Shown piece by piece: positions 1 through 64,000 of a stretch of DNA of 64,000 nt. Below the pieces are notes generated by a model. It was not told the origin of the DNA and did not search any database. It was given only the letters and a program-made list of their open reading frames with translations. Numbering within the stretch: position 1 is the stretch's first letter; each line of letters opens with the position of its first letter. Source of the stretch: Mucilaginibacter cryoferens (GTDB lineage Bacteria > Bacteroidota > Bacteroidia > Sphingobacteriales > Sphingobacteriaceae); assembly GCF_014205845.1 (NCBI RefSeq), contig NZ_JACHCR010000026.1, positions 1-64,000 on the forward strand. The letters are read 5' to 3'. Position numbers and translations under genes: made by a program.

Positions 1-84
1 CTCTTCCCATTCCGAACAGAGAAGTCAAGCCCGCCAGAGCCGATGGTACTGCGGTAAAACGTGGGAGAGTAGGTCGGTGCCCAA
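1..84 (+). rRNA. rrf: 5S ribosomal RNA, 3' part (5' end outside window)
   Basis: The first bases match the conserved 5S rRNA core (ATTCCGAACAGAGAAGTCAA, then GCCGATGGTACTGC and GGGAGAGTAGGTCG). About the first 30 nucleotides of the gene lie upstream of the window. It is the last gene of an rRNA operon, followed by a terminator hairpin. The exact 3' end is estimated to within a few bases. Confidence 0.93.
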
Positions 85-110
85 TCTTAAAAGCCGAAAG
101 GCTGAATCGC

Positions 111-145
111 GAAAGCTCTTATCTTAACTGGTAAGGGCTTTTTGC
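111..145 (+). terminator. rRNA operon terminator
   Basis: An AAGCTCTTATC / GTAAGGGCTT hairpin with G-U pairs is followed directly by TTTTT, about 30 bases after the 5S rRNA end. A small GCC-gaaa-GGC stem lies just before it (about 92-102). Confidence 0.75.
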
Positions 146-517
146 GTTCGTATACTTTTCAACCTGATCCCTTCCCGGCAATAAGGTGTTCGCTTTTGAC
201 TAACACCGTTCGGGTGTTCGGGGACGAACGCTTAATGTGAAGATAGTCAGTATGATAGGTGTTCGGAGTCTCGCTCCCGATTAAGAAATGGCAGCTTAAA
301 CCCACAAAACCACGGTTACAGCCCGGGTTTCCCCGGTTTTAACCGGTGCAGGTAAATAAACTGGAACAAAGCTTGAATAATAGGCTATTATTCGCTGATA
401 AAAGTGGAATAAATAGCTGCTTTTACCGAAAATATAATAACAACTTTCAAATGCACTTTTATGAGCACCTGGCGGGGGTATTGTTTATAAGTGATGATCT
501 TTGGAAGGGGTATTTTA
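146..517. other. Intergenic stretch without a supported gene
   Basis: Nothing supportable beyond short GC-rich inverted segments, such as the CGGGTTTCCCCGG region near 325-340 and several GTGTTCGG-like words near 187-265. A 79-codon frame at 346-585 starts at GTG, overlaps the 3' end of the TonB receptor gene and shows no family resemblance, so it was not called. Confidence 0.5.
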
Positions 518-547
518 ACCTATCCGGATGGAATTATCCGGATAGGT
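518..547 (-). terminator. Hairpin downstream of the TonB receptor gene
   Basis: A perfect 12-bp inverted repeat (ACCTATCCGGAT / ATCCGGATAGGT) with a 6-base loop sits 10 bases after the receptor stop codon. The trailing minus-strand sequence is only weakly T-rich (TTAAAATA), so it may be a weak terminator or a transcript-stabilising stem. Confidence 0.55.
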
Positions 548-556
548 ATTTGAGAA

Positions 557-3076
557 TTAAAAGCGAAACGCGATACTTCCGGTAATGCTTCGTAATTGTT
601 GCGGATTAACGGTATACCAGCCAATCCAGTATTTTTTATTAGTCAGGTTATTTACCGAAGCCGCCAGGCGAAATTTACCGGCATCATAAAATACGCTGCT
701 ATTTAACACCGTGTATTCGGGAACATAAAACTGACCAGAACTTTTGCTGCTTACTACCAAACTTTTGCCAGAATAATTACCTCCGAAGCCAGCACCCAAA
801 CCTTTCGCCGCTCCTTTGGTAATGCGGTAACTTAGCCACAGGTTTGCCATATCTTCCGGGCCTGAGCTATTTGGCCTTAATCCATTTACATCATCATCTG
901 CGTTAGTGTATTTGCTGTTATTATGGGCATAGCCCGCCACAATATTGAAACCGGTAAACGGATTGGCAATAATCTCAACCTCTAAACCTTTACTTAGTTG
1001 CGTACCATTCTGTATAGAGAAGTTAGGATGGTCGACATCGGTACGCAAAATGTTATTTACCTTAATATCATAATAGCTTATTGTGCCACTTAGCTTCCCG
1101 TCGAAAGCATTCAGCTTAACGCCGCCTTCCAGCTGATTGGCTTGCTGAGGTTTGAAGGAACGCCCTGCATAATCAGTGCCCGTCTCGTTGGTAAAACCGT
1201 TTTGAAAATTACCAAACAAAGATACCCGGTCTTTAACTACCTGGTAAACCACGCCAAATTTTGGTGATAGAGCGGTTTGTTTAAACCCGCCGCTGGTTGT
1301 TCCGCTAATGGGGTCATAATTGCCTGTATTGTTAAAATGGTCTATTCTCAATGCTGCATTAACAATCAGTTGATCTGTGATATTTACAACATCCGATACG
1401 TAGGCGCTTGTTATATACTGTTTATTGGCTATAATATAGGGATTGGTAGCTGCCGGGCTGTTGGCGTAGGCCGAATCCACTTTAGCTTTATTAAAGTTTA
1501 AATAATTAGGAATTTTGCCCGTAGAATTGATCACATCAAACAAATCTGCGGCAGTTTGCCCACCTGCTGTGCCCATAAACTCGTGGTAAACCACATTAGC
1601 ATTGTAATTATAGTAATCTATACCCGCTACAAGCCGGTTTTTTACCGTGCCGATATTGAATTTGCCTACAAAATTCTGTTGAATATCAAGCGTGCGGTCA
1701 TATCCATCTATTGTCCAAACGTTACGTGCAATTTGGTTGTTGCCAGGTAAAAGATAAAAGTAAGGCATGGGGCCGTACGAATTGGTATTAACTACCGAGA
1801 TGTTGGTTTGCGAGGTCCAATTGTCAGATAACTTATAATTCATCTGCCCATTAAAGTTAAGGTTTGATGACCTTAACACCAGGTCGTTGCTGATATAAGA
1901 CCGGTTATAATCGAGATTTAGCTTATCTGCGCTTGAAACACCCAGTTGAGGTACCGTGGCATAAAAGAAGAAAGTGGTTGGTGTAGTACCTTCCGACTTA
2001 TACAGCTCCGCATCAAATGAAAATGAAAGCCGGTCGTTCACTTTATAGGTAAGGCTCGGCGCAACAAATATGCTGTTATGAAACCCGGCATCCTGCCATG
2101 TTTTTTGCGTATTTAATGATGTGTTGATGCGAAACAACAGGTTTTTGGCAGAATCAAGCGGTGTATTCACATCTGCAGAAAGGCGGTTAAAGCCATAACT
2201 TCCCCCGCTATAAGCAATTTCGCCGCCAACGTGATCATACGGTTTTTTGGTAACACGGTTAATCAATCCGCCATATGATGTTACCGCGCTGCCGAATAGG
2301 GTGGCCGATGGGCCTTTAAGTACCTCTATACTTTCGATGTTGGCAGCGTCGACCGTGGTACTCACATTACTGGGCAAACCGTTTCGCAGAGAGGTATTCA
2401 ACTGAAATCCGCGAAGTGCAAAAGAACTGCCATTACCAAATCCCGATCTGTCTGTTGCTGCCCAAAGCCTGTTAATGCCGGATACGTTTTTTAAAGCGTC
2501 ATCCATAGTAAAAGCAGACTGTTCTGCCATCAGGGCGCTGGTAACGGTTGAATATACCTGTGGGTTTTCGAGGTTATTCAAGGGCATTTTAGCAGCATCA
2601 TTACTTTTCGGTGTCGAAAAACGGTTGGCCTTTCGGCTGCTTACCACTACTTCATTAAGTTGTTGGCTGCTTTCCCTCAGCATAAAATCAACGGTGATGG
2701 TATCAGCTGCATGTACTTCAACCTGTTTTATTTGGGTTGCAAGACCAATAAAGCTGGCAACCAACTGGTAACGGCCGGGTTTAATATTATGGATGATGTA
2801 ATAGCCTGATTGATTAACAGTTGCTCCTTTGCTTGTGCCCTGTAGTGCGATGTTTACAGCCCCCGCTGGTTTACCATCAGAGGTTTTAACATGCCCTGTA
2901 ATTACTCCGTTTATACCGGTTTGTGCATAAGCTGGCGCAATCCCCGCCAAAGTAACCATGGCACATATGGCATATTGAAACATTTTAAGTTTAAAGCGGG
3001 AAACAAAATTTGCGGTTAAATTGAATTTAGATAGATAGATCGTAGTGGAATTACTGCGTAGTAATAAAGAATTCAT
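557..3076 (-). CDS. TonB-dependent siderophore-type receptor
   Basis: An outer-membrane receptor for energised uptake, probably of a ferric siderophore. The 839-residue frame has an N-terminal export signal (hydrophobic stretch ending PAYAQ near residue 52), a carboxypeptidase-D-like regulatory domain (about 57-140), a plug (about 160-275, with GINRLWA and ESIEVLKGPSATLFG) and a long barrel ending in F-R-F. The plug wording is that of siderophore receptors, not SusC. An internal ATG at 2983 (808 residues) puts the hydrophobic core at the very N-terminus and is a plausible alternative start. No SusD partner is adjacent. A Fur-like palindrome upstream (3217-3239) supports iron control. The actual substrate is unknown. 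Confidence 0.88.
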   Translation of the reverse strand: MNSLLLRSNSTTIYLSKFNLTANFVSRFKLKMFQYAICAMVTLAGIAPAYAQTGINGVITGHVKTSDGKPAGAVNIALQGTSKGATVNQSGYYIIHNIKPGRYQLVASFIGLATQIKQVEVHAADTITVDFMLRESSQQLNEVVVSSRKANRFSTPKSNDAAKMPLNNLENPQVYSTVTSALMAEQSAFTMDDALKNVSGINRLWAATDRSGFGNGSSFALRGFQLNTSLRNGLPSNVSTTVDAANIESIEVLKGPSATLFGSAVTSYGGLINRVTKKPYDHVGGEIAYSGGSYGFNRLSADVNTPLDSAKNLLFRINTSLNTQKTWQDAGFHNSIFVAPSLTYKVNDRLSFSFDAELYKSEGTTPTTFFFYATVPQLGVSSADKLNLDYNRSYISNDLVLRSSNLNFNGQMNYKLSDNWTSQTNISVVNTNSYGPMPYFYLLPGNNQIARNVWTIDGYDRTLDIQQNFVGKFNIGTVKNRLVAGIDYYNYNANVVYHEFMGTAGGQTAADLFDVINSTGKIPNYLNFNKAKVDSAYANSPAATNPYIIANKQYITSAYVSDVVNITDQLIVNAALRIDHFNNTGNYDPISGTTSGGFKQTALSPKFGVVYQVVKDRVSLFGNFQNGFTNETGTDYAGRSFKPQQANQLEGGVKLNAFDGKLSGTISYYDIKVNNILRTDVDHPNFSIQNGTQLSKGLEVEIIANPFTGFNIVAGYAHNNSKYTNADDDVNGLRPNSSGPEDMANLWLSYRITKGAAKGLGAGFGGNYSGKSLVVSSKSSGQFYVPEYTVLNSSVFYDAGKFRLAASVNNLTNKKYWIGWYTVNPQQLRSITGSIAFRF

Positions 3077-3120
3077 AATTTCGTAAAATGATTAATAGAT
3101 TGAAGGATTTGTTAACATGG

Positions 3121-3162
3121 CCCGGTAGGATGTTTGGCGACGGATTACCGGGTTTTTATTTT
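3121..3162 (+). terminator. Terminator-like hairpin in the receptor leader region
   Basis: CCCGGTA and TACCGGG pair around an 18-base loop and are followed on the plus strand by TTTTTATTTT. No plus-strand gene ends here. It lies in the presumed 5' leader of the receptor gene on the other strand, so it may block antisense transcription or form a leader structure. It does not match a riboswitch consensus I recognise. Confidence 0.4.
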
Positions 3163-3216
3163 AAAAAGATTGTTTTTATGCATAGGCTGATTTATAAGTC
3201 GGTGCAAAGAAAGTCA

Positions 3217-3239
3217 TTATTTAGAATGATTCCAAACAA
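3217..3239. promoter_or_regulatory. Candidate Fur box upstream of siderophore receptor
   Basis: An imperfect 23-bp palindrome: TTATTTAGAAT, a central G, then ATTCCAAACAA. Nine of eleven arm positions pair. AT-rich arms with a TTTAGA core resemble Fur boxes reported for Bacteroidota, and the gene controlled would be a siderophore receptor 140 bases away. Both the site and its assignment to Fur are inference. Confidence 0.5.
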
Positions 3240-3385
3240 AATAATAAGTTGAATTTAAAAGAGGCAATTGTGGCTTGCTCTGCTTTGTTGGCTACCATAG
3301 TGATTTGATCAATGGTTTAAATTCTACGCCGTCTCTGTTTAGTTAAAGTGCTTTTCTTTTAACTCCTACATCTATTAAAAAAAGT

Positions 3386-3552
3386 TGTCATTAACGAACG
3401 AGGTACGAGGAGAAATGCTATTCGATTTACAGAGCAAACTTGTAAATTTACCTAGTAGGTAGTACAAGATTTTTCACTATTGCTCAAGAGATAGTTTCTC
3501 TTTCGCGCCCTCGCTCATGCCCCTCTCGCTCTATCGAAATGACAATTTTCTT
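3386..3552. repeat. Imperfect palindromic intergenic repeat
   Basis: The stretch begins GTTGTCATT with CGAACGAGGTACGAGGAG and ends with a reverse-complementary CGAAATGACAA. This gives a long imperfect hairpin of the REP/MITE-like kind common between genes in this group. No coding frame. Confidence 0.55.
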
Positions 3553-3614
3553 TATTAAAAAAGATGTGCCTACACGGTAGCTCTAAGTTGGTTAGCAAAT
3601 CCGATTGTCTGACG

Positions 3615-3930
3615 GGAGACGCATGTGATGCGCCTCTACAAAATCCCCGTTTGCAATTACGTCATTCCCGTTTTTTCCAGGTTAACTCTGGTTGTCACTT
3701 ATAATGACACAGTTGTAAGTAATTGATTATCAGCATGTATTTCTTTCACACGCAACACCCAAGCGACCGTCATTGCTTCGTCGTACCTCCTCGCAAGGAC
3801 GGCCTTTTTTAGTTGTCATTCCCGTTTTTTTCAGGTTAACTCTGGTTGTCACTTATAATGACACAGTTGTAAATAATTGATTATCAGTATATATTTCTTT
3901 CACACACAACACCCAAGCGACCGTCATTGA
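3615..3930. repeat. Short intergenic repeat cluster
   Basis: This holds a GAGACGCAT-gtg-ATGCGCCTC hairpin (about 3618-3640). It also holds two direct copies of one unit, about 3661-3790 and 3813-3925. The unit contains GTCATTCCCGTTTTTT, AGGTTAACTCTGGTTGTCAC, TTATAATGACACAGTTGTAA and ATTGATTATCAG. Related fragments recur at 8100-8200, 8440-8530 and 53465-53540. No coding frame is credible. Confidence 0.6.
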
Positions 3931-4054
3931 GTGACAACCAGGGTTAACTGGAAAAAATAGTTATGACATGGTTGCAAATGGGCGGTTGTGGACTAAATAA
4001 TAAGGAGGTCTTATTTAAAAAAGTGGTGGGATTGTGCGATTCCCCTCTCGAGAG
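3931..4054 (+). repeat. 309-bp repeat R1, left half (interrupted copy)
   Basis: Nearly identical, in inverse orientation, to the left part of the intact copy at 8166-8474. It ends inside the palindrome CCCCTCTCGAGAGGGG, where the 2-kb element begins. The continuation resumes at 6120. Left (124) plus right (193) minus the 8-bp duplication gives 309, the length of the intact copy. Confidence 0.85.
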
Positions 4055-4111
4055 GGCACTAACATATCTATTTACACTATATTTGGTGATGTATTTAAAC
4101 ATCAGCATGTT

Positions 4112-4345
4112 ATGGCAATTGAAAATGTAACCGTTTATAATTTATCACTTGAATTACGTGAAGTAAATACTAAGCTTAAGGATATTTGCAAAAAATACCA
4201 AATAGAATATGGCGATCTTTTTTGCTCTTTTGATGGGTTTTACCTAATTGGCATCGACATTAGTGGCGTTTTAAATAATTCAAATAGCCCACTAAGGGAA
4301 TCCTTAATCGATTTTCAGGAACCTCGTACTGAAAAGTCAGCATAA
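4112..4345 (+). CDS. Small hypothetical protein in the mobile element
   Basis: A 77-codon frame from ATG 4112 (MAIENVTVYNLSLELREV). The open frame extends upstream to a GTG at 4034, but that start lies in the flanking repeat, outside the element, so the inner ATG was chosen. The middle looks protein-like, with an amphipathic LSLELREVNTKLKDICKK helix. Its last 86 bases overlap the 3' end of the convergent gene at 4260-4592, so one of the two may be spurious. No family recognised. Confidence 0.35.
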   Translation: MAIENVTVYNLSLELREVNTKLKDICKKYQIEYGDLFCSFDGFYLIGIDISGVLNNSNSPLRESLIDFQEPRTEKSA

Positions 4346-4592
4346 CTTCCAAATCATTATTATCAAGTAATTCTTTATCCTTAAGGTACTTTTCATTGTC
4401 TACCTCGATGAGTTCATAGTTGACAGTTGATTGAAAATCTGCTATAGTGGTAATGGCTATGTATAAAAGCATATAGGGTGTATGCACACGACCGGATACA
4501 CTTGGCAAATCAGATGATACCAAATAAACATCCCCGTGTTTAACTCCGCTGTTTAATATTTGCTCACGCGATTCCTGATAAGTCATAATCAA
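4260..4592 (-). CDS. Hypothetical protein, 110 aa, in the mobile element
   Basis: Begins MIMTYQESREQ and has mixed alpha/beta-looking composition with acidic clusters (VDNEKYLKDKELLDNND). No signal peptide or membrane segment. A GTGTAAA / TTTACAC inverted pair (4608-4614 and 4637-4643) lies just upstream. TTTACAC also occurs in the element's left terminal repeat, so the region may bind an element-specific protein. No family recognised and no function can be assigned. Confidence 0.5.
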   Translation of the reverse strand: MIMTYQESREQILNSGVKHGDVYLVSSDLPSVSGRVHTPYMLLYIAITTIADFQSTVNYELIEVDNEKYLKDKELLDNNDLEVMLTFQYEVPENRLRIPLVGYLNYLKRH

Positions 4593-4828
4593 ATCTACAT
4601 CTTTTTAGTGTAAACTAAATCTTATAAATCATTACATTTACACCAATTAAAATATTGTACTAAATCGGAGTGCTACCCAAATTCTCACAAATAGCATGCA
4701 CGCAACCGAGATATAAGTACGCTGTAAAGGCGTGGCTGTATCTTTTTGCGGGTAGGGATGTGGTGTCCCTTGAGTAGCTAAAGGTAATCGGTTACGCCAT
4801 AATTTTTAAACTCTAAACACACCACAAA

Positions 4829-5377
4829 ATGAAACACCTAACCCTTATGGGCATCCTATGCCTATGCGCTTGCTCATGTAAGCAAGTTGTAAATCAAAAC
4901 TCTTGTACAGTGCCCGTACAGGTTACAGAGCCACATGACAAGTCAAATCTGTACCTAATTATGAATAAAGACACTTCGGGGATGGATTGTGCTATCTATA
5001 ACTCAGTAAATACATATCTAAAGGAAACTCTACGAGATTACTCCAGCTATCAACCTGTGAGTTTTGCCGAATTTTCGGAAGTTAGATCAAAAGAGGCAGA
5101 TAAAATAGCCGTATATCTATCAGATAAAGGCTATAACGATGGTAAAAATAGAAACCCTAAAAATGATAGCTTGGCAAATGAATGGAGGAAAATGAAACCA
5201 GTGGGGTTTACTATCAAACATAAGTTCAGGGCCAAAAATGGATTTGGTGTATATGGTTTAGAAACAGATGAGTTTAGCTTAGATACATTATTCAAAGTTA
5301 TGTCGGCCGATAAATCTGATTACATGGCAGATAAACAGGCAGATATAGATCGTAGAATGAAATTACTACAAAAATAG
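4829..5377 (+). CDS. Hypothetical lipoprotein in the mobile element
   Basis: A 182-residue protein with a short hydrophobic leader and a cysteine-rich lipobox region (LCLCACSCKQ), so probably membrane-anchored and exported. The mature part is hydrophilic and lysine/aspartate-rich, without a recognised domain. Its last third contains KHKFRAKNGFG. It is followed after 27 bases by a gene for a membrane-anchored winged-helix-like protein in the same direction; the two probably form an operon ending at the terminator at 5840. It is element cargo of unknown role. Confidence 0.65.
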   Translation: MKHLTLMGILCLCACSCKQVVNQNSCTVPVQVTEPHDKSNLYLIMNKDTSGMDCAIYNSVNTYLKETLRDYSSYQPVSFAEFSEVRSKEADKIAVYLSDKGYNDGKNRNPKNDSLANEWRKMKPVGFTIKHKFRAKNGFGVYGLETDEFSLDTLFKVMSADKSDYMADKQADIDRRMKLLQK

Positions 5378-5404
5378 TATATTCAGAGACTAAGAACCAC
5401 AATC

Positions 5405-5803
5405 ATGAGCCTTACACCCATTCAAAAAATTGATATTGTTTTGTCTATACTTAGAGATAATAAACCATATCATAGAAATTCATTAACTGAAAAGCTAATT
5501 GAAAAAGGCATTGAGTATACTGATGCCGAATTAAGGATTGCACTTAGACAAGCAAATGAAGATGGGTATATCTATTCTGAACCACATACCGGGAACATCA
5601 CTATAACGCTTAAGGGATATATGTTTGTTGGATATGAACAGCAGGCTATCGACGACGCCCGTAACGAAGATCGAGTAAGGAAGAACGAACGATGGGTTTT
5701 GAGAGCCACTTGGGCGGCGGCCATAGTCGGATTTCTTGTGTTGTCATGGTACGTATTGATTTGGTTTTGTCCCCATCCGCACGATTGCTTTTACAGAAGA
5801 TAG
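5405..5803 (+). CDS. Winged-helix-like protein with C-terminal membrane segment
   Basis: 132 residues. Residues 1-80 read like a winged helix: IQKIDIVLSILRDNKPYHR, then a helix-turn-helix-like stretch and a TLKGYMF wing. Residues about 97-118 (WVLRATWAAAIVGFLVLSWY) form one transmembrane helix, followed by a short Cys/His-rich tail (CPHPHDC). The DNA-binding assignment rests on overall pattern only. It lies downstream of the lipoprotein gene and upstream of a strong terminator. Function unknown. Confidence 0.6.
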   Translation: MSLTPIQKIDIVLSILRDNKPYHRNSLTEKLIEKGIEYTDAELRIALRQANEDGYIYSEPHTGNITITLKGYMFVGYEQQAIDDARNEDRVRKNERWVLRATWAAAIVGFLVLSWYVLIWFCPHPHDCFYRR

Positions 5804-5839
5804 CCTTTATTTTTTCTATTATTTTCATATTTTTAATTT

Positions 5840-5875
5840 ATAGCCAGTATTTGATTACTGGCTATTTTTATTTTT
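5840..5875 (+). terminator. Intrinsic terminator inside the mobile element
   Basis: Perfect 10-bp stem ATAGCCAGTA / TACTGGCTAT with a 6-base loop, followed by TTTTATTTTT. It ends the lipoprotein and winged-helix gene pair. Confidence 0.85.
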
Positions 5876-5932
5876 ACCCTTGTCCCAACTGCTATATAGT
5901 TACCAGTAAGTCATTCTGACTTCTCAAATAAA

Positions 5933-6085
5933 ATGGATAACAGTTTAAATACCCCAAATACAACTACATACAAGGCAGCTGAAAAAAGCAAAAAATCACC
6001 TATGGTTACATTGGGTATCATAATTGGTGTGTTGTCTGGGCTTGCCGTACTTTATGATTTATTGAAAAAATATCATGTCATATAA
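5933..6085 (+). CDS. Small single-span membrane protein, 50 aa
   Basis: A 50-codon frame (MDNSLNTPNTTTYKAAEKS...) with a polar, lysine-containing N-terminus, one hydrophobic span (MVTLGIIIGVLSGLAVLYDL, about residues 24-43) and a short basic tail. It lies between the terminator at 5840 and the right end of the element, in the same direction as the two preceding genes. Size and topology are those of small membrane peptides, but nothing in the sequence assigns a role. Confidence 0.5.
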   Translation: MDNSLNTPNTTTYKAAEKSKKSPMVTLGIIIGVLSGLAVLYDLLKKYHVI

Positions 6086-6119
6086 ATTAACAATCGGTGT
6101 ACATTTGTATGTTAGTGCC

Positions 6120-6312
6120 CTCGAGAGGGGCGGAGGGGTGTGTTTATGCACGCGAAAGAACGCTGTAGAACACACCCCTGCCAACGCTCAGTCCGGCGCG
6201 CCCCCTCTCTAGAGGGGAAAAAATGATGAAGGCACCTCATTGTATCTTGGACATTAGGAGTTTTAAAAAATTATACTGATAATCAATGCTTTATAATCAT
6301 GTCATTATAAGG
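6120..6312 (+). repeat. 309-bp repeat R1, right half
   Basis: Continues the interrupted copy: CTCGAGAGGGGCGG, then an inverted pair GGGGTGTGTT / AACACACCCC type stem, a second CCCTCTCTAGAGGGG palindrome with one changed base, and the tail AATCAATGCTTTATAATCA. It matches the reverse complement of 8166-8354 with few differences. Confidence 0.85.
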
Positions 6313-6565
6313 CACGAAGCAATCCCCGATTTACAGAGTAGCTGTGCAAATCCGCTCTGTAAGTAGGGGATTGCTTCGTCGTACCTCCTCGCAAGGACGG
6401 TCTTTCTTTAAGATATCATTTCTGTTTTTTACAGCACGGCTGGTGATTACTCGCAAGGACGGCCTTTTTAGATGTCATAACTGTTTTTTCCAGTTTACCA
6501 CTGGTGATCACTCGCAATAACGATCTGTATCTTTATTTAAAAACAGGTTATTAGTGCTATTAACT
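6313..6565. repeat. Palindromic intergenic repeats
   Basis: A long imperfect hairpin: CGAAGCAATCCCCG, an ACAGAGT loop, then GGGGATTGCTTCGTCGTACC. Three degenerate units of the GTCAT...TTTTTTCCAG...CACTCGCAA type follow. The same series appears in the same orientation at about 8535-8800, and its first hairpin also at 7984-8090. No gene. Confidence 0.7.
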
Positions 6566-6663
6566 TAACGCTACCTTAATGCGGGCAGTTATTGTGAAGA
6601 TAAGCACACTTATTTAAAGCCGTTTGCAACTGTAAGGGCATCGAGCCTTATAATAGGCCCTTA

Positions 6664-7695
6664 TTATAAAGAAGCCCTTTTATTATAGTAAAACGGAATT
6701 TCAACGTGCCGCCTGCTATTGTCTAAAATAAGGTTTGCAGCCACGGTACCCATATATGAAAAATCGGTTGATATGGTTGTTATCCCGTTTAAAATAAGTT
6801 TTTTCAACGGTGTTTCGTTATAGGAGATAATACCTACCTGTTTTCCTATAACAAACTGCATTGATATTATCCTTTCAATCAAATTCACCAAGTCATCCTC
6901 CTTTAGATTAATAAAAACCTCGCCTTCATTTATAGGCTCAAGTAAAATATCGCTGACTACCTCATGGGCAAAAGCATATTGCTGGCAAAACCGGATAAAA
7001 CCGGTCACAATTTCGGCAGGGAAATAACTACGTTTTGGAAATACAATCTTAATAGTATGGTATTTACTCAATTGCTCCCGGGCTTGCTCTAAAGCCCCAT
7101 AAATATCCTTCTCAAAATTTTCATAAGCCGCAGCATATTCTCCGTCAATTCCCGGGATCTTTTTATCAAGCAACACCAGTTTTTCTTTAGGGATAGTATT
7201 GATAATATCCTTGGCAAACTCCCCGCCGTCAATAAAGTGCGGAATGATCACAAAATGCGAGTAGTCGCCTACCGCACTGGTTAAAAACTTTTTAAAAAGC
7301 TTAAAGTCATTATTATAAATATAAAAATCAACCGTCACATTATCACCAAGGGCGCTGATAAAGTTATCATATATGATTTTTTTATGTGAACTTAACTTAT
7401 TGAACATCAGAAATATTCGGAGCTCTTGCTTAAAATCACTATGCGCAATGTAATATCCCTTACCCGGCACAGAGTTAAGCATTCCTATTTCTTTCAAGTG
7501 TTTATAACCTTTTTCTGCGGTATCCCTTGAAATTTCCAGTTTATAACTCAGTTCATTAATGGATGGAAGAATATCATCCTTTTTCAGCTTTCCTTTTTCA
7601 ACAGCCTTAATTATTGCACCAGAGAGCTGTAGGTATTTAGGAGTAGATGAGTGAACATCGATGTGAATGAGATCTAAAAATGATATTGATTTCAT
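6664..7695 (-). CDS. GntR-family transcriptional regulator with sugar-binding-like domain
   Basis: 343 residues. The N-terminal 75 residues are a GntR winged helix (TPKYLQLSGAIIKAVEKGKL, then LPSINELSYKLEISRDTAEKGYKHL and a GKGYYI wing). The remaining 260 resemble the periplasmic-binding-protein/LacI-type effector domain fused to GntR heads in Bacteroidota sugar regulators. It lies downstream of, and on the same strand as, the SusC/SusD pair and opposite to the GH78 gene, so control of the rhamnose locus is the natural guess. The effector is unknown. It is bracketed by inverted copies of the 309-bp repeat. Confidence 0.85.
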   Translation of the reverse strand: MKSISFLDLIHIDVHSSTPKYLQLSGAIIKAVEKGKLKKDDILPSINELSYKLEISRDTAEKGYKHLKEIGMLNSVPGKGYYIAHSDFKQELRIFLMFNKLSSHKKIIYDNFISALGDNVTVDFYIYNNDFKLFKKFLTSAVGDYSHFVIIPHFIDGGEFAKDIINTIPKEKLVLLDKKIPGIDGEYAAAYENFEKDIYGALEQAREQLSKYHTIKIVFPKRSYFPAEIVTGFIRFCQQYAFAHEVVSDILLEPINEGEVFINLKEDDLVNLIERIISMQFVIGKQVGIISYNETPLKKLILNGITTISTDFSYMGTVAANLILDNSRRHVEIPFYYNKRASL

Positions 7696-7783
7696 TTGGT
7701 AAGATTAGGTAGTAAGTGCTAAACCTTTTGTATTGTTTCAGATTTTAAAAGGTTAGCTGGGGATTAAGATACAATTAACCGCC

Positions 7784-7981
7784 AAAAAACGACTATTTAC
7801 TAAATAACACCAGGGCAATTGCCTTTATAAATTTGGTGTAAAAAGAAAGGTAAGCCCTACGGGGCAAATGAAATATTAAAACTTTTATTGCTACAAATTG
7901 GTAGCCTCTACGAGGCAATGTTATTAAGTTAAGAGAGGGCCAAGCTGATCCAGAGGGGCAAAAGCTTTGTAGCAACAATAA
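7784..7981. repeat. Intergenic inverted-repeat element
   Basis: TTGCTACAAA (7888-7897) and TTTGTAGCAA (7966-7975) are inverted copies. Inside and beside them are small hairpin words such as CCTACGGGGC (about 7857) and CCTCTACGAGG (7905-7915). A related TTGTAGCAATAAA fragment occurs near 18871. A 61-codon frame here is not credible. Confidence 0.5.
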
Positions 7982-7983
7982 AT

Positions 7984-8165
7984 TAGTGTCATTATAAGGC
8001 AGCGAAGCAATCCCCGGCTTACAGAGTCGGCGTGCAATCCGCCCTGTAATTTGGAGATTGCTTTGTTGTGCCTCCTTATAACGACATTTTTTTAAAGCAT
8101 TGATTATCAGTATGTATTTTTTTTAAACACACCACCCTCGCCACCGTCATTGCTTCGTCGTACCT
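7984..8165. repeat. Palindromic intergenic repeats
   Basis: Another copy of the CGAAGCAATCCCCG ... ACAGAGT ... GAGATTGCTTTGTTGTGCC hairpin family, followed by the ATTGATTATCAGTATGTA unit. No gene. Confidence 0.65.
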
Positions 8166-8474
8166 CCTTATAATGACGTGATTTTAAAGCATTGATTATC
8201 AGTATAATTTTAAAAAGCTCCTAATGCCCAAGATACAATGAGGTGCCTTCATCATTTTTTCCCCTCTCGAGAGGGGGCGCGCCGGACTGAGCGTTGGCAG
8301 GGGTGTGTTCTACAGCGTTCTTTCGCGTGCATAAACACACCCCTCCGCCCCTCTCGAGAGGGGAATCGCACAATCCCACCACTTTTTTAAATAAGACCTC
8401 CTTATTATTTAGTCCACAACCGCCCATTTGCAACCATGTCATAACTATTTTTTCCAGTTAACCCTAGTTGTCAC
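8166..8474 (-). repeat. 309-bp repeat R2 (intact copy)
   Basis: Intact, inverted copy of the repeat split by the 2-kb element. It contains two CCCCTCTCGAGAGGGG palindromes flanking an inner AGGGGTGTGTT / AACACACCCCT stem, so the unit could extrude as a multi-stem structure. It serves as the empty-site reference for the insertion at 4055-6119. The 73-codon frame inside it is repeat sequence, not a gene. Confidence 0.85.
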
Positions 8475-8810
8475 TTATAATGACATACTTTCAATGTATT
8501 GATTATCAGTATGTATTTTTCTAAACACAACACCCTCGCCACCGTCATTGCGAGGTACGAAGCAATCCCCGACCTACAGAGTCGCTATGCAAATCCGCCC
8601 TGTAATTTGGGGATTGCTTCGTCGTACCTCCTCGCAAGGACGGCCTTTTTTAGATGTCATAACTATTTTTTCCAGTTAACCCTAGTTGTCACTCGCAAGG
8701 ACGACCTTTTTAAGATGTCATCAATGTTTTTTCTAGCACTGTTGGTTGTCACTCGCAATAGCGATTTTTTTATTTATTTTCAAACAGGCCATTAGTAACT
8801 CAATAGCAAC
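8475..8810. repeat. Palindromic intergenic repeats
   Basis: GTCATTGCGAGGTACGAAGC ... ACAGAGT ... GCTTCGTCGTACCTCCTCGC forms a long hairpin (about 8545-8642). Degenerate GTCAT...TTTTTTCC...TTGTCACTCGCAA units follow up to the SusD gene's 3' end. It parallels 6313-6565. Confidence 0.7.
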
Positions 8811-8833
8811 TACGGGTTAGTAAAAAATGCTTT

Positions 8834-10342
8834 CTACTGAGGGTTTTGTGTTAAGTTATCAAGCGTTACCTCACGTTGTGGTATTGGCAATAATAATTTA
8901 TTTGCGGTTACTTTATAAGAGCCGGCAGGGATGGTTGAAAACTGGGCCATTTGCCTTACTCCGTGCGCATTCATCACTTCAACAGCGTTGCCTGTGCGTA
9001 AAAGATCATACCATCTATGATTTTCAAACGCAAATTCAACCCGGCGTTCCTGAAATATGGCATCGCGGAAAGCGGCCTGGTTAATTACATTAAGTGCTGC
9101 ATTGGTATTGCCCGCCGTTTTTGCAGGTAGATGTGCACGGGTACGTACTTGATTTAACAGGTTAAATGCTTCGCCACCGGCTGCAAAACCCTGCTCATTC
9201 AAACATTCGGCTATCATTAATAACACATCAGGGTAGCGTAGTATCGGGAAATCATCATTTGTTTTTCCCCTGTCTACAAAGCCGTGATTGTATTTAATAA
9301 CGTAAGGTATTACCAGGTGGGATGTAGGATCTGTAAAGCTCAAGGATAGCGACGCGTCTTTACGCACATCGCCGGTTTCATACGCATCTATCATATCCTG
9401 TGTGGGAATGTTATAGCCGTTACCGCTACCTAAGTTAGTCCCCGGGTCGCCGGTTATGGTGCTGCCTGAGGTCCACGGTGCAAACTGGTACAAAAAGTTA
9501 CTGGATAACCCATTTTGCGATCCCAGGTACTGGATCTCGAAAATCGACTCCGCGTTGTTTTTATTAGCCGGGTCAAAAACACTTTTATAATCGCCCAGCA
9601 TCGAATAACCCAAACTGGTTACTTTACGCAACGCGGTTAGCGCATCGGCATAATTTTTTTGTGTAAGGTATACTTTGCCTAAAAGTGTAAGCGCGGTACC
9701 TTGTGTTACCCTACCAATATCGGCCCCTGTATATTTTGCAGGCAGTTTGGCGGCAGCATCGGTTAAATCGGCAATAATTTGTTTGTACACATCAGCTTCG
9801 GTAGCCCTGCCTTTTGACCGCGCATCGCCCGGCGATTGTGTAGAGGTAATGCGTATGGGCACACCTCCAAACTGCCTCACCAGGTTAAAATAATGAAAAC
9901 CGCGCAATAATTCCGCTTCGCCGGTATATTGGTTTTTAGCCGCATCAGACATGCTTATTTTGGCTACGTGGTCAAGCACATCATTACAATGGGCAATAGC
10001 GGTATAGGTTTCCTGCCAATATTGTTGTATGGGAGGCGCGGTAGCGCTTGATAAAAACTCGTCAACAAACTCGCGCTGCTCCAGCCCACGGTCTGTACCA
10101 TTGTACTGGTAGGTAGTATTATCAGAGCGCATTTCGCCAAAAAGCCAATAACTGGTTAAGCCCATTCCTATAAGCGAGCTATAAGCTCCATTAACGGCCT
10201 GTTTAATATCTGTTTCGGTTTTGAAAAAATTATCGCCAACAATGGTGGCTTCGGGCGTCTGATTCAAAAAATCCTTTTTACAACCTGCTGTTATACTGAT
10301 AGCCAGGGTTGAAATAAGTATATATTTTATATTGATTTTCAT
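8834..10342 (-). CDS. SusD/RagB-family outer-membrane lipoprotein (PUL 1)
   Basis: 502 residues, the surface glycan-binding lid protein that works with the adjacent SusC. It has a lipoprotein signal with lipobox ITAGC near residue 20 and the usual start of the mature chain (KKDFLNQTPEATI). Helical TPR-like stretches include LLRGFHYFNLVRQFGGVPI (about 143-161), and the C-terminal RagB part includes FRDAIFQERRVEFAFENHRW. It starts 29 bases after the SusC stop, so the pair is one transcript. Context with a GH78 rhamnosidase suggests a rhamnose-containing oligosaccharide as ligand. Confidence 0.93.
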   Translation of the reverse strand: MKINIKYILISTLAISITAGCKKDFLNQTPEATIVGDNFFKTETDIKQAVNGAYSSLIGMGLTSYWLFGEMRSDNTTYQYNGTDRGLEQREFVDEFLSSATAPPIQQYWQETYTAIAHCNDVLDHVAKISMSDAAKNQYTGEAELLRGFHYFNLVRQFGGVPIRITSTQSPGDARSKGRATEADVYKQIIADLTDAAAKLPAKYTGADIGRVTQGTALTLLGKVYLTQKNYADALTALRKVTSLGYSMLGDYKSVFDPANKNNAESIFEIQYLGSQNGLSSNFLYQFAPWTSGSTITGDPGTNLGSGNGYNIPTQDMIDAYETGDVRKDASLSLSFTDPTSHLVIPYVIKYNHGFVDRGKTNDDFPILRYPDVLLMIAECLNEQGFAAGGEAFNLLNQVRTRAHLPAKTAGNTNAALNVINQAAFRDAIFQERRVEFAFENHRWYDLLRTGNAVEVMNAHGVRQMAQFSTIPAGSYKVTANKLLLPIPQREVTLDNLTQNPQ

Positions 10343-10371
10343 TGTATATCGGTTTAAAACTTTAAAAAAGA

Positions 10372-13300
10372 CTAAAAGGTTAAGTTTAGTCCTACAATCA
10401 ATGTGCGGGCTAAGGGATAATTGGTAAAATCCTCTCCTGGTGTAAGGGCACTTGCACCGGCAGTATTGGCTTCGGGGTTGCCATTATATTTGGTAAATGT
10501 TACCAGGTTTTGACCGCTGACATACAAACGCGCCCCCTTGATAACTTTTGAGTGAGACAATAGCGTAGGATTGAGGTTATAGCCAAACGTAACATTCTGA
10601 AGCCTTAAAAAACTGGCATCCTCTACCCACGATGAGTTAACATCGCGATAAATAACACGAGACCCGTTGGTGGTTGGTGTAAAGCCATCACCGGGGTCTT
10701 GCGGCGACCGCCATCTGTTGAGTACTTTTTTGTCTACATTAAATACCCCATCAATATTAAGCAGGTATTGGTTGGCCGTTTTTAACTCGTGCCCCCCCTG
10801 CGAACCTACAAATATCACATTCAGATCAAACCGTTTGTAGGCAAAGCTATTGGTAAAACCATAATTAAAATTAGGCTGGGCATGGCCAATAACCGCAAAG
10901 TCTTTTACCGGCTCAATAATTCCATTCCCGTCAACATCTTTATATTTTATCGACCCAACAACAGAGGTAACGTGTTTAGGCGAATTATTTAAATCATTCT
11001 GATCTTTATAAATACCTTCAACTACATAGCCAAAAAACTCGCCAATGGGCTGGCCTACTTCAGTTTTATGTGTGTAAGAGCCTTCGCCGCTTAAGCCGCT
11101 GTAAATAGGATCATTGTTGGCATTTAACGCTAAAACCTTATTGCGGTTAAAGGATATGTTAAAATTGCTTTTCCATTTAAACTCACCTTCCAGGTTACGG
11201 GTAGCTAAACCCAACTCAATACCCCGGTTACGTATTTTACCCGAGTTAATGGTGGCGTTGGAGTAACCTGATGACTGCGGAATTTCGCTGTTAAATAACA
11301 TCCCGGTTGTTAAACGGTTGTAGTAGTCGGCAGTAAGGTATATCCTATCTTTAAATAAGCCCAGGTCAATACCACCGTCAAACTCTTTGGAGTTTTCCCA
11401 GGTCAGATCGGGGTTGTTTAGCGAGGTGTTTACCCGGCCATTGGCCAGGTTGCCATTAAAGGAATAATTAGCTGTGCCGATGTTGGAGGTATAGGTGTAA
11501 TTACCGATATTAAAATTACCCGCCTTACCTAATGATGCGCGTACTTTAAGATCGCTTAACCAGGATACATTTTTCAGGAAATCTTCCTGAGACGCGCGCC
11601 AGCCAATGGCAGCCGAAGGGAAGGTTCCATACCGGTTATTACTTCCAAACCTCGACGATCCGTCTGTACGTACCGTAGCGGTAAGCAGGTATTTATCCTT
11701 GTAACTATAGTTTACCCTTGCCAGGTATGATACCAGCGACCATTTCTGAATGTCTTCGCCATAAGATCTGATGATAGACGCCGCATTAATGGTTTTAACC
11801 AGGTCGTCGGGGTAGTTGTCGGCAAAAAGCGATATGGAATTGGAGCGTTCTTTTTGAGCAGTATAGCCCAGTACCGCACTAATGCGATGATCGCCTATTT
11901 GCTTATCATAGTTTACCAGCAACTCAGATAACCAGTTAAAGGTAGTGTTTTTATAAGTGTTTGAATTGGGAACCACCGGAGCGGGGTTACTTTCGCCACC
12001 TACGGTAGAAGGGTTAAAGTTGAAAGAGTTTTCGCTGGTATAATCAACATTATAGCTATATTTTACTTTTAAGCCGTCAATAACTTCCAGCTCGGCATAA
12101 GCGCCGCCCAAACCACGGAAATACTTATCTGTTGTGCCTGCAAACTGCAATGAGTTAAGCGGATTGGGAGCCCCGATTGCCCCCGGAGAGGTTATATAGG
12201 AGGTACGGTTTCCGTTTGCATCGGTAACCGGAACAATTGGGCTAAGCCATAAGGTGCGGGTAAGTATATCGCGCCCACCCGAATCAAAATTATTACGATC
12301 CTGAACACTATTAGTAGGTGCCAGGTTAAGGCCCATTTTTAACCTCTTACTGATATTTGTTTCGATATTTGACCGGATAGCAAACCGCTGAAAATTGGTG
12401 TATTTGATAACACCTTCCTGATTAACGCGGTCGACAGAAAAATTATAACGCGTATCTTCTGTTCCGCCGCTTACACCCAGATCCAGGTTATTTTGAAGAG
12501 CGGTTCTTAATACTTCATTATACCAGTTTGTTCCGGCTCCGTATTGGGCAGGGTTACGAAACTGTACCGGGATATCGGCATCTGTAATGGGTACTCCTCT
12601 AAAAGCAAAATCATCTGTAATAATATCTTTCCTGAACTGGGCATATTGCGTACCATTAAGCATTTGCGGCCGCCCTTTCTGAGGAACAGACTGCGTACCC
12701 ACATAAGAGTTAAGCGTTATTACAGGTGCGCCGGCTTTTCCTTTTTTGGTGGTGATCACAATTACCCCGTTTGAGCCCCTTGATCCATAGATAGCTGTAG
12801 AAGAAGCATCCTTTAAAACGGTTACCGATTCGATATCGTCGGGGTTGATAACGTTTAGCGGGTTATAAGTTTGCCCGGCCGTGTTGGATATCGGATATCC
12901 ATCAACTACAAATAATGGATTGTCGCCGGCTCCAATGGAGCCCGAACCCCTAATCTTGATGGTAGATCCCCCACCTGGTGAGCCGGTTGTTGTACTGATT
13001 TGTACACCCGGAATCTGGCCAACCAGTTTTTGATCAACAGATAAAACCGGCAAATCTTTGATCTGTGCATTGGATAGTGTTGCTACCGCACCGGTGAGGT
13101 CCTTTTTTTGTTGTTTACCATAACCAATAACTACAACCTCATTTAAAGAACCGCTTTTGGGGTTTAGTTTAATATTGATAAGGGCATTGTTTGCCACGGG
13201 TATTTCCTTGGTTTCGTAACCGATAAAGGAGAATACCAGGGTGCTGTTTTTATCAGCTGTAAGCGAAAATGTACCATCAACCGCGGTAGCTACTCCCTGG

Positions 13301-13476
13301 TTACCTTGTTTAACGTGCACAGAAACGCCCGGTAACGGTGCTCCATCGTCGGCGCTGGTTACTTTTCCACTAATCTTTATGCCCTGCGCCAGTACAGCAG
13401 AACTGCACAAAGCAAGCCATAGAAACAAGTAAAACCTTCTAAAAAGGAATTTTAGCAGTAAAATTTTTTTACTCAT
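10372..13476 (-). CDS. SusC/RagA-family TonB-linked outer-membrane transporter (PUL 1)
   Basis: 1,034 residues. Signal peptide ending SSAVLAQ (about residue 30), carboxypeptidase-D-like domain (about 33-115), the SusC signature LNEVVVIGYGKQQKKDLTG, a plug with AIYGSRGSNGVIVITTKKGK, and a barrel ending LIVGLNLTF. It lacks the STN domain found in the PUL 2 homologue, so it is a transporter without the sigma-signalling arm. It is the first gene of a SusC-SusD pair transcribed away from the GH78 gene. Three phased ATCCTG words upstream (13575-13602) may be a regulator site. Confidence 0.94.
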   Translation of the reverse strand: MSKKILLLKFLFRRFYLFLWLALCSSAVLAQGIKISGKVTSADDGAPLPGVSVHVKQGNQGVATAVDGTFSLTADKNSTLVFSFIGYETKEIPVANNALINIKLNPKSGSLNEVVVIGYGKQQKKDLTGAVATLSNAQIKDLPVLSVDQKLVGQIPGVQISTTTGSPGGGSTIKIRGSGSIGAGDNPLFVVDGYPISNTAGQTYNPLNVINPDDIESVTVLKDASSTAIYGSRGSNGVIVITTKKGKAGAPVITLNSYVGTQSVPQKGRPQMLNGTQYAQFRKDIITDDFAFRGVPITDADIPVQFRNPAQYGAGTNWYNEVLRTALQNNLDLGVSGGTEDTRYNFSVDRVNQEGVIKYTNFQRFAIRSNIETNISKRLKMGLNLAPTNSVQDRNNFDSGGRDILTRTLWLSPIVPVTDANGNRTSYITSPGAIGAPNPLNSLQFAGTTDKYFRGLGGAYAELEVIDGLKVKYSYNVDYTSENSFNFNPSTVGGESNPAPVVPNSNTYKNTTFNWLSELLVNYDKQIGDHRISAVLGYTAQKERSNSISLFADNYPDDLVKTINAASIIRSYGEDIQKWSLVSYLARVNYSYKDKYLLTATVRTDGSSRFGSNNRYGTFPSAAIGWRASQEDFLKNVSWLSDLKVRASLGKAGNFNIGNYTYTSNIGTANYSFNGNLANGRVNTSLNNPDLTWENSKEFDGGIDLGLFKDRIYLTADYYNRLTTGMLFNSEIPQSSGYSNATINSGKIRNRGIELGLATRNLEGEFKWKSNFNISFNRNKVLALNANNDPIYSGLSGEGSYTHKTEVGQPIGEFFGYVVEGIYKDQNDLNNSPKHVTSVVGSIKYKDVDGNGIIEPVKDFAVIGHAQPNFNYGFTNSFAYKRFDLNVIFVGSQGGHELKTANQYLLNIDGVFNVDKKVLNRWRSPQDPGDGFTPTTNGSRVIYRDVNSSWVEDASFLRLQNVTFGYNLNPTLLSHSKVIKGARLYVSGQNLVTFTKYNGNPEANTAGASALTPGEDFTNYPLARTLIVGLNLTF

Positions 13477-13574
13477 AATAATTTGATGAAATGGTTACTA
13501 TTTGGTTTATAATACGCTGTATGTGACAGCTGTTATTGATGCTGTCGAATTTCTATAAAACTAAAATGAAACAC

Positions 13575-13602
13575 ATCCTGCTGTATCCTGACAACTATCC
13601 TG
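13575..13602 (-). promoter_or_regulatory. Three phased ATCCTG repeats upstream of SusC
   Basis: ATCCTG occurs at 13575, 13585 and 13597, i.e. 10 and 12 bases apart, close to one DNA turn. The site is about 100-127 bases before the SusC start codon. Helically phased direct repeats are typical of activator sites, but the protein is not known. Confidence 0.4.
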
Positions 13603-14068
13603 CACAGTTATGGTGTTTTGGTATTAAGTAATTTATAATCAGTTAGTTATTAAAAATAATTTTAGATTATTTATTAAATAAGTTGATGTGCCCGAGAAAG
13701 ATACTGTAACGTGGGGGGCTGCGCCGGCAGCAATAATACCAAAGGCAAGGCTATCGTTTTATAATACTTATAGTGATGTGTTATGGGCGGTACAGATGGT
13801 GATGATCTATTTTCGGGCAATGGAAATGAAAACATGGAGAGGAGCGGGCTGGGGTATAATATGATCTTTCTTTATTAAAATAAAATGGCTGCTGATGTTC
13901 ACTATCAGATACAAACACAAACAGAGTAGCAGTGAATCTGGTTGAATGCAAAAGTTGATGTTTATTTTTTCAATCCCGGTTTTTATCAGACAGAGGAGGA
14001 CAGTTGTTTTGTTGGCTCGGGTTAGTTTTGAGTAACCATTTATGCCGGTTGAAGTGCCGAGCCTGATA

Positions 14069-14087
14069 AGCAATACAATGTATTGCT
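14069..14087. promoter_or_regulatory. Perfect 19-bp palindrome upstream of GH78 gene
   Basis: AGCAATACA and TGTATTGCT are exact 9-bp arms around one central A, ending 29 bases before the GH78 start codon. Length and symmetry suit a dimeric regulator such as the GntR protein at 6664-7695. That pairing is inference. Confidence 0.5.
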
Positions 14088-14116
14088 GTTACTTAGCAAA
14101 TACCTTAACGTAAAAT

Positions 14117-16771
14117 ATGAGAATACTCCTTATCTCTGCTTTTTTTTTATTTGTGTGCAAAACTGGCGCGGCGCAGGTAACAATTACCAATCTTTTAACC
14201 GAAGGGCAAAAAAATCCGCTCAGTGTTGACGCCCGCAACCCGCGTTTTAGCTGGCAGGCAACCGCAGATGCCAATAAGGCAAATAGCCAGGCAGCTTATG
14301 AGCTTGAAGTGGATACTATAGATGCAAAAAGTGGCAGATCTGGTAGTTTTTGGTCTAGCGGTAAAGTGTTATCAAGTCAGTTGTTATATGTGCCTTACAA
14401 GGGCAAAGCGTTAAGGTCGGCACATTCGTATTTGTGGAAGGTAAAAACGTGGGATACCGGGGGCAAACAATCTTCATGGAGCGAACCTGCTGTGTGGACT
14501 ATGGGGCTTTTATCACCTGCCGACTGGCAAGCAAAATGGATAGGGCCATCAACCCCAAATGTAGTTAATGGCCCGGTGCCGTTACTACGTACTACCTTTT
14601 CGCTGAATAAAGAGATTAGGGAAGCGACGGCCTATATCACATCTCATGGGTTTTATGAAGCACAAATAAACGGGCGTAAGGTGGGCGACGCGTACCTTAC
14701 CCCAGGGTGGACGAGTTATAATAAAAGGCTGCAATACCAGGCTTATGATGTTAAGGAGCTGTTAAAATTGGGCGACAACGCAATAGGAGTGGCGCTTGGC
14801 AGTGGCTGGTACCGAAGCCCGTTGGGGCCATACAACCCAAGGCCCGATTTTTACGGGAAAGATCTTGGGCTTTTATTGCAAATAAAAATAGTGTATACCG
14901 ATGGCTCGCAAAAGCTGATTGTTTCTGACGAAAGCTGGAAGTCATCAACCGGGGCTGTACGCTTTGCCGAAATTTATGACGGGTGTGTACTTGATGCCCG
15001 GCTTGCTCAGGAGGGTTGGTCGGCTACCGGTTTTAACGACCAAAACTGGCAGGGGGTAAAACTACAATCCTTCGATAAAAACAACCTAATTGCAACCATC
15101 AACGAGCCGGTTAGGGAACATGAAACATTTAAGCCTGTTAAAATTATTACAACTCCCCGCGGTGAAAAGGTGATAGACTTTGGTCAAAACCTGGTTGGCT
15201 GGGTAAGGGTTACTGCTAAAGGCCATGCGGGCGATTCTATAAAAATATCACACGCCGAAGTGCTGGATAAAGCAGGTAATTTTTACACCGAAAACCTGCG
15301 TGCCGCCAAATCCCAAAATATTTACATTTTAAAGGGGGAGGATAAACAAACTTTTGAACCGCAGTTTACCTGGCAGGGTTTCAGGTATGTTAAGGTGGAT
15401 GGGATTAAAGGCGAATTAAACCCTGCCGATTTCACCGGCGTGGCCATATACTCAGATATGAAAGTTACCGGGAGTTTTGCTTGCTCCAACCCGTCTCTAA
15501 ACCAATTACAACATAACATTCAATGGGGGCAAAGAGGCAATTTTTTAGATGTGCCCACCGATTGCCCGCAACGCGATGAGCGGCTGGGGTGGACGGGCGA
15601 CGCCCAGGTTTTTTCGCGCACAGCCTCGTTTAATATGAATGTGCATAATTTTTTTACCAAATGGCTTAAAGATGTAGCAGCAGACCAGTATCCCAGTGGC
15701 AGCGTCCCTTACATTATCCCGGATGTGTTTACCGACCATCATAACGAGGTTGGAGGCAGTTCTGGCTGGGGCGATGTATGTACCGTAGTTCCCTGGACAG
15801 TGTACACCGCCTACGGCGATACCCAGGTGTTGGAAAATCAATACTCGAGTATGAAAGCCTGGGTTAAATACATTGAAAAGCAAACCCGTAACGATTTATG
15901 GGTTACCGGTAACCACTTTGGCGATTGGCTGTTTTACAGTGTAAACGACGACCGGGACGGAACATCTGCCATCACCAATAAGTATTTAATAGCCCAGTGT
16001 TTTTACGCCCATTCAACACAAATTTTGCTCAACAGCGCCAAAATACTCAATAAAAAAGCCGATGAGCAATATTACAGCCAGCTGCTGCAAAAGATAAAAC
16101 GTGCTTTTGTTAGGGAATATGTTACTGCCAATGGGCTGATATCTTCTGATACGCAAACGGCTTACGTACTGGCGCTTGAATTTGATATGCTGCCAGTAAA
16201 CTTAAGGCAGCAGGCAGCGGGGCGTTTGGTTAAAAATATAGTGCAATACAACTATCATCTCACAACTGGCTTTTTGGGTACCCCATATCTGTGCGATGCC
16301 TTAAGCCGGTTTGGTTATGCCGATGTAGCCTATAAACTGTTATTACAGGATACTTATCCGTCGTGGTTATACCCTGTAAAAGCAGGTGCTACAACTATTT
16401 GGGAAAGATGGGACGGCATCAGAACCGATGGAAGTTTTGAGGAACCGTCAATGAACTCATACAACCATTATGCTTATGGCGCCATTGGCAATTGGATGTA
16501 TCAAAATATAGCTGGTATACAGGCCGCCGAACCCGGGTATAAAAAAATAATTATAAAGCCGGTTATAGGTGGGGGACTTACCTGGGCCGAAGGCAGCTAC
16601 GATTGCCCGTACGGACGCATTAACAGCAAATGGAAAATAGAGGGGAATAAGCTTGATATGACGGTAACGATTCCCTCAAATACCACCGCAGATATATTTG
16701 TGCCCGATGCTCAGGGAAAAACATATAAAAAGTTTTCGGTTAAAGGGGGGCTTTATCATTTTCAACGGTAA
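14117..16771 (+). CDS. GH78 alpha-L-rhamnosidase
   Basis: 884 residues, exported (signal peptide ending CKTGAAQ, about residue 20). Removes terminal alpha-L-rhamnose from plant glycans by inverting hydrolysis. It shows the family's N-terminal beta-sandwich modules (about 25-340, including the LTPGWTSYNKRLQYQAYDV stretch). The (alpha/alpha)6 catalytic domain carries the hallmark TDCPQRDERLGWTGDAQ (about 481-497), with the acidic residues used as general acid, and TIWERWDG (about 758-765). A C-terminal beta domain follows, with AEGSYDCPYGRI. Length fits the family. It is the only plus-strand enzyme of PUL 1, divergent from SusC/SusD, with a palindromic candidate operator just upstream. Confidence 0.94.
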   Translation: MRILLISAFFLFVCKTGAAQVTITNLLTEGQKNPLSVDARNPRFSWQATADANKANSQAAYELEVDTIDAKSGRSGSFWSSGKVLSSQLLYVPYKGKALRSAHSYLWKVKTWDTGGKQSSWSEPAVWTMGLLSPADWQAKWIGPSTPNVVNGPVPLLRTTFSLNKEIREATAYITSHGFYEAQINGRKVGDAYLTPGWTSYNKRLQYQAYDVKELLKLGDNAIGVALGSGWYRSPLGPYNPRPDFYGKDLGLLLQIKIVYTDGSQKLIVSDESWKSSTGAVRFAEIYDGCVLDARLAQEGWSATGFNDQNWQGVKLQSFDKNNLIATINEPVREHETFKPVKIITTPRGEKVIDFGQNLVGWVRVTAKGHAGDSIKISHAEVLDKAGNFYTENLRAAKSQNIYILKGEDKQTFEPQFTWQGFRYVKVDGIKGELNPADFTGVAIYSDMKVTGSFACSNPSLNQLQHNIQWGQRGNFLDVPTDCPQRDERLGWTGDAQVFSRTASFNMNVHNFFTKWLKDVAADQYPSGSVPYIIPDVFTDHHNEVGGSSGWGDVCTVVPWTVYTAYGDTQVLENQYSSMKAWVKYIEKQTRNDLWVTGNHFGDWLFYSVNDDRDGTSAITNKYLIAQCFYAHSTQILLNSAKILNKKADEQYYSQLLQKIKRAFVREYVTANGLISSDTQTAYVLALEFDMLPVNLRQQAAGRLVKNIVQYNYHLTTGFLGTPYLCDALSRFGYADVAYKLLLQDTYPSWLYPVKAGATTIWERWDGIRTDGSFEEPSMNSYNHYAYGAIGNWMYQNIAGIQAAEPGYKKIIIKPVIGGGLTWAEGSYDCPYGRINSKWKIEGNKLDMTVTIPSNTTADIFVPDAQGKTYKKFSVKGGLYHFQR

Positions 16772-16901
16772 TTGAGTATTGCTGTTTTTGCCAGAAAGGG
16801 ATAACTATATCGTTGGAAAGGATAAACAATAACATGGTTTACCATTAATATTTACCCTCCGTTACCAAACCTTACTTCACAACTTCAAATGAAAAGATAC
16901 T

Positions 16902-17504
16902 ATGGTGGCTTCTCTTAGCAAATCGGATAAAGAGCTTACTACGTTAATGAAAAATGGGAATGTGCTTGCATTTACCCAGTTGTATCATAGGTATAGTTCT
17001 AAAATGTATGCCAATATGTTTAGGATGGTGAAGGATAAAGAAGTTGCCGTGGAGATGGTGCAGGTTTTGTTTTCACGGATTTGGCAACAGCGTGAGGCTA
17101 TAACCTATGAGCACGATTTTGCCGCTTATTTATACCGGGCAGGCTCAAATCTGGTTTGTGATTTTTACAGGAAGCTGGAAAGCGACAGGAAAATGACAGC
17201 CCATTTCAAATCAACCATCATAGAACATTATTCTCATATAGAAGAAAAGATATTTTTCAAAGAAAGTGAAATCTTACTGGAGCAGGCATTGGCAAAACTA
17301 TCGTCGCAACAACGACAGGTTTATCAGCTCATTAAAATTGATGGATTTAGTTATAAAGAAACCGCCGCAAAACTTGGTATATCTCCCCATACTGTGAAGG
17401 AATATTTGTCTAAGGCAAAAAATCTTGTAAAATCGTACATGATCAAGAACATGGAAATTGTTACATTTTTGATGATTGGTTTTTATATAGCTTTGCTTTG
17501 GTAA
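16902..17504 (+). CDS. ECF-type RNA polymerase sigma factor (Bacteroidetes expansion family)
   Basis: 200 residues. Region 2 (about 20-95: FTQLYHRYSSKMYANMFRMV, FSRIWQQREAI) and region 4 (about 130-180: LSSQQRQVYQLIKIDGFSYK, SPHTVKEYLSKA) are clear. The hydrophobic C-terminal tail (TFLMIGFYIALLW) is typical of the sigma-70 expansion family paired with FecR in this phylum. The FecR anti-sigma gene starts 83 bases downstream, followed by a SusC with an STN domain. Together they form a trans-envelope relay that should switch on PUL 2 when its glycan is imported. Confidence 0.93.
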   Translation: MVASLSKSDKELTTLMKNGNVLAFTQLYHRYSSKMYANMFRMVKDKEVAVEMVQVLFSRIWQQREAITYEHDFAAYLYRAGSNLVCDFYRKLESDRKMTAHFKSTIIEHYSHIEEKIFFKESEILLEQALAKLSSQQRQVYQLIKIDGFSYKETAAKLGISPHTVKEYLSKAKNLVKSYMIKNMEIVTFLMIGFYIALLW

Positions 17505-17587
17505 TTGGGACACAGTTTTTAATTTGATTGTGAGCCCTCCATATTTGTTTCAATTACGTCTTTAGTACAACGTATAACTGTTGATAG

Positions 17588-18829
17588 ATGAACTACAGGG
17601 AATTGTCAATTCTTTTTGAAAAACTGGTAAAAAATGAATGCACTGAAAAGGAAGCAGACGAGGTATTGAAATTGCTGGCAGACAGGTCATATGACAGCAT
17701 GTTTCGGCAACTTGTGGAAGAGCAATTTCAGCAAACAGGTGAGGGCCTAATATTCTACGAGGCACAAGAAGAAGCTTTGAACCTTAAATTAACAACCATT
17801 TTAAATTCTAATTTGCCGCCAAAAAAAGCCGGTAAAAAATATTTCCAGGGACTACAAAAGTGGTACATCGCTGCCACTGTGCTATTATTTCTTGCTACTG
17901 GTGCTTATGTGTTAAAAAAAAATACTTCAACGGATGTTGTAGCTAATAACCGTCAGCAAAAAATATCTTTTGGGGGCAACAAGGCTACTTTAACCTTGAG
18001 TAATGGTAAAAAGATTGATTTAGAGGATGCAGCAAATGGAGCCATAGCTGCCCAATCTAACTTCACCATAAAAAAAACAAGTGAAGGGGTGGTGGTTTAC
18101 CAGGCGAATGCTGCCTCAAAAACAGCCGGCTCTGCTATAGCAAAACCTTTATTTAATACCATTACAACACCCAATGGTGGCCAATACGAGGTTATACTTC
18201 CAGATGGGTCAAAGGTTTGGTTAAATGCAGCATCTTCTATAAAATTTCCAACACAATTTGCTGCAAATGAACGTTTGGTTGAGTTAACCGGCGAGGCTTA
18301 TTTTGAGGTGGTGAAGGTTTTTAACCCACAAAAAAAGGTAATTAAACCCGAAAGGCTGCCCTTTGTTGTGTTAAGCGGGCGGCAAAGAATACAAGTACTG
18401 GGTACCAGGTTTAATGTAAATGATTACCACGAGGAGAATACCGTAAAAACAACCTTGCTGGAAGGTTCGGTAAAAGTAAATACGTTAATAGATAACGATC
18501 AGCATCAATCCATCTCTACAGCAATGCTTAGGCCCGGGCAGCAGTCAGATTTGGATGGTGGCCATTTCAACGTCAGTGCGGCCGATACCGCTTCGGCAAT
18601 AGCCTGGAAAGATGGTTTCTTTCAGTTTGATAATGAAGACATCCACGTTGTAATGCGTAAAATTTCCAGGTGGTATAATGTTGATGTAGAATACCGTGGC
18701 GATATGCGTGGAAAAGGTTTTTCTGGTGTGATATCTAAATACAGCAACGTAAGCGAAGTCCTGAAAATGCTACAATTAACCGGAAGCGTTTCCTTTACTA
18801 TAAATAACCGAAAAATTACAGTTTTCTAG
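17588..18829 (+). CDS. FecR-family anti-sigma factor
   Basis: 413 residues. The cytoplasmic N-terminal segment (1-88) would bind the sigma factor. One transmembrane helix follows (about 91-110, WYIAATVLLFLATGAYVL). The periplasmic FecR domain is about 190-300 (TPNGGQYEVILPDGSKVWLN, LTGEAYFEV, QVLGTRFNVNDY), and the C-terminal DUF4974-type domain is about 340-413 (WKDGFFQFDNEDIHVVMRKI). It lies between the sigma gene and the STN-bearing SusC, the standard order for this signalling unit. It presumably holds the sigma factor inactive until the SusC STN domain signals. Confidence 0.93.
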   Translation: MNYRELSILFEKLVKNECTEKEADEVLKLLADRSYDSMFRQLVEEQFQQTGEGLIFYEAQEEALNLKLTTILNSNLPPKKAGKKYFQGLQKWYIAATVLLFLATGAYVLKKNTSTDVVANNRQQKISFGGNKATLTLSNGKKIDLEDAANGAIAAQSNFTIKKTSEGVVVYQANAASKTAGSAIAKPLFNTITTPNGGQYEVILPDGSKVWLNAASSIKFPTQFAANERLVELTGEAYFEVVKVFNPQKKVIKPERLPFVVLSGRQRIQVLGTRFNVNDYHEENTVKTTLLEGSVKVNTLIDNDQHQSISTAMLRPGQQSDLDGGHFNVSAADTASAIAWKDGFFQFDNEDIHVVMRKISRWYNVDVEYRGDMRGKGFSGVISKYSNVSEVLKMLQLTGSVSFTINNRKITVF

Positions 18830-19319
18830 TATCCCCGCTAATTATTTTCTGTAGCACCACTGTGCGCAAATAACTTGTAGCAATAAATTGCCGTTACTTA
18901 TGCCGGCTGTACCTTGATGGAATTAGCCATGTCATGGGCTTTAGATTCCACTTATGGCTGTGCGTTAAATATTAGCCCATTTCAATTTTGAGCTATATAA
19001 TTATTTAATAAAAAATCTATTTCACTCCCCCCTTTTTTTTTCGGTATCCGTCTTTATCATACCAATACCTAAATAAGCGGTCTCGCATCCTGTTTTGTTA
19101 AAATAAAACAAGGGGGGCAAGAAAGCTATAAACAGGTTTTCATTTAAAGAAAGCAATAACCTGCCAACAGAAACGAAAGGAGAAGAACTATGAATTAACC
19201 TTACTAAGCTTCAAGGTAAAAACAAAACCAGGATTGCTTGCAACAACCCTGGTCAACGTTGGCCTATTGAAATCATTCCCGTTATAGAAACAACTTTCAT
19301 TTCATAAACCTAATTCCAA
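18830..19319 (+). promoter_or_regulatory. Long leader/promoter region of PUL 2 SusC
   Basis: 490 bp without a normal gene. Near the start is a TTGTAGCAATAAA fragment like the repeat at 7966. At 19176-19198 a strong ribosome-binding-like AAAGGAG precedes a two-codon frame ATG-AAT-TAA. The sigma factor's target promoter should be here, but I cannot identify its -35/-10 by eye. Confidence 0.45.
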
Positions 19320-22300
19320 ATGTATAAAACTTACACGGCATTTTGTCGCGGTATAAATTCCGGCATTATGCTCAAATGTATCAAGATAATGAAGCTTACC
19401 ATTATTTTATTAATTGCCGCATTTTTAGAGGTTAGCGCAGCCAGTTATGGGCAAAAAGTTAACCTGAAAACCAAAGAGGCAACGCTTGAAAATATTTTAA
19501 AAAAAATTAGGGCTCAAATCGGCTTTAATATTCTTTATAATCCTAACTCGCTGAAAAATACCAAATTAATAAGCCTCGACCTTAAAAACGCATCTGTTGA
19601 TGATGCCTTAAAAAAGAGTTTTGAAGGGCAGCCTGTTACTTACCTCATTGAACAAAAAACCATTATCGTTAAAAAAAAACCTGTACTAGCGGAGTCTGAG
19701 AATGTAAACGCAGAGAGCCAAAAAATTACAGTAACGGGAACGGTGAGGGATTCTTTGGGCACCCTGCCAGGTGTAACCATCAAAATAAAGGGCACTGGTT
19801 TGGGCACAAAAACTGATGAGAACGGAAAGTTTGTTTTGGATATACCAAATGATGGCGCAGTGCTGGTATTTTCCTTTGTAAGCTATGCTACGCAAGAGAT
19901 ATCGGTAGATGGTAAAAGCGTTATAAACGTGCTCCTGAAATCCAACAAAAATGCGTTAGGCGAAGTAGTAGTGGTAGCCTTTGGAACGCAAAAGAAAACC
20001 GACCTGGTTGGTTCGGTTACTTCCATTAAAATGTCCGATCTTAAGATCCCCTCAAGTAACTTAACCACCGCATTAGCGGGGCGTGCTGCCGGGCTTATTG
20101 CATTTCAGCGTGGTGGAGAGCCGGGGAAGGACAATGCCGATTTCTTTATTCGTGGGGTTACCACATTTGGTTATAAAAACAACCCTTTGATACTTATTGA
20201 TGGTATGGAGTTAAGCACAACCGATTTGGCCCGCTTACAGCCAGACGATATTGCCAGTTTTTCTATCCTGAAAGATGCTACTTCAACTGCGGTATATGGC
20301 GCGCGCGGGGCCAACGGGGTTATTTTGGTAACTACCAAGCAAGGTAAAGTGGGTAAAGCACAAATTGCGTTTCGCTTAGAAAATTCCATATCAACTTCAG
20401 TAAGGGATATTGAACTGGCCGACCCTGTTACTTACATGAAACAATCTAATGAAGCCATTTTAACACGTAATCCTTTAGGCGTAACGCTATACAGCGACGA
20501 AAAAATTGCAAATACCGAGGCCGGACTAAATCCCATTATTTATCCGGCCAACGATTGGAAGAAGCAGGTTTTTAAAAATTACACCATGAACCAGCGTGCA
20601 AACCTAAATGTAAGTGGGGGCGGTGATGTTGCCCGTTACTTTATTTCGGGATCTTTAAATAAGGACAACGGGATGTTGAATGTAGATCACCGGAACAATT
20701 TTAATAATAATATTGATTTAACAAGTTATTCGCTTCGGTCTAATATCACCATCAATCTTACTAAAACAACCGAGATGATTGTTCGCTTAAGCGGCAACTT
20801 CGACGATTATACCGGCCCTTTGGACGGTGGAGCCGAAATGTACGGGAAAGTTGTACACTCTAACCCGGTGCTTTTTCCTCAATATTACCCTATTGATGCA
20901 GACCACGCCTTTGTAAAACACATCATGTACGGTAATTACGACCAGGGTGGTTATACAAACCCTTATGCCGATTTAACCAGGGGGTATATGAACTATTCAA
21001 GATCGCTGATGTTGGCGCAGCTGGAAGCCAAGCAAGATCTGTCGGGTTTAATTGATGGTCTTTCTTTCAGGGTTATGATGAATACCAACCGCACCTCATA
21101 TTTTGATGTAAGAAGAGCCTATAACCCATACTTTTATACGCTCACGGGGTATGATCCGGTTGCCAATACGTACTCAATAACTAATATTAACGAACCTACC
21201 GCAACAGAATACCTGGATTACACCCAGGGAGATAGAATACTCAGTTCTACCTTTTACACAGAATCGATGCTGAATTATAACCATTCGTTTAAAAAGCATG
21301 GTTTTAGTGGTTTGCTGGTTTACATGTTGCAGAACAATGTTAGTGCAAATGCGCCCGATCTGCAGCAATCCCTTCCATTCAGAAACATTGGTTTATCGGG
21401 AAGGGCCACTTACAATTACGATAGCCGCTATTATTTAGAGTATAACTTTGGTTACAACGGATCTGAAAGGTTTTCTGCCAAACACCGTTTTGGCTATTTC
21501 CCATCTGCCGGTGTTGCCTGGAGTATATCTAATGAAAAATTTTTTGAACAGATTAAACCGGTTGTTAACAACCTAAGGTTGAGGGCCACTTATGGGTTTA
21601 TCGGAAATGATGCCATCGGGTCGCCGTCAGATCGTTTCTTTTACCTCTCTAATGTTGATATGAATGCCAATTACCGGGGTGCTACTTTCGGAAACGGCCA
21701 GGGGGCAGGCACTTATCTAAATGGTGTAAATATCTCCCGGTACGCCAATGATGATATCACCTGGGAAAGATCGACAAAAACAAATCTCGCGCTTGAAGTT
21801 GGGCTTTTTAATAAGCTAAAGGTAACAGCCGAGGTATATTCCGAAAAACGTAAAAACATCCTGATGTCTCGCGCGTCAATCCCCGTTACCATGGGTTTAA
21901 CAGCCGATGTGAGGTCGAACGTGGGCGAAGCTGCCGGAAAAGGAACGGATATCTCTTTAGAGTATCAACAAAACATTGGAAAAGACTATTGGTTTTCGGC
22001 AACCGGAAATTTTACGTTTGCCAGGAGTAAATTTACCGTTTACGAAGAGCCTGTTTACGACGAAAAATATCGCAGTCGTATAGGCCACTCCATTTTTCAG
22101 CAATACGGATATATTGCCGAGCGGCTGTTTGTTGATGATGCGGAAGCGGCAAACTCGCCCAAACAAAATTTTGGCCCATACGGAGGCGGAGACATTAAAT
22201 ATACCGATGTAAACCGCGATGGTCAAATTACAGCAGCAGATATGGTTCCTATTGGCAATCCAACATTACCAGAAATTGTTTATGGATTTGGATTTTCGAT

Positions 22301-22748
22301 GGGGTATAAAAATTTTGATTTTTCTGCTTTTTTCCAGGGACTGGGCAATGAGTCTTTTTGGATTGATGCCAATGCAACATCACCTTTCAACAACCAAACC
22401 CAGTTGCTAAAAGCTTATGCGGATAGTCACTGGTCCGAAGATTCGCGTAATGTTTATGCCCTTTGGCCAAGGCTAAGTCCGGATATCAACAACAATAATA
22501 ACCAAACAAGTACCTGGTTTATGCGCGATGGCTCGTTTTTACGCCTCAAGCAGGTTGAACTAGGTTATAAGCTTCCGCAAAGTTTACAACAGAGCTTACA
22601 CCTTTCTAATTTCAGAATTTATGTAAACGCAACCAACCTGCTCAACTTCAGTAAATTCAAATTATGGGATGTTGAAATGGGCGGTAACGGCCTTGGTTAT
22701 CCTATTCAACGCGTGTTTAATATCGGTTTAAACATGTCAATAAGGTAG
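19320..22748 (+). CDS. SusC-family TonB-dependent transducer with STN domain (PUL 2)
   Basis: 1,142 residues. After the long N-terminal export signal (hydrophobic core MKLTIILLIAAFLEVSAASY near 22-41) comes an STN domain (about 48-118: TLENILKKIRAQIGFNILYN, VDDALKKSF). This is the periplasmic arm that contacts FecR. Then follow a carboxypeptidase-D-like domain (about 135-215), the plug (about 225-345, with AVYGARGANGVILVTTKQGK) and the barrel ending FNIGLNMSIR. Several ATGs exist near the start; the first is kept because homologues begin MYK. It imports glycan fragments and signals their presence to the sigma/FecR pair upstream. Confidence 0.95.
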   Translation: MYKTYTAFCRGINSGIMLKCIKIMKLTIILLIAAFLEVSAASYGQKVNLKTKEATLENILKKIRAQIGFNILYNPNSLKNTKLISLDLKNASVDDALKKSFEGQPVTYLIEQKTIIVKKKPVLAESENVNAESQKITVTGTVRDSLGTLPGVTIKIKGTGLGTKTDENGKFVLDIPNDGAVLVFSFVSYATQEISVDGKSVINVLLKSNKNALGEVVVVAFGTQKKTDLVGSVTSIKMSDLKIPSSNLTTALAGRAAGLIAFQRGGEPGKDNADFFIRGVTTFGYKNNPLILIDGMELSTTDLARLQPDDIASFSILKDATSTAVYGARGANGVILVTTKQGKVGKAQIAFRLENSISTSVRDIELADPVTYMKQSNEAILTRNPLGVTLYSDEKIANTEAGLNPIIYPANDWKKQVFKNYTMNQRANLNVSGGGDVARYFISGSLNKDNGMLNVDHRNNFNNNIDLTSYSLRSNITINLTKTTEMIVRLSGNFDDYTGPLDGGAEMYGKVVHSNPVLFPQYYPIDADHAFVKHIMYGNYDQGGYTNPYADLTRGYMNYSRSLMLAQLEAKQDLSGLIDGLSFRVMMNTNRTSYFDVRRAYNPYFYTLTGYDPVANTYSITNINEPTATEYLDYTQGDRILSSTFYTESMLNYNHSFKKHGFSGLLVYMLQNNVSANAPDLQQSLPFRNIGLSGRATYNYDSRYYLEYNFGYNGSERFSAKHRFGYFPSAGVAWSISNEKFFEQIKPVVNNLRLRATYGFIGNDAIGSPSDRFFYLSNVDMNANYRGATFGNGQGAGTYLNGVNISRYANDDITWERSTKTNLALEVGLFNKLKVTAEVYSEKRKNILMSRASIPVTMGLTADVRSNVGEAAGKGTDISLEYQQNIGKDYWFSATGNFTFARSKFTVYEEPVYDEKYRSRIGHSIFQQYGYIAERLFVDDAEAANSPKQNFGPYGGGDIKYTDVNRDGQITAADMVPIGNPTLPEIVYGFGFSMGYKNFDFSAFFQGLGNESFWIDANATSPFNNQTQLLKAYADSHWSEDSRNVYALWPRLSPDINNNNNQTSTWFMRDGSFLRLKQVELGYKLPQSLQQSLHLSNFRIYVNATNLLNFSKFKLWDVEMGGNGLGYPIQRVFNIGLNMSIR

Positions 22749-22806
22749 GCGCCCAAATTTTAGGCACAATTAATTTACACCTGTTAAATTCATACATACA
22801 CATCAT

Positions 22807-24693
22807 ATGAAAAAATATATAGTAATCGGAATTTACACATTGTTCTTTTTGGCAGCATTAACATCCTGCAAAAAGTTTTTAGATGTAGTGCCGGATAATG
22901 TGGCCACCATAGATAATGCTTTTACTATGCGTACCCAGGCCATGAAATTTTTATTTACCTGTTACTCGTTTATGCCCAAAAACGGGCAATTGAGCGATGA
23001 TCCGGCAATGGTTGGGGGCGATGAGCTTTGGGAAATTCCAGAAAGAGGTGCTTATTTAGATATGGCCAAAGGCTTTCAGAGTAAAGTAGGCCCCCTGGGC
23101 GATAGGTTTCAAGCCATGTACCAGGCAATTCGCGATTGTAATATTTTCCTCGAAAATATTGGAAAAGTGCCCGATATGCAGGAAGCAGAAAGAAGGCGCT
23201 GGATATCTGAAGTAAAGTTTCTTAAAGCCTATTACCATTTTATTTTAGTGAGGATGTATGGGCCTATCCCGCTCATTAAAACAAACCTGCCCATTTCGGC
23301 CGATGTAAACCAGGTAAAGGTTGTACGCGATCCTGTTGACTCTTGCTTTAGTTACATCGCTCAACTTCTTAACGAGGCGGCACCGGCACTGCCCTTAACC
23401 ATCATTAGCCCAACTACCGAAGCCGGGCGCATTACCCGGCCAATTGCCCTATCCCTAAGAGCCAAAGTGTTGGTTACCGCGGCCAGCCCCTTGTTTAATG
23501 GTAATACAGACCAGGCCAGTTTAAAAAATGGGAATGGTACACCACTCTTTAATACTAACTACAGTAAAGTTAAATGGGATTCTGCTGCCACGGCTTGCAA
23601 AAGGGCCATTGATGTATGTGAGTCGGCAGGTATAAAACTATACGTTTATAACCCGGCTTTTCAACAATTTACACTTACCGATACCATTAAAACGCAGTTG
23701 AGTATCAGAAACGCCGTTACCGAAAAATGGAACAGCGAGATCATTTGGGCCAACACCCAGTCAAACACTGCCGATTTACAGCGGTTGATTTCTAGCTGGT
23801 GGGACCCTTTATACCTCGACGGAGTTATAACAAGAGGAGAATTATCGCCCCCTTTAAAAATTGCAGAGATGTTTTATACTGCCAATGGTGTACCTATTGA
23901 TGAAGACAAAACCTGGGATTATAACGGTCGTTATGATTTACGCACTGCCGTAGATGCTGATAAGTTGTACATACGGAAGGGTTATACAACTGCAGCGCTG
24001 CATTTTGACAGAGAACCCCGGTTTTATGCCGATTTGGGCTTTGATGGGGGAGTTTATTATGGGCAGGGACGCTATGATGATAAAAACGATATGAACCTGT
24101 TTTATCTGGAAGGTAAATTCAAACAACGGGATGGCAAAGGTAAATATGGTTATAATTCGGTAACGGGGTATAACCTTAAAAAGCTCATAAATTTTCAGAA
24201 TACCATCAATTCATCTAATGATTATTCTGTTATTGATTACCCTTATCCTATCATGCGTTTGTCAGATCTGTATTTATTGTATGCTGAAGCATTAAATGAG
24301 TCTGCCGGGCCATCGCCTGATGTAAATAAATATATTGACCTGGTAAGGCAGCGTGCCGGCTTAGGTACGGTTGCAGCATCCTGGACAAATTATTCTACCA
24401 ATCCGGTAAAGTTTCAGAACCAGGATGGTATGCGTGCCATTATTCACCAGGAGCGTTTAATTGAGTTGTCTTTTGAGTCGCAACGATTATGGGATCTGCG
24501 CCGCTGGAAAGAATCTGCCAAAGAATTAAACAACCCGATAAATGGCTGGGATCTTTCGCAAACCACCCCAATTTCCTATTACCGTATCACGGTGCTTTAT
24601 AACCAAACGTTTGGCTCAAAAGATTATTTCTGGCCAATTGCCGAAGACAATATGACCGCTAACAGAAATTTAGTTCAAAATCTGGGCTGGTAA
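22807..24693 (+). CDS. SusD/RagB-family outer-membrane lipoprotein (PUL 2)
   Basis: 628 residues, larger than the PUL 1 homologue. The lipobox is LTSC (about residue 22), followed by KKFLDVVPDN. Typical SusD stretches are WISEVKFLKAYYHFILVRMY and, near the C-terminus, IHQERLIELSFESQRLWDLR. It begins 58 bases after SusC and is followed 42 bases on by a discoidin-type lipoprotein gene. It should bind the PUL 2 glycan at the cell surface together with SusC. Confidence 0.94.
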   Translation: MKKYIVIGIYTLFFLAALTSCKKFLDVVPDNVATIDNAFTMRTQAMKFLFTCYSFMPKNGQLSDDPAMVGGDELWEIPERGAYLDMAKGFQSKVGPLGDRFQAMYQAIRDCNIFLENIGKVPDMQEAERRRWISEVKFLKAYYHFILVRMYGPIPLIKTNLPISADVNQVKVVRDPVDSCFSYIAQLLNEAAPALPLTIISPTTEAGRITRPIALSLRAKVLVTAASPLFNGNTDQASLKNGNGTPLFNTNYSKVKWDSAATACKRAIDVCESAGIKLYVYNPAFQQFTLTDTIKTQLSIRNAVTEKWNSEIIWANTQSNTADLQRLISSWWDPLYLDGVITRGELSPPLKIAEMFYTANGVPIDEDKTWDYNGRYDLRTAVDADKLYIRKGYTTAALHFDREPRFYADLGFDGGVYYGQGRYDDKNDMNLFYLEGKFKQRDGKGKYGYNSVTGYNLKKLINFQNTINSSNDYSVIDYPYPIMRLSDLYLLYAEALNESAGPSPDVNKYIDLVRQRAGLGTVAASWTNYSTNPVKFQNQDGMRAIIHQERLIELSFESQRLWDLRRWKESAKELNNPINGWDLSQTTPISYYRITVLYNQTFGSKDYFWPIAEDNMTANRNLVQNLGW

Positions 24694-24735
24694 AAAGTAT
24701 CATTTACAGATTGATCATTTAATTAAAACATAAAC

Positions 24736-25920
24736 ATGAAAAAGATATATTTTATCGGAGTATTGTTAATCGCCTTTTTTGAGTACGGTTGTTCAAAACA
24801 AGGAAGGTTAGACTTCGTAGATTCCAGTTTGCCTGCCCCCGCACAAATCAGCAATGTAAAGGTTGACCCAACTCCCGGTGGGGGGGTGCTAACCTACACG
24901 CTTCCGGCAGACCCTAACTTAGCTTATGTAAAGGCTGTATATGAAATACAGCCAGGTGTTTTCAGAGAAGCAAAATCGTCACGATATACAGATACCCTGC
25001 GGTTGGTGGGTTTTGGCGATACATTGAAGCACGCGGTGAAGATATACAGTGTAGGTAACAACGAAAAAGCATCTGAGCCTCTTTTAGTTGATGTGATACC
25101 AAAAACGCCACCCGTTAAATCGGTATTTAAAACATCTAATTTTTCTGAAACATTTGGCGGGGTAAGCATATCGTTTACCAATCCCGATAAGGCAGATTTG
25201 GCGATAGTGGTACTTAGGGATACCACCGGGAACAACAACTGGGTAACTGTACGCACTTTTTATACGGCAGCCATTGCAGGTAACTTTGCCGCCCGGGGAT
25301 TTGAATCTAAACCCCAAAAATTTGCGGTATTTATACGCGACCGCTGGAATAATAAATCTGATACATTGATTAAAACACTCACCCCTAAATTTGAGATCGA
25401 AATTCCGAAAAATACGTTTAGTAAATTGGTATTGCCTACCGATCAAACTGAACTTGCAGATCCCAGCTATAATATAGAGAATATTTGGAATGGCCTGGCC
25501 GACAGGCGGCTTTACGCGTCATCAAATGCCTCATCGCTGCCGCAATGGATCACCATTGATTTGGGCGAAAAGGTTTTGTTGAGCAGGTTTAAAATGTGGA
25601 TGGAGCAATATAATCATTGTTATACGGGGTCGGGTTTAAAAAACTTTGAACTATGGGGTTCAAATTCTCCCGATCCTGACGGTGGCTGGACACAGTGGAC
25701 ATTGCTTGGCAATTTTACAACATTTAAACCCTCGGGCCTGCCATTGGGCCAAACAACAAATGAGGATATCAATTATGCCGCCAACCTGGGTGCCGATTTT
25801 GATTTTGATGTGCAGCCATCAGCCGTACGTTACCTGCGTCTGAAATCGCTGGAAACCTATAGCAGCCCGGGGCAGGTGGTAATTATGGAGATGACATTTT
25901 TTGGCCAAATAGTGCAATAG
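24736..25920 (+). CDS. Surface lipoprotein with DUF4959/DUF5000-like and discoidin-type regions
   Basis: 394 residues, lipobox EYGC (about residue 19). Two Ig/fibronectin-like beta domains (about 35-215) of the DUF4959/DUF5126 type precede a C-terminal F5/8-type-C-like galactose-binding fold (about 240-392: LPQWITIDLGEKVLLSRFKM, LKNFELWGS, VRYLRLKS). Such proteins follow SusD in many loci and are thought to bind glycan at the surface, as SusE/SusF do. It sits between SusD and a second protein of the same general plan, in one operon. Confidence 0.85.
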   Translation: MKKIYFIGVLLIAFFEYGCSKQGRLDFVDSSLPAPAQISNVKVDPTPGGGVLTYTLPADPNLAYVKAVYEIQPGVFREAKSSRYTDTLRLVGFGDTLKHAVKIYSVGNNEKASEPLLVDVIPKTPPVKSVFKTSNFSETFGGVSISFTNPDKADLAIVVLRDTTGNNNWVTVRTFYTAAIAGNFAARGFESKPQKFAVFIRDRWNNKSDTLIKTLTPKFEIEIPKNTFSKLVLPTDQTELADPSYNIENIWNGLADRRLYASSNASSLPQWITIDLGEKVLLSRFKMWMEQYNHCYTGSGLKNFELWGSNSPDPDGGWTQWTLLGNFTTFKPSGLPLGQTTNEDINYAANLGADFDFDVQPSAVRYLRLKSLETYSSPGQVVIMEMTFFGQIVQ

Positions 25921-25953
25921 GTGTTTTACTTAACCAAACGTAAAAATTACACA

Positions 25954-27066
25954 ATGAAAAAGATATCGTATATAGGACTAATGATGTTCATCGCAGCCTG
26001 CTTTTTTGCAGCCTGTACAAAAATGGACGCAACTTACAAACAGTATGTAGTGCCCGGTGGGTTAACTTATACCGGAAAGGCCACTTCGCCAAAAGCCTAT
26101 TCGGGGCTCAACAGAATTAAGGTAGCCTGGCTACGGGGGGCCGATCCCTCTGTAATAAAGGCCAAAGTTTTCTGGAATAATTATGCAGATTCACTAACTG
26201 TTGATATTCCGCCTGCAGGGGATACGATAAGTGCAATGATTAACAACCTGGACGAGAAAAATTACACGTTTGTAATTCGTACGTACGACGGAAAGGGAAA
26301 TTCATCAATACCTGTTGAAGTGGTAGGCGGATCTTACGGTGTAAAATACCAGGCACAATTATTAACCAGACCTGTAAACTCTACTTCGTTAGATGCTAAA
26401 GGGAAGCTTACCATTAACTGGGGCGGTGCCGATGTATCAAACGGTGCTTTTGCATCAGAAGTTAAATACACAGATATCTCGGGAAATATCCAAAACAAAA
26501 TATTTTCGGTGGATTTGAAAACTTCAGAAATACTTGATCTTAAGCCCAACACGGGTTATCAATTCAGAACGATATTTAAGCCAGATTCGTTGAGTATTGA
26601 TAATTTCTATACAAGTTATACTGATGGTGGCCTGTTTTCATTTGATAAAAAGGACTGGAAGATTATTGACTTTTCGACGCAACACCCGGGGGGCGACAAT
26701 GCTGTAACCAATTTTATTGATGGAACCGATGCTACGCGCTGGCATACATGTGCAGGATGTTCAAGCTATCCACACTTTGCTACAATAGATATGGGGGTTG
26801 AGCGCACAATTACCCAGTTTGGCGTTTGGCGCACCACTTTTGAAAATGGCGGAGATGACCGCGGGCCTGATACATTTGATTTTTTAACCAGCACAGATAA
26901 TGTAACCTGGGTAAAACAAGGCTCCTATAATTTTAACCGTTTAATTAATGGCGAACAGCGGTATCTTACTCCTAATAATCCAAAGGCAAGGTATTTTAAA
27001 TTTGTTGGCACAACGGGGCCGCAAAGCTATATGGTTATGGGCGAAATTAGTACCTATGGGATGTAG
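25954..27066 (+). CDS. DUF4998-type surface lipoprotein with discoidin domain
   Basis: 370 residues from ATG 25954. An in-frame GTG at 25921 touches the preceding stop but gives a poor signal peptide. Lipobox FAAC (about residue 19), then DUF4998-like beta domains (about 35-235: GLNRIKVAWLRGADPSVIKA, PNTGYQFRTIF). The C-terminal F5/8-type-C-like fold is about 240-368 (ATRWHTCAGC, HFATIDMGVERTITQFGVW, ARYFKFVG). It is the last gene before a strong terminator, so it ends the SusC-SusD-lipoprotein operon. Probably a second glycan-binding surface protein. Confidence 0.85.
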   Translation: MKKISYIGLMMFIAACFFAACTKMDATYKQYVVPGGLTYTGKATSPKAYSGLNRIKVAWLRGADPSVIKAKVFWNNYADSLTVDIPPAGDTISAMINNLDEKNYTFVIRTYDGKGNSSIPVEVVGGSYGVKYQAQLLTRPVNSTSLDAKGKLTINWGGADVSNGAFASEVKYTDISGNIQNKIFSVDLKTSEILDLKPNTGYQFRTIFKPDSLSIDNFYTSYTDGGLFSFDKKDWKIIDFSTQHPGGDNAVTNFIDGTDATRWHTCAGCSSYPHFATIDMGVERTITQFGVWRTTFENGGDDRGPDTFDFLTSTDNVTWVKQGSYNFNRLINGEQRYLTPNNPKARYFKFVGTTGPQSYMVMGEISTYGM

Positions 27067-27105
27067 TATAAGTTAAACATGTACAGGTAACGCCGGTAAT
27101 ACAAC

Positions 27106-27138
27106 GGAGCGCAGGAAGTTCCTGCGCTCCCTTTTTTT
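27106..27138 (+). terminator. Intrinsic terminator ending the PUL 2 SusC operon
   Basis: GGAGCGCAGG and CCTGCGCTCC pair around AAGTT and are followed by CTTTTTTTATTTTT. It separates the binding-protein genes from the GH106 gene. Confidence 0.88.
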
Positions 27139-27191
27139 ATTTTTACGGCCCAGCACATGGGCTATCTCATTTTATTAATTGAAAAATATAT

Positions 27192-30100
27192 ATGACACAA
27201 TTACAAAATACCTGGCTATCCTTCATCTTACTGTGTTTTACTATAACAGATAGCCAGGGGCAAAGTAGTCATCGCAATATCTCCCATAAATCAACCGGTT
27301 TTAAGGCGATGGAAACGGGCTTTATAACAGTGCCAGATTCAATACAAACCAGCGTGTATTGGTATTGGCTATCGGGCAATGTTTCAAAATCAGGTGTGGT
27401 GAAGGACCTGGAAGCCATGAAAAAAGTGGGTATCAACAGGGCATTTATCGGCGATATAGGGTTAAATGATGTGCCCTACGGCAAAGTAAAGTTTCTTTCA
27501 GATGACTGGTGGGATATTTTACATACCGCGCTTAAAACAGCAGCGCGCTTAAATATCAAAATTGGGTTGTTTAATGGCCCCGGCTGGAGCCAGTCTGGTG
27601 GTCCCTGGGTTAAGCCCGGCCAAACCATGCGCTACCTCACCTCATCGCAGGTAACAGTAAAGGGGCCGTTATTGTATAATAAACAACTGGTTAAGCCACA
27701 GGTAAATTTTCAGGATGTAAAGGTGCTTGCTTACCCGGTTACTGCAGATTATGATGCCGATATCAGCCAACTAAACCCCCAATTGTTATCAGCGCAGGGT
27801 ATCGATTCGCTCCATAACCTGGTAGATAATAACCTGGCTACCGGGATTCATTTTAAACAGGGCCAGCAAGTGGCATTGGATATTAATACCAGGAAACCCT
27901 ACACGGTACGTAGCGTAACTATCCATATAACACATCAGCCGGTTTATTTGGAGGGCAACATCCAGGTGAAAATGAATAACGCATACGTTACAGTTAAGCA
28001 TTTTATTGTTGACAGGCGTAGCCCGGCGTTAAACTTTGGTTTTTTGCCCTGGGCTAAATCGGTCATTGCTATCCCTGCCACTACGGCTACAAATTTCAGG
28101 CTATCGTTTACCAATGTGTCTGCCAACTCGGGTATTACCGAATTGAAAATGTCTTCGACCGCAATGATGGATAGTTATATAGAGAAAACACTAGCCAAAG
28201 GTTGGCAAACCGAAGACCTTACCTGGAATGCCTACCTGTGGAACCCAGAGGCTAACGACCGTTCAAAATATATTATAGATCCTGCACAGGTTGTTGATAT
28301 TTCGAAATTTATGGCTGCTGATGGTACGCTTAAATGGACGGTGCCGCCTGGTAATTGGATTGTTGAACGCACAGGTATGACACCCACAAACGTGGTTAAT
28401 GCTCCCGCAACGCCCGAAGCCACTGGTTTTGAAACCGACAAAATGAGCAAGCAACATATAAGCGAGCATTTTGATGCTTATATAGGGCAGGTATTAAAAC
28501 GTATTCCGGCCGAAGATCGTAAAACGCTTACCGTAGTTGTGGCAGATAGTTATGAAACAGGCAGCCAGAACTGGACGGATTTGCTGCTGCCCGAATTTAA
28601 AAGAAAGTATAATTACGATGCTACACCATTTATCCCGGTTTTACAGGGCAAGGTGGTTGGAAGCGCGGCCGTTTCCGATCGTTTTTTGTGGGATCTCAAG
28701 CGATTGATTGCTGATGATGTTGCCTTTAATTACGTAGGTGGCCTTACAGCGGTAAGCCATAAGCATGGCCTTAGCACCTGGCTGGAGCCATACGGTTATT
28801 TTGGATTTCCGGCAGAGTTTTTACAGTATGGCGGGCAGGCAGATGAAGTAGCCGGCGAATTTTGGCTCGATGGGCGTTTGGGTATGTTTGAAAACAAGGC
28901 TGCCTCTTCGGCCGCCCATATTTATGGTAAGGCTAAAGTATCTGCAGAATCATTTACCTCTGCCGGAGCAGCCTGGCGCATGTACCCCGGAAATTTAAAG
29001 GCGCGGGGAGATCGCTTTTTTACCGATGGTATAAATAACACCTTGCTGCACGTTTTTATTCACCAGCCCGGGGATGATCCTAAGCCGGGTATCAGCGCGT
29101 GGTTTGGCACCGAATTTAACCGGGGAAACACCTGGTTTTTTGATATGGACGTTTTTGTGAAATACTTAAAACGCTGCAACTTTATGCTGCAGCAAGGCAG
29201 GTACGTAGCCGATGTTGCCTATTTTATTGGTGAAGATGCTCCAAGAGTAATGGGTGTTACTGATCCCGAACTACCTAAAGGATATTCATTTGACTATATC
29301 AACGGTGATGTAATAAAGCAGCGGCTTTCTGTGAAAAATGGAAAACTTACATTGCCCAATGGCATAAGTTACAGTATTTTGGTAATGCCTAAGCTTAATA
29401 CCATCCGCCCCCAATTATTGGCTAAAATAAAAGAGCTGGTGCAAAATGGGGCTGTTATATTGGGGCCTAAGCCAGAGCGGTCGCCAAGTTTACAGGGATA
29501 TCCTGAGGCAGATAAACAGGTAAAATTAATGGCCGATGAGCTGTGGGGCAATGTAAACGGTACAACCCATAAAGTAAACCATTATGGAAAGGGTTTAGTA
29601 ATTAATGGCATGGATATGCAAGAGGCATTAAGCCTGATTAAGGTTATTCCCGATTTTAAAACGGAAAAAAATGCCCCACTTCTGTTCATCCACAGGCAGC
29701 TAAGCGAAGGATCGGTGTATTTTATATCTAACCAAAAAAATGAAACAGTTAATTTTACTGCACAGTTTAGGGGTGCCGGTAAAAAGCCGGAGTTATGGGA
29801 TGCTGTAACAGGTATTGTACGTGGTTTGCCATCCTTTTATCAAACTTTGGCTACTACCACCATCCCAATGCGGCTTGCGCCAAATGAGAGCGCTTTTATA
29901 GTTTTTAAAAAAGACGGCACAGTTGGTGATACCACAAAATCGAATTATCCGGTCGCCGAAAAAACTATCAGTATTACAAGCCCATGGAATGTAACTTTTG
30001 ATCATCAAATAGGCGGGCCTGCAAAACCGGTAATATTCAATAGGTTAACCGATTGGTCGCTTAACGCTAATGATAGCATCAAATATTATTCGGGAGCGGC

Positions 30101-30443
30101 CTGCTATCGCAATACATTCAATATAGGCGATATGAAAAAAGGGATAAGCTATGTAATTGACCTTGGCGTAATGCGCGATATAGCCAAAATAACCATAAAT
30201 GGTATTGAAGTAGGCGGGGTATGGACGCCACCGTACCAACTTGATATTACCAAAGCTATTAAACCAGGCGAAAATCAACTGCAAATAAAAGTTGTAAATA
30301 CCTGGGTTAACCGCTTATTGGGCGATGCCGCCCTGCCAAAAGAGCAAAGGAAAACAACTGCCTTATTTGGTCCCGACGCGCAGGCTGGTTTAGAATCATC
30401 GGGATTGCTGGGGCCGGTAATGGTTAATATATTTAAATATTAA
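27192..30443 (+). CDS. GH106 alpha-L-rhamnosidase
   Basis: 1,083 residues, exported (N-terminal hydrophobic segment to about residue 24). The start of the mature enzyme (YWYWLSGNVSKSGVVKDLEA, about 56-75, and IGLFNGPGWSQSGGPWVKPG) is characteristic of GH106, inverting enzymes that cleave alpha-L-rhamnose in rhamnogalacturonan-type pectin. Acid-rich segments STWLEPYGYFGFPAEF, EVAGEFWLDGR (about 528-560) and SAESFTSAG (about 583) are candidates for the catalytic glutamates. The C-terminus is a galactose-binding-like beta-sandwich (ITINGIEVGGVWTPPYQLDI). It follows a terminator, so it needs its own promoter or readthrough. Confidence 0.92.
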   Translation: MTQLQNTWLSFILLCFTITDSQGQSSHRNISHKSTGFKAMETGFITVPDSIQTSVYWYWLSGNVSKSGVVKDLEAMKKVGINRAFIGDIGLNDVPYGKVKFLSDDWWDILHTALKTAARLNIKIGLFNGPGWSQSGGPWVKPGQTMRYLTSSQVTVKGPLLYNKQLVKPQVNFQDVKVLAYPVTADYDADISQLNPQLLSAQGIDSLHNLVDNNLATGIHFKQGQQVALDINTRKPYTVRSVTIHITHQPVYLEGNIQVKMNNAYVTVKHFIVDRRSPALNFGFLPWAKSVIAIPATTATNFRLSFTNVSANSGITELKMSSTAMMDSYIEKTLAKGWQTEDLTWNAYLWNPEANDRSKYIIDPAQVVDISKFMAADGTLKWTVPPGNWIVERTGMTPTNVVNAPATPEATGFETDKMSKQHISEHFDAYIGQVLKRIPAEDRKTLTVVVADSYETGSQNWTDLLLPEFKRKYNYDATPFIPVLQGKVVGSAAVSDRFLWDLKRLIADDVAFNYVGGLTAVSHKHGLSTWLEPYGYFGFPAEFLQYGGQADEVAGEFWLDGRLGMFENKAASSAAHIYGKAKVSAESFTSAGAAWRMYPGNLKARGDRFFTDGINNTLLHVFIHQPGDDPKPGISAWFGTEFNRGNTWFFDMDVFVKYLKRCNFMLQQGRYVADVAYFIGEDAPRVMGVTDPELPKGYSFDYINGDVIKQRLSVKNGKLTLPNGISYSILVMPKLNTIRPQLLAKIKELVQNGAVILGPKPERSPSLQGYPEADKQVKLMADELWGNVNGTTHKVNHYGKGLVINGMDMQEALSLIKVIPDFKTEKNAPLLFIHRQLSEGSVYFISNQKNETVNFTAQFRGAGKKPELWDAVTGIVRGLPSFYQTLATTTIPMRLAPNESAFIVFKKDGTVGDTTKSNYPVAEKTISITSPWNVTFDHQIGGPAKPVIFNRLTDWSLNANDSIKYYSGAACYRNTFNIGDMKKGISYVIDLGVMRDIAKITINGIEVGGVWTPPYQLDITKAIKPGENQLQIKVVNTWVNRLLGDAALPKEQRKTTALFGPDAQAGLESSGLLGPVMVNIFKY

Positions 30444-30721
30444 TAGCCGAATAGTAATGCAATAACGGCCCTTCAAAATTCAATAGTCTCCACTTTATAT
30501 GTATGTTAAAAGGTTGCTTTTAATTAGATACATCAATGAATAATGGTATTTAATTCAGGCTCCCCCGAATGTTCAGAAAATGAGCCAAAGCAATTGGATG
30601 CATTTTAATAATTATGCAACTCAAACGTATATACCTGGTATTTTATTAAAAATAAACTACATTTGAATATGGCGGTTCTGTAAACTACCCCTGCCCTTAC
30701 ATAAACCTGTTATTCATATTA

Positions 30722-33700
30722 ATGAGAAAATTGTTATTTACCCTGCTAGGAGTATCAGTCTTTTTCGTTTGCTTTTCTCAAGATTTTTCCCCAAAAAAAA
30801 TAAGGAAATACTCATTGAAAGATGGTCTTTCTTTTGGTATCGTCAACGGTATAACCCAGGATAATAATGGTTTTATGTGGTTTGCAACAGGCGATGGTTT
30901 AAATAGGTTTGATGGTACAAATTTCAAGCTGTTTAAATTTGAACCCAATAACCCGTATAGCTTGCCAAGCAATTATGTTGAAACTATATATAAAGATACA
31001 CAGGGAAATATTTGGATGTCGTCCAGGCGCGGAATTTATCAGTTTGATACCAACCGGGATCGTTTTATAAAATTTGCCCCCGTAGGTGCCCCACCAAGCT
31101 GTTTAAATAATGTAAGCAGTATTTTTGAGAATAAACAAAAACAGCTTTGGTTTTCTTGTGGCGCTTCAGGATTCTCATCGTATAATATAAAAACCCAACT
31201 GTTTAAAAACTATACAAAAAAGGAATTGCCCGGCCTCTTGGGCGATTTATCAGTTATTAATGTTGTTGAGGATACTTACGGGCTATTATGGGTGGGCACA
31301 CGGGACGGCGGGCTTAATGTTTTTAGTACCCGCGATGGAGCTGTTGTTAAAAATTTGAATGATCAGTTTCCGCTTAAACAAATTCCTCAAGGCCTCATCA
31401 CCCGTATTTACGAAGATCATAATCATGACATTTGGATAGCTACCAGCAAAGGGTTAGTGCTTTACCGCAGAAATGAGAATAAATTTCTCCTTTTTTTAGG
31501 TTCAACTTATAAATTGAGGAGCAACTATTTTTTTTCGCTTTTAGAAGATGAACATAAAAACCTGCTTGTTGGTTTGCAGGATGGAGGGTTGTATAATATA
31601 AATCTGGAAGAAGCAGAAAAATCATCATATAAGAATATTACTATTGATCCGGTTAAATCGGAAGATAATTATAGTATTACAGCACGTACTATTCAAACCC
31701 TGTTTCAAGACCGTGATAAAAATATTTGGGCCGGAACGTATGGCGATGGTATTTACATGCTGAGTAATGTTCCAGAAAAATTCAGGAAATTTCAGAATAA
31801 ATTAACTGATGCCTATGGAAGTAGCTTTTTAAGGTATTATGGAATGTGCATTGATGACCAGGGGTACCTGTGGATGGGTACCGATGGCGATGGAATATAC
31901 AAGAAGAAGCTGGATGGTGAAGTTGTAAAGTATTATAGGGCAAACGGGCAAAAAGGGGCATTAACCAGTAATAATATACTTTGCGCCTATAAAGATCATT
32001 CCAACAGGTTATGGTTTGGTTCTTATTCAAACGGGCTTTTCAGGTACGATAAAAAAACTGATTCCTTTACCAACTTTGTTCATAAAACAAACGACCCCAC
32101 AAGCATCTGTTTAAACGATATACGGGCGATTACTGAAGATTCAGAAAATAATTTATGGGTTGGTACAAATGGGGGAGGCCTGAGTTTATTAACTGCGGGC
32201 AGTAACAAGTTTATCAACTATAATCCACAAAATAGTGGCATAAGTTCAGACTACATCCGTGCGCTTGCTGAAGATAGAAATGGCAATCTTTTTATCGGCA
32301 CATCTGCATCGGGCCTTAAATATTATATAAAAAATCAAAATAAATTCATTAATTATTTTAGCAGGGCCCAGGCAGAAAAGTTTTTGCCCAGCCACTTTAT
32401 ATATTCTTTGTATTTAGATAAAAATGAAAATCTTTATATAGGTACCGAAGGCGACGGGCTTGTTTTATATGATATAAAAAACAAAAAATTTAAACGCTAT
32501 ACCGAAAAAGATGGATTAGCAGATAATACAGTAAATGCGATACAAAAAGATGAAGCAGGCGATATTTGGATAAGCACCAATAAGGGCTTATCGCGCATTG
32601 ATGTAAAAACAAACAAGATCATTAATTACGATGGTTCTGATGGCTTACAGGGCGGGCAGTTTAACCCTGGGTCATCAATGTATTGCAGTGTTAAAAAGTT
32701 CATGGTTTTTGGAGGTACCGAAGGCTATAATGTTTTTTATCCTGCAGAAGTTAAACAAAATTTGTTTAAGCCTAAAGTTTTAATCACAGGGCTCCAGTTA
32801 TTTGGCAAGGAGGTTGAAGTTGGCCAAAAAGACAACATATTAAGTACGGTTATCAACAAATCGACGCAAATTACTTTAAACCCCGGCCAATCGGTTTTCT
32901 CTATACAATACGTTGCTTTAAACTATGCTTATGCCGAAAAAAGCGAATTTGCCTATAAGTTGATTGGGTTAGAAAAAAATTGGAATTATGTAAAAAATCA
33001 ACGGTCTGTTACCTACCGGTACCTCCCGGCAGGTGATTACTTATTTAAAGTTAAAGCCGCAAACCAGGATGGCATTTGGTTTGAGAATTATGCAACGTTA
33101 AAAATAAGGATACTGCCTCCGTGGTACAAAGCATGGTGGGCCTATTTAAGCTACATATTAATAGTAGCAACCTTAATTTATTATTATTTAACCTACCGCA
33201 GTAATGAGGCCCGGTTAAAGTATGAAGTAAAAATAGCGCAGATTTCTGCCGAAAAGGAAAAAGAGCTAAACGAGCGAAAATTGTCTTTTTTTACCAATAT
33301 CTCCCACGAGTTTCGGACGCCGCTTACCCTAATTATCAACCCGGTTAAAGAGTTGTTATTTAATCCCGGAGTAAAAGATGCCGAAACCAACAACCTGAGT
33401 ATTGTTTTTCGTAACGCGCGCAGGCTTTTAAGTTTGGTTGATCAGTTATTATTGTTCAGAAAAGCTGAAAGCGAATCTGACGGTCTTAAAATTGTAAGGG
33501 TAAATATTGTAAACTTATGTAAAGAGGTTTTTTTATGTTTTAGCCACCAGGCCAAAAGTAAAAACATATTGTTTGATTTTGTTTCTGAAACCGATACGAT
33601 AGAAGTATTTGCCGATAGGGAGAAAATGGAGATCGTTTTATTCAATTTAATATCAAACGCCTTAAAATTTACGCCCGATTACGGAATGGTAAATTGTTAC

Positions 33701-34909
33701 ATTTCTCAAACCGAAACTTTGGTGAACATTGAAATTAAAGATACGGGACCCGGGATAGCCGAAAATATAGGTGAGCAATTATTTGATGAATTTTACCAGG
33801 TACAAAATGAGTTGCCGCTGAGTGGTGGGTTTGGCATTGGCCTTTACCTGGCAAAAAAGTTTATCGAAAGCCACAAAGGCAATATCAGTTATACTAGTTT
33901 AAATGGAGCAGGCACCATATTTAAGGTTTGTTTGGTAAAAGGGAAAGAGCATTTAAGCCCGAATTTGATTTTTGAAAATGTTGTGGAGACTTCTGTTTTT
34001 TTAGAAGAGCTTATTGAAAGCTATGAGGAAGTTCCGGGGCAGGCTAAAAATTCGGACTCCGTTAAAAGTAAAAAAGCCGATCCTTTTAATTTTGAATCAA
34101 AATCGATGCTCATTGTGGATGATAACGCAGAAATGAGGCAATATTTAAAACAAATTTTTTCTGCAAACTTCGAAATTTTTGAAGCTGCCGATGGCACGGA
34201 AGGTTTAAATATGGTTTATCAGTTTTTGCCGGATATTGTTATCAGCGATGTAATGATGCAAGGCTTAAGTGGTATAGAGTTATGTAGCAGGGTTAAGGAA
34301 GATCCTGCGCTAAACCACATCCCCGTTTTGTTATTAACGGCAAGTTCATCACCCGAAATTAAACTTAAAGGAATAGAAGGCGGTGCTGATGATTACATAA
34401 GTAAACCATTTGAGCGCGAATTGCTTTTAGCCCGCGTTAATGTTATTCTTAAAAGTAAAAACAACCTGCAAAAGTATTTTTATAATGAAATTACCTTAAA
34501 ATCCAATGACCTTAAAGTACCGCCAGATTATAAAGAGTTTTTGGCAGCATGTATCAAAATTGTAGAGGATAACTTAAGCGATAACGAATTTTGTATTAAA
34601 ACTTTAGCCGATGAGGTTGGCATGAGCCATTCTAACCTATATAAACGGATAAGGGCAATTTCGGGGCAATCTGCAAACGGGTTTATCCGGTTTATACGCC
34701 TCAGAAAAGCTGCCGAAATGTTTCTTAAAACGGATTGTACCGTTTCTGAGGCTGCCTATAAGGTTGGTATTAACGACCCTAAATATTTTAGAGAACAATT
34801 TAGTAAACTATTCGGCCTCAATCCATCCGAGTACATAAAAAAATTCAGGGTTCCTTTTCATGCCAATATCACCAGGAACGTTGTTAAGGTAAAAATTAAC
34901 AAAAACTAA
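30722..34909 (+). CDS. Hybrid two-component system regulator (one-protein sensor kinase/AraC regulator)
   Basis: 1,395 residues. After a signal peptide comes a periplasmic sensor of repeated two-component propeller units (about 25-690; many WVGTxxGGL-like motifs), a Y_Y_Y domain (about 715-795) and one membrane helix (about 803-822). The kinase core has the phosphoacceptor His in FFTNISHEFRTPLTLI (about 861) and an ATPase domain with NLISNALKFTPD and GFGIGLYLAKKF. The receiver domain (about 1128-1245) has IVDDN, DVMM and KPF. An AraC-type DNA-binding domain (about 1290-1385) ends the chain. It should sense an oligosaccharide and activate the adjacent SusC operon at 35409. A TACATTTG word at 30658 fits a -7 element, without a clear -33 partner. 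Confidence 0.95.
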   Translation: MRKLLFTLLGVSVFFVCFSQDFSPKKIRKYSLKDGLSFGIVNGITQDNNGFMWFATGDGLNRFDGTNFKLFKFEPNNPYSLPSNYVETIYKDTQGNIWMSSRRGIYQFDTNRDRFIKFAPVGAPPSCLNNVSSIFENKQKQLWFSCGASGFSSYNIKTQLFKNYTKKELPGLLGDLSVINVVEDTYGLLWVGTRDGGLNVFSTRDGAVVKNLNDQFPLKQIPQGLITRIYEDHNHDIWIATSKGLVLYRRNENKFLLFLGSTYKLRSNYFFSLLEDEHKNLLVGLQDGGLYNINLEEAEKSSYKNITIDPVKSEDNYSITARTIQTLFQDRDKNIWAGTYGDGIYMLSNVPEKFRKFQNKLTDAYGSSFLRYYGMCIDDQGYLWMGTDGDGIYKKKLDGEVVKYYRANGQKGALTSNNILCAYKDHSNRLWFGSYSNGLFRYDKKTDSFTNFVHKTNDPTSICLNDIRAITEDSENNLWVGTNGGGLSLLTAGSNKFINYNPQNSGISSDYIRALAEDRNGNLFIGTSASGLKYYIKNQNKFINYFSRAQAEKFLPSHFIYSLYLDKNENLYIGTEGDGLVLYDIKNKKFKRYTEKDGLADNTVNAIQKDEAGDIWISTNKGLSRIDVKTNKIINYDGSDGLQGGQFNPGSSMYCSVKKFMVFGGTEGYNVFYPAEVKQNLFKPKVLITGLQLFGKEVEVGQKDNILSTVINKSTQITLNPGQSVFSIQYVALNYAYAEKSEFAYKLIGLEKNWNYVKNQRSVTYRYLPAGDYLFKVKAANQDGIWFENYATLKIRILPPWYKAWWAYLSYILIVATLIYYYLTYRSNEARLKYEVKIAQISAEKEKELNERKLSFFTNISHEFRTPLTLIINPVKELLFNPGVKDAETNNLSIVFRNARRLLSLVDQLLLFRKAESESDGLKIVRVNIVNLCKEVFLCFSHQAKSKNILFDFVSETDTIEVFADREKMEIVLFNLISNALKFTPDYGMVNCYISQTETLVNIEIKDTGPGIAENIGEQLFDEFYQVQNELPLSGGFGIGLYLAKKFIESHKGNISYTSLNGAGTIFKVCLVKGKEHLSPNLIFENVVETSVFLEELIESYEEVPGQAKNSDSVKSKKADPFNFESKSMLIVDDNAEMRQYLKQIFSANFEIFEAADGTEGLNMVYQFLPDIVISDVMMQGLSGIELCSRVKEDPALNHIPVLLLTASSSPEIKLKGIEGGADDYISKPFERELLLARVNVILKSKNNLQKYFYNEITLKSNDLKVPPDYKEFLAACIKIVEDNLSDNEFCIKTLADEVGMSHSNLYKRIRAISGQSANGFIRFIRLRKAAEMFLKTDCTVSEAAYKVGINDPKYFREQFSKLFGLNPSEYIKKFRVPFHANITRNVVKVKINKN

Positions 34910-34922
34910 TTCCTTAAAAAAA

Positions 34923-34950
34923 GCCCAAAGCGTTAAATATTGGGCACTCT
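34923..34950 (+). terminator. Hairpin after the hybrid regulator gene
   Basis: GCCCAA and TTGGGC arms (34923-34928 and 34940-34945), followed by ACTCTTT, 13 bases after the stop. A short stem and imperfect T-run, so a weak terminator. Confidence 0.5.
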
Positions 34951-35408
34951 TTACCAATTACCCCCTCTAGTTGTATGAATTTGCCTCTCTCAGGCGCTGT
35001 TTATTATACCCATCTTAGTGCTGCCAGTTATAAATGTATTAACCACACTTATTTTTTATTGAATAGCCGTCTGCGATAATATCGAATTGATAACGCAGGT
35101 TTAGCGACTATATTATTTAGGAATAAAAGAAATTACAAAGCCGTGTTCTAATTAGTATTAGCCTAATAATGGGATACCCTTTCTGATAGTATTGTTTATT
35201 GCTGCGATAAGTAATGCCACACGGTTTCTCTAGTAAACCGTTGCCAAACAGAACCAATTTTAATTTAATATATCACCTAAACAATAACTATGGAAGAAAA
35301 GTAAGAATCCCCACCACACCCCCGGGGGAAAGATTATGGAATTAATAATACCCCAATTATTCGCTTCAATAGCGTGCATTAAATATTAATTAACTTAAAT
35401 AAGCTAAT
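34951..35408 (+). promoter_or_regulatory. Leader/promoter region of PUL 3 SusC
   Basis: About 460 bp without a gene. It contains a short frame ATG-GAA-GAA-AAG-TAA (35290-35304) and a CCCCCGGGGG-like palindrome (about 35320-35330). The hybrid regulator's binding site is expected here, but I could not identify it by eye. Confidence 0.4.
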
Positions 35409-38400
35409 ATGGAATACAATTTACATAAGACTGTAAACTTGTTAAGGGTCTTTAAAATTGCGCTAAGTCAAATATTAATAGCTTTAATATTTGCTGGATT
35501 GTCATACGCCGGCGTAGCAAAAATCGAAAAAACAAAATTTACAAAAACAAACTTTGGGAAGGCCAAAGAGAACGCACCGATAAAAATTTCGGGGAAAATA
35601 ATTGATCAAACAACCGGCGAAACCCTGGTTGGTGTATCAATTTTGGTTAAAAATTCAAACAATGGAACTGTAACCGATGCAAATGGAAAATTTACCATTA
35701 CGGCTCCTGATAATGCAGTGTTGGTTATATCATATATTGGATATAATACTACCGAGGTACCTGTAGGTGGTAAGAGCGTTCTTGTTGTGAAACTACAATC
35801 ATCATCCAAAGGATTAAATGAGGTTGTGGTTGTTGGTTACGGTGTGCAAAAGAAAGTAACCGTTACCGGATCAGTTACAAGTGTAAAGGGGGACGAATTG
35901 GTAAAATCGCCTGCGGTTAACCTTTCTAACTCCATAGCCGGGCGCATGCCGGGTGTTGTTGCTACAAATGCAAGCGGCGAGCCTGGTTACGATGGCTCAT
36001 CCATCCGTATCCGCGGTACAAATACCCTGGGTAATAGCGATCCATTAGTTGTTTTAGATGGGGTTCCATCACCTGCGGGGCAAACAAGTATTGATAGGCT
36101 AAACCCTGCTGATATTGAAAGTATATCGGTTTTGAAAGATGCTTCGGCAGCTATTTATGGTGCCAGAGCGGCTAACGGTGTTATTTTGATTACTACCAAA
36201 CACGGTAAATCAGGTAAGCCCGATCTTTCTTATACTTATAACAAAGGGTGGGGGCAGCCTACCACTATACCTAAAATGGCTAATTCAACAGAATATGCTA
36301 CCATGGTAGATGAGATAGACCTTTATGGGTTACCTTCAAACTATTGGAGCGCCGCTTCTGCAGCGTTTAAAACTACAGGAAGCTTTACCCGGCCAGATAA
36401 CGGTGCAACTACAACGGCTACATTTCAACCTGCCGATTTTACAAAATTTGCAAATGGCTCCGACCCCTGGGGGCACCCTAATACCGACTGGTTTAAGGCT
36501 ACATTAAAGGATTGGTCGCCTCAATCACGTCAAAATGTCCAGTTATCAGGTGGTTCAGATAACATCAAGTACCTTACCTCTATAGGGTACCAAAACCAGG
36601 ATGGCTACTACAAAAACTCGGCTACAGGCTATAAGCAATACGATTTTCGTGTAAATGTTGATGCAAAGGTTAATAAGTATATCAACACTTCTATAGGTGT
36701 ATCCGGCCGCCAGGAAAATCGTTTCTTTCCAAACGGTGGAGGTGCAAGCGATATATTCAGGATGTTAATGCGCGGTTACCCAACCAGGCCCGCTTATTGG
36801 CCTAACGGTTTGCCAGGACCCGATATTGAAAACGGTCAGCAGCCGGTATTAATTACTACCAACCAAACCGGTTACAATAAAGATACCAGGTATTACGTGC
36901 AGACCAACGGAAAATTGGAGATATCAATTCCCGGAGTAGAAGGCTTAAAAATTATCGGCAACGTTGCTTTAGATAAATATATGCAACAAACTAAAGCCTG
37001 GCAAACACCATGGTATGTGTACAGTTGGGATAATGTTACCAGAGATGCAAGTGGTACCCCGGTACTTACCAAAGTAGCCCGCGGACCAGCCCAGGCAACG
37101 CTTAGCCAGGGATCTGATGATCAGTTAAGCAGCTTGCTCGAAGGTATAATAAGTTATAACCATAGCTTTGGCAGTCACAACCTTGTATTGCTTGCAGGCG
37201 TAACTAAAGAAAAATCAAACGATAGCCAATTTGGTGCTTCGCGTAAATATTTTAACTCAGTTGCTATTGATCAGTTAAATTGGGGTGGTAACGCCGAGAT
37301 AGGCAATTATGGCACTGCCTGGCAACGGGCCCGTTTAAATTATTTTGGCCGGGTTGGATATAATTATAAAGAAAAATATCTGGCCGAGTTTTTATGGCGG
37401 TTAGATGGTTCTTATATGTTTCCAGAAAGTCATCGTTTCGGTTTCTTCCCTGGTATATCTGCCGGTTGGAGAATTTCTGAAGAGGATTTCTTTAAAAACA
37501 ACGTGAAATTTGTTCAAAATCTAAAGCTGCGCGGATCATGGGGACAAATGGGTAACGATAACGTGGTTAAACCAGGTACCACTACTTTAGCAGAATATGC
37601 TTATCTGGCATTAAACAACGTTGGCTCATATATAATTAATGGAGTGCCGGTTCAAACATTAAGCGAAAATGGAGTGCCCAACCCCAATTTTACCTGGGAA
37701 AAGGCCAATAATAGCGATGTTGCGTTAGAAGGAACCACATTAAACGGCAAATTGGATTTTACACTGGAAGCCTTTTTAAACAAGCGTACCCAAATATTAT
37801 GGCCTTCTACTGCTTCGGTACCTGCAACTGCTATACCTTATGCGTTGCTACCTCCTGTAAATTATGGCAAAGTGACCAATAAAGGATGGGAGTTTCAATT
37901 TAATTACCATGACAGAATTGGTGAGGTGAGGTATAATGTAGGTGTAAATGGTGGATACGCTAAAAATAGAATTGATAAATGGGATGAGGCCCCCGGCGCG
38001 CCGGCCTGGCAAAAATCAACAGGACATCCTATTGGAAGCCAACTTTATTATGTGTACAGCGGTATATTTTCTACCCAGGCGCAAATTGATGCCAATAAGG
38101 TTGATTACAGCGGTGTTGGAGCCAGTACACTTCGCCCCGGCGACATGATGTATAAGGATGTAAATGGCGACGGTAAAATTACCGGGGATGACCAGGTGAG
38201 GAATGATAAAACCAATCAGCCCACTTTTCAGGGAGGTTTTAATTTTGGGGTACAATATAAAAACTTTGATCTCTCAGTTTTATTCCAGGGTGCCGCTGGC
38301 GGACAACTTGTGTTTCAAACCGAGTCTGGAACAATTGGTAACTTCACACAATACAGTTACGACCATCGCTGGACGGTTGACAATCCAAGTACCACCGATC

Positions 38401-38714
38401 CACGTACGGTTGATAGAAATAACCAGTATTTTTCTGGCGGGTACTACAATTCTGCTGGAACCCTTATTAATGGAAACACTTATTGGCTGCTTAATACAAA
38501 TTATATCCGGCTTAAAAATGTCGAGTTGGGTTACACCATTCCGGTATCGTTAACCTCAAAAATTGGTATAAGCAATTTGCGCATATATGTAAATGGCCTT
38601 AACCTGCTTACCTTCTCTAAAGAGAAAATTTTTGATCCTGAATCAACCAGTTCATCTGGTCAGTATTATCCGCAGGCCAGAGTAATGAATATGGGTGTAA
38701 GCGTAAAATTTTAA
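35409..38714 (+). CDS. SusC/RagA-family TonB-linked outer-membrane transporter (PUL 3)
   Basis: 1,101 residues. N-terminal export signal (ILIALIFAGLSYAG, about 20-34) and a short lysine-rich linker. A carboxypeptidase-D-like domain follows (about 57-138), then the SusC signature LNEVVVVGYGVQKKVTVTG, a plug with AIYGARAANGVILITTKHGK, and a barrel ending MNMGVSVKF. No STN domain, which fits control by the hybrid two-component regulator upstream instead of a sigma/FecR pair. SusD follows at 10 bases. The imported substrate is not evident because no glycoside hydrolase lies in this locus. Confidence 0.94.
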   Translation: MEYNLHKTVNLLRVFKIALSQILIALIFAGLSYAGVAKIEKTKFTKTNFGKAKENAPIKISGKIIDQTTGETLVGVSILVKNSNNGTVTDANGKFTITAPDNAVLVISYIGYNTTEVPVGGKSVLVVKLQSSSKGLNEVVVVGYGVQKKVTVTGSVTSVKGDELVKSPAVNLSNSIAGRMPGVVATNASGEPGYDGSSIRIRGTNTLGNSDPLVVLDGVPSPAGQTSIDRLNPADIESISVLKDASAAIYGARAANGVILITTKHGKSGKPDLSYTYNKGWGQPTTIPKMANSTEYATMVDEIDLYGLPSNYWSAASAAFKTTGSFTRPDNGATTTATFQPADFTKFANGSDPWGHPNTDWFKATLKDWSPQSRQNVQLSGGSDNIKYLTSIGYQNQDGYYKNSATGYKQYDFRVNVDAKVNKYINTSIGVSGRQENRFFPNGGGASDIFRMLMRGYPTRPAYWPNGLPGPDIENGQQPVLITTNQTGYNKDTRYYVQTNGKLEISIPGVEGLKIIGNVALDKYMQQTKAWQTPWYVYSWDNVTRDASGTPVLTKVARGPAQATLSQGSDDQLSSLLEGIISYNHSFGSHNLVLLAGVTKEKSNDSQFGASRKYFNSVAIDQLNWGGNAEIGNYGTAWQRARLNYFGRVGYNYKEKYLAEFLWRLDGSYMFPESHRFGFFPGISAGWRISEEDFFKNNVKFVQNLKLRGSWGQMGNDNVVKPGTTTLAEYAYLALNNVGSYIINGVPVQTLSENGVPNPNFTWEKANNSDVALEGTTLNGKLDFTLEAFLNKRTQILWPSTASVPATAIPYALLPPVNYGKVTNKGWEFQFNYHDRIGEVRYNVGVNGGYAKNRIDKWDEAPGAPAWQKSTGHPIGSQLYYVYSGIFSTQAQIDANKVDYSGVGASTLRPGDMMYKDVNGDGKITGDDQVRNDKTNQPTFQGGFNFGVQYKNFDLSVLFQGAAGGQLVFQTESGTIGNFTQYSYDHRWTVDNPSTTDPRTVDRNNQYFSGGYYNSAGTLINGNTYWLLNTNYIRLKNVELGYTIPVSLTSKIGISNLRIYVNGLNLLTFSKEKIFDPESTSSSGQYYPQARVMNMGVSVKF

Positions 38715-38724
38715 TTTGAACGAT

Positions 38725-40605
38725 ATGAAAACATTTATAAGAAATATTTCAACAATCGCGATGCTGTCTGGTGTACTGCTTACTTCATGTAAGAAAGATT
38801 TTTTAAATACAGCACCATCCAATCAGGCATCATCAGCACTTACCTGGTCCGATCCAAACCTTTCCGAAGCCTTTGTTACCGAGCTTTACAACGGTTTACA
38901 TAACGGCGAGCTTGATCAGGAAAATATGGATTGTATCACCGATAATGCACTCTATAATTTCGGTAAGCAGAATATTATGGAGGCCAATATAAGTCCCTCT
39001 AATTTAGGATGGGTAAACAATACCTATGAGTGGAATGAAATGTACGCCCGTATAAGATCAGCCAATCTTGCTTTAGAGCAGCTGGCCGTTTCTAAACTGG
39101 ATAAGGCATTAGTTAGCAGACTTATTGGCGAAACGCATTTTATGCGTGCCTATTTTTACAATCAACTGCTGCGCTATTACGGCGGTGTACCACTTGTAAA
39201 AAGCACCTATACGCTTACCTCTCCTGATTATACTTTTGCCAGGAATACTTATGCCGAATGTGTTGATTTTATAGCGAGCGAGTTGGATGCAGCTAACTTG
39301 GCGTTAACTGGTCTTAACCAGGGAAAAGGGCGTGCTACCAGTGATGCCGCTACAGCTTTAAAAATAAGGGTGTTGTTATATGCAGCCAGCAAGCTACATA
39401 CCCCTGCCGGAGTAGCCTCATTAAGCAGCTTAAATAAAGGTACTACTCCTTTTAAAAATCCCGAACTTTTAGGTTATACAACCACTGATTATGGAACCAC
39501 CGGCCATGATGCCCGCTGGCAACAAGTGTATGATTTGGCAAAGGCTTTTTTGCTTAAAGGTGGATATGGATATGCTCTTAATTTATCTGCCCCTGCCAGT
39601 GCTGCCGACGGCTTTACAAATTATCAAAATTCTTATTTGTCAAGAAATGGTGGCGAAAATGAGATAATTTTTGCCCGGTATTTTAGTAATAGTAAAGATG
39701 AGGGTGGGGCATGGTATGGCAGAAACAACTGTACCAATGGCTACCATGGCTGGACATCAAGCGAGCCTACCCAAAATGTGGTAGATGACTACGAAGCGTT
39801 GGATGGAACCGGAAAAGCAGCTAAATTCGACTGGAGTAACGCGGCGCAGGCAGCTGCACCTTATGCAAACAGGGACCCTCGCTTTTATGCATCTATTTTA
39901 TATGATGGTGCTTCATGGAAACCGCGTACAGCCGATGGCGCAGGTATAGACCCCTATAATGAAATACAAATGGGTACTTATCAAACCGGCAGCGCGGGTA
40001 GCGCGGTAACTTATTTTGGTTTAGATACCAGAAACGGCCCTATCGAAAACTGGAACGGAACCCGTACCGGTTATGCGATTAGGAAGTTTATGGACCCTAA
40101 CCCGGCTATTGTTGATCAAAATACCCGTTCGGAAGTGCCATCGCCTTTAATAAGATACACCGAAGTTGTATTTAACTTTGTAGAAGCATGCCTTGAATTA
40201 AATAAAGAGGATGAGGCCAGAACATGGCTCAATAAAATCCGTTTCCGCTCTGGGATGCCTGCAATTACCGATGCCGGTGACGCGCTGTTGCAACGCTACA
40301 GAAACGAACGTAACGTAGAAATGATATTTGAAGAACAGCGGTTTTATGATACGCGCCGCTGGATGATTGCGCCAACAACGCTGGGCAATAAAGCAAAGAT
40401 CATTAAAATTACAGGTACTTTAAAACCCGGTAAAACGGTAAATGTTTATAGGTACAACACCGACAATTACGCCTACACCTACACCGTGCAGGAAATTGAT
40501 CCGGGAATTGAAAATCGTACCTGGGATGATAAAATTTATTTTCCGCCTATTAGCCGCGATGAGATTAACAAAAACAATAAGTTAATCCAAAACCCGGGAT
40601 ATTAA
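38725..40605 (+). CDS. SusD/RagB-family outer-membrane lipoprotein (PUL 3)
   Basis: 626 residues from ATG 38725; an in-frame TTG three codons upstream is possible but less likely. Lipobox LLTSC (about residue 22), then KKDFLNTAPSNQ. Typical SusD stretches: ARIRSANLALEQL, IGETHFMRAYFYNQLLRYYG, and YRNERNVEMIFEEQRFYDTR near the C-terminus. It starts 10 bases after the SusC stop, so the two are translationally close. A terminator follows at 40641. Confidence 0.94.
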   Translation: MKTFIRNISTIAMLSGVLLTSCKKDFLNTAPSNQASSALTWSDPNLSEAFVTELYNGLHNGELDQENMDCITDNALYNFGKQNIMEANISPSNLGWVNNTYEWNEMYARIRSANLALEQLAVSKLDKALVSRLIGETHFMRAYFYNQLLRYYGGVPLVKSTYTLTSPDYTFARNTYAECVDFIASELDAANLALTGLNQGKGRATSDAATALKIRVLLYAASKLHTPAGVASLSSLNKGTTPFKNPELLGYTTTDYGTTGHDARWQQVYDLAKAFLLKGGYGYALNLSAPASAADGFTNYQNSYLSRNGGENEIIFARYFSNSKDEGGAWYGRNNCTNGYHGWTSSEPTQNVVDDYEALDGTGKAAKFDWSNAAQAAAPYANRDPRFYASILYDGASWKPRTADGAGIDPYNEIQMGTYQTGSAGSAVTYFGLDTRNGPIENWNGTRTGYAIRKFMDPNPAIVDQNTRSEVPSPLIRYTEVVFNFVEACLELNKEDEARTWLNKIRFRSGMPAITDAGDALLQRYRNERNVEMIFEEQRFYDTRRWMIAPTTLGNKAKIIKITGTLKPGKTVNVYRYNTDNYAYTYTVQEIDPGIENRTWDDKIYFPPISRDEINKNNKLIQNPGY

Positions 40606-40640
40606 CCAAAGGATTATAAAATTCTTATATATTTAATGTG

Positions 40641-40683
40641 AAGAATGCCGGTAGTAAGATGCCGGCATTCTTTTAAATTTTTT
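40641..40683 (+). terminator. Intrinsic terminator between SusD and the FG-GAP gene
   Basis: AAGAATGCCGG and CCGGCATTCTT form an 11-bp stem with a 10-base loop, followed by TTAAATTTTTT. The next gene begins only about 26 bases later, so it may act as a partial attenuator that lowers expression of the downstream genes. Confidence 0.78.
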
Positions 40684-40708
40684 AGTCCATTAATTTAAGC
40701 CGTGCCTG

Positions 40709-43700
40709 GTGAACAAAAACATTAAATTATTTTCACAATTACTCTTTATCGGCATTATTGCATTAACAAGTTGCAAGCACTCAACCGAAGATAAAGAACC
40801 AACCGGAGACAATGCCAACCCGTTATTTACCCTTCTGCCATCAGAACAAACCCATGTAGATTTTAGCAATACTTTAACCGAGGGCCTAAATACCAATGTG
40901 TTGATGTATGAATACTTTTATAACGGTGGCGGCGTAGCAACCGGTGATTTAAATGGTGATGGATTGCTTGATATATATTTTACCGGTAACATGACCGATA
41001 ATAAACTGTATCTCAATAAAGGACATATGCAGTTTACAGATATTACGGCCATTGCCGATGTTGCCGGCAGGCCAGGCCCCTGGAAAACAGGAGTTACCAT
41101 GGCCGATGTAAATGGCGATGGTAAGCTAGATATCTATGTTTGCTATTCGGGAAATGTGAGGGCCGAGAAACGTGAAAACCAACTTTTTATAAACCAGGGA
41201 AATGACAAAGATGGGGTTCCGCATTTTATAGACCAGGCAAAGCAATACGGATTAGCAGATGCAGGATACAGTACACAGGCCGTTTTTTTTGACTACGATC
41301 GGGATGGCGATCTGGATATGTTTTTATTAAATCACAGCCCGGTGCAATTACCCGTTTTAGATGAAGTAAATACAATTGCGGCATTAAAAAAAACAAATTC
41401 GCCAAATGGGGTTCGTTTATATAGAAACGATAATGGTGTTTTTAAAAATGTAACAGCGCAGGCAGGAATAAGCAGTACCGATCTTACCTACGGGCTTGGA
41501 GCAGCTGTAGCAGATATTAATGGCGACGGATGGCCGGATATTTATATCTCTAATGACTATACCATCCCCGATTTTATGTACATCAATAATGGCGATGGCA
41601 CCTTTACCAATAAATTACAAACGTCACTGGGGCATACCTCTCAGTTTTCTATGGGGAATAATATTTCCGACATCAATAACGATGCTTTACCAGATATTTT
41701 TACACTTGATATGCTCCCGGAAGACAATCACCGGCAGAAGTTATTATTTGCGCCAGATAATTATGAAAAATTTGGCTTAACCCTTCGTTCCGGATTTTAC
41801 TACCAGTATATGCGCAATATGCTGCATGTAAATAATGGTAACGGTACTTTTAGCGAGATTGGGCAGCTATCGGGCATCTCAAATACCGATTGGAGCTGGG
41901 CACCATTATTTGCCGATTATGATAATGACGGCTGGAAAGATCTTTTTGTAACCAACGGCTTTACCCGCGATTTCACCAATATGGATTTTGTGAAATATAT
42001 GGGCGATTTTTTGAAGGATAAAAGAGTGATGCGTAAGGATATATATAACCTGGTACAACAAATACCATCGTCGCAGGTAAAAAGTTATCTTTTCAAAAAT
42101 AATGGCAATTTAACTTTTACCAATACCAGTGCGGCATGGGGTATTACGCAATCATCTAACAGCAATGGCGCTGCTTACGCCGATTTGGATAACGACGGCG
42201 ACCTGGACCTGGTAGTTAACAATATCAATCAGCCGGCATTTATATATCAAAATGAATCAAACAAACAATTAAATAACCATTATCTGGAACTCAAACTAAA
42301 CGGAGCCGGAAAAAATACGCAGGGCATAGGTGCAAAAGTTACTATCTACATAAAAAATAAGAAACAATACCTGGAGCAAATGCCAAGCCGCGGCTATCAG
42401 TCAAGCGTTTCGCCAATATTGCATTTCGGGCTGGGTAACGATATCGCAGTTGATTCGCTGTTTGTAATATGGCAGCAGGGTAAGCAGCAGGTTGTAAAAA
42501 ACATTAAAGCCAATCAGCAATTAACGCTGGATGAAAAAAATGCTATTAACAAAACTGAAGCGCCCAAAGCCCCGAAACCCATCTTCGCGGAGGTAACATC
42601 ACCTATCACTAATAAACAGGAAAAAAATGCCGTTAACGATTTTAAACGACAGCCGTTAATGATAAACCCGTTATCATTTTCGGAGCCGTGTATCACAAAA
42701 GGCGATGTAAACGCCGACGGCCTGGAAGATGTTTACGTAGGTGGCGGCAGCGGGAAATCGGGCACATTATATATTCAGCAGCCGGGGGGCAAATTTGTAG
42801 TTAAGCCAGAACCTGCTTTGGAAGCCGATAAAAAAAGTAATGATGTGGATGCTGTATTTTTTGATGCCAATGGCGATGGCAAACCAGATTTATATATATG
42901 CTCCGGAGGCTACGATAATTATGCGCCAGATGATCCTTTATTGCAGGACAGGCTTTATTTAAATGATGGGAAAGGCAATTTTACCAAATCGAAAAATGCT
43001 TTGCCCATAATGCGCAGCAGTAAAAGTTGTGTAAGAGTGGCAGATATTAATGCCGACGGACACCCCGATTTATTTGTAGGCGGAAGGGTTATACCGGGCA
43101 GATATCCCGAAACACCTCAAAGCTATATATTGATAAACGATGGCAAAGGGCACTTTAACGATGAAACCATAAAGTACAACTCCCAGCTACAGCATATAGG
43201 TATGGTAACTGATGCCGCCTGGGTAGATATGAATGGAGATAAAAAGCCGGATTTGGTTTTAGTAGGAGAGTGGATGCCCGTAACGGTACTAATTAATGAA
43301 AATGGCAAACTGGTAAACAACACTAAATATTATTTTGATAAACCCAACAGTGGCTGGTGGAACAAGCTTATTGTGGATGATTTTAACCACGATGGGCATC
43401 CCGACCTGATTGTTGGTAACCAGGGACTAAATACCCAATGCAAGGCCAGCGATAAAGAGCCGGCGGAAATGTATTATAAGGATTTTGATGATAACGGAGC
43501 AGTTGACCCTATTTTTTGTTTTTATATTCAACATAACAGTTATCCGTACGTTTCGAGGGATGAACTTTTAGAGCAGATCAGCATCATGCGCCCGCGTTTT
43601 CCTGATTATAAAAGTTACGCTGATGCCACCCTTACAGATATATTTACTCCTTTAGAATTAAAAGGGGTGGGGCATTTGCAAGCCAATAACCTGGCCACTA

Positions 43701-44044
43701 CCTGTTTTTTAAGTGATGGTAAAGGCAAACTACATTCGTCTGCTTTGCCATTAGAGGTTCAGTTTTCGCCGGTGTACACCATAACCAGTTTAGATTATGA
43801 TCATGACGGTAACCCGGATTTGCTTTTATGCGGTAACATCAACAGGGCAAGGTTACGTTTGGGCAAGTACGATGCAAATTATGGCATACTGTTAAAAGGC
43901 GATGGCAAGGGGCATTTTGAATATATTCCCCAACTCCAATCGGGTTTTAAATTATGGGGAGATGTAAGAAGCGTTATAGAAATTAATCAAACATTATTGT
44001 TCGGGATCAATCAACAGGGAATAAAAGCCTATAAAGGATTTTAA
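40709..44044 (+). CDS. Giant FG-GAP/VCBS and ASPIC-UnbV repeat lipoprotein (CRTAC1-like)
   Basis: 1,111 residues, GTG start, lipobox ALTSC (about residue 22), so probably surface-anchored. About 14 calcium-binding-like loops of the DxNxDGxxD type are visible (DLNGDGLLD, DVNGDGKLD, DINGDGWPD, DLDNDGDLD, DVNADGLED, DFNHDGHPD and others). They indicate one or two beta-propellers. An ASPIC/UnbV segment lies near 530-590 (GIGAKVTIYI ... LHFGLG). The haloperoxidase-like gene starts 4 bases after the stop, so the two are coupled. The family is often found beside SusC/SusD, but its biochemical role is not established. Confidence 0.88.
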   Translation: MNKNIKLFSQLLFIGIIALTSCKHSTEDKEPTGDNANPLFTLLPSEQTHVDFSNTLTEGLNTNVLMYEYFYNGGGVATGDLNGDGLLDIYFTGNMTDNKLYLNKGHMQFTDITAIADVAGRPGPWKTGVTMADVNGDGKLDIYVCYSGNVRAEKRENQLFINQGNDKDGVPHFIDQAKQYGLADAGYSTQAVFFDYDRDGDLDMFLLNHSPVQLPVLDEVNTIAALKKTNSPNGVRLYRNDNGVFKNVTAQAGISSTDLTYGLGAAVADINGDGWPDIYISNDYTIPDFMYINNGDGTFTNKLQTSLGHTSQFSMGNNISDINNDALPDIFTLDMLPEDNHRQKLLFAPDNYEKFGLTLRSGFYYQYMRNMLHVNNGNGTFSEIGQLSGISNTDWSWAPLFADYDNDGWKDLFVTNGFTRDFTNMDFVKYMGDFLKDKRVMRKDIYNLVQQIPSSQVKSYLFKNNGNLTFTNTSAAWGITQSSNSNGAAYADLDNDGDLDLVVNNINQPAFIYQNESNKQLNNHYLELKLNGAGKNTQGIGAKVTIYIKNKKQYLEQMPSRGYQSSVSPILHFGLGNDIAVDSLFVIWQQGKQQVVKNIKANQQLTLDEKNAINKTEAPKAPKPIFAEVTSPITNKQEKNAVNDFKRQPLMINPLSFSEPCITKGDVNADGLEDVYVGGGSGKSGTLYIQQPGGKFVVKPEPALEADKKSNDVDAVFFDANGDGKPDLYICSGGYDNYAPDDPLLQDRLYLNDGKGNFTKSKNALPIMRSSKSCVRVADINADGHPDLFVGGRVIPGRYPETPQSYILINDGKGHFNDETIKYNSQLQHIGMVTDAAWVDMNGDKKPDLVLVGEWMPVTVLINENGKLVNNTKYYFDKPNSGWWNKLIVDDFNHDGHPDLIVGNQGLNTQCKASDKEPAEMYYKDFDDNGAVDPIFCFYIQHNSYPYVSRDELLEQISIMRPRFPDYKSYADATLTDIFTPLELKGVGHLQANNLATTCFLSDGKGKLHSSALPLEVQFSPVYTITSLDYDHDGNPDLLLCGNINRARLRLGKYDANYGILLKGDGKGHFEYIPQLQSGFKLWGDVRSVIEINQTLLFGINQQGIKAYKGF

Positions 44045-44048
44045 TTTT

Positions 44049-45386
44049 ATGAAAAGGAAGATATTTTTATCGGCTATCCTGTTTTCGACGGCCATTTTAT
44101 ATAACAGCTGCGCAAAAAAGCAGGTACAGCCAACATTAACAAGTGCCGATATCACTAAGGTAATTAACCAGATGGCAGATATCATGATACATGATGTAAC
44201 CAATCCTCCTTTGGCCGCGCGTTTCTTTTCGTATACCTGCCTTGCCGGTTATGAAGTTGTAGCAGAAAACGACAAAAATTTTAAGAGCATGCGTGGTGTT
44301 TTAAACCAATACCCCGCCATTAGCAAGCCGGCTTATGCCAAGGGATATGCCTACCAGTTAAGCGCTTTAATAGCCATGATGGAAACAGCAGCGAAGCTGC
44401 AGCCATCGGGTAACTTATTGATAAAATATGAGCAGGCTTTTTTGGATTCGTGTAAAACAATAGGTTTTACCAACGAGGTAATTGATAGTTCTAAACATTA
44501 TGGGCAGGCTATTAGTAAGCAGATACTTGCTTATGTTAAAAAAGATAAATACAACAGGATAAGTAATTATGCAAGATATACACCGCTGGGCAAAGATGGC
44601 ACCTGGAACCCTACGCCTCCAGCTTATATGGCCCCGGTTGAACCTTATTTTAATACTATCCGCCCGCTTACGCTCGATTCTGCCTCTCAGTTTCTGCCCG
44701 ATCCGCCCATTCCCTTTTCAACCAATAAAAATAGTGCCTTTTATAAGTTTTTGATCATGAACTATAAAGCTGGCGCAGAGGGCTTAACCGCCGAGCAACG
44801 TACAATAGCGGGCTTTTGGGATTGCAATCCGTTTGCGGTTCAGGATAACGGGCACATGTTAATAGGCTTAAAAAAGATTTCACCCGGAGCGCATTGGATG
44901 GGAATTACAGGTATAGCTTGCCGGCAGGCAAAAACAGGTTTCTCAAAAGCGCTGGAGATACATACCATGGTAGCCGCTGGGTTATTGGATGGTTTTATAT
45001 GTTGCTGGGATGATAAATACCGCACTAACCGCGTTCGCCCCGAAACCGCTATCCGCAAATATATCGACGTTAACTGGAAACCATTACTGCAAACGCCGCC
45101 GTTCCCAGAATATATTAGCGGTCATTCGGTAATATCATCAGCATCGGCTGTAATACTTACCCACTACTTTGGCAACAATTTTCGTTACACAGATAATGTG
45201 GAAGAAAAATATGGACTAGCACCCCGTACCTTCAATTCATTTAACCAGGCGGCTACCGAAGCGGGTATGTCTCGTTTTTGGGGAGGTATTCACTTTAAGG
45301 ATGCAATTGACAATGGTATGATACAGGGCGTTAAAGTTGGCCAATGGGTATTGGCTAAATATAACAATCCGGTGGTACTCCATTAA
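44049..45386 (+). CDS. Vanadium haloperoxidase-like PAP2-superfamily lipoprotein
   Basis: 445 residues, lipobox YNSC (about residue 21), so exported and anchored. The C-terminal half has the vanadate/phosphate-binding set: K-x6-RP in KYRTNRVRP (about 322-330), SGHS (about 356) and SRFWGGIH (about 407-414). After the His the Asp comes three residues later (HFKD), one earlier than the usual H-x3-D spacing. Relatives are annotated as vanadium-dependent haloperoxidases, but acid phosphatases share the same site, so halide oxidation is unproven. It is coupled to the FG-GAP gene and closes PUL 3. Confidence 0.83.
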   Translation: MKRKIFLSAILFSTAILYNSCAKKQVQPTLTSADITKVINQMADIMIHDVTNPPLAARFFSYTCLAGYEVVAENDKNFKSMRGVLNQYPAISKPAYAKGYAYQLSALIAMMETAAKLQPSGNLLIKYEQAFLDSCKTIGFTNEVIDSSKHYGQAISKQILAYVKKDKYNRISNYARYTPLGKDGTWNPTPPAYMAPVEPYFNTIRPLTLDSASQFLPDPPIPFSTNKNSAFYKFLIMNYKAGAEGLTAEQRTIAGFWDCNPFAVQDNGHMLIGLKKISPGAHWMGITGIACRQAKTGFSKALEIHTMVAAGLLDGFICCWDDKYRTNRVRPETAIRKYIDVNWKPLLQTPPFPEYISGHSVISSASAVILTHYFGNNFRYTDNVEEKYGLAPRTFNSFNQAATEAGMSRFWGGIHFKDAIDNGMIQGVKVGQWVLAKYNNPVVLH

Positions 45387-45502
45387 CTGATTTTTTTGAA
45401 ACCTAATTTATTTTAATCTAATCAAGCCCCAGTTAAGGCTTTAGTGTAAAAAGCTTTAATAATACTTATATGAAACTCAAGTACCTTACACCATAGCCTG
45501 GT

Positions 45503-46003
45503 TTATTTGGTTGTTAATTTGCCCATTTTGGCATATTCCACATCATTGGGTTCCCATAACTCAATCTTGTTACCTTCGGGGTCCATCAGGTGAACAAAAT
45601 TACCGTAGCTCACTTTCTCCACCGAATCGGTAGGCAGGATACCGGCTGCTTTTAGCTTGGCCAGTAACTGTTCCAATCCTTCCACGCGGTAATTGATCAT
45701 AAACTGTTTGTCTGAGGGCTGAAAATATTTGGTGGTTTCTTTAAAGGGAGCCCACATGGTAAAGCCCTTTTTTGTGCTGTCGATACCCTGGTGCCATTCA
45801 AAGTTGGAGCCGTATTGGCCCATTTGCAGGCCGAGGTTTTTGCTGTACCAGGCTTTGAGCGCCGCGGGGTCTTTGGCTTTAAAAAAAATACCGCCAATGC
45901 CCGTTACACGCGGGCCGGTGTTTGCGGGTTGGGTTATACGGCTGAAGCCGTAGCCCAGCATAAAAGTGATAAGCAATAATACAGCAAGGCTAAACTTTTT
46001 CAT
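45503..46003 (-). CDS. Exported VOC/glyoxalase-fold protein
   Basis: 166 residues with an N-terminal hydrophobic leader (LAVLLLITFMLGYGF, about 6-20) and a single vicinal-oxygen-chelate domain (about 33-155). Visible features are VTGIGGIFFKAKDPAALKAW at the start and NFVHLMDPEGNKIELWEP at the end; the EGN-IELWEP ending is a VOC hallmark. Family members bind a metal and act on small molecules (glyoxalase, dioxygenase, resistance). The specific substrate cannot be inferred. It is convergent with the haloperoxidase gene and divergent from the gene at 46060. Confidence 0.85.
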   Translation of the reverse strand: MKKFSLAVLLLITFMLGYGFSRITQPANTGPRVTGIGGIFFKAKDPAALKAWYSKNLGLQMGQYGSNFEWHQGIDSTKKGFTMWAPFKETTKYFQPSDKQFMINYRVEGLEQLLAKLKAAGILPTDSVEKVSYGNFVHLMDPEGNKIELWEPNDVEYAKMGKLTTK

Positions 46004-46059
46004 AACACGGTGATTTAAGGTTTAAATATAATCAAATACTTTTTTCTTAAATTTATCCT

Positions 46060-46452
46060 ATGAGTATATCTGAATTTATCAGCAGTATGCCCGCCGAAAG
46101 GCAGGCCACTTTAACCACCATTCATGAAGCGATATTGGCGAATGACCCTACCGTGAATCCGGTTATTAAGCCAATGATGGGCAAAGAAATGATTCTGTAC
46201 GAAGAGCGTAGCTACATGAAATATGGGCTGGCCAGTACCGTGAAGCACATGTCGTTGCATTGCCTGCCTATTTATATGAACCCGGCTCTGCACGCCAAAT
46301 ACCTGGGCCAGTTACCGGCCGCCAAATTTCAGAAAGGCTGTATCAATTTTACGGATGGTACAGCGATGCTGCCGGCCGTTTTAGCAGCCCTCATTATTGA
46401 TTGCTCGTCCATTAGCATTGCATCCATGCTCGAAAACCGTAAAAAGAAATAA
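46060..46452 (+). CDS. DUF1801-type small protein
   Basis: 130 residues, no signal or membrane segment. The pattern (FISSMPAERQATLTTIHEAI at the start, GMGK/MGKEMILYEER and KHMSLHCLPIYMNP in the middle, KGCINFTDG near the end) is that of the DUF1801/YdhG-like fold, whose function is not established. The next gene starts 3 bases after its stop, so the two are cotranscribed. Confidence 0.75.
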   Translation: MSISEFISSMPAERQATLTTIHEAILANDPTVNPVIKPMMGKEMILYEERSYMKYGLASTVKHMSLHCLPIYMNPALHAKYLGQLPAAKFQKGCINFTDGTAMLPAVLAALIIDCSSISIASMLENRKKK

Positions 46453-46455
46453 TTT

Positions 46456-46857
46456 GTGAGCTGGACCTGTCCGAAGTGTGAGCGCGAACTGCCAAAACCG
46501 GAGCAAAGACATTATTGCGCGCGGGTGAGCCTGAACAGTTTGTTTGAGGGGCGGCCGGCAGAACTGCTGCTGGTTTTCGATAAAATACTGGCAGAGGTTG
46601 CAGACTGGGACGGGGTGCTGGTTGGTATAACCCCAAACTGCATCGTTTTTACCCGGCGGCTTACCTTCCTGGTGATCCGGCCAATGAAAAAGGAGCTTGA
46701 TCTGAAGTTCTATTCAAAAATACCACCGCCCGAAAAACCTATACTCAAAAGCACCGCCTCGGGCAACAAGGTCGAAAACCATATCCGCATCGCGCTATTG
46801 GATGATTTGGTGCCCGCGTTGTTTATTCGCCTGCGTAAATCTTACGAGTTGTTATAA
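46456..46857 (+). CDS. DUF5655-type small protein
   Basis: 133 residues with a GTG start. The N-terminus has two Cys pairs resembling a zinc-binding knuckle (WTCPKCERELPKPEQRHYC). The remainder (about 35-130) resembles the DUF5655 domain, with IPPPEKPILKSTASGNKVEN and a basic C-terminus. Function is unknown. The 3-base gap to the DUF1801 gene indicates an operon. Confidence 0.72.
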   Translation: MSWTCPKCERELPKPEQRHYCARVSLNSLFEGRPAELLLVFDKILAEVADWDGVLVGITPNCIVFTRRLTFLVIRPMKKELDLKFYSKIPPPEKPILKSTASGNKVENHIRIALLDDLVPALFIRLRKSYELL

Positions 46858-46994
46858 CTTGGTTCGGCCAGCTTTCCAGCAACGGCCTGGGTAAGTTATC
46901 TTCTAAAACAACGCCATTGTTGCCCAAAAGCATGTATAAGATAGGAAGCTTTACTGTTTCATTTTACAGGGCTGTTGTTTGCAATTCATATATG

Positions 46995-47915
46995 CTACTT
47001 AGTTGTAAATCCATATTTGCGATAGATTGCTTTGGCGGTAGGGCTTATCAGGAAGTCCATAAAATCTTTAGCGGCCTGTGCATGCGGGGCATTTTTCAAT
47101 TGCCCGGCAACATAGGTAGCTTCAATATTTTCACCTGCCGGAATCTCCACCATGTCAATAGGGTGTTTGATCATCATTTGATAATATACCTCACTATACC
47201 ATACAGGTGCCGCGTCTGATTGGTTGTACAGGATGCGCATCGGCGATTGGCGGTGATGGATCTGGGTTAAATAAGTTGTGCTGTCTTTAACTTTATTTTC
47301 CATAATAATTTTACGCAGGGCCTCGGTACCGGTTTTAACGTAAGCATCTTCTATCCGTTTGCCTATTCCTTCCCATTCGGGGTTGGGCATACTTACCCGC
47401 ACATCGGCCCGGCCCAGATCTTTTAATCCTTTTACATTTTTTGGATTACCTTTCTGCACCATAATAGCCAGGCGGTTATACGCATAAGGTTCGGTTTTGC
47501 TAAAGTATTCGGGCATCTGGTCTATACGGCTTTTACCCGCTGTGTACACATCCGGTTTCAGCGTGATGCGCATATTTCCAATAGTGATTGATCCTCCTAT
47601 AATCTGTCGGGCTAAAATTCCCGGAGGCAATGTTTCCGCAAAAACGCGCTGGTATTGAGAGTATTCTTTTTTAAATGCCGCAAGCAGATCGTCTATACAC
47701 ATAAACTGGTTCCCTGCGAAAAATACAACCAATTGCGGATCGTTGATGTCGCCGAACAGATCAGGCACATTGTCTATACCAGGCACCGTAAACATTACTT
47801 TACTTTCGGGCGGCGTATTCCATGGTGGATCAAAACGGTGATCCTGGGCTTTAACATGGCTGCCAAATGCAATAAGCGCAGCCACGCAAACCATTATATT
47901 TTTATAGTTTTTCAC
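46995..47915 (-). CDS. ModA-like periplasmic substrate-binding protein
   Basis: 306 residues, signal peptide ending GSHVKAQ (about residue 24). The body resembles type-2 periplasmic binding proteins of the molybdate/tungstate group (LVVFFAGNQFMCIDDLLAAF; LAIMVQKGNPKNVKGLKDLG; AAKDFMDFLISPTAKAIYRK at the end). No ABC permease or ATPase gene is adjacent, so it may work as a periplasmic binder or sensor. It is the last gene of a minus-strand run with an exported DsrE protein and a TsdA-like cytochrome. This context makes a sulfur or metal oxyanion a possible ligand. Confidence 0.78.
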   Translation of the reverse strand: MKNYKNIMVCVAALIAFGSHVKAQDHRFDPPWNTPPESKVMFTVPGIDNVPDLFGDINDPQLVVFFAGNQFMCIDDLLAAFKKEYSQYQRVFAETLPPGILARQIIGGSITIGNMRITLKPDVYTAGKSRIDQMPEYFSKTEPYAYNRLAIMVQKGNPKNVKGLKDLGRADVRVSMPNPEWEGIGKRIEDAYVKTGTEALRKIIMENKVKDSTTYLTQIHHRQSPMRILYNQSDAAPVWYSEVYYQMMIKHPIDMVEIPAGENIEATYVAGQLKNAPHAQAAKDFMDFLISPTAKAIYRKYGFTTK

Positions 47916-47959
47916 TTTGATTTTTAATAAAGGTTATTATTGAGCGCGCTATTCAGAGA

Positions 47960-48415
47960 TTAGGGATGCACCACAGCCCAGCCTTCATATTGACGGATAA
48001 TGATCTCTCCGTTACCACTGGGTACGTAGGATACAAAAGGAAACAAGTCGGCCTTATCTATTTTACGTTCTCTAATGGTATTGCTGCATTGTGCCAATAC
48101 AACTCCTTTAGCTTGCAGATCTTTTAATGCTTGTTCATAAGCACCACTCTTCATATAAACGGCTACACCATCACCAAAAACCACCAACTCTACATGTAAT
48201 TTGCCTTTTAAACGAACATCTTCCAACGCATTGTCGATGTTGCGGAGCGTCCCCTTTATTTTCTTTTCATCATTTGAATTGAGGATATACAACGCGTCAT
48301 AATGTTTCAATTTGGCGGTTGCGCCGGTAAAAACTGCCGGGTCGGTTTGTGCGCTTGCTGTTTTTGCAAAGGTTAAAAAAGCGAAAGCTACTAATATTAA
48401 TGTGTAGTTTTTCAT
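47960..48415 (-). CDS. Exported DsrE-family protein
   Basis: 151 residues with a signal peptide (ending TFAKTASAQ, about residue 23) and a DsrE-like alpha/beta domain (KLHVELVVFGDGVAVYMKSG; LQAKGVVLAQCSNTIRERKI). The Cys near residue 111 is the usual position for a persulfide-carrying cysteine in this superfamily. Cytoplasmic DsrE proteins carry sulfur; an exported version beside a TsdA-like cytochrome suggests periplasmic sulfur handling. This is an inference. It lies 13 bases downstream of the cytochrome gene. Confidence 0.82.
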   Translation of the reverse strand: MKNYTLILVAFAFLTFAKTASAQTDPAVFTGATAKLKHYDALYILNSNDEKKIKGTLRNIDNALEDVRLKGKLHVELVVFGDGVAVYMKSGAYEQALKDLQAKGVVLAQCSNTIRERKIDKADLFPFVSYVPSGNGEIIIRQYEGWAVVHP

Positions 48416-48428
48416 GGTTTATATTGAT

Positions 48429-49523
48429 TTATATTTTTTTAGTGTTTAATGCTGTCTGCGCGTCTTCAATGGGTTTAAAAGGGCCTAGTTTGTGTTGTTT
48501 CTCGCTAAAGGTATCGGCATATGGGCCAAAAGGGAAATCCATCGGTTTATTTTTTAAATCTATCCAGTCATTATGCTGGTTTTTGTGCGGCCGTGGTTGG
48601 GTGTTAATAAAGGCAGCAATATCCCAGGCTTCTTCATCTGTTAGTTGCGGGTTTTCATAAGTGGCGCCAAACGGCATATTGTTTTTAACAAACCCGGCCA
48701 GATTACTGATACGGTACAAGCCTGCACCGTCATTATAGCTATGTTTACCCCATAGTGGCGGGTTGGTATAGTCTTTTTTATCGGCGGCCAGCAATCCTTC
48801 ACCGTTGGCACCGTGACAGCTTTGGCATTTCATGGCAAATACTTGCTGCCCTTTAACCGGGTTGGCGGCACGATTCATAAAGGCCAGTTTCTCGGTAGCG
48901 TTTCCGAATAGATTTTGTCCTTTTTTTACATCTTTACCAACCCACTTCAAATAAGCCAGTATAGACTGAATTTCGCGGCCGGCAGTATCAGGTACTTTTC
49001 CTGCCAAGCTTCGTTCGAAACACTCTGCCACACGTTCTGAGGCTGATTGTATTTTACCGCTCCTGCCACTCATTTTTGGATAGCTCGCAATAAAGCAGGC
49101 ATAATCGTTCCCAAACAATTTTGTACCGCCGGCAAGATGGCAATTCTGGCAATTCATGCCATTGGTAATCATCGCAATGCTGCCTTTGGGGCCGAAATAC
49201 CTGGCAGTATGCGCTATCAATTCACGGCCATACCGGATCAGCTCACCTGCCTTTCCTGTTGGTATAGTGTTGTCATCAGGAGCTTTCCATGCATGGGCTG
49301 GAATTGGCCGGGGCGTACTGCCCTCGGAGGCCCCGGCTGCCGAAGCAGGGGCTTGGCTTGCCGCCGCTATTGGTGGTATGCCGGCCGTAGATTGCCCAAG
49401 GTTAGAAAGTGAAACGATCAGGATAACAATACAGGCTAAAATGATCAGCGCGACATAAATGGTATATCCCGACATTTTTACAATCGCTTTTAGCAGTTCT
49501 TTTTCATCTTCCTGATTTTTCAT
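48429..49523 (-). CDS. TsdA-like dihaem cytochrome c
   Basis: 364 residues. One N-terminal membrane helix (about 17-37), an Ala/Pro-rich linker, then two cytochrome c domains with haem motifs CQNCH (about 125) and CQSCH (about 236). The first domain follows the thiosulfate dehydrogenase (TsdA) pattern, with FGNDYACF, YPKMSGRSG and RVAECFERSLAG. The second has NMPFGATYENPQLTDEEAWD with a candidate Met ligand. TsdA-type enzymes oxidise thiosulfate to tetrathionate or reverse the reaction, and often use a Cys haem ligand. The Cys 14 residues after the first CxxCH is a candidate, not proven. First gene of a cluster with DsrE and a binding protein. Confidence 0.83.
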   Translation of the reverse strand: MKNQEDEKELLKAIVKMSGYTIYVALIILACIVILIVSLSNLGQSTAGIPPIAAASQAPASAAGASEGSTPRPIPAHAWKAPDDNTIPTGKAGELIRYGRELIAHTARYFGPKGSIAMITNGMNCQNCHLAGGTKLFGNDYACFIASYPKMSGRSGKIQSASERVAECFERSLAGKVPDTAGREIQSILAYLKWVGKDVKKGQNLFGNATEKLAFMNRAANPVKGQQVFAMKCQSCHGANGEGLLAADKKDYTNPPLWGKHSYNDGAGLYRISNLAGFVKNNMPFGATYENPQLTDEEAWDIAAFINTQPRPHKNQHNDWIDLKNKPMDFPFGPYADTFSEKQHKLGPFKPIEDAQTALNTKKI

Positions 49524-49857
49524 TTCTTCTCTTGAGCTGTTAAACGATAATTCAAAAGTACAGATGAATGCAGCCGTATTTTTATCATTAATATTGATGC
49601 TAAATAACTAAATGTTATGAGCAAAATTGGATTAATCGGGTAAATAACTTGGTTTTTGCACTATATTATGTTCAAATGTGCAAACAAATATCATCAAAAC
49701 AGATGAGACCTGGTATTCGGGTTAATGTATTGCGAGCTTGTTTTAACTGAAATTGCTTAATAAAGGGGTCGGCTACAGAGCCCCAAAATATGGTTTTTCA
49801 CTATAAACACGTAACTCCGCGAGAGTTGGGAGTAGCTGATGTAAGGTTGAATCTTCG
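49524..49857. other. Intergenic region upstream of the cytochrome cluster
   Basis: About 330 bp of AT-rich sequence without a gene. It should contain the cytochrome promoter. A short AACTC-cgcga-GAGTT hairpin lies near 49811-49826. No other supportable feature. Confidence 0.4.
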
Positions 49858-49910
49858 AAACCCCATCAAATGGAAATCAAACTTTGGTTTCCATTTGATG
49901 GGGTTTTAAT
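49858..49910 (-). terminator. Strong hairpin terminator after the outer-membrane protein genes
   Basis: Perfect 19-bp inverted repeat AAACCCCATCAAATGGAAA / TTTCCATTTGATGGGGTTT with an 11-base loop, 24 bases past the stop of the gene at 49934. T-runs flank both sides only briefly, so it may be bidirectional. Confidence 0.75.
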
Positions 49911-49933
49911 ATGCCATGGTGATACTTTTTATA

Positions 49934-51571
49934 TCAATGTGTTTTGTAGCTCGATAAATCGGTATACAAAGAACGGAAGGAGCTCCGTAAACCCAATGTT
50001 ATCATATTTGTCCTATCGGTAAATTGGGAGTTTTTTTCAGTTCTATAAATTCCGCCGAGTTCTACCCGTAAGTTATATTTAGGATTAACCACAAAAGCTA
50101 CTTTTTCTTCCAGATATATCATATTGGTGGTTAATCCTTGTCCTGTATAATTGCCGTAAGGTTTGGCCGGAAATGTGTATAACTTAAAAATGTCCTTTCC
50201 GTAATTAAGTCCGTCTTCGTTAAGCCCATATCGGCCAAGGTCTATTTCTCCGCTAAAATCAAATCGCTTATATGTATAATTTAGCAAGCCCACCAATTCC
50301 CTGAAGTTGGCCCCCCATGGGTGTGCCAGCGGTTCGCCGTTTTCTGAATAATTTTCTATTGTAGAGCGGGCCGAGTAAGTATATGGTTTTACATTATTTG
50401 TTTCAATCAGAAACGTCAGATTATTTATTTTAAACAAGTTTGTACCCCTGATACCCAACTGCCAGCCGTATTTGTTATCAACTGCGCCATTACTGGAGAA
50501 AAAATCTTTAGAATGAAACTCATTTAATGCAAACTGACCGTAAGCTGTGATACCATTACTGATCTTATATTTTCCTGTAAACCCAAGTAACGATTTGTCA
50601 GGGTCGTTGCTGGAGTTGTTAACGGGTTTCATGAAAATAATGGGATTTATATAATTGAAATCAATGGGGCGTTTTACCCCATTATCGTCTGTGAAAAACC
50701 CAATAACATTGTCGAAAAAGCCAAAAGAAAGCCGGTTGTTTACGTTATAATCCAGGTAATGAAATACCCCGAATTTTTTCCGGTTGATGCCGTATTGCGA
50801 AGTTGATGCCGGATCATTCATATAGGTCCACATTACCATATACCTTACATTGCCTAAGGTGCCGGTGAGCTTCAAAAAGGGATAAGGAGAGGCATAATCA
50901 GAAAGCAGCAATGACCGGTACCCATCGCCAATAAAAGTTTTATCGCGACCGGCAGCAATATTTAAAAACTTATTGGGCGTGTACGATACCAACGCGGTGA
51001 TGTAAGACCAATCGTAATCATTATTGCCGTAGGTTTTGGCATATGCCTGCCCCGGTATTATGCCAACCTGGTTAACATAGGTTGATAAATAATCGGGCAA
51101 AACCGCGCGGCTTGCATATCCGCTAACATAATATTGAAACTTATCGCCAATAGTCCCTCCAAACTGTAAACCCAGGGAAGTTGTATGTGTGTTGAGTTTT
51201 CCTGAAAAATCTCGTCCGATAGAAAAGTCTGGTAAAAGATCTGCATAAAAGGTAGCGTCTTCGCCTTTAATATCTATCAGGTGTTCATTAAATAACTTTC
51301 GGTAAGCCTGGTTATGTTGTAAGTTTTTTGGTTGATAGCCCATCAAAGAGTCGTAGTGAAATTTAATTATCGAATCGGGGCTAAAAAATGGCTTTATGGC
51401 GGTATGTTCCCGTGTAGTAATTGAATACAGATTGGGATTTAATTTTTGATAGAACTGGTAGGAGTAAGGCTGGTATTCGGCCTGGGCTGACGCGGTTGTT
51501 ATGAATGCAAAATTTAACGATATGATTGCAAGAAAAAAGATGGATCTTCCTGATGAGTAAATTTTTCTCAT
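49934..51571 (-). CDS. Outer-membrane beta-barrel protein, tandem paralogue 2
   Basis: 545 residues, signal peptide ending TTASAQ (about residue 30). The mature chain begins with the shared motif YQPYSYQFYQKLN. The rest is rich in alternating aromatic strands (YMVMWTYMN, DYNVNNRLSFGFFDNVIGFF) and ends MITLGLRSSFRSLY, so a barrel of about 16-18 strands is likely. It is clearly paralogous, by whole-length motifs, to the protein at 51611-53215. Possible relatives are RemB-like gliding or Wzi-like capsule-assembly proteins. I cannot confirm either. Confidence 0.78.
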   Translation of the reverse strand: MRKIYSSGRSIFFLAIISLNFAFITTASAQAEYQPYSYQFYQKLNPNLYSITTREHTAIKPFFSPDSIIKFHYDSLMGYQPKNLQHNQAYRKLFNEHLIDIKGEDATFYADLLPDFSIGRDFSGKLNTHTTSLGLQFGGTIGDKFQYYVSGYASRAVLPDYLSTYVNQVGIIPGQAYAKTYGNNDYDWSYITALVSYTPNKFLNIAAGRDKTFIGDGYRSLLLSDYASPYPFLKLTGTLGNVRYMVMWTYMNDPASTSQYGINRKKFGVFHYLDYNVNNRLSFGFFDNVIGFFTDDNGVKRPIDFNYINPIIFMKPVNNSSNDPDKSLLGFTGKYKISNGITAYGQFALNEFHSKDFFSSNGAVDNKYGWQLGIRGTNLFKINNLTFLIETNNVKPYTYSARSTIENYSENGEPLAHPWGANFRELVGLLNYTYKRFDFSGEIDLGRYGLNEDGLNYGKDIFKLYTFPAKPYGNYTGQGLTTNMIYLEEKVAFVVNPKYNLRVELGGIYRTEKNSQFTDRTNMITLGLRSSFRSLYTDLSSYKTH

Positions 51572-51610
51572 GATTGTGGTGTTAAATGGTAGTTATGGAA
51601 TTTAGCAGAA

Positions 51611-53215
51611 TTAAAAATCATGATACAGATTTCTGAAACTGCTTCTTAACCCGAAAGTGATCAGCGCCGTTTTGTTATCAGCAAGGCTGTTCTTCTCGTC
51701 GCGAAGGATTGCCCCAACCTCTAACCGTAAATTATATTTTGGATTTAAAACGTAGGCTACTGTACCTTCGGCAAATTTCAATGTTGTTGCTAAGCCTTGC
51801 CCGTTAGTTATGTTACCAGCCGGCAGATTTACGTTATTAGGCAGCGTTATATCTTTTCCATAATTGGTGTTACCAATATTAAGACCATACTTTGCATAAT
51901 TGGCCTGACCCTGAAAATCGAATTTTCCGAGCGAATAATTTACAATGCCCAGCCATTCTTTAAAGTTTGCCCCATAGGGATGAGCCAAAGGCTCACTAAG
52001 TTGGGTGTAACTAACAATGGAGTTTTGATTTGAATAGGTGTAGGGCGTCGCGGTATTGTATTCAAATAAATAATTTAAGCCCTTTACCTTGAGAAAATCG
52101 GCCCCCCGAAACCCTAACTGCCACGATTTACTGTTATTAGTATTGGGAGATGTTGCCTGATCAACCAATAACTGCCCATACAGCGTTGTTTTGTTCAACA
52201 CCTTATATTTACCGTTAAATCCAAAGAGTGTATGGTCTGGCGTGGTGCCGGATGAACCTAATGACGATGCGAAGTAAACAGGATTAACATAATTAATATC
52301 AAAACCGTGGCCCTGCCCTTTGTTGTTTGCTTCTTCGGCTATCAGGGCGTTAAAGAAGCCCAGGGAGGCTCTTTTGGTTATTGTCCAGTCGATGTAGTGA
52401 AAAGCACCCCATTTTCGCCTGTTATTGGTAAATGAGTTAAATGTAACCGCTTTTTGATCTTCCATATAAGACCACATGGCCATGTATTGTACGTGCTTAC
52501 CAAGGTTTGCCGCTAAACGTAACAGGGGATAAGCGGCCGCATAATCAGAAAGAAGTAGAGATCGGTAGCCATCACCTATAAAGGTTTTATCTTCGCCAAG
52601 TACAATGGTGATATTGTTGTTGATGGTATAGCCCATTAAAGCGGTAACATACGCCCAATCTTTAGAACCCGTGCTTGTTGTTCTGTCATACGCCAGGCCC
52701 GGTACCATACGTACCTTATCTATATAATCCATCTCGTATTGGGCAAACTTGCCCTGATTTTCGTAGCCGCTGGTATAGAAGAAAAATTTGGAGCCAACGG
52801 TGCCAAATAATTGATAACCACGGGTATTTAAAGAGGTGTTTTCCTTATCATTGAAATCACGGCCTATCTGTAGGTCGGGCAAAAAGTCGCCCCAAAAGGT
52901 AAATTCCTTGTTGCTTACCTCTATTAAATGCTCATGAAATATTTTTCTGTTTGCCCAGCTTTTACCTTCGTAATTAGTTCCGGAAGCCATCAGAGAATCG
53001 TAAGCGTGCCTGATCTCGCTTGATTGGGAGATCACCAATGGCTTTATTGAGGTATGTAAGCCATTTGCCGGCGAATAAAGATCACTATTAAATTTCTGGT
53101 AAAACTGGTAGGAATAAGGTTGGTAAACTAACTGCGCCATCGCCTTTTGAGCAGGGGATAGTAAAAGCATAAAAAACATTAACCGAAATGCTTTTATAGT
53201 GTAGAGTTTCTTCAT
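51611..53215 (-). CDS. Outer-membrane beta-barrel protein, tandem paralogue 1
   Basis: 534 residues, signal peptide ending AQKAMAQ (about residue 28), then YQPYSYQFYQKFN. Segments matched in the downstream paralogue include the VLGEDKTFIGDGYRSLLLSD stretch, HYIDWTITKRASLGFFNALI and the C-terminal LITFGLRSSFRNLY. The two genes are 39 bases apart on one transcript, which suggests a tandem duplication that has diverged substantially. Function unknown; the family assignment (RemB- or Wzi-like) is tentative. Confidence 0.78.
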   Translation of the reverse strand: MKKLYTIKAFRLMFFMLLLSPAQKAMAQLVYQPYSYQFYQKFNSDLYSPANGLHTSIKPLVISQSSEIRHAYDSLMASGTNYEGKSWANRKIFHEHLIEVSNKEFTFWGDFLPDLQIGRDFNDKENTSLNTRGYQLFGTVGSKFFFYTSGYENQGKFAQYEMDYIDKVRMVPGLAYDRTTSTGSKDWAYVTALMGYTINNNITIVLGEDKTFIGDGYRSLLLSDYAAAYPLLRLAANLGKHVQYMAMWSYMEDQKAVTFNSFTNNRRKWGAFHYIDWTITKRASLGFFNALIAEEANNKGQGHGFDINYVNPVYFASSLGSSGTTPDHTLFGFNGKYKVLNKTTLYGQLLVDQATSPNTNNSKSWQLGFRGADFLKVKGLNYLFEYNTATPYTYSNQNSIVSYTQLSEPLAHPYGANFKEWLGIVNYSLGKFDFQGQANYAKYGLNIGNTNYGKDITLPNNVNLPAGNITNGQGLATTLKFAEGTVAYVLNPKYNLRLEVGAILRDEKNSLADNKTALITFGLRSSFRNLYHDF

Positions 53216-53416
53216 ATAGGTATTTAATTAAAAACAAGGTCAGGATGTCTTTATATTATCAAAAAAGGGTTTATCAGTTAACGAATGGTTAATCTAAAAA
53301 ACTGTTTAAATTTCTTTCGGGAATATTTTTATACCAATCTTTAAACATATATACAACCGTCATTGTAGGTAGTAAAAGTCCGTGGCCTCTGAAGTGTAAA
53401 ATGACAAAGCGGCGAA

Positions 53417-53449
53417 AAACTTACGAAGTTTCTAAAACTTCGTAAGTTT
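53417..53449. repeat. Perfect 15-bp inverted repeat
   Basis: AAACTTACGAAGTTT and AAACTTCGTAAGTTT are exact reverse complements around a CTA loop. It may be a transcription end point for the RND pump operon or another palindromic repeat family member; the flanks lack a long T-run. Confidence 0.65.
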
Positions 53450-53464
53450 GGGATCTGCAACTTG

Positions 53465-53540
53465 TCATTGCTGTTTTTTCCGGATTACCCTGGTTGTCAC
53501 TTGCAATGACGATCTGTTTATTTATTTGAAAACAGCCTTT
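53465..53540. repeat. Dispersed intergenic repeat fragment
   Basis: Matches the GTCATnnCTGTTTTTTCCAG ... CACTnGCAATnACGATCTGT pattern at 6475-6530 with few changes. It is an outlying copy of the repeat family of the 3.4-8.8 kb island. Confidence 0.6.
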
Positions 53541-53610
53541 AAAAAGAACAATTCTAAGTTTTACGCCCATTTTTTAATAACTCATTGGCGTCTCCACTTT
53601 TCATAAGCAC

Positions 53611-56600
53611 CTACTTCGTAGTTTCGTCAGATTTTCTGTACGCCCAGCCAAAAATCAGGGGGAAAACCAACAAGCTAAAAGTCATGGCGCAAAGTATTCC
53701 GCCAATAACAACCCTGGCCAAAGGGCGGGAGCTTTCGGAGCCAATTCCATGCGAAATTGCGGCAGGGAACAAGCCTATTGCAGCCATCATTGCCGTCATC
53801 ATAACAGGTCGTATTCTTGAACTTACCCCCAGTTTTATAGCTGTATATAATGAGAGTTCTTCTCCTTTCATTTTTTCAAGATTTTGTTTAAAAACCGTGA
53901 TCAATAAAACGCCGTCCTGGATACAGATACCAAAAAGAGCAATAAAACCTATGCCGGCAGATATACTGAAGTTTGTGCCGGTTATCAATAAAGCGGCAAT
54001 CCCTCCAACTATTGCAAACGGTACGTTTAAAAACACAAGTGCTGCATCCTTTAAATCGCCAAACATTACAAATAGCAGTAAAAATATAAGCAGCAAACTT
54101 ATTGGTACTACTTGTGTTAGCCGTTTTTGCGCCCGTTGCTGGTTTTCAAAGTCGCCCTGCCAGGCTAAGTGATAACCTCTTTTGAGGTTTACTTTGGCTG
54201 CAACTTTTTCTTGTGCCTCCTTTATTGTACTACCCATATCCCTGCCGCGAATGGAGAATTTTACAGTGGCAAACCTTTCATTTTCGTCGCGGAAGATGAG
54301 ACATGGCCCGGTTTTTTGAGTAATTGAGGCAATTTCTTTTATCGGTACTTTTGATCCGCTTTGGGTGGGCACCAGTAAATCGCCTATATCAGCAGGTGTT
54401 TTTCTGAAAGCTTCGGGAAAGCGCACGCGGATATCAAAGGTTCTTACCCCTTCATATAGGGTTGAGGCAGCTTGCCCGCCAATAGCCATGGCGATAACAG
54501 AATTTGCATCAGAAGTAGCTACGCCATATTGCGCCATTTTTTGCTGATCGAGCCTAATATCCAGCTCTGGCAAACCAATGCTTTTTAATACCCCAAGGTC
54601 TTCAATGCCCCGTACATCTTTCAATACGTTGTACACATCATTTACCTTGTTTTCCATATAGTTGAGCGAGTCGCCGTATACTTTTACCACGATGGAGCCC
54701 TTAACACCCGACACCGCTTCTTCTACGTTATCGCTTATCGGCTGCGAAAAATTAAGATCTACACCCGGCAATTTGGAAAGCTTTGCATTCATCTGACTAA
54801 TGAGCTCCTCTTTTGAGATTTTTGGTTTCCAATCATCTTCCGGATACATCAGTACATCAAATTCGTTATTATAAAAACCCGCAACATCGGTGCCGTCATC
54901 GGGGCGGCCTGTTTGTGAAACCGCATACTGAACCTGCGGAAAAGTCATCAAAATTTTTCTCACCTCTTTTGAGGTCTCAACCGACTTATCTAACGATATG
55001 CTGTAGGGCAATTGTACCCGTAACCAAATAGACCCTTCATCCAGCTCGGGCAGAAACTCACTCCCTAAAAACTTAAAGGCAAACAGGCCTACTGCCATTA
55101 CAATAAGCGATGTAATAACCACAGTTTTTTTATATTTAAAAGAGGTTACAAAGCCAAACATCATTACTGCTGTTAAATGATGTACAAACGGATTATGCTT
55201 TTCGCGAACATTTTTTCGCAATAGCATACTAATTAACACCGGTACCAATGTAAGCGTAGTTATTAAAGCGCCCACTAAAGCAAAGCCCAATGTAAAGGCC
55301 AGCGGCGAAAATAATTTTCCTTCTACCTTTTGAAACGCAAATACAGGCAGCAACCCGGTTATAATAATAAGCTTGGCAAAAAATATGGCTTTTCCCAACT
55401 GTGCGCCGCTATTTTTAATAATGCCCAATTTAATAACCTTATTAAACCGTTCCATGCCCATCTGCATGGCCTTGTGGTCGAGAATAACAAACATGCCTTC
55501 AACCATTACTACCGCGCCATCTATAATTATCCCAAAATCAACAGCGCCTAATGACAGCAGGTTGGCAGACATGCCCATCAGATGCAGGCATATAAAAGCA
55601 AACAGCAAAGCCATAGGAATGATAATGGAAACGATGAGCGTTGTTCGCCAATTAAACATAAACAGAGAAACAAGGAGGGTAACCAGTAAAATACCTTCAA
55701 TTAAATTGTGCAATACGGTATGCGTAGCATAGTTAACCAGGTTTGTACGATCGTAATAAGGTACTATTTTAGTATCGGCCGGCAGCACATCATTATTTAA
55801 TTTATCCACTTCGGCTTTTAGTGCATTTACTACTTCTGTTGGATTGCCTCCCTTACGCATTACCACAATGGCTTCAACCGCATCCTCGTCATCAACAATC
55901 GTTCTTTTGCCCTGCTTATCTACAACAGCATCGCTGCGGCCAACCCATCCCAACCTTGGCATATTGGAGATAGACACCGTAGCTACGTCTTTCACAAGTA
56001 TGGGGGTGCCGTTATTGTTGCTGATAACAATGTTGTTTATTTCATTGATGTCTTTTATCAAACCCAACCCCCGCACGGCGAAAGCCTGGTTGTTTTGAAC
56101 AATCATGTCGCCGCCAACGTTGATATTGGTTTTTTGTATAGCTGTAAAAATATCAAGGGGAGTCATGCCTAAGGAGGCAACTTTTCCGGGGTCGACGGTT
56201 ATTTCGTAAGTTTTGGTTTTACCCCCAAAGCTGTTGATATCGCCTATACCCGGTACTGCCCTTAAGCGGCGGTCAATTACCCAGTCTTGTAGCGTTTTTA
56301 GCTCTCTTACATCCCTGATTGAACTTTTTAGTGTATACCTGAATATTTCGCCCGTAGGCCCGGTAGGAGGCTGAACGGCCGGCGAAATGCCTGTAGGCAA
56401 CGCGGCATTGCCTAAAAGGTTCATCACCTGTTGCCTCGCTTCGGGGTCTTTAACATCATCATCAAAAATTACCTTTACGTAACTCAAACCAAATATGGTG
56501 GTAGAGCGCAGGCTGGTTTTATTTTGAACAGAGTTTAATGCTATTTCGATGGGTATAGTAACCAGTTTTTCTACCTCTTCGGCGCTTTGGCCCGGCCATT

Positions 56601-56763
56601 GGGTGATGATATCTATCTCGGTATTGGTTACATCCGGAAATGCCTCTATGGGCATTTGCAAAAACGTAATTATCCCAACAATTACTAATGCAGCGGCCGA
56701 AAACAAAATGAGGAACTTGTTTTTTAACGAAAAACCGATAATTCCTTTAAGAACTTTGATCAT
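53611..56763 (-). CDS. czcA: CzcA-type heavy-metal RND efflux pump
   Basis: 1,050 residues, the inner-membrane proton-driven pump of a three-part metal exporter. Twelve membrane spans are evident (IIGFSLKNKFLILFSAAALV at the N-terminus). The TM4 motif DFGIIIDGAVVMVEG (about 405-419) keeps the Asp-x5-Asp-x6-Glu set of divalent-cation (Co/Zn/Cd/Ni) pumps. Monovalent Cu/Ag pumps lack the first Asp. Periplasmic signatures YDRTNLV and LGSEFLPELDEGS are present. Last gene of the CzcC-CzcB-CzcA order, 21 bases after the adaptor. The actual metal cannot be read from sequence. Confidence 0.92.
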   Translation of the reverse strand: MIKVLKGIIGFSLKNKFLILFSAAALVIVGIITFLQMPIEAFPDVTNTEIDIITQWPGQSAEEVEKLVTIPIEIALNSVQNKTSLRSTTIFGLSYVKVIFDDDVKDPEARQQVMNLLGNAALPTGISPAVQPPTGPTGEIFRYTLKSSIRDVRELKTLQDWVIDRRLRAVPGIGDINSFGGKTKTYEITVDPGKVASLGMTPLDIFTAIQKTNINVGGDMIVQNNQAFAVRGLGLIKDINEINNIVISNNNGTPILVKDVATVSISNMPRLGWVGRSDAVVDKQGKRTIVDDEDAVEAIVVMRKGGNPTEVVNALKAEVDKLNNDVLPADTKIVPYYDRTNLVNYATHTVLHNLIEGILLVTLLVSLFMFNWRTTLIVSIIIPMALLFAFICLHLMGMSANLLSLGAVDFGIIIDGAVVMVEGMFVILDHKAMQMGMERFNKVIKLGIIKNSGAQLGKAIFFAKLIIITGLLPVFAFQKVEGKLFSPLAFTLGFALVGALITTLTLVPVLISMLLRKNVREKHNPFVHHLTAVMMFGFVTSFKYKKTVVITSLIVMAVGLFAFKFLGSEFLPELDEGSIWLRVQLPYSISLDKSVETSKEVRKILMTFPQVQYAVSQTGRPDDGTDVAGFYNNEFDVLMYPEDDWKPKISKEELISQMNAKLSKLPGVDLNFSQPISDNVEEAVSGVKGSIVVKVYGDSLNYMENKVNDVYNVLKDVRGIEDLGVLKSIGLPELDIRLDQQKMAQYGVATSDANSVIAMAIGGQAASTLYEGVRTFDIRVRFPEAFRKTPADIGDLLVPTQSGSKVPIKEIASITQKTGPCLIFRDENERFATVKFSIRGRDMGSTIKEAQEKVAAKVNLKRGYHLAWQGDFENQQRAQKRLTQVVPISLLLIFLLLFVMFGDLKDAALVFLNVPFAIVGGIAALLITGTNFSISAGIGFIALFGICIQDGVLLITVFKQNLEKMKGEELSLYTAIKLGVSSRIRPVMMTAMMAAIGLFPAAISHGIGSESSRPLARVVIGGILCAMTFSLLVFPLIFGWAYRKSDETTK

Positions 56764-56784
56764 TATTGATGTATTAACCGTTGA

Positions 56785-57885
56785 TTAAGAATTTAAAGAG
56801 CCATAGATAAGAACAGCATCAGACCCTATTAGCTTATCGCCGGGTTTAACCCCGCTTTTAATGTACGCGGTTTTGCCTGTAATGCTTGTTACTTCCACAG
56901 GGCATATTTGTACTTGCTTATTGCCTTTATAAATAACCACGTAGTATTGGCTGTGATCAAAAATGAGGTCGTTGCTTGAAATAGCTATCGATGTAGTATT
57001 GGTGGTATTATTGATGGCTACAGTGGTAAACATCTGTGGTTTTAGCAGGTAATCGGGGTTGTTAAGAACGATGCGCATTTTCATTACTTTACTGGTAGGG
57101 TCAAGTATGTTCATCAGCTTATCAACCTTGCCTGTAAAAACTTTATCCGGGTAAGCAATTGTTGTTACCTCTACAGCATCGCCCTGGTGTACTTTGGCAA
57201 TATTCTCTTCATAAACGCTGGCCTGTACCCAAACGTTTTTCAGGTCTGATATGGTAAACATTGCCGTGCTATTATCGGTACGGATAGCCATGCCGTTGGT
57301 GACATTTTTTTGAACTACAAAACCCTCAATAGGCGACTTGATGAGGTAATTCCCGTTTTTATTGTCGCCGTTGATGCTTAATATTTTTTCTGCGGCCGTT
57401 TTAGCGGCTACTGCCTGTTCGTAGTTTGCTTCGGCGCCGGTAATATCTATCTGCGATGCGAGGCCGCTTTTAAACAGGTCGCGCTGCTGCTCCAGTTGCC
57501 TGGCCGCTAAACGTACGTTGGCGTTGGCGCTTATTAATGCGGCGTTATAGTTGGCCACCTCAGCGCTTTTTACAACTCCCAGTACCTGTCCGGCTTTCAC
57601 ATAATCGCCTGGCATCGCGGTTATTTCCTGGATATTACCTGTTATCAGCGGGAATAGGTTAACCACTTTATCGGTATTAAAATCTACTACCCCGTTAAAC
57701 TTTACTGCATAGGTAAGGTTTGATGTTTTTACCGTATCTATAACCAGCGTTTTTAACATGGAATCCGGGAGCGTGTAAGGCTGTCTTACTTCTGAGGGCT
57801 GATCGGATTTGCATGACGGAAAATGTAATAGGGCGCAGCATCCGATAAATAGAATGATATTATTTTTTTTGAATTGCATATTCAT
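56785..57885 (-). CDS. czcB: Metal-efflux periplasmic adaptor (CzcB/CusB-like)
   Basis: 366 residues from ATG 57885. A longer frame from 57939 overlaps the upstream gene's 3' end and gives no signal peptide, so the inner start with lipobox FPSC (about residue 24) was chosen. Domains: barrel-sandwich halves (LFPLITGNIQEITAMPGDYV, about 75-94, and the LIKSPIEGFVVQKNVTNG stretch), a short alpha-hairpin (VRLAARQLEQQRDLF) and a beta-barrel (VWVQASVYEENIAKVHQGDA). A C-terminal membrane-proximal domain follows. No N- or C-terminal metal-binding His-rich stretch is seen. It bridges the pump and the outer-membrane channel. Confidence 0.9.
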   Translation of the reverse strand: MNMQFKKNNIILFIGCCALLHFPSCKSDQPSEVRQPYTLPDSMLKTLVIDTVKTSNLTYAVKFNGVVDFNTDKVVNLFPLITGNIQEITAMPGDYVKAGQVLGVVKSAEVANYNAALISANANVRLAARQLEQQRDLFKSGLASQIDITGAEANYEQAVAAKTAAEKILSINGDNKNGNYLIKSPIEGFVVQKNVTNGMAIRTDNSTAMFTISDLKNVWVQASVYEENIAKVHQGDAVEVTTIAYPDKVFTGKVDKLMNILDPTSKVMKMRIVLNNPDYLLKPQMFTTVAINNTTNTTSIAISSNDLIFDHSQYYVVIYKGNKQVQICPVEVTSITGKTAYIKSGVKPGDKLIGSDAVLIYGSLNS

Positions 57886-57907
57886 GGTTGGGTATTTACA
57901 GTACCTG

Positions 57908-59197
57908 TTATTTGTTGAAAAAACGTGTGCCGGTAACATAGTTGAGTTGCTCCAATGAGGTTAGCCTGTTCAGCAGTATCGTATTTAACTGTACCTGGTT
58001 AACTTTATAAGCATCATAAAAATCAATAAACTCTAATAAGCTGATATTGCGTTTTTCATAGTTTTTAAAAACCTCCTGTATCAGGTGCGTAAAATCGGGC
58101 TTAAATTGAAGGTCGAAGCCATTGTAAACAGTCTCGTACTTTAACGCCATATCATAACTGCTCATCAGCTCGCTCTCCAGCTGGTTTTGCAGCATTTGAA
58201 CTTGCGCTTTGCTCTGATCTATAGCTATCCTGGCTTGTTTTATAGCACCCTGGTTACGGTTAAAAAAGGGTAATGGAAACGAAACACCAATACCCGTAAA
58301 ATCTTTTACGTAGCTGGCCTGTTTATCATAGCTTAAACCAAGTGTTATATCGGGTATTGCAGTGGCCCGTTGTAAACTCAGATTTAAGGTATTATAGGCT
58401 AAACCGGCGGTTAATGCTTTAAGATCGTAACGGTTTAAATAGGCCGAATCGAGTAATTGCTGATAGGGTACTTTATTTAATACCTCCTTACCATCCAGTT
58501 CGTAGTTAAATTGAGGTAATAAATAGGTGTTGGCTTTTACATTCAGTAAAACCCTAAGCTGACTTTGCACAGTATCTATACCTACCTGTAAACCGGTAAG
58601 CTCGGCCTGTAACGAATAAAGCTGCGATTGAATACGTAATACCTCTTTTTCGGCGATATAATGCTTCTGATATTCTTCCTTAAATATTTTTAATGTTTTA
58701 CTTAAAGAATTGATCTCATCGCCATAAACCTGTTCAGATTGCTGCTGAAAGTAGATGGTAAGAAAATCATTGCGAAGCGACAATCGAAGTGTGCGCAGCA
58801 GGTCAAAAAATTGATATTGGGATTGCTGAATACCAATTTGCGCCAGCCTGATGTTTTTATTCCGTTTTCCGGCTGTTAAAAACAGCTGAGAAATTCCCAC
58901 GCTATACTCTCCTCCTTTTTTACTTACATCAAAAAAGTTTTTGGTCTCGGGGTTGTATAATACGTTGGTGAAATTAAAATCGGGGTTTTGGAATAAACGC
59001 GCCGTAATTACCTGTGCCTGAGCATTATCAATATTGTAATGCTGTATAACCAAGGCCAGGTTATTTTTAAGGAATATATTTTCTGCCTGGTTAATGGTGA
59101 GCTTCAAAGTATCTTTTGCAGGTTGCGCCGAAGCCCCGAATCCAACAAAAAAGAACAATACGTAACACGATGAAAGATGATACAATTTTCGAAACAT
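57908..59197 (-). CDS. czcC: Outer-membrane efflux channel (CzcC/TolC-like)
   Basis: 429 residues from ATG 59197, which puts the signal peptide (LSSCYVLFFFVGFGASAQ) directly at the N-terminus; an upstream in-frame ATG at 59233 would precede it by 12 residues. Two OEP repeats are visible: LTINQAENIFLKNNLALVIQ (N-terminal) and SYDKQASYVKDFTGIGVSFP, FNRNQGAIKQARIAIDQSKA (C-terminal). First gene of the efflux operon; the adaptor starts 22 bases after its stop. A TAACTTTG -7-like element and a response-regulator-type repeat lie upstream. Confidence 0.9.
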   Translation of the reverse strand: MFRKLYHLSSCYVLFFFVGFGASAQPAKDTLKLTINQAENIFLKNNLALVIQHYNIDNAQAQVITARLFQNPDFNFTNVLYNPETKNFFDVSKKGGEYSVGISQLFLTAGKRNKNIRLAQIGIQQSQYQFFDLLRTLRLSLRNDFLTIYFQQQSEQVYGDEINSLSKTLKIFKEEYQKHYIAEKEVLRIQSQLYSLQAELTGLQVGIDTVQSQLRVLLNVKANTYLLPQFNYELDGKEVLNKVPYQQLLDSAYLNRYDLKALTAGLAYNTLNLSLQRATAIPDITLGLSYDKQASYVKDFTGIGVSFPLPFFNRNQGAIKQARIAIDQSKAQVQMLQNQLESELMSSYDMALKYETVYNGFDLQFKPDFTHLIQEVFKNYEKRNISLLEFIDFYDAYKVNQVQLNTILLNRLTSLEQLNYVTGTRFFNK

Positions 59198-59249
59198 ATT
59201 TTTATTATTAGCAGGTAGATGCCCGTCAGACATCTTCCCCGGAATGCTT

Positions 59250-59257
59250 CAAAGTTA
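59250..59257 (-). promoter_or_regulatory. Candidate -7 element of the efflux operon
   Basis: TAACTTTG on the minus strand fits the Bacteroidota TAnnTTTG -7 consensus, 52 bases before the czcC start. A good -33 TTG is missing at the expected distance, which would fit dependence on an activator bound at 59301-59327. Confidence 0.5.
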
Positions 59258-59300
59258 TGTCGGCCTTATTGGAGACAGCTTAAACCGAAATTTGAAAAGG

Positions 59301-59327
59301 ATTAGAATGTGATTAAAATTTCTTAAT
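59301..59327 (-). promoter_or_regulatory. Candidate response-regulator operator of the efflux operon
   Basis: Minus strand: ATTAAGAAATTTTAAT, three bases, then ATTCTAAT. The 16-mer matches the one at 61477-61492 at 15 of 16 positions, and both sites carry an extra ATTCTAAT half-site. It lies upstream of the candidate -7 element, as expected for an OmpR-type activator. Confidence 0.68.
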
Positions 59328-59361
59328 GTGAGCCGCTGTTGAGTAGGCGGCTACACTAATA

Positions 59362-60714
59362 TCAATAAGGAAACAGCAGATGGAACTCGGTGCCTATACC
59401 CACCTGCGATTTTATGCTGATGGTTCCGTTATGCAAACGTATAATGTTATTGGTTAATGACAGGCCAATGCCGTAACCTGCGTACTTTAAAGCATTGGGC
59501 GCGCGGAAAAAAGGATCGAAGATTTTGGTTAGATCTGTTTGTTCAATACCGATACCTTTGTCCCTGATCAATATATTTATCCCCTTCGCATCGCAATAAA
59601 GATCGCAAACGACTTCGTTATGATCAGAAAACTTGAGCCCGTTTTTAATAATGTTTGAGATACCTACAAATAAAAGCTGGTGATTACCCCTGAAAATCAG
59701 TTGTTCCGGATCATCCGGAAAACTGTAGTTAATTGTAATCTGGCTCTCGTTTGATTTGCCAGACAACTCATCTTTTATTTCCCAGATCAACTCGTCCATC
59801 CGGATGTTTTGGAAATCATGAATAGAGATGTTGGTTTGCATCAGTTCCATGAGGCTATTGATGAGGTAAATGAGCCTTTCTGTTTCCTTTATAATATTTG
59901 CCAGGGATAATTTATATTCATCTACCCCGCGATCATGCATTAAAGTAGTTTCTGCCTCGCCTAATATGGTTGTTATTGGTGTACGCAACTCATGAGAAGC
60001 GTTGGCGATAAATGATTTTTGGCTTTCAAAAGATTGCTCGAGATGCTCCAGCAACTGGTTGATGGTTAGTGATAACACATCAATTTCGTCGGTTTTGGTA
60101 GGGGCTACCGGAAGCCTGCGGTCGAGTCTTGTAGAGCGTATCGTTTTTAAATTATTGGTGATCTTTACAATAGGGTTCAATGCTAAGCCGGAGAATACCC
60201 TCCCCAGGATAAATGTAATAACCAGGGAGGCTAAAAAGAAGAAGAACATGATGAGACTCAGGTTCTTTAAAATGTGATGACCGTTAGTATCGGTAGCCGA
60301 AACAATAATTACAAAATTACCCGAGTTATCATTATAGTAAATGCCGGTTATCTGATGATTGCCTGCCGACCAGGATATTCTTTTTTGAGCTATTACAGCG
60401 TTGATTACAGCCCTGTTCCATTTAAGATTTCCCTCTTCTATAAACTTGGGTTTAAATTGGTCGTCGTAGATTCTGATCTGTTCATCAGATAATGATTGGG
60501 GGAATTTTTTTAAAACAGCCTTAAATTTATCATCAGAAAGATTGTCCTCGGCCAAATAAAACTGCCCTACGGTGTTGGCCCGCTCTGCAAGTTTTTCAAA
60601 AAAAGTTCTTGTTCTGTTATGCGCTACAAACAAGTAAATGCCCGAGAGAACACAAAAAAGCAATATGGCAAATAGAAGTGTAAACTGTAGCGAGAGCCTG
60701 TTTTTAAATTTCAA
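59362..60714 (-). CDS. Metal-responsive-type sensor histidine kinase
   Basis: 450 residues. TM1 (about 9-29), a periplasmic sensor loop (about 30-150), TM2 (about 153-176, LIMFFFFLASLVITFILG) and HAMP. The HisKA domain has SFIANASHELRTPITT (His about 240). The ATPase domain has ISNIIKNGLKFSDH, DKGIGIEQTDL and GYGIGLSLTNNII. It is encoded 12 bases after the response regulator and just upstream of a divalent-metal efflux operon. A CzcS/CusS-like role in sensing periplasmic metal is therefore likely, by context. Confidence 0.9.
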   Translation of the reverse strand: MKFKNRLSLQFTLLFAILLFCVLSGIYLFVAHNRTRTFFEKLAERANTVGQFYLAEDNLSDDKFKAVLKKFPQSLSDEQIRIYDDQFKPKFIEEGNLKWNRAVINAVIAQKRISWSAGNHQITGIYYNDNSGNFVIIVSATDTNGHHILKNLSLIMFFFFLASLVITFILGRVFSGLALNPIVKITNNLKTIRSTRLDRRLPVAPTKTDEIDVLSLTINQLLEHLEQSFESQKSFIANASHELRTPITTILGEAETTLMHDRGVDEYKLSLANIIKETERLIYLINSLMELMQTNISIHDFQNIRMDELIWEIKDELSGKSNESQITINYSFPDDPEQLIFRGNHQLLFVGISNIIKNGLKFSDHNEVVCDLYCDAKGINILIRDKGIGIEQTDLTKIFDPFFRAPNALKYAGYGIGLSLTNNIIRLHNGTISIKSQVGIGTEFHLLFPY

Positions 60715-60726
60715 TGGTTTTATCTT

Positions 60727-61398
60727 TTAGTCTCTGATGATGTAACCCATCCCAATAACTGTTTGAATAAGCTGTTTTGGATAGCCCTTATCAATTTTAG
60801 CGCGCAGGTAATTGATATAAACGTCGATAAGGTTGGTACCACGGTTAAAGCTGATACCCCAAACAGATTCTGCAATGTAAATCCTCGATAAAACCCGGTT
60901 TTTATTATACATCAGTACCTCAAGCATGGTAAACTCTTTAACGGTAAGCGTAATGATGTTTCCTGCCCGTGTAACGGTTTTTCTAAAACAATCCATCTGC
61001 AGGTCATCTACCTGGTAAACCGTGCCAGGCAAAACAATATTCCTGCGCCTGTCTAATGCTTTTATCCGTGCCAATAATTCTTCAAAATGAAAAGGCTTCA
61101 CCAAATAATCGTCGGCACCGTTTTCCAGCCCTTGTACCTTGTCATTAACGGTGCCAAGCGCACTCAGCATCAGTATAGGCAACTCCTTTTTATACTGCCT
61201 TACTTCTTTGCATACCTCAAACCCATTTTTGTTTGGAAGTACAACATCCAGTATCATTAACTCAAACTCAAGCTCGAGTGCAAGTTTACGTCCCATATTA
61301 CCGTCATAAGCCAGTGTAACCTGGTGAAATTGCTCTTCCAGGCCCTTTTTTATGAACGCCGCTACCTTTGGTTCATCTTCAATAAGAAGTATGTTCAT
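60727..61398 (-). CDS. OmpR-family response regulator
   Basis: 223 residues. Receiver domain (1-118) with phosphoacceptor Asp51 in ILDVVLPNKNG, acidic pocket IEDEP and LVKPFHFEELLARI. Winged-helix DNA-binding domain (about 128-223) with LTVKEFTMLEVLMYNKNRVL, DVYINYLRAKIDKG and the final TVIGMGYIIRD. It forms an operon with the kinase. Its promoter (61422-61449) and a candidate autoregulatory site (61465-61492) lie directly upstream. The same 16-bp motif precedes the efflux operon, which points to it as the regulator of that operon. Confidence 0.92.
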   Translation of the reverse strand: MNILLIEDEPKVAAFIKKGLEEQFHQVTLAYDGNMGRKLALELEFELMILDVVLPNKNGFEVCKEVRQYKKELPILMLSALGTVNDKVQGLENGADDYLVKPFHFEELLARIKALDRRRNIVLPGTVYQVDDLQMDCFRKTVTRAGNIITLTVKEFTMLEVLMYNKNRVLSRIYIAESVWGISFNRGTNLIDVYINYLRAKIDKGYPKQLIQTVIGMGYIIRD

Positions 61399-61421
61399 AC
61401 TCAGTTTTATATTAAAACATT

Positions 61422-61449
61422 CAAAGGTAAGTCAATAATATATTGGCAA
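61422..61449 (-). promoter_or_regulatory. Promoter of the response regulator/kinase operon
   Basis: Minus strand TTG (61447-61449), 17 intervening bases with ATATATTATTGACT, then TACCTTTG (61422-61429). This fits the Bacteroidota -33 TTG / -7 TAnnTTTG pattern, 24 bases before the start codon. Confidence 0.6.
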
Positions 61450-61464
61450 CTACAGTATTAGAGG

Positions 61465-61492
61465 ATTCTAATGCAGATTAAGAAATTCTAAT
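61465..61492 (+). promoter_or_regulatory. Candidate response-regulator operator between regulator and Nramp genes
   Basis: ATTCTAAT (61465-61472), four bases, then ATTAAGAAATTCTAAT (61477-61492). The 16-mer recurs before czcC with one change. It sits just upstream of the regulator's -33 element and about 92 bases before the divergent Nramp gene, so it could serve both. Confidence 0.68.
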
Positions 61493-61583
61493 ATTAAAGA
61501 GAAGCTTTGTATCTGCTGCGAATCAATATTTTGATCTTTATATTGTACCTTGTTGCACTTATTAATTTCAACTTTCCCCATAT

Positions 61584-62879
61584 ATGTCCGTTAGCCCTCC
61601 AAATAAATTTAATAAACGGAAAATCTTGAAATGGCTTAGCCTCCTCGGCCCGGGCTTAACTACCGGCGCTGCGGATGATGATCCATCGGGCATAGCCACC
61701 TATTCGCAAACGGGTGCTCAGTTTGGCTACGGCCAGTTATGGACGGCCCTTTATATGCTGCCTTTTATGACCGCCGTTCAGGAGGCATGTGCGCGTATCG
61801 GGTTGGTGACGGGGAAGGGGATAGCCGCCGTGGTTAAAGAACATTATAGTCGCAAGGTGTTATATGCTGTTGTTGGGCTGGTGGTGGTGGCCAATACCAT
61901 TAACATTGGTGCCGATATTGGTGCCATGGCGGCCGCCGCCCAATTGCTGATACCCATTCATTTTATCTTATTAACCCTGCTATTTACCACAGGTATTTTA
62001 CTGTTGGAGATATTTACCAGTTACCGGTTATATTCCAGGATATTGAAATGGCTGGCCCTGGCGTTGCTGGCTTATCCAATAACAGCATTTATTATCGATC
62101 AGCCCTGGCCAACAGTGCTTAGGGCAAGCCTGGTGCCGCATTTTGAATTTAGCTTTGCATTTCTGTTTATCATTACTGGCGTATTCGGCACTACCATTAC
62201 ACCTTATATGTTTTTTTGGGAGGCCTCGCAGGAAGTGGAGGAAGAACAAGCCCAGGGGCTGATTCGCGATGGCAAACCCAGAATTGGCTGGCCGCATATT
62301 CATGCAATGCGTAAAGACAATACCTTCGGTATGCTTATTTCAGAGTTTACCACCTGGAGCATTTTACTGGTGGGCGCTACGGTTTTACACAACAGCGGCG
62401 TTACCGATATTAAAAATGCGGCCGATGCAGCCAAAGCATTAGAACCATTGGTGCATTCTTTTCCGCATGCGGGTTTCCTGGCCAAGCTTATCTTTTCTAT
62501 CGGTATTATAGGGCTGGGCCTGCTGGCCGTACCGGTTTTATCGGGGTCGGCAGCTTATGCCGTGGCTGAAGCATTTGATTGGCATGCCAGCCTGAATCTG
62601 AAATTTCGTAAAGCGTATGGGTTTTATGGGGTAATCACTGTTGCTACGCTGGTTGGGCTGGGTATAAATTTTGTAGGGATAGATCCGGTAAAAGCGCTGG
62701 TGTATACTGCAGTAATTAATGGCGTGGCAGCTGTTCCGTTATTATTTCTGATTGTAAACATCGCTGCAAGCGAACAAATAATGGGGGTTTACAAAAGCGG
62801 CTGGTTATCTAAAACCTTATTATGGGCAACGTTTGTAATTATGGGGGCCGCTGCAGTAGCTTTATTCTTTACATTATAG
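61584..62879 (+). CDS. Nramp-family divalent cation transporter, atypical metal-site motif
   Basis: 431 residues with about 11 membrane helices. TM1 reads GAADDDPSGIATYSQTGAQF, the place of the Nramp DPGN motif; here the Asn is replaced (DPSG). In TM6, the usual A-x-x-M-P-H becomes GATVLHNSG, with no methionine at the metal-ligand site. Canonical Nramp proteins import Mn/Fe. Those lacking the Met or altered at the Asn form divergent clades, some reported to carry Mg. Substrate is therefore open. Divergent from the metal-response regulator, sharing its operator region, which suggests linked control. Confidence 0.85.
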   Translation: MSVSPPNKFNKRKILKWLSLLGPGLTTGAADDDPSGIATYSQTGAQFGYGQLWTALYMLPFMTAVQEACARIGLVTGKGIAAVVKEHYSRKVLYAVVGLVVVANTINIGADIGAMAAAAQLLIPIHFILLTLLFTTGILLLEIFTSYRLYSRILKWLALALLAYPITAFIIDQPWPTVLRASLVPHFEFSFAFLFIITGVFGTTITPYMFFWEASQEVEEEQAQGLIRDGKPRIGWPHIHAMRKDNTFGMLISEFTTWSILLVGATVLHNSGVTDIKNAADAAKALEPLVHSFPHAGFLAKLIFSIGIIGLGLLAVPVLSGSAAYAVAEAFDWHASLNLKFRKAYGFYGVITVATLVGLGINFVGIDPVKALVYTAVINGVAAVPLLFLIVNIAASEQIMGVYKSGWLSKTLLWATFVIMGAAAVALFFTL

Positions 62880-62977
62880 CCGTTGAGGCAACGATGTAAG
62901 CCAGCTAAGCAATAATCTTCATGAGGTTACAGATATTGCTATTATTTGAATTAGGAAACTAAGTGAAATAGCTATGC

Positions 62978-63238
62978 CTAAATGTAAAAATACTTGTTGT
63001 ATCCGGCTAATCTTTTTTCTACCAGGCCAGCTTCAACTAATTTCTTTAACCGGGTATTAAATGAGCTGATGCTCATATCAACTCCTTCAGTTTTCAATCC
63101 CAGCCATATTGTTCCCGCATCACTTTCTGCGGTAAGGTTTTTAATGTACCCTGCAATCTGATCTTGTATCTGATTATAGCTTTCCTGTTGTTTTGTTATT
63201 CGCGATTTGGAGGCTCGGTATTGAGATTGATTGGACAT
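62978..63238 (-). CDS. Small winged-helix-like protein
   Basis: 86 residues. The N-terminal 20 are polar; the rest looks like a compact winged helix (IAGYIKNLTAESDAGTIWLG; ISSFNTRLKKLVEAGLVEKR; LAGYNKYFYI as the wing). This pattern, with the LVEAGLVEKR recognition-to-wing transition, resembles small transcription factors, but no family is certain. It is convergent with the Nramp gene and alone on its strand. Confidence 0.65.
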   Translation of the reverse strand: MSNQSQYRASKSRITKQQESYNQIQDQIAGYIKNLTAESDAGTIWLGLKTEGVDMSISSFNTRLKKLVEAGLVEKRLAGYNKYFYI

Positions 63239-63720
63239 AGATTTTAGTTGCTCAACTACCGGATATAAATTAAAAAAAACTGTTGCAAGTTAACGCCCAA
63301 ATTTGAAGCAAATCTGAAGTTGATGCTTTGATATTGGAATTGGATAGAACTTGCCAAAGTGATTTTTTGAAACAGAAACCATTAAATACTAACTATTTCT
63401 AGCAGTTCTGTTGTTACAAACAGAGTCCGGTAAGTAAGAGGTTGTTAAAATCTGTTAAATGCATTCAATTTCATGCCAACTACAGAATCTCCTGATAATA
63501 TTGTTCCTGAAACAATACTCTTATTAATGATGAGCATTGTATTCATCGATAATAATGCCCTTTTGGTCTATACTTATGTGAGTAGCAGCCGTTGTTAAGC
63601 TACATTGATACAGGTTATACAAACGCTAATTTTTAATTATGGATAGAAATCAATTTTTATCGATCGTCGGGTTTGTAAATCAGTAAGATAGCTAGCAAAT
63701 ATTTCTCTTAAATAATAAAA
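63239..63720. other. Intergenic stretch without a supported gene
   Basis: About 480 bp of AT-rich DNA between the winged-helix and thioredoxin-like genes, which diverge from it. It probably holds both promoters, but no clear TAnnTTTG element, hairpin or repeat was found by eye. Confidence 0.4.
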
Positions 63721-64000
63721 ATGAAATTACTAACACTTATACTTTTCTTTTTTTTCGCCAGCCCGGTTACCTGGCTTGGCGATTTTCACAAAGCACAAAC
63801 AGAGGCTTCAGCATCACATAAATTAATCATCATCAATTTTTCCGGCTCGGACTGGTGCGGCCCCTGTATCCGGTTAAGGAAGGAAATTCTGGAATCAGAA
63901 AAGTTTAACGACTTTGCTGCTGATCGCCTCGTTTTAGTGCGTGCTGATTTCCCCCGGCAAAAGAAAAACCAGTTGAGCAACGAGCAGGTTAAAATGAATG
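63721..64000 (+). CDS. Exported thioredoxin-fold protein (3' end outside window)
   Basis: 93 codons are visible. A signal peptide (LLTLILFFFFASPVTWL) is followed by a thioredoxin-like start: HKLIIINFSGSDWCGPCIRL with the redox motif WCGPC (about residues 47-51), then KEILESEKFNDFAADRLVLV. The ESEKF...LVRADFP segment is typical of the periplasmic thioredoxin_7/DUF255-like group. It probably acts in periplasmic disulfide handling. The gene runs off the window. Confidence 0.85.
   Translation, partial: MKLLTLILFFFFASPVTWLGDFHKAQTEASASHKLIIINFSGSDWCGPCIRLRKEILESEKFNDFAADRLVLVRADFPRQKKNQLSNEQVKMN

Follow-up and report, generated by a model that had tools for sequence, protein, structure and literature searches.

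The window analyzed here, a 64,000-nt stretch of Mucilaginibacter cryoferens DNA (contig NZ_JACHCR010000026.1, positions 1 to 64,000), contains a 2065-bp element at positions 4055–6119 in which no transposase ORF was detected. The element is bounded by 23-bp terminal inverted repeats, GGCACTAACATATCTATTTACAC on the left (4055–4077, plus strand) and GGCACTAACATACAAATGTACAC on the right (6097–6119, minus strand), which are identical at 19 of 23 positions, and it is flanked by the 8-bp target duplication CTCGAGAG at 4047–4054 and again at 6120–6127. It interrupts a minus-strand copy of a 309-bp repeat, the left part of which, duplication included, lies at 3931–4054 and the right part at 6120–6312; counted from 6128 onward (6128–6312), the right part and the left part add up to 309 bp. 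An intact plus-strand copy of the repeat at 8166–8474 represents a paralogous empty site, and the two arms are 99% and 96% identical to the reverse complement of 8166–8475. These boundaries, the 8-bp duplication, the halves totaling 309 bp, and the imperfect 23-bp ends bear out the insertion proposed in a preliminary description of this DNA. The “internal empty site” of that description exists as the intact repeat elsewhere within the window, and in no other sense; overlooked in it were a noncoding RNA and a second, internal transposon end. The exact 12-mer GGCACTAACATA, which forms the first 12 bases of both ends, is absent elsewhere in the 6.95-Mb assembly, where the window element is present in a single copy.

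The gene content of the element is roughly as first listed, except at its left-hand side, where the minus-strand ORF at 4260–4586 is more likely to be the gene than the overlapping plus-strand ORF. Its product, a small uncharacterized protein of 108 aa, is related (27% over 103 aa) to one encoded by the G039 element. To its right, a structured leader RNA (4654–4827, plus strand) ends just ahead of the start codon of the next gene (4829–5377, plus strand), the product of which is a lipoprotein-like cargo protein of 182 aa that matches phrog_21933 (function unknown; E 8.7e-9). A 132-aa protein follows (5405–5803, plus strand), with relatives in the G091, G039, and G143 elements, the last of which is 25% identical to it (E 5e-6). 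AlphaFold predicts three helices, strands, and a long helix for this protein at low confidence (pLDDT 56), possibly a winged helix with a C-terminal membrane helix. The last ORF, for a 50-aa membrane peptide (5933–6085, plus strand), has the internal end on one side and the right end of the element on the other. Five element ORFs were tested, and none matched a transposase family; searches of the five against Pfam, NCBIfam, and PHROGs, and of three against PADLOC as well, gave no usable function, the phrog_21933 match being the only clear one.

Relatives with IS1595-Family Transposases

An end-pattern search over 149 Mucilaginibacter genomes returned paired ends in other species, and 15 elements with 8-bp duplications were delineated around these ends and around DNA similar to the window element. 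They range in size from 771 bp (genome G147) to 5470 bp (G054). Eight of them contain a transposase-like ORF and seven, including the window element, contain none, which supports the earlier view of the latter as a cargo-carrying, transposase-free unit. Four of the eight transposases were tested: those of G143 and G047 and one of G043 matched PF12762 (E 2.2e-40 to 6.4e-43), and the fourth, from G017, belongs to the IS1 family (PF03400, E 8.5e-8).

The 3497-bp element of G143 encodes an IS1595-family transposase of 305 aa (PF12762, E 2.2e-40) between the ends GGCATCAATATACTATTATACAC and GGCAACAACATACAATATTACAC; it is flanked by the 8-bp duplication CCCAAGAG, is inserted in the 309-bp type of repeat family, and also holds a leader RNA of the window type. 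Its ends are similar but not identical to those of the window element (right with right 18/23, left with left 15/23). The preliminary description knew of no described family that matched and had proposed a search of related genomes. The search recovered similar ends in other species as well as this relative with a transposase, and the first statement is not supported, as the G143 element shares end class, 8-bp duplication, target repeat, and related cargo with the window element and adds a PF12762 transposase.

When the G143 transposase was itself used as a query, a 74% identical protein was found in G070 (contig C38) within an element whose ends resemble those of the window element at 12–16 of 23 positions, and matches with E ≤1e-20 were present in 48 of the 149 genus genomes, G000 not being one of them. 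Among 40 fetched transposase loci, two of which repeat loci retrieved earlier, 29 have an end pair (at least 16/23) and an exact 8-bp duplication around the transposase and 11 do not. As a background to end pairing, duplications shifted by 1–3 bases gave 36 pairs of unspecified strength over 86 sources, and some of the pairs in the 53 positive sources are weak. In the host assembly, which consists of 64 contigs, no close transposase was found. The window element may therefore be stranded. Repeats may be missing from the assembly because of its division into 64 contigs. The only IS1595-like transposase match in the host, at C23:31389, was rejected as a candidate, since it is distant (~23% to the G143 protein) and no convincing end pair was found around it. 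A scan of a contig collection for the ends returned four stretches, two from Mucilaginibacter that were already known and two from unrelated organisms, with a single match and no end pair detected. Neither the exact end pattern nor the exact RNA core was found in viral contigs, a search that reaches close relatives only.

The 8-bp duplication and the ends that it has in common with transposase-encoding relatives connect the window element with IS1595. A PF12762 transposase of its own is present in the G143 element and absent from the window element, which is therefore filed as a derivative rather than as a full member of the family. It combines IS ends with passenger genes and lacks a transposase, as do mobile insertion cassettes, and at 2065 bp, with ORFs that have relatives in other elements, it is not the short, noncoding kind of element called a MITE. 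Judged by these features, the window element is best classed as a mobile insertion cassette of the IS1595 family, a cargo unit that lacks a transposase and for which mobilization in trans is plausible.

Target Sites

A search of the host assembly with the 309-bp repeat gave 70 matches, 17 of which, the intact window copy counted, span at least 290 positions unbroken over the insertion point; thus, there are many paralogous empty sites. The insertion point itself is the palindrome CCCCTCTCGAGAGGGG, situated inside this dispersed repeat. Members of this dispersed family are palindromic in part and contain hairpins of the CCCCTCTCGAGAGGGG type, and clusters of short repeats (ACGAAGCAATCCCC... and GTCATTCCCGTTTTTTCCAG...) are found near them at 3661–3929, 6301–6408, 8038–8152, and 8544–8651. 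These flanking clusters look like REP-type intergenic repeats.

Target choice was assessed in 46 elements with an exact duplication and ends at least 15/23 alike, with refetches and the IS1-type element excluded. The palindromy of the 46 duplications averages 2.15 of 4 pairs compared with 1.40 for shuffled letters, and none of 5000 shuffles was as high. A stem score of at least 8 at the insertion site was obtained for 10 of the 46 elements versus 6 of 920 random positions, and the flank-swapped control reached a mean of 1.4 and a maximum of 6 of 46. By BLAST, sequence related to the 309-bp repeat is present at 7 of 12 insertion sites tested, those of the window element, G047, G119, G147 (771 bp), G143, G043, and G076. 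Three members of the window element’s own end class (G091, G147a, and that on C38 of G070) are inserted elsewhere, with stem-test scores of 1–4. A palindromic or stem-forming target site is thus a partial preference and not a rule; for ends of the window type, palindromes of type CTCNNGAG are predicted to be the preferred target. The idea that the RNA loop described below guides target choice was set aside, as the duplications compared by eye are unlike the loops.

A Leader RNA with Two Competing Sets of Pairings

The main DNA-level likeness among the elements is an ORF-free stretch, at ~4578–4845 in the window. It harbors the leader RNA, which lies directly upstream of a cargo gene in elements with differing ends and transposases; its transcripts would be expected to start near the conserved sequence TATTGTACT. 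An alignment of 27 loci (A2), picked by similarity to the window stretch, supports a first structure that consists of one long hairpin: 98.5% of cells are paired and 16 of 27 pairs are doubly changed, levels that none of 500 shuffles attained. Covariance model R1 was built with this first structure alone. In 43 matches from 40 loci that had not been used for R1, the first structure is 97.1% paired, with 22 of 27 pairs doubly changed (0/500 shuffles). Model R2 was made from 69 matches, and in 17 matches that it found in other families the corresponding values are 93.5% and 26 of 27 (0/500 shuffles); these 17 are drawn from 19 phylum-sample matches outside the family, two of which had no locus. 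The two later sets were aligned (A3 and A5) by fitting to the structure of the model, and one A3 member, L218, is an opposite-strand match overlapping a better one and surely an artefact.

The 27 copies share a second set of pairings. In helix B, GGCGTGGCT pairs with AGTCACGCC (99.2% paired) in competition with the apical hairpin, and the hairpin loop pairs with the 7-nt segment that precedes the start codon (96.8% paired, 6 of 7 pairs doubly changed) in competition with an upstream 5′ copy of the same sequence. For these second pairings, all shuffles fell below the observed pairing and covariation score, and 7/500 and 11/500 reached the observed changed-pair and pair-type counts, two of the five measures being weaker. 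In the 43 further matches, helix B is 90.1% paired and the loop with its 3′ copy 73.0%, the latter because some copies have no 3′ copy. In the window, the 5′ strand of helix B, GGCGTGGCT, which is also the 3′ strand of the apical hairpin, lies at 4729–4737 and the 3′ strand, GGTTACGCC, at 4790–4798, followed by a T-run at 4803–4807 (all plus strand).

The 7-nt loop can thus pair either with the upstream copy or with the identical copy before the ATG, and the two pairings are mutually exclusive. In 80 of 87 copies (27 + 43 + 17), with 29 of 33 distinct loops, the 5′ copy complements the loop exactly. Of the 74 copies with an ORF (≥30 aa) close to where the model ends, 44 have an exact loop complement no more than 16 nt ahead of the ATG; these represent 10 distinct loops, and swapped loops gave a maximum of 2. 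Thus, one variable loop is tracked by two identical short sequences. A recount over 85 copies, from which the artefact match and repeated rows had been removed, left 78/85 exact 5′ copies and 44/73 exact pre-ATG complements; with one mismatch allowed, the recount gave 51, compared with a mean of 10.6 and a maximum of 18 for swapped loops. Where the 3′ copy is missing, helix B and the T-run are mostly retained, and such leaders may work differently. Rfam covariance models, applied at E up to 1 to the window piece, 15 genus loci, and 17 phylum-sample loci, gave no match on the RNA, its novelty being judged here against Rfam; the Rfam matches listed in these loci are tRNAs and chance matches outside the leader RNA.

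Distribution and Carriage of the Leader RNA

Model R1 has 57 matches in 41 of the 149 genus genomes (E 1e-3) and occurs in 45 of 399 family genomes and 7 of 25 genera (E 1e-4). Model R2 occurs in 64 of 400 genomes of the order sample, covering 10 of 22 genera (E 1e-4), and in 18 of 395 genomes of the sample from the phylum Bacteroidota, covering 13 of 170 genera (E 1e-3). The samples overlap, and stricter filters were applied in the large searches. A strict enclosing end pair with an exact duplication surrounds 15 of 27 and 11 of 43 copies, the latter figure counting one element twice via the artefact match, so that 25 of 69 inspected copies remain; three shifted controls of the same test gave 0 pairs. 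Not all carriers have IS1595-like ends. Enclosing end pairs unlike those of IS1595 were found at loci L087 and L232, and elements with the ends GGTAGTGTCTCAGTTTGAAA contain the leader RNA at L069 (2473–6009, G017) and L224 (1561–4525, G103), the transposase of the G017 element being IS1-like. Plasmid and phage records searched with the window RNA at the level of DNA similarity, which reaches close relatives only, yielded nothing.

The genes behind the leader RNA in elements encode, as judged by eye, mostly small secreted, lipo-, or membrane proteins. The cargo of the elements at L074 (G070), L081 (G078), and L071 (G047) and at L077 (G054) includes proteins with the motif RN(I/V)(F/L)AH, HEPN-like by eye, and a SocA/Panacea antitoxin-like protein (PF13274); the RN(I/V)(F/L)AH protein of G070, the one tested, had no match in either Pfam or PADLOC. 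In another genus of the same family, six loci (L247–L252) all have the loop GTCGCAA with no exact 3′ copy, and in five of the six a protein beginning MAQE(Q/R/N)FYY is encoded downstream of the RNA.

The Chimeric Window Copy and the Internal End

In the window copy the loop, GTGGTGT (4760–4766), is complementary to the 3′ copy, ACACCAC (4819–4825), which lies 3 nt ahead of the start codon. With the 5′ copy, TTCTCAC (4682–4688), complementary to the loop in most other copies, it forms 3 of 7 Watson–Crick pairs, or 5 of 7 with G–U pairs counted (all three on the plus strand). Columns 1–112 of the window RNA are 89–94% identical to copies of the TTCTCAC type (L068, L069, and L071), and columns 113–158 are 88–95% identical to copies of the GTGGTGT type (L070, L073, and L074); the last quarter, columns 159–206, is closest to L145 (81%) and not to the GTGGTGT type. 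By this pattern of similarity the window leader RNA is a chimera, and its loop is therefore a perfect match for the 3′ copy and a poor one for the 5′ copy.

Ensemble folding, with a program that does not model pseudoknots, was applied to 41 copies with an exact 3′ copy and gave a probability of 0.99 for the loop:3′ copy pairing in the window copy; among the 40 others, the loop pairs with the 5′ copy in 33 (P >0.5), with the 3′ copy in 5, and with neither in 2. The fold energy of the window RNA has a z score of −2.44, with 2 of 200 shuffles as good, and the AUG is unpaired in the predicted fold. The window copy is thus predicted to stay in the second form, in which the loop is paired with the 3′ copy.

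At 5882–5904 (minus strand), inside the window element, lies the end of another IS1595 subtype, GGTAACTATATAGCAGTTGGGAC, an exact match (23/23) to that found in G047. Its position suggests that the chimera originated by way of a nested element: a second element, with ends beginning GGTAAC, may once have been inserted within the window element, its left part having been removed by recombination between two leader-RNA copies.

Discussion

The locus as a whole is best explained, with high probability, as a transposase-less cargo unit of the IS1595 family that carries a cargo gene behind a cis-acting RNA switch. A transposase of the IS1595 type acting on the window ends would have inserted the unit into CCCCTCTCGAGAGGGG, generating the 8-bp duplication, and the mover would presumably have been a transposase of the G143 type. 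It is quite conceivable, if not what we would expect, that the element is instead a dead remnant, in which an autonomous IS1595 cargo transposon inserted here and later lost its transposase in place, in which case the 2065-bp form would never have moved. Recombination within the element, to which both its internal end and its chimeric RNA point, would agree with such a history, as would the single copy and the failure to find a close transposase in the host assembly. However, other species contain six further elements of this kind, lacking a transposase but having end pairs and exact duplications; such forms are thus common, although each of them could still be a separate remnant. The IS1595 assignment is independent of this question.

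The leader RNA is most likely a cis-acting expression switch. In its long-hairpin form, with the loop paired to the upstream copy, the region before the start codon would be free; in the alternative form, the tail would form helix B and the loop would take up the 3′ copy, covering the region before the ATG, and termination at the T-run would be possible. More broadly, we are inclined to regard the RNA as an undescribed class of bistable leader, unmatched in Rfam, Bacteroidota-wide, and moved from genome to genome by both IS1595 and IS1-like cargo transposons, in which the upstream copy would act as a decoy and each cargo gene would have its private on/off switch. Recombination inside the RNA would then swap cargo and could lock the switch, as in the window. 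A rather doubtful alternative is that the RNA is mainly a transcription attenuator, with helix B and the T-run as an intrinsic terminator and the loop pairings secondary. T-runs do follow helix B, and when the two are compared as isolated duplexes, helix B exceeds the competing apical hairpin in stability in all 27 copies. Among the further matches, the 18 that have no 3′ copy nearby show 145 of 160 helix B cells paired, as high a share as in those with one; yet attenuation leaves the exact loop complement before the ATG in 44 of 74 copies unexplained. That the RNA is a free small RNA that acts in trans on mRNAs, with the pre-ATG copy as one target of several, seems unlikely: copies without a 3′ copy do occur in several families, mostly with a perfect pairing of loop and 5′ copy, but the 3′ copy, where present, lies directly ahead of the downstream gene. 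The notion that the window element belongs to an undescribed transposon family, to which the failure of its own proteins to match any transposase family might point, is largely refuted by the IS1595-family transposases that ends of this class enclose in G143 and G070 and is very improbable.

What appeared to be an orphan insertion thus joins a large population of cargo transposons whose ends, targets, and transposases can be defined, and mobilization in trans therefore becomes testable. The IS1595 family includes members that carry passenger genes. Shared with it are the 8-bp duplication, the ends starting with GG, the passenger genes, and the PF12762 transposase of relatives with the same end class; the window copy differs in having no transposase and in containing the end of a second subtype. 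To our knowledge, no leader RNA has been described for the IS1595 family. Mobile insertion cassettes (MICs), such as MIC231, have IS-type ends and cargo genes and no transposase. The window element resembles them in all three respects, except that its ends are of the IS1595 type rather than the IS231 type and that its mobilization in trans is putative. With MITEs it shares inverted ends, a target duplication, and the absence of a transposase, but it is 2 kb long with several ORFs rather than short and noncoding.

At the start of diverse accessory genes, then, stands an RNA that has very strong covariation, two competing conserved pairings, and no match in Rfam. Bacteroidota rely little on Shine–Dalgarno sequences, and the leader RNA offers a way of testing directly how these bacteria could control translation starts without a fixed sequence. 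It resembles attenuators and riboswitch-type leaders in that it is structured, sits in the 5′ leader immediately ahead of the start codon, and has two pairings that exclude each other. Unlike those leaders, it is matched by no Rfam model, its switching strand, a 7-mer, varies and has two complements of identical sequence, and it is often borne by transposons.
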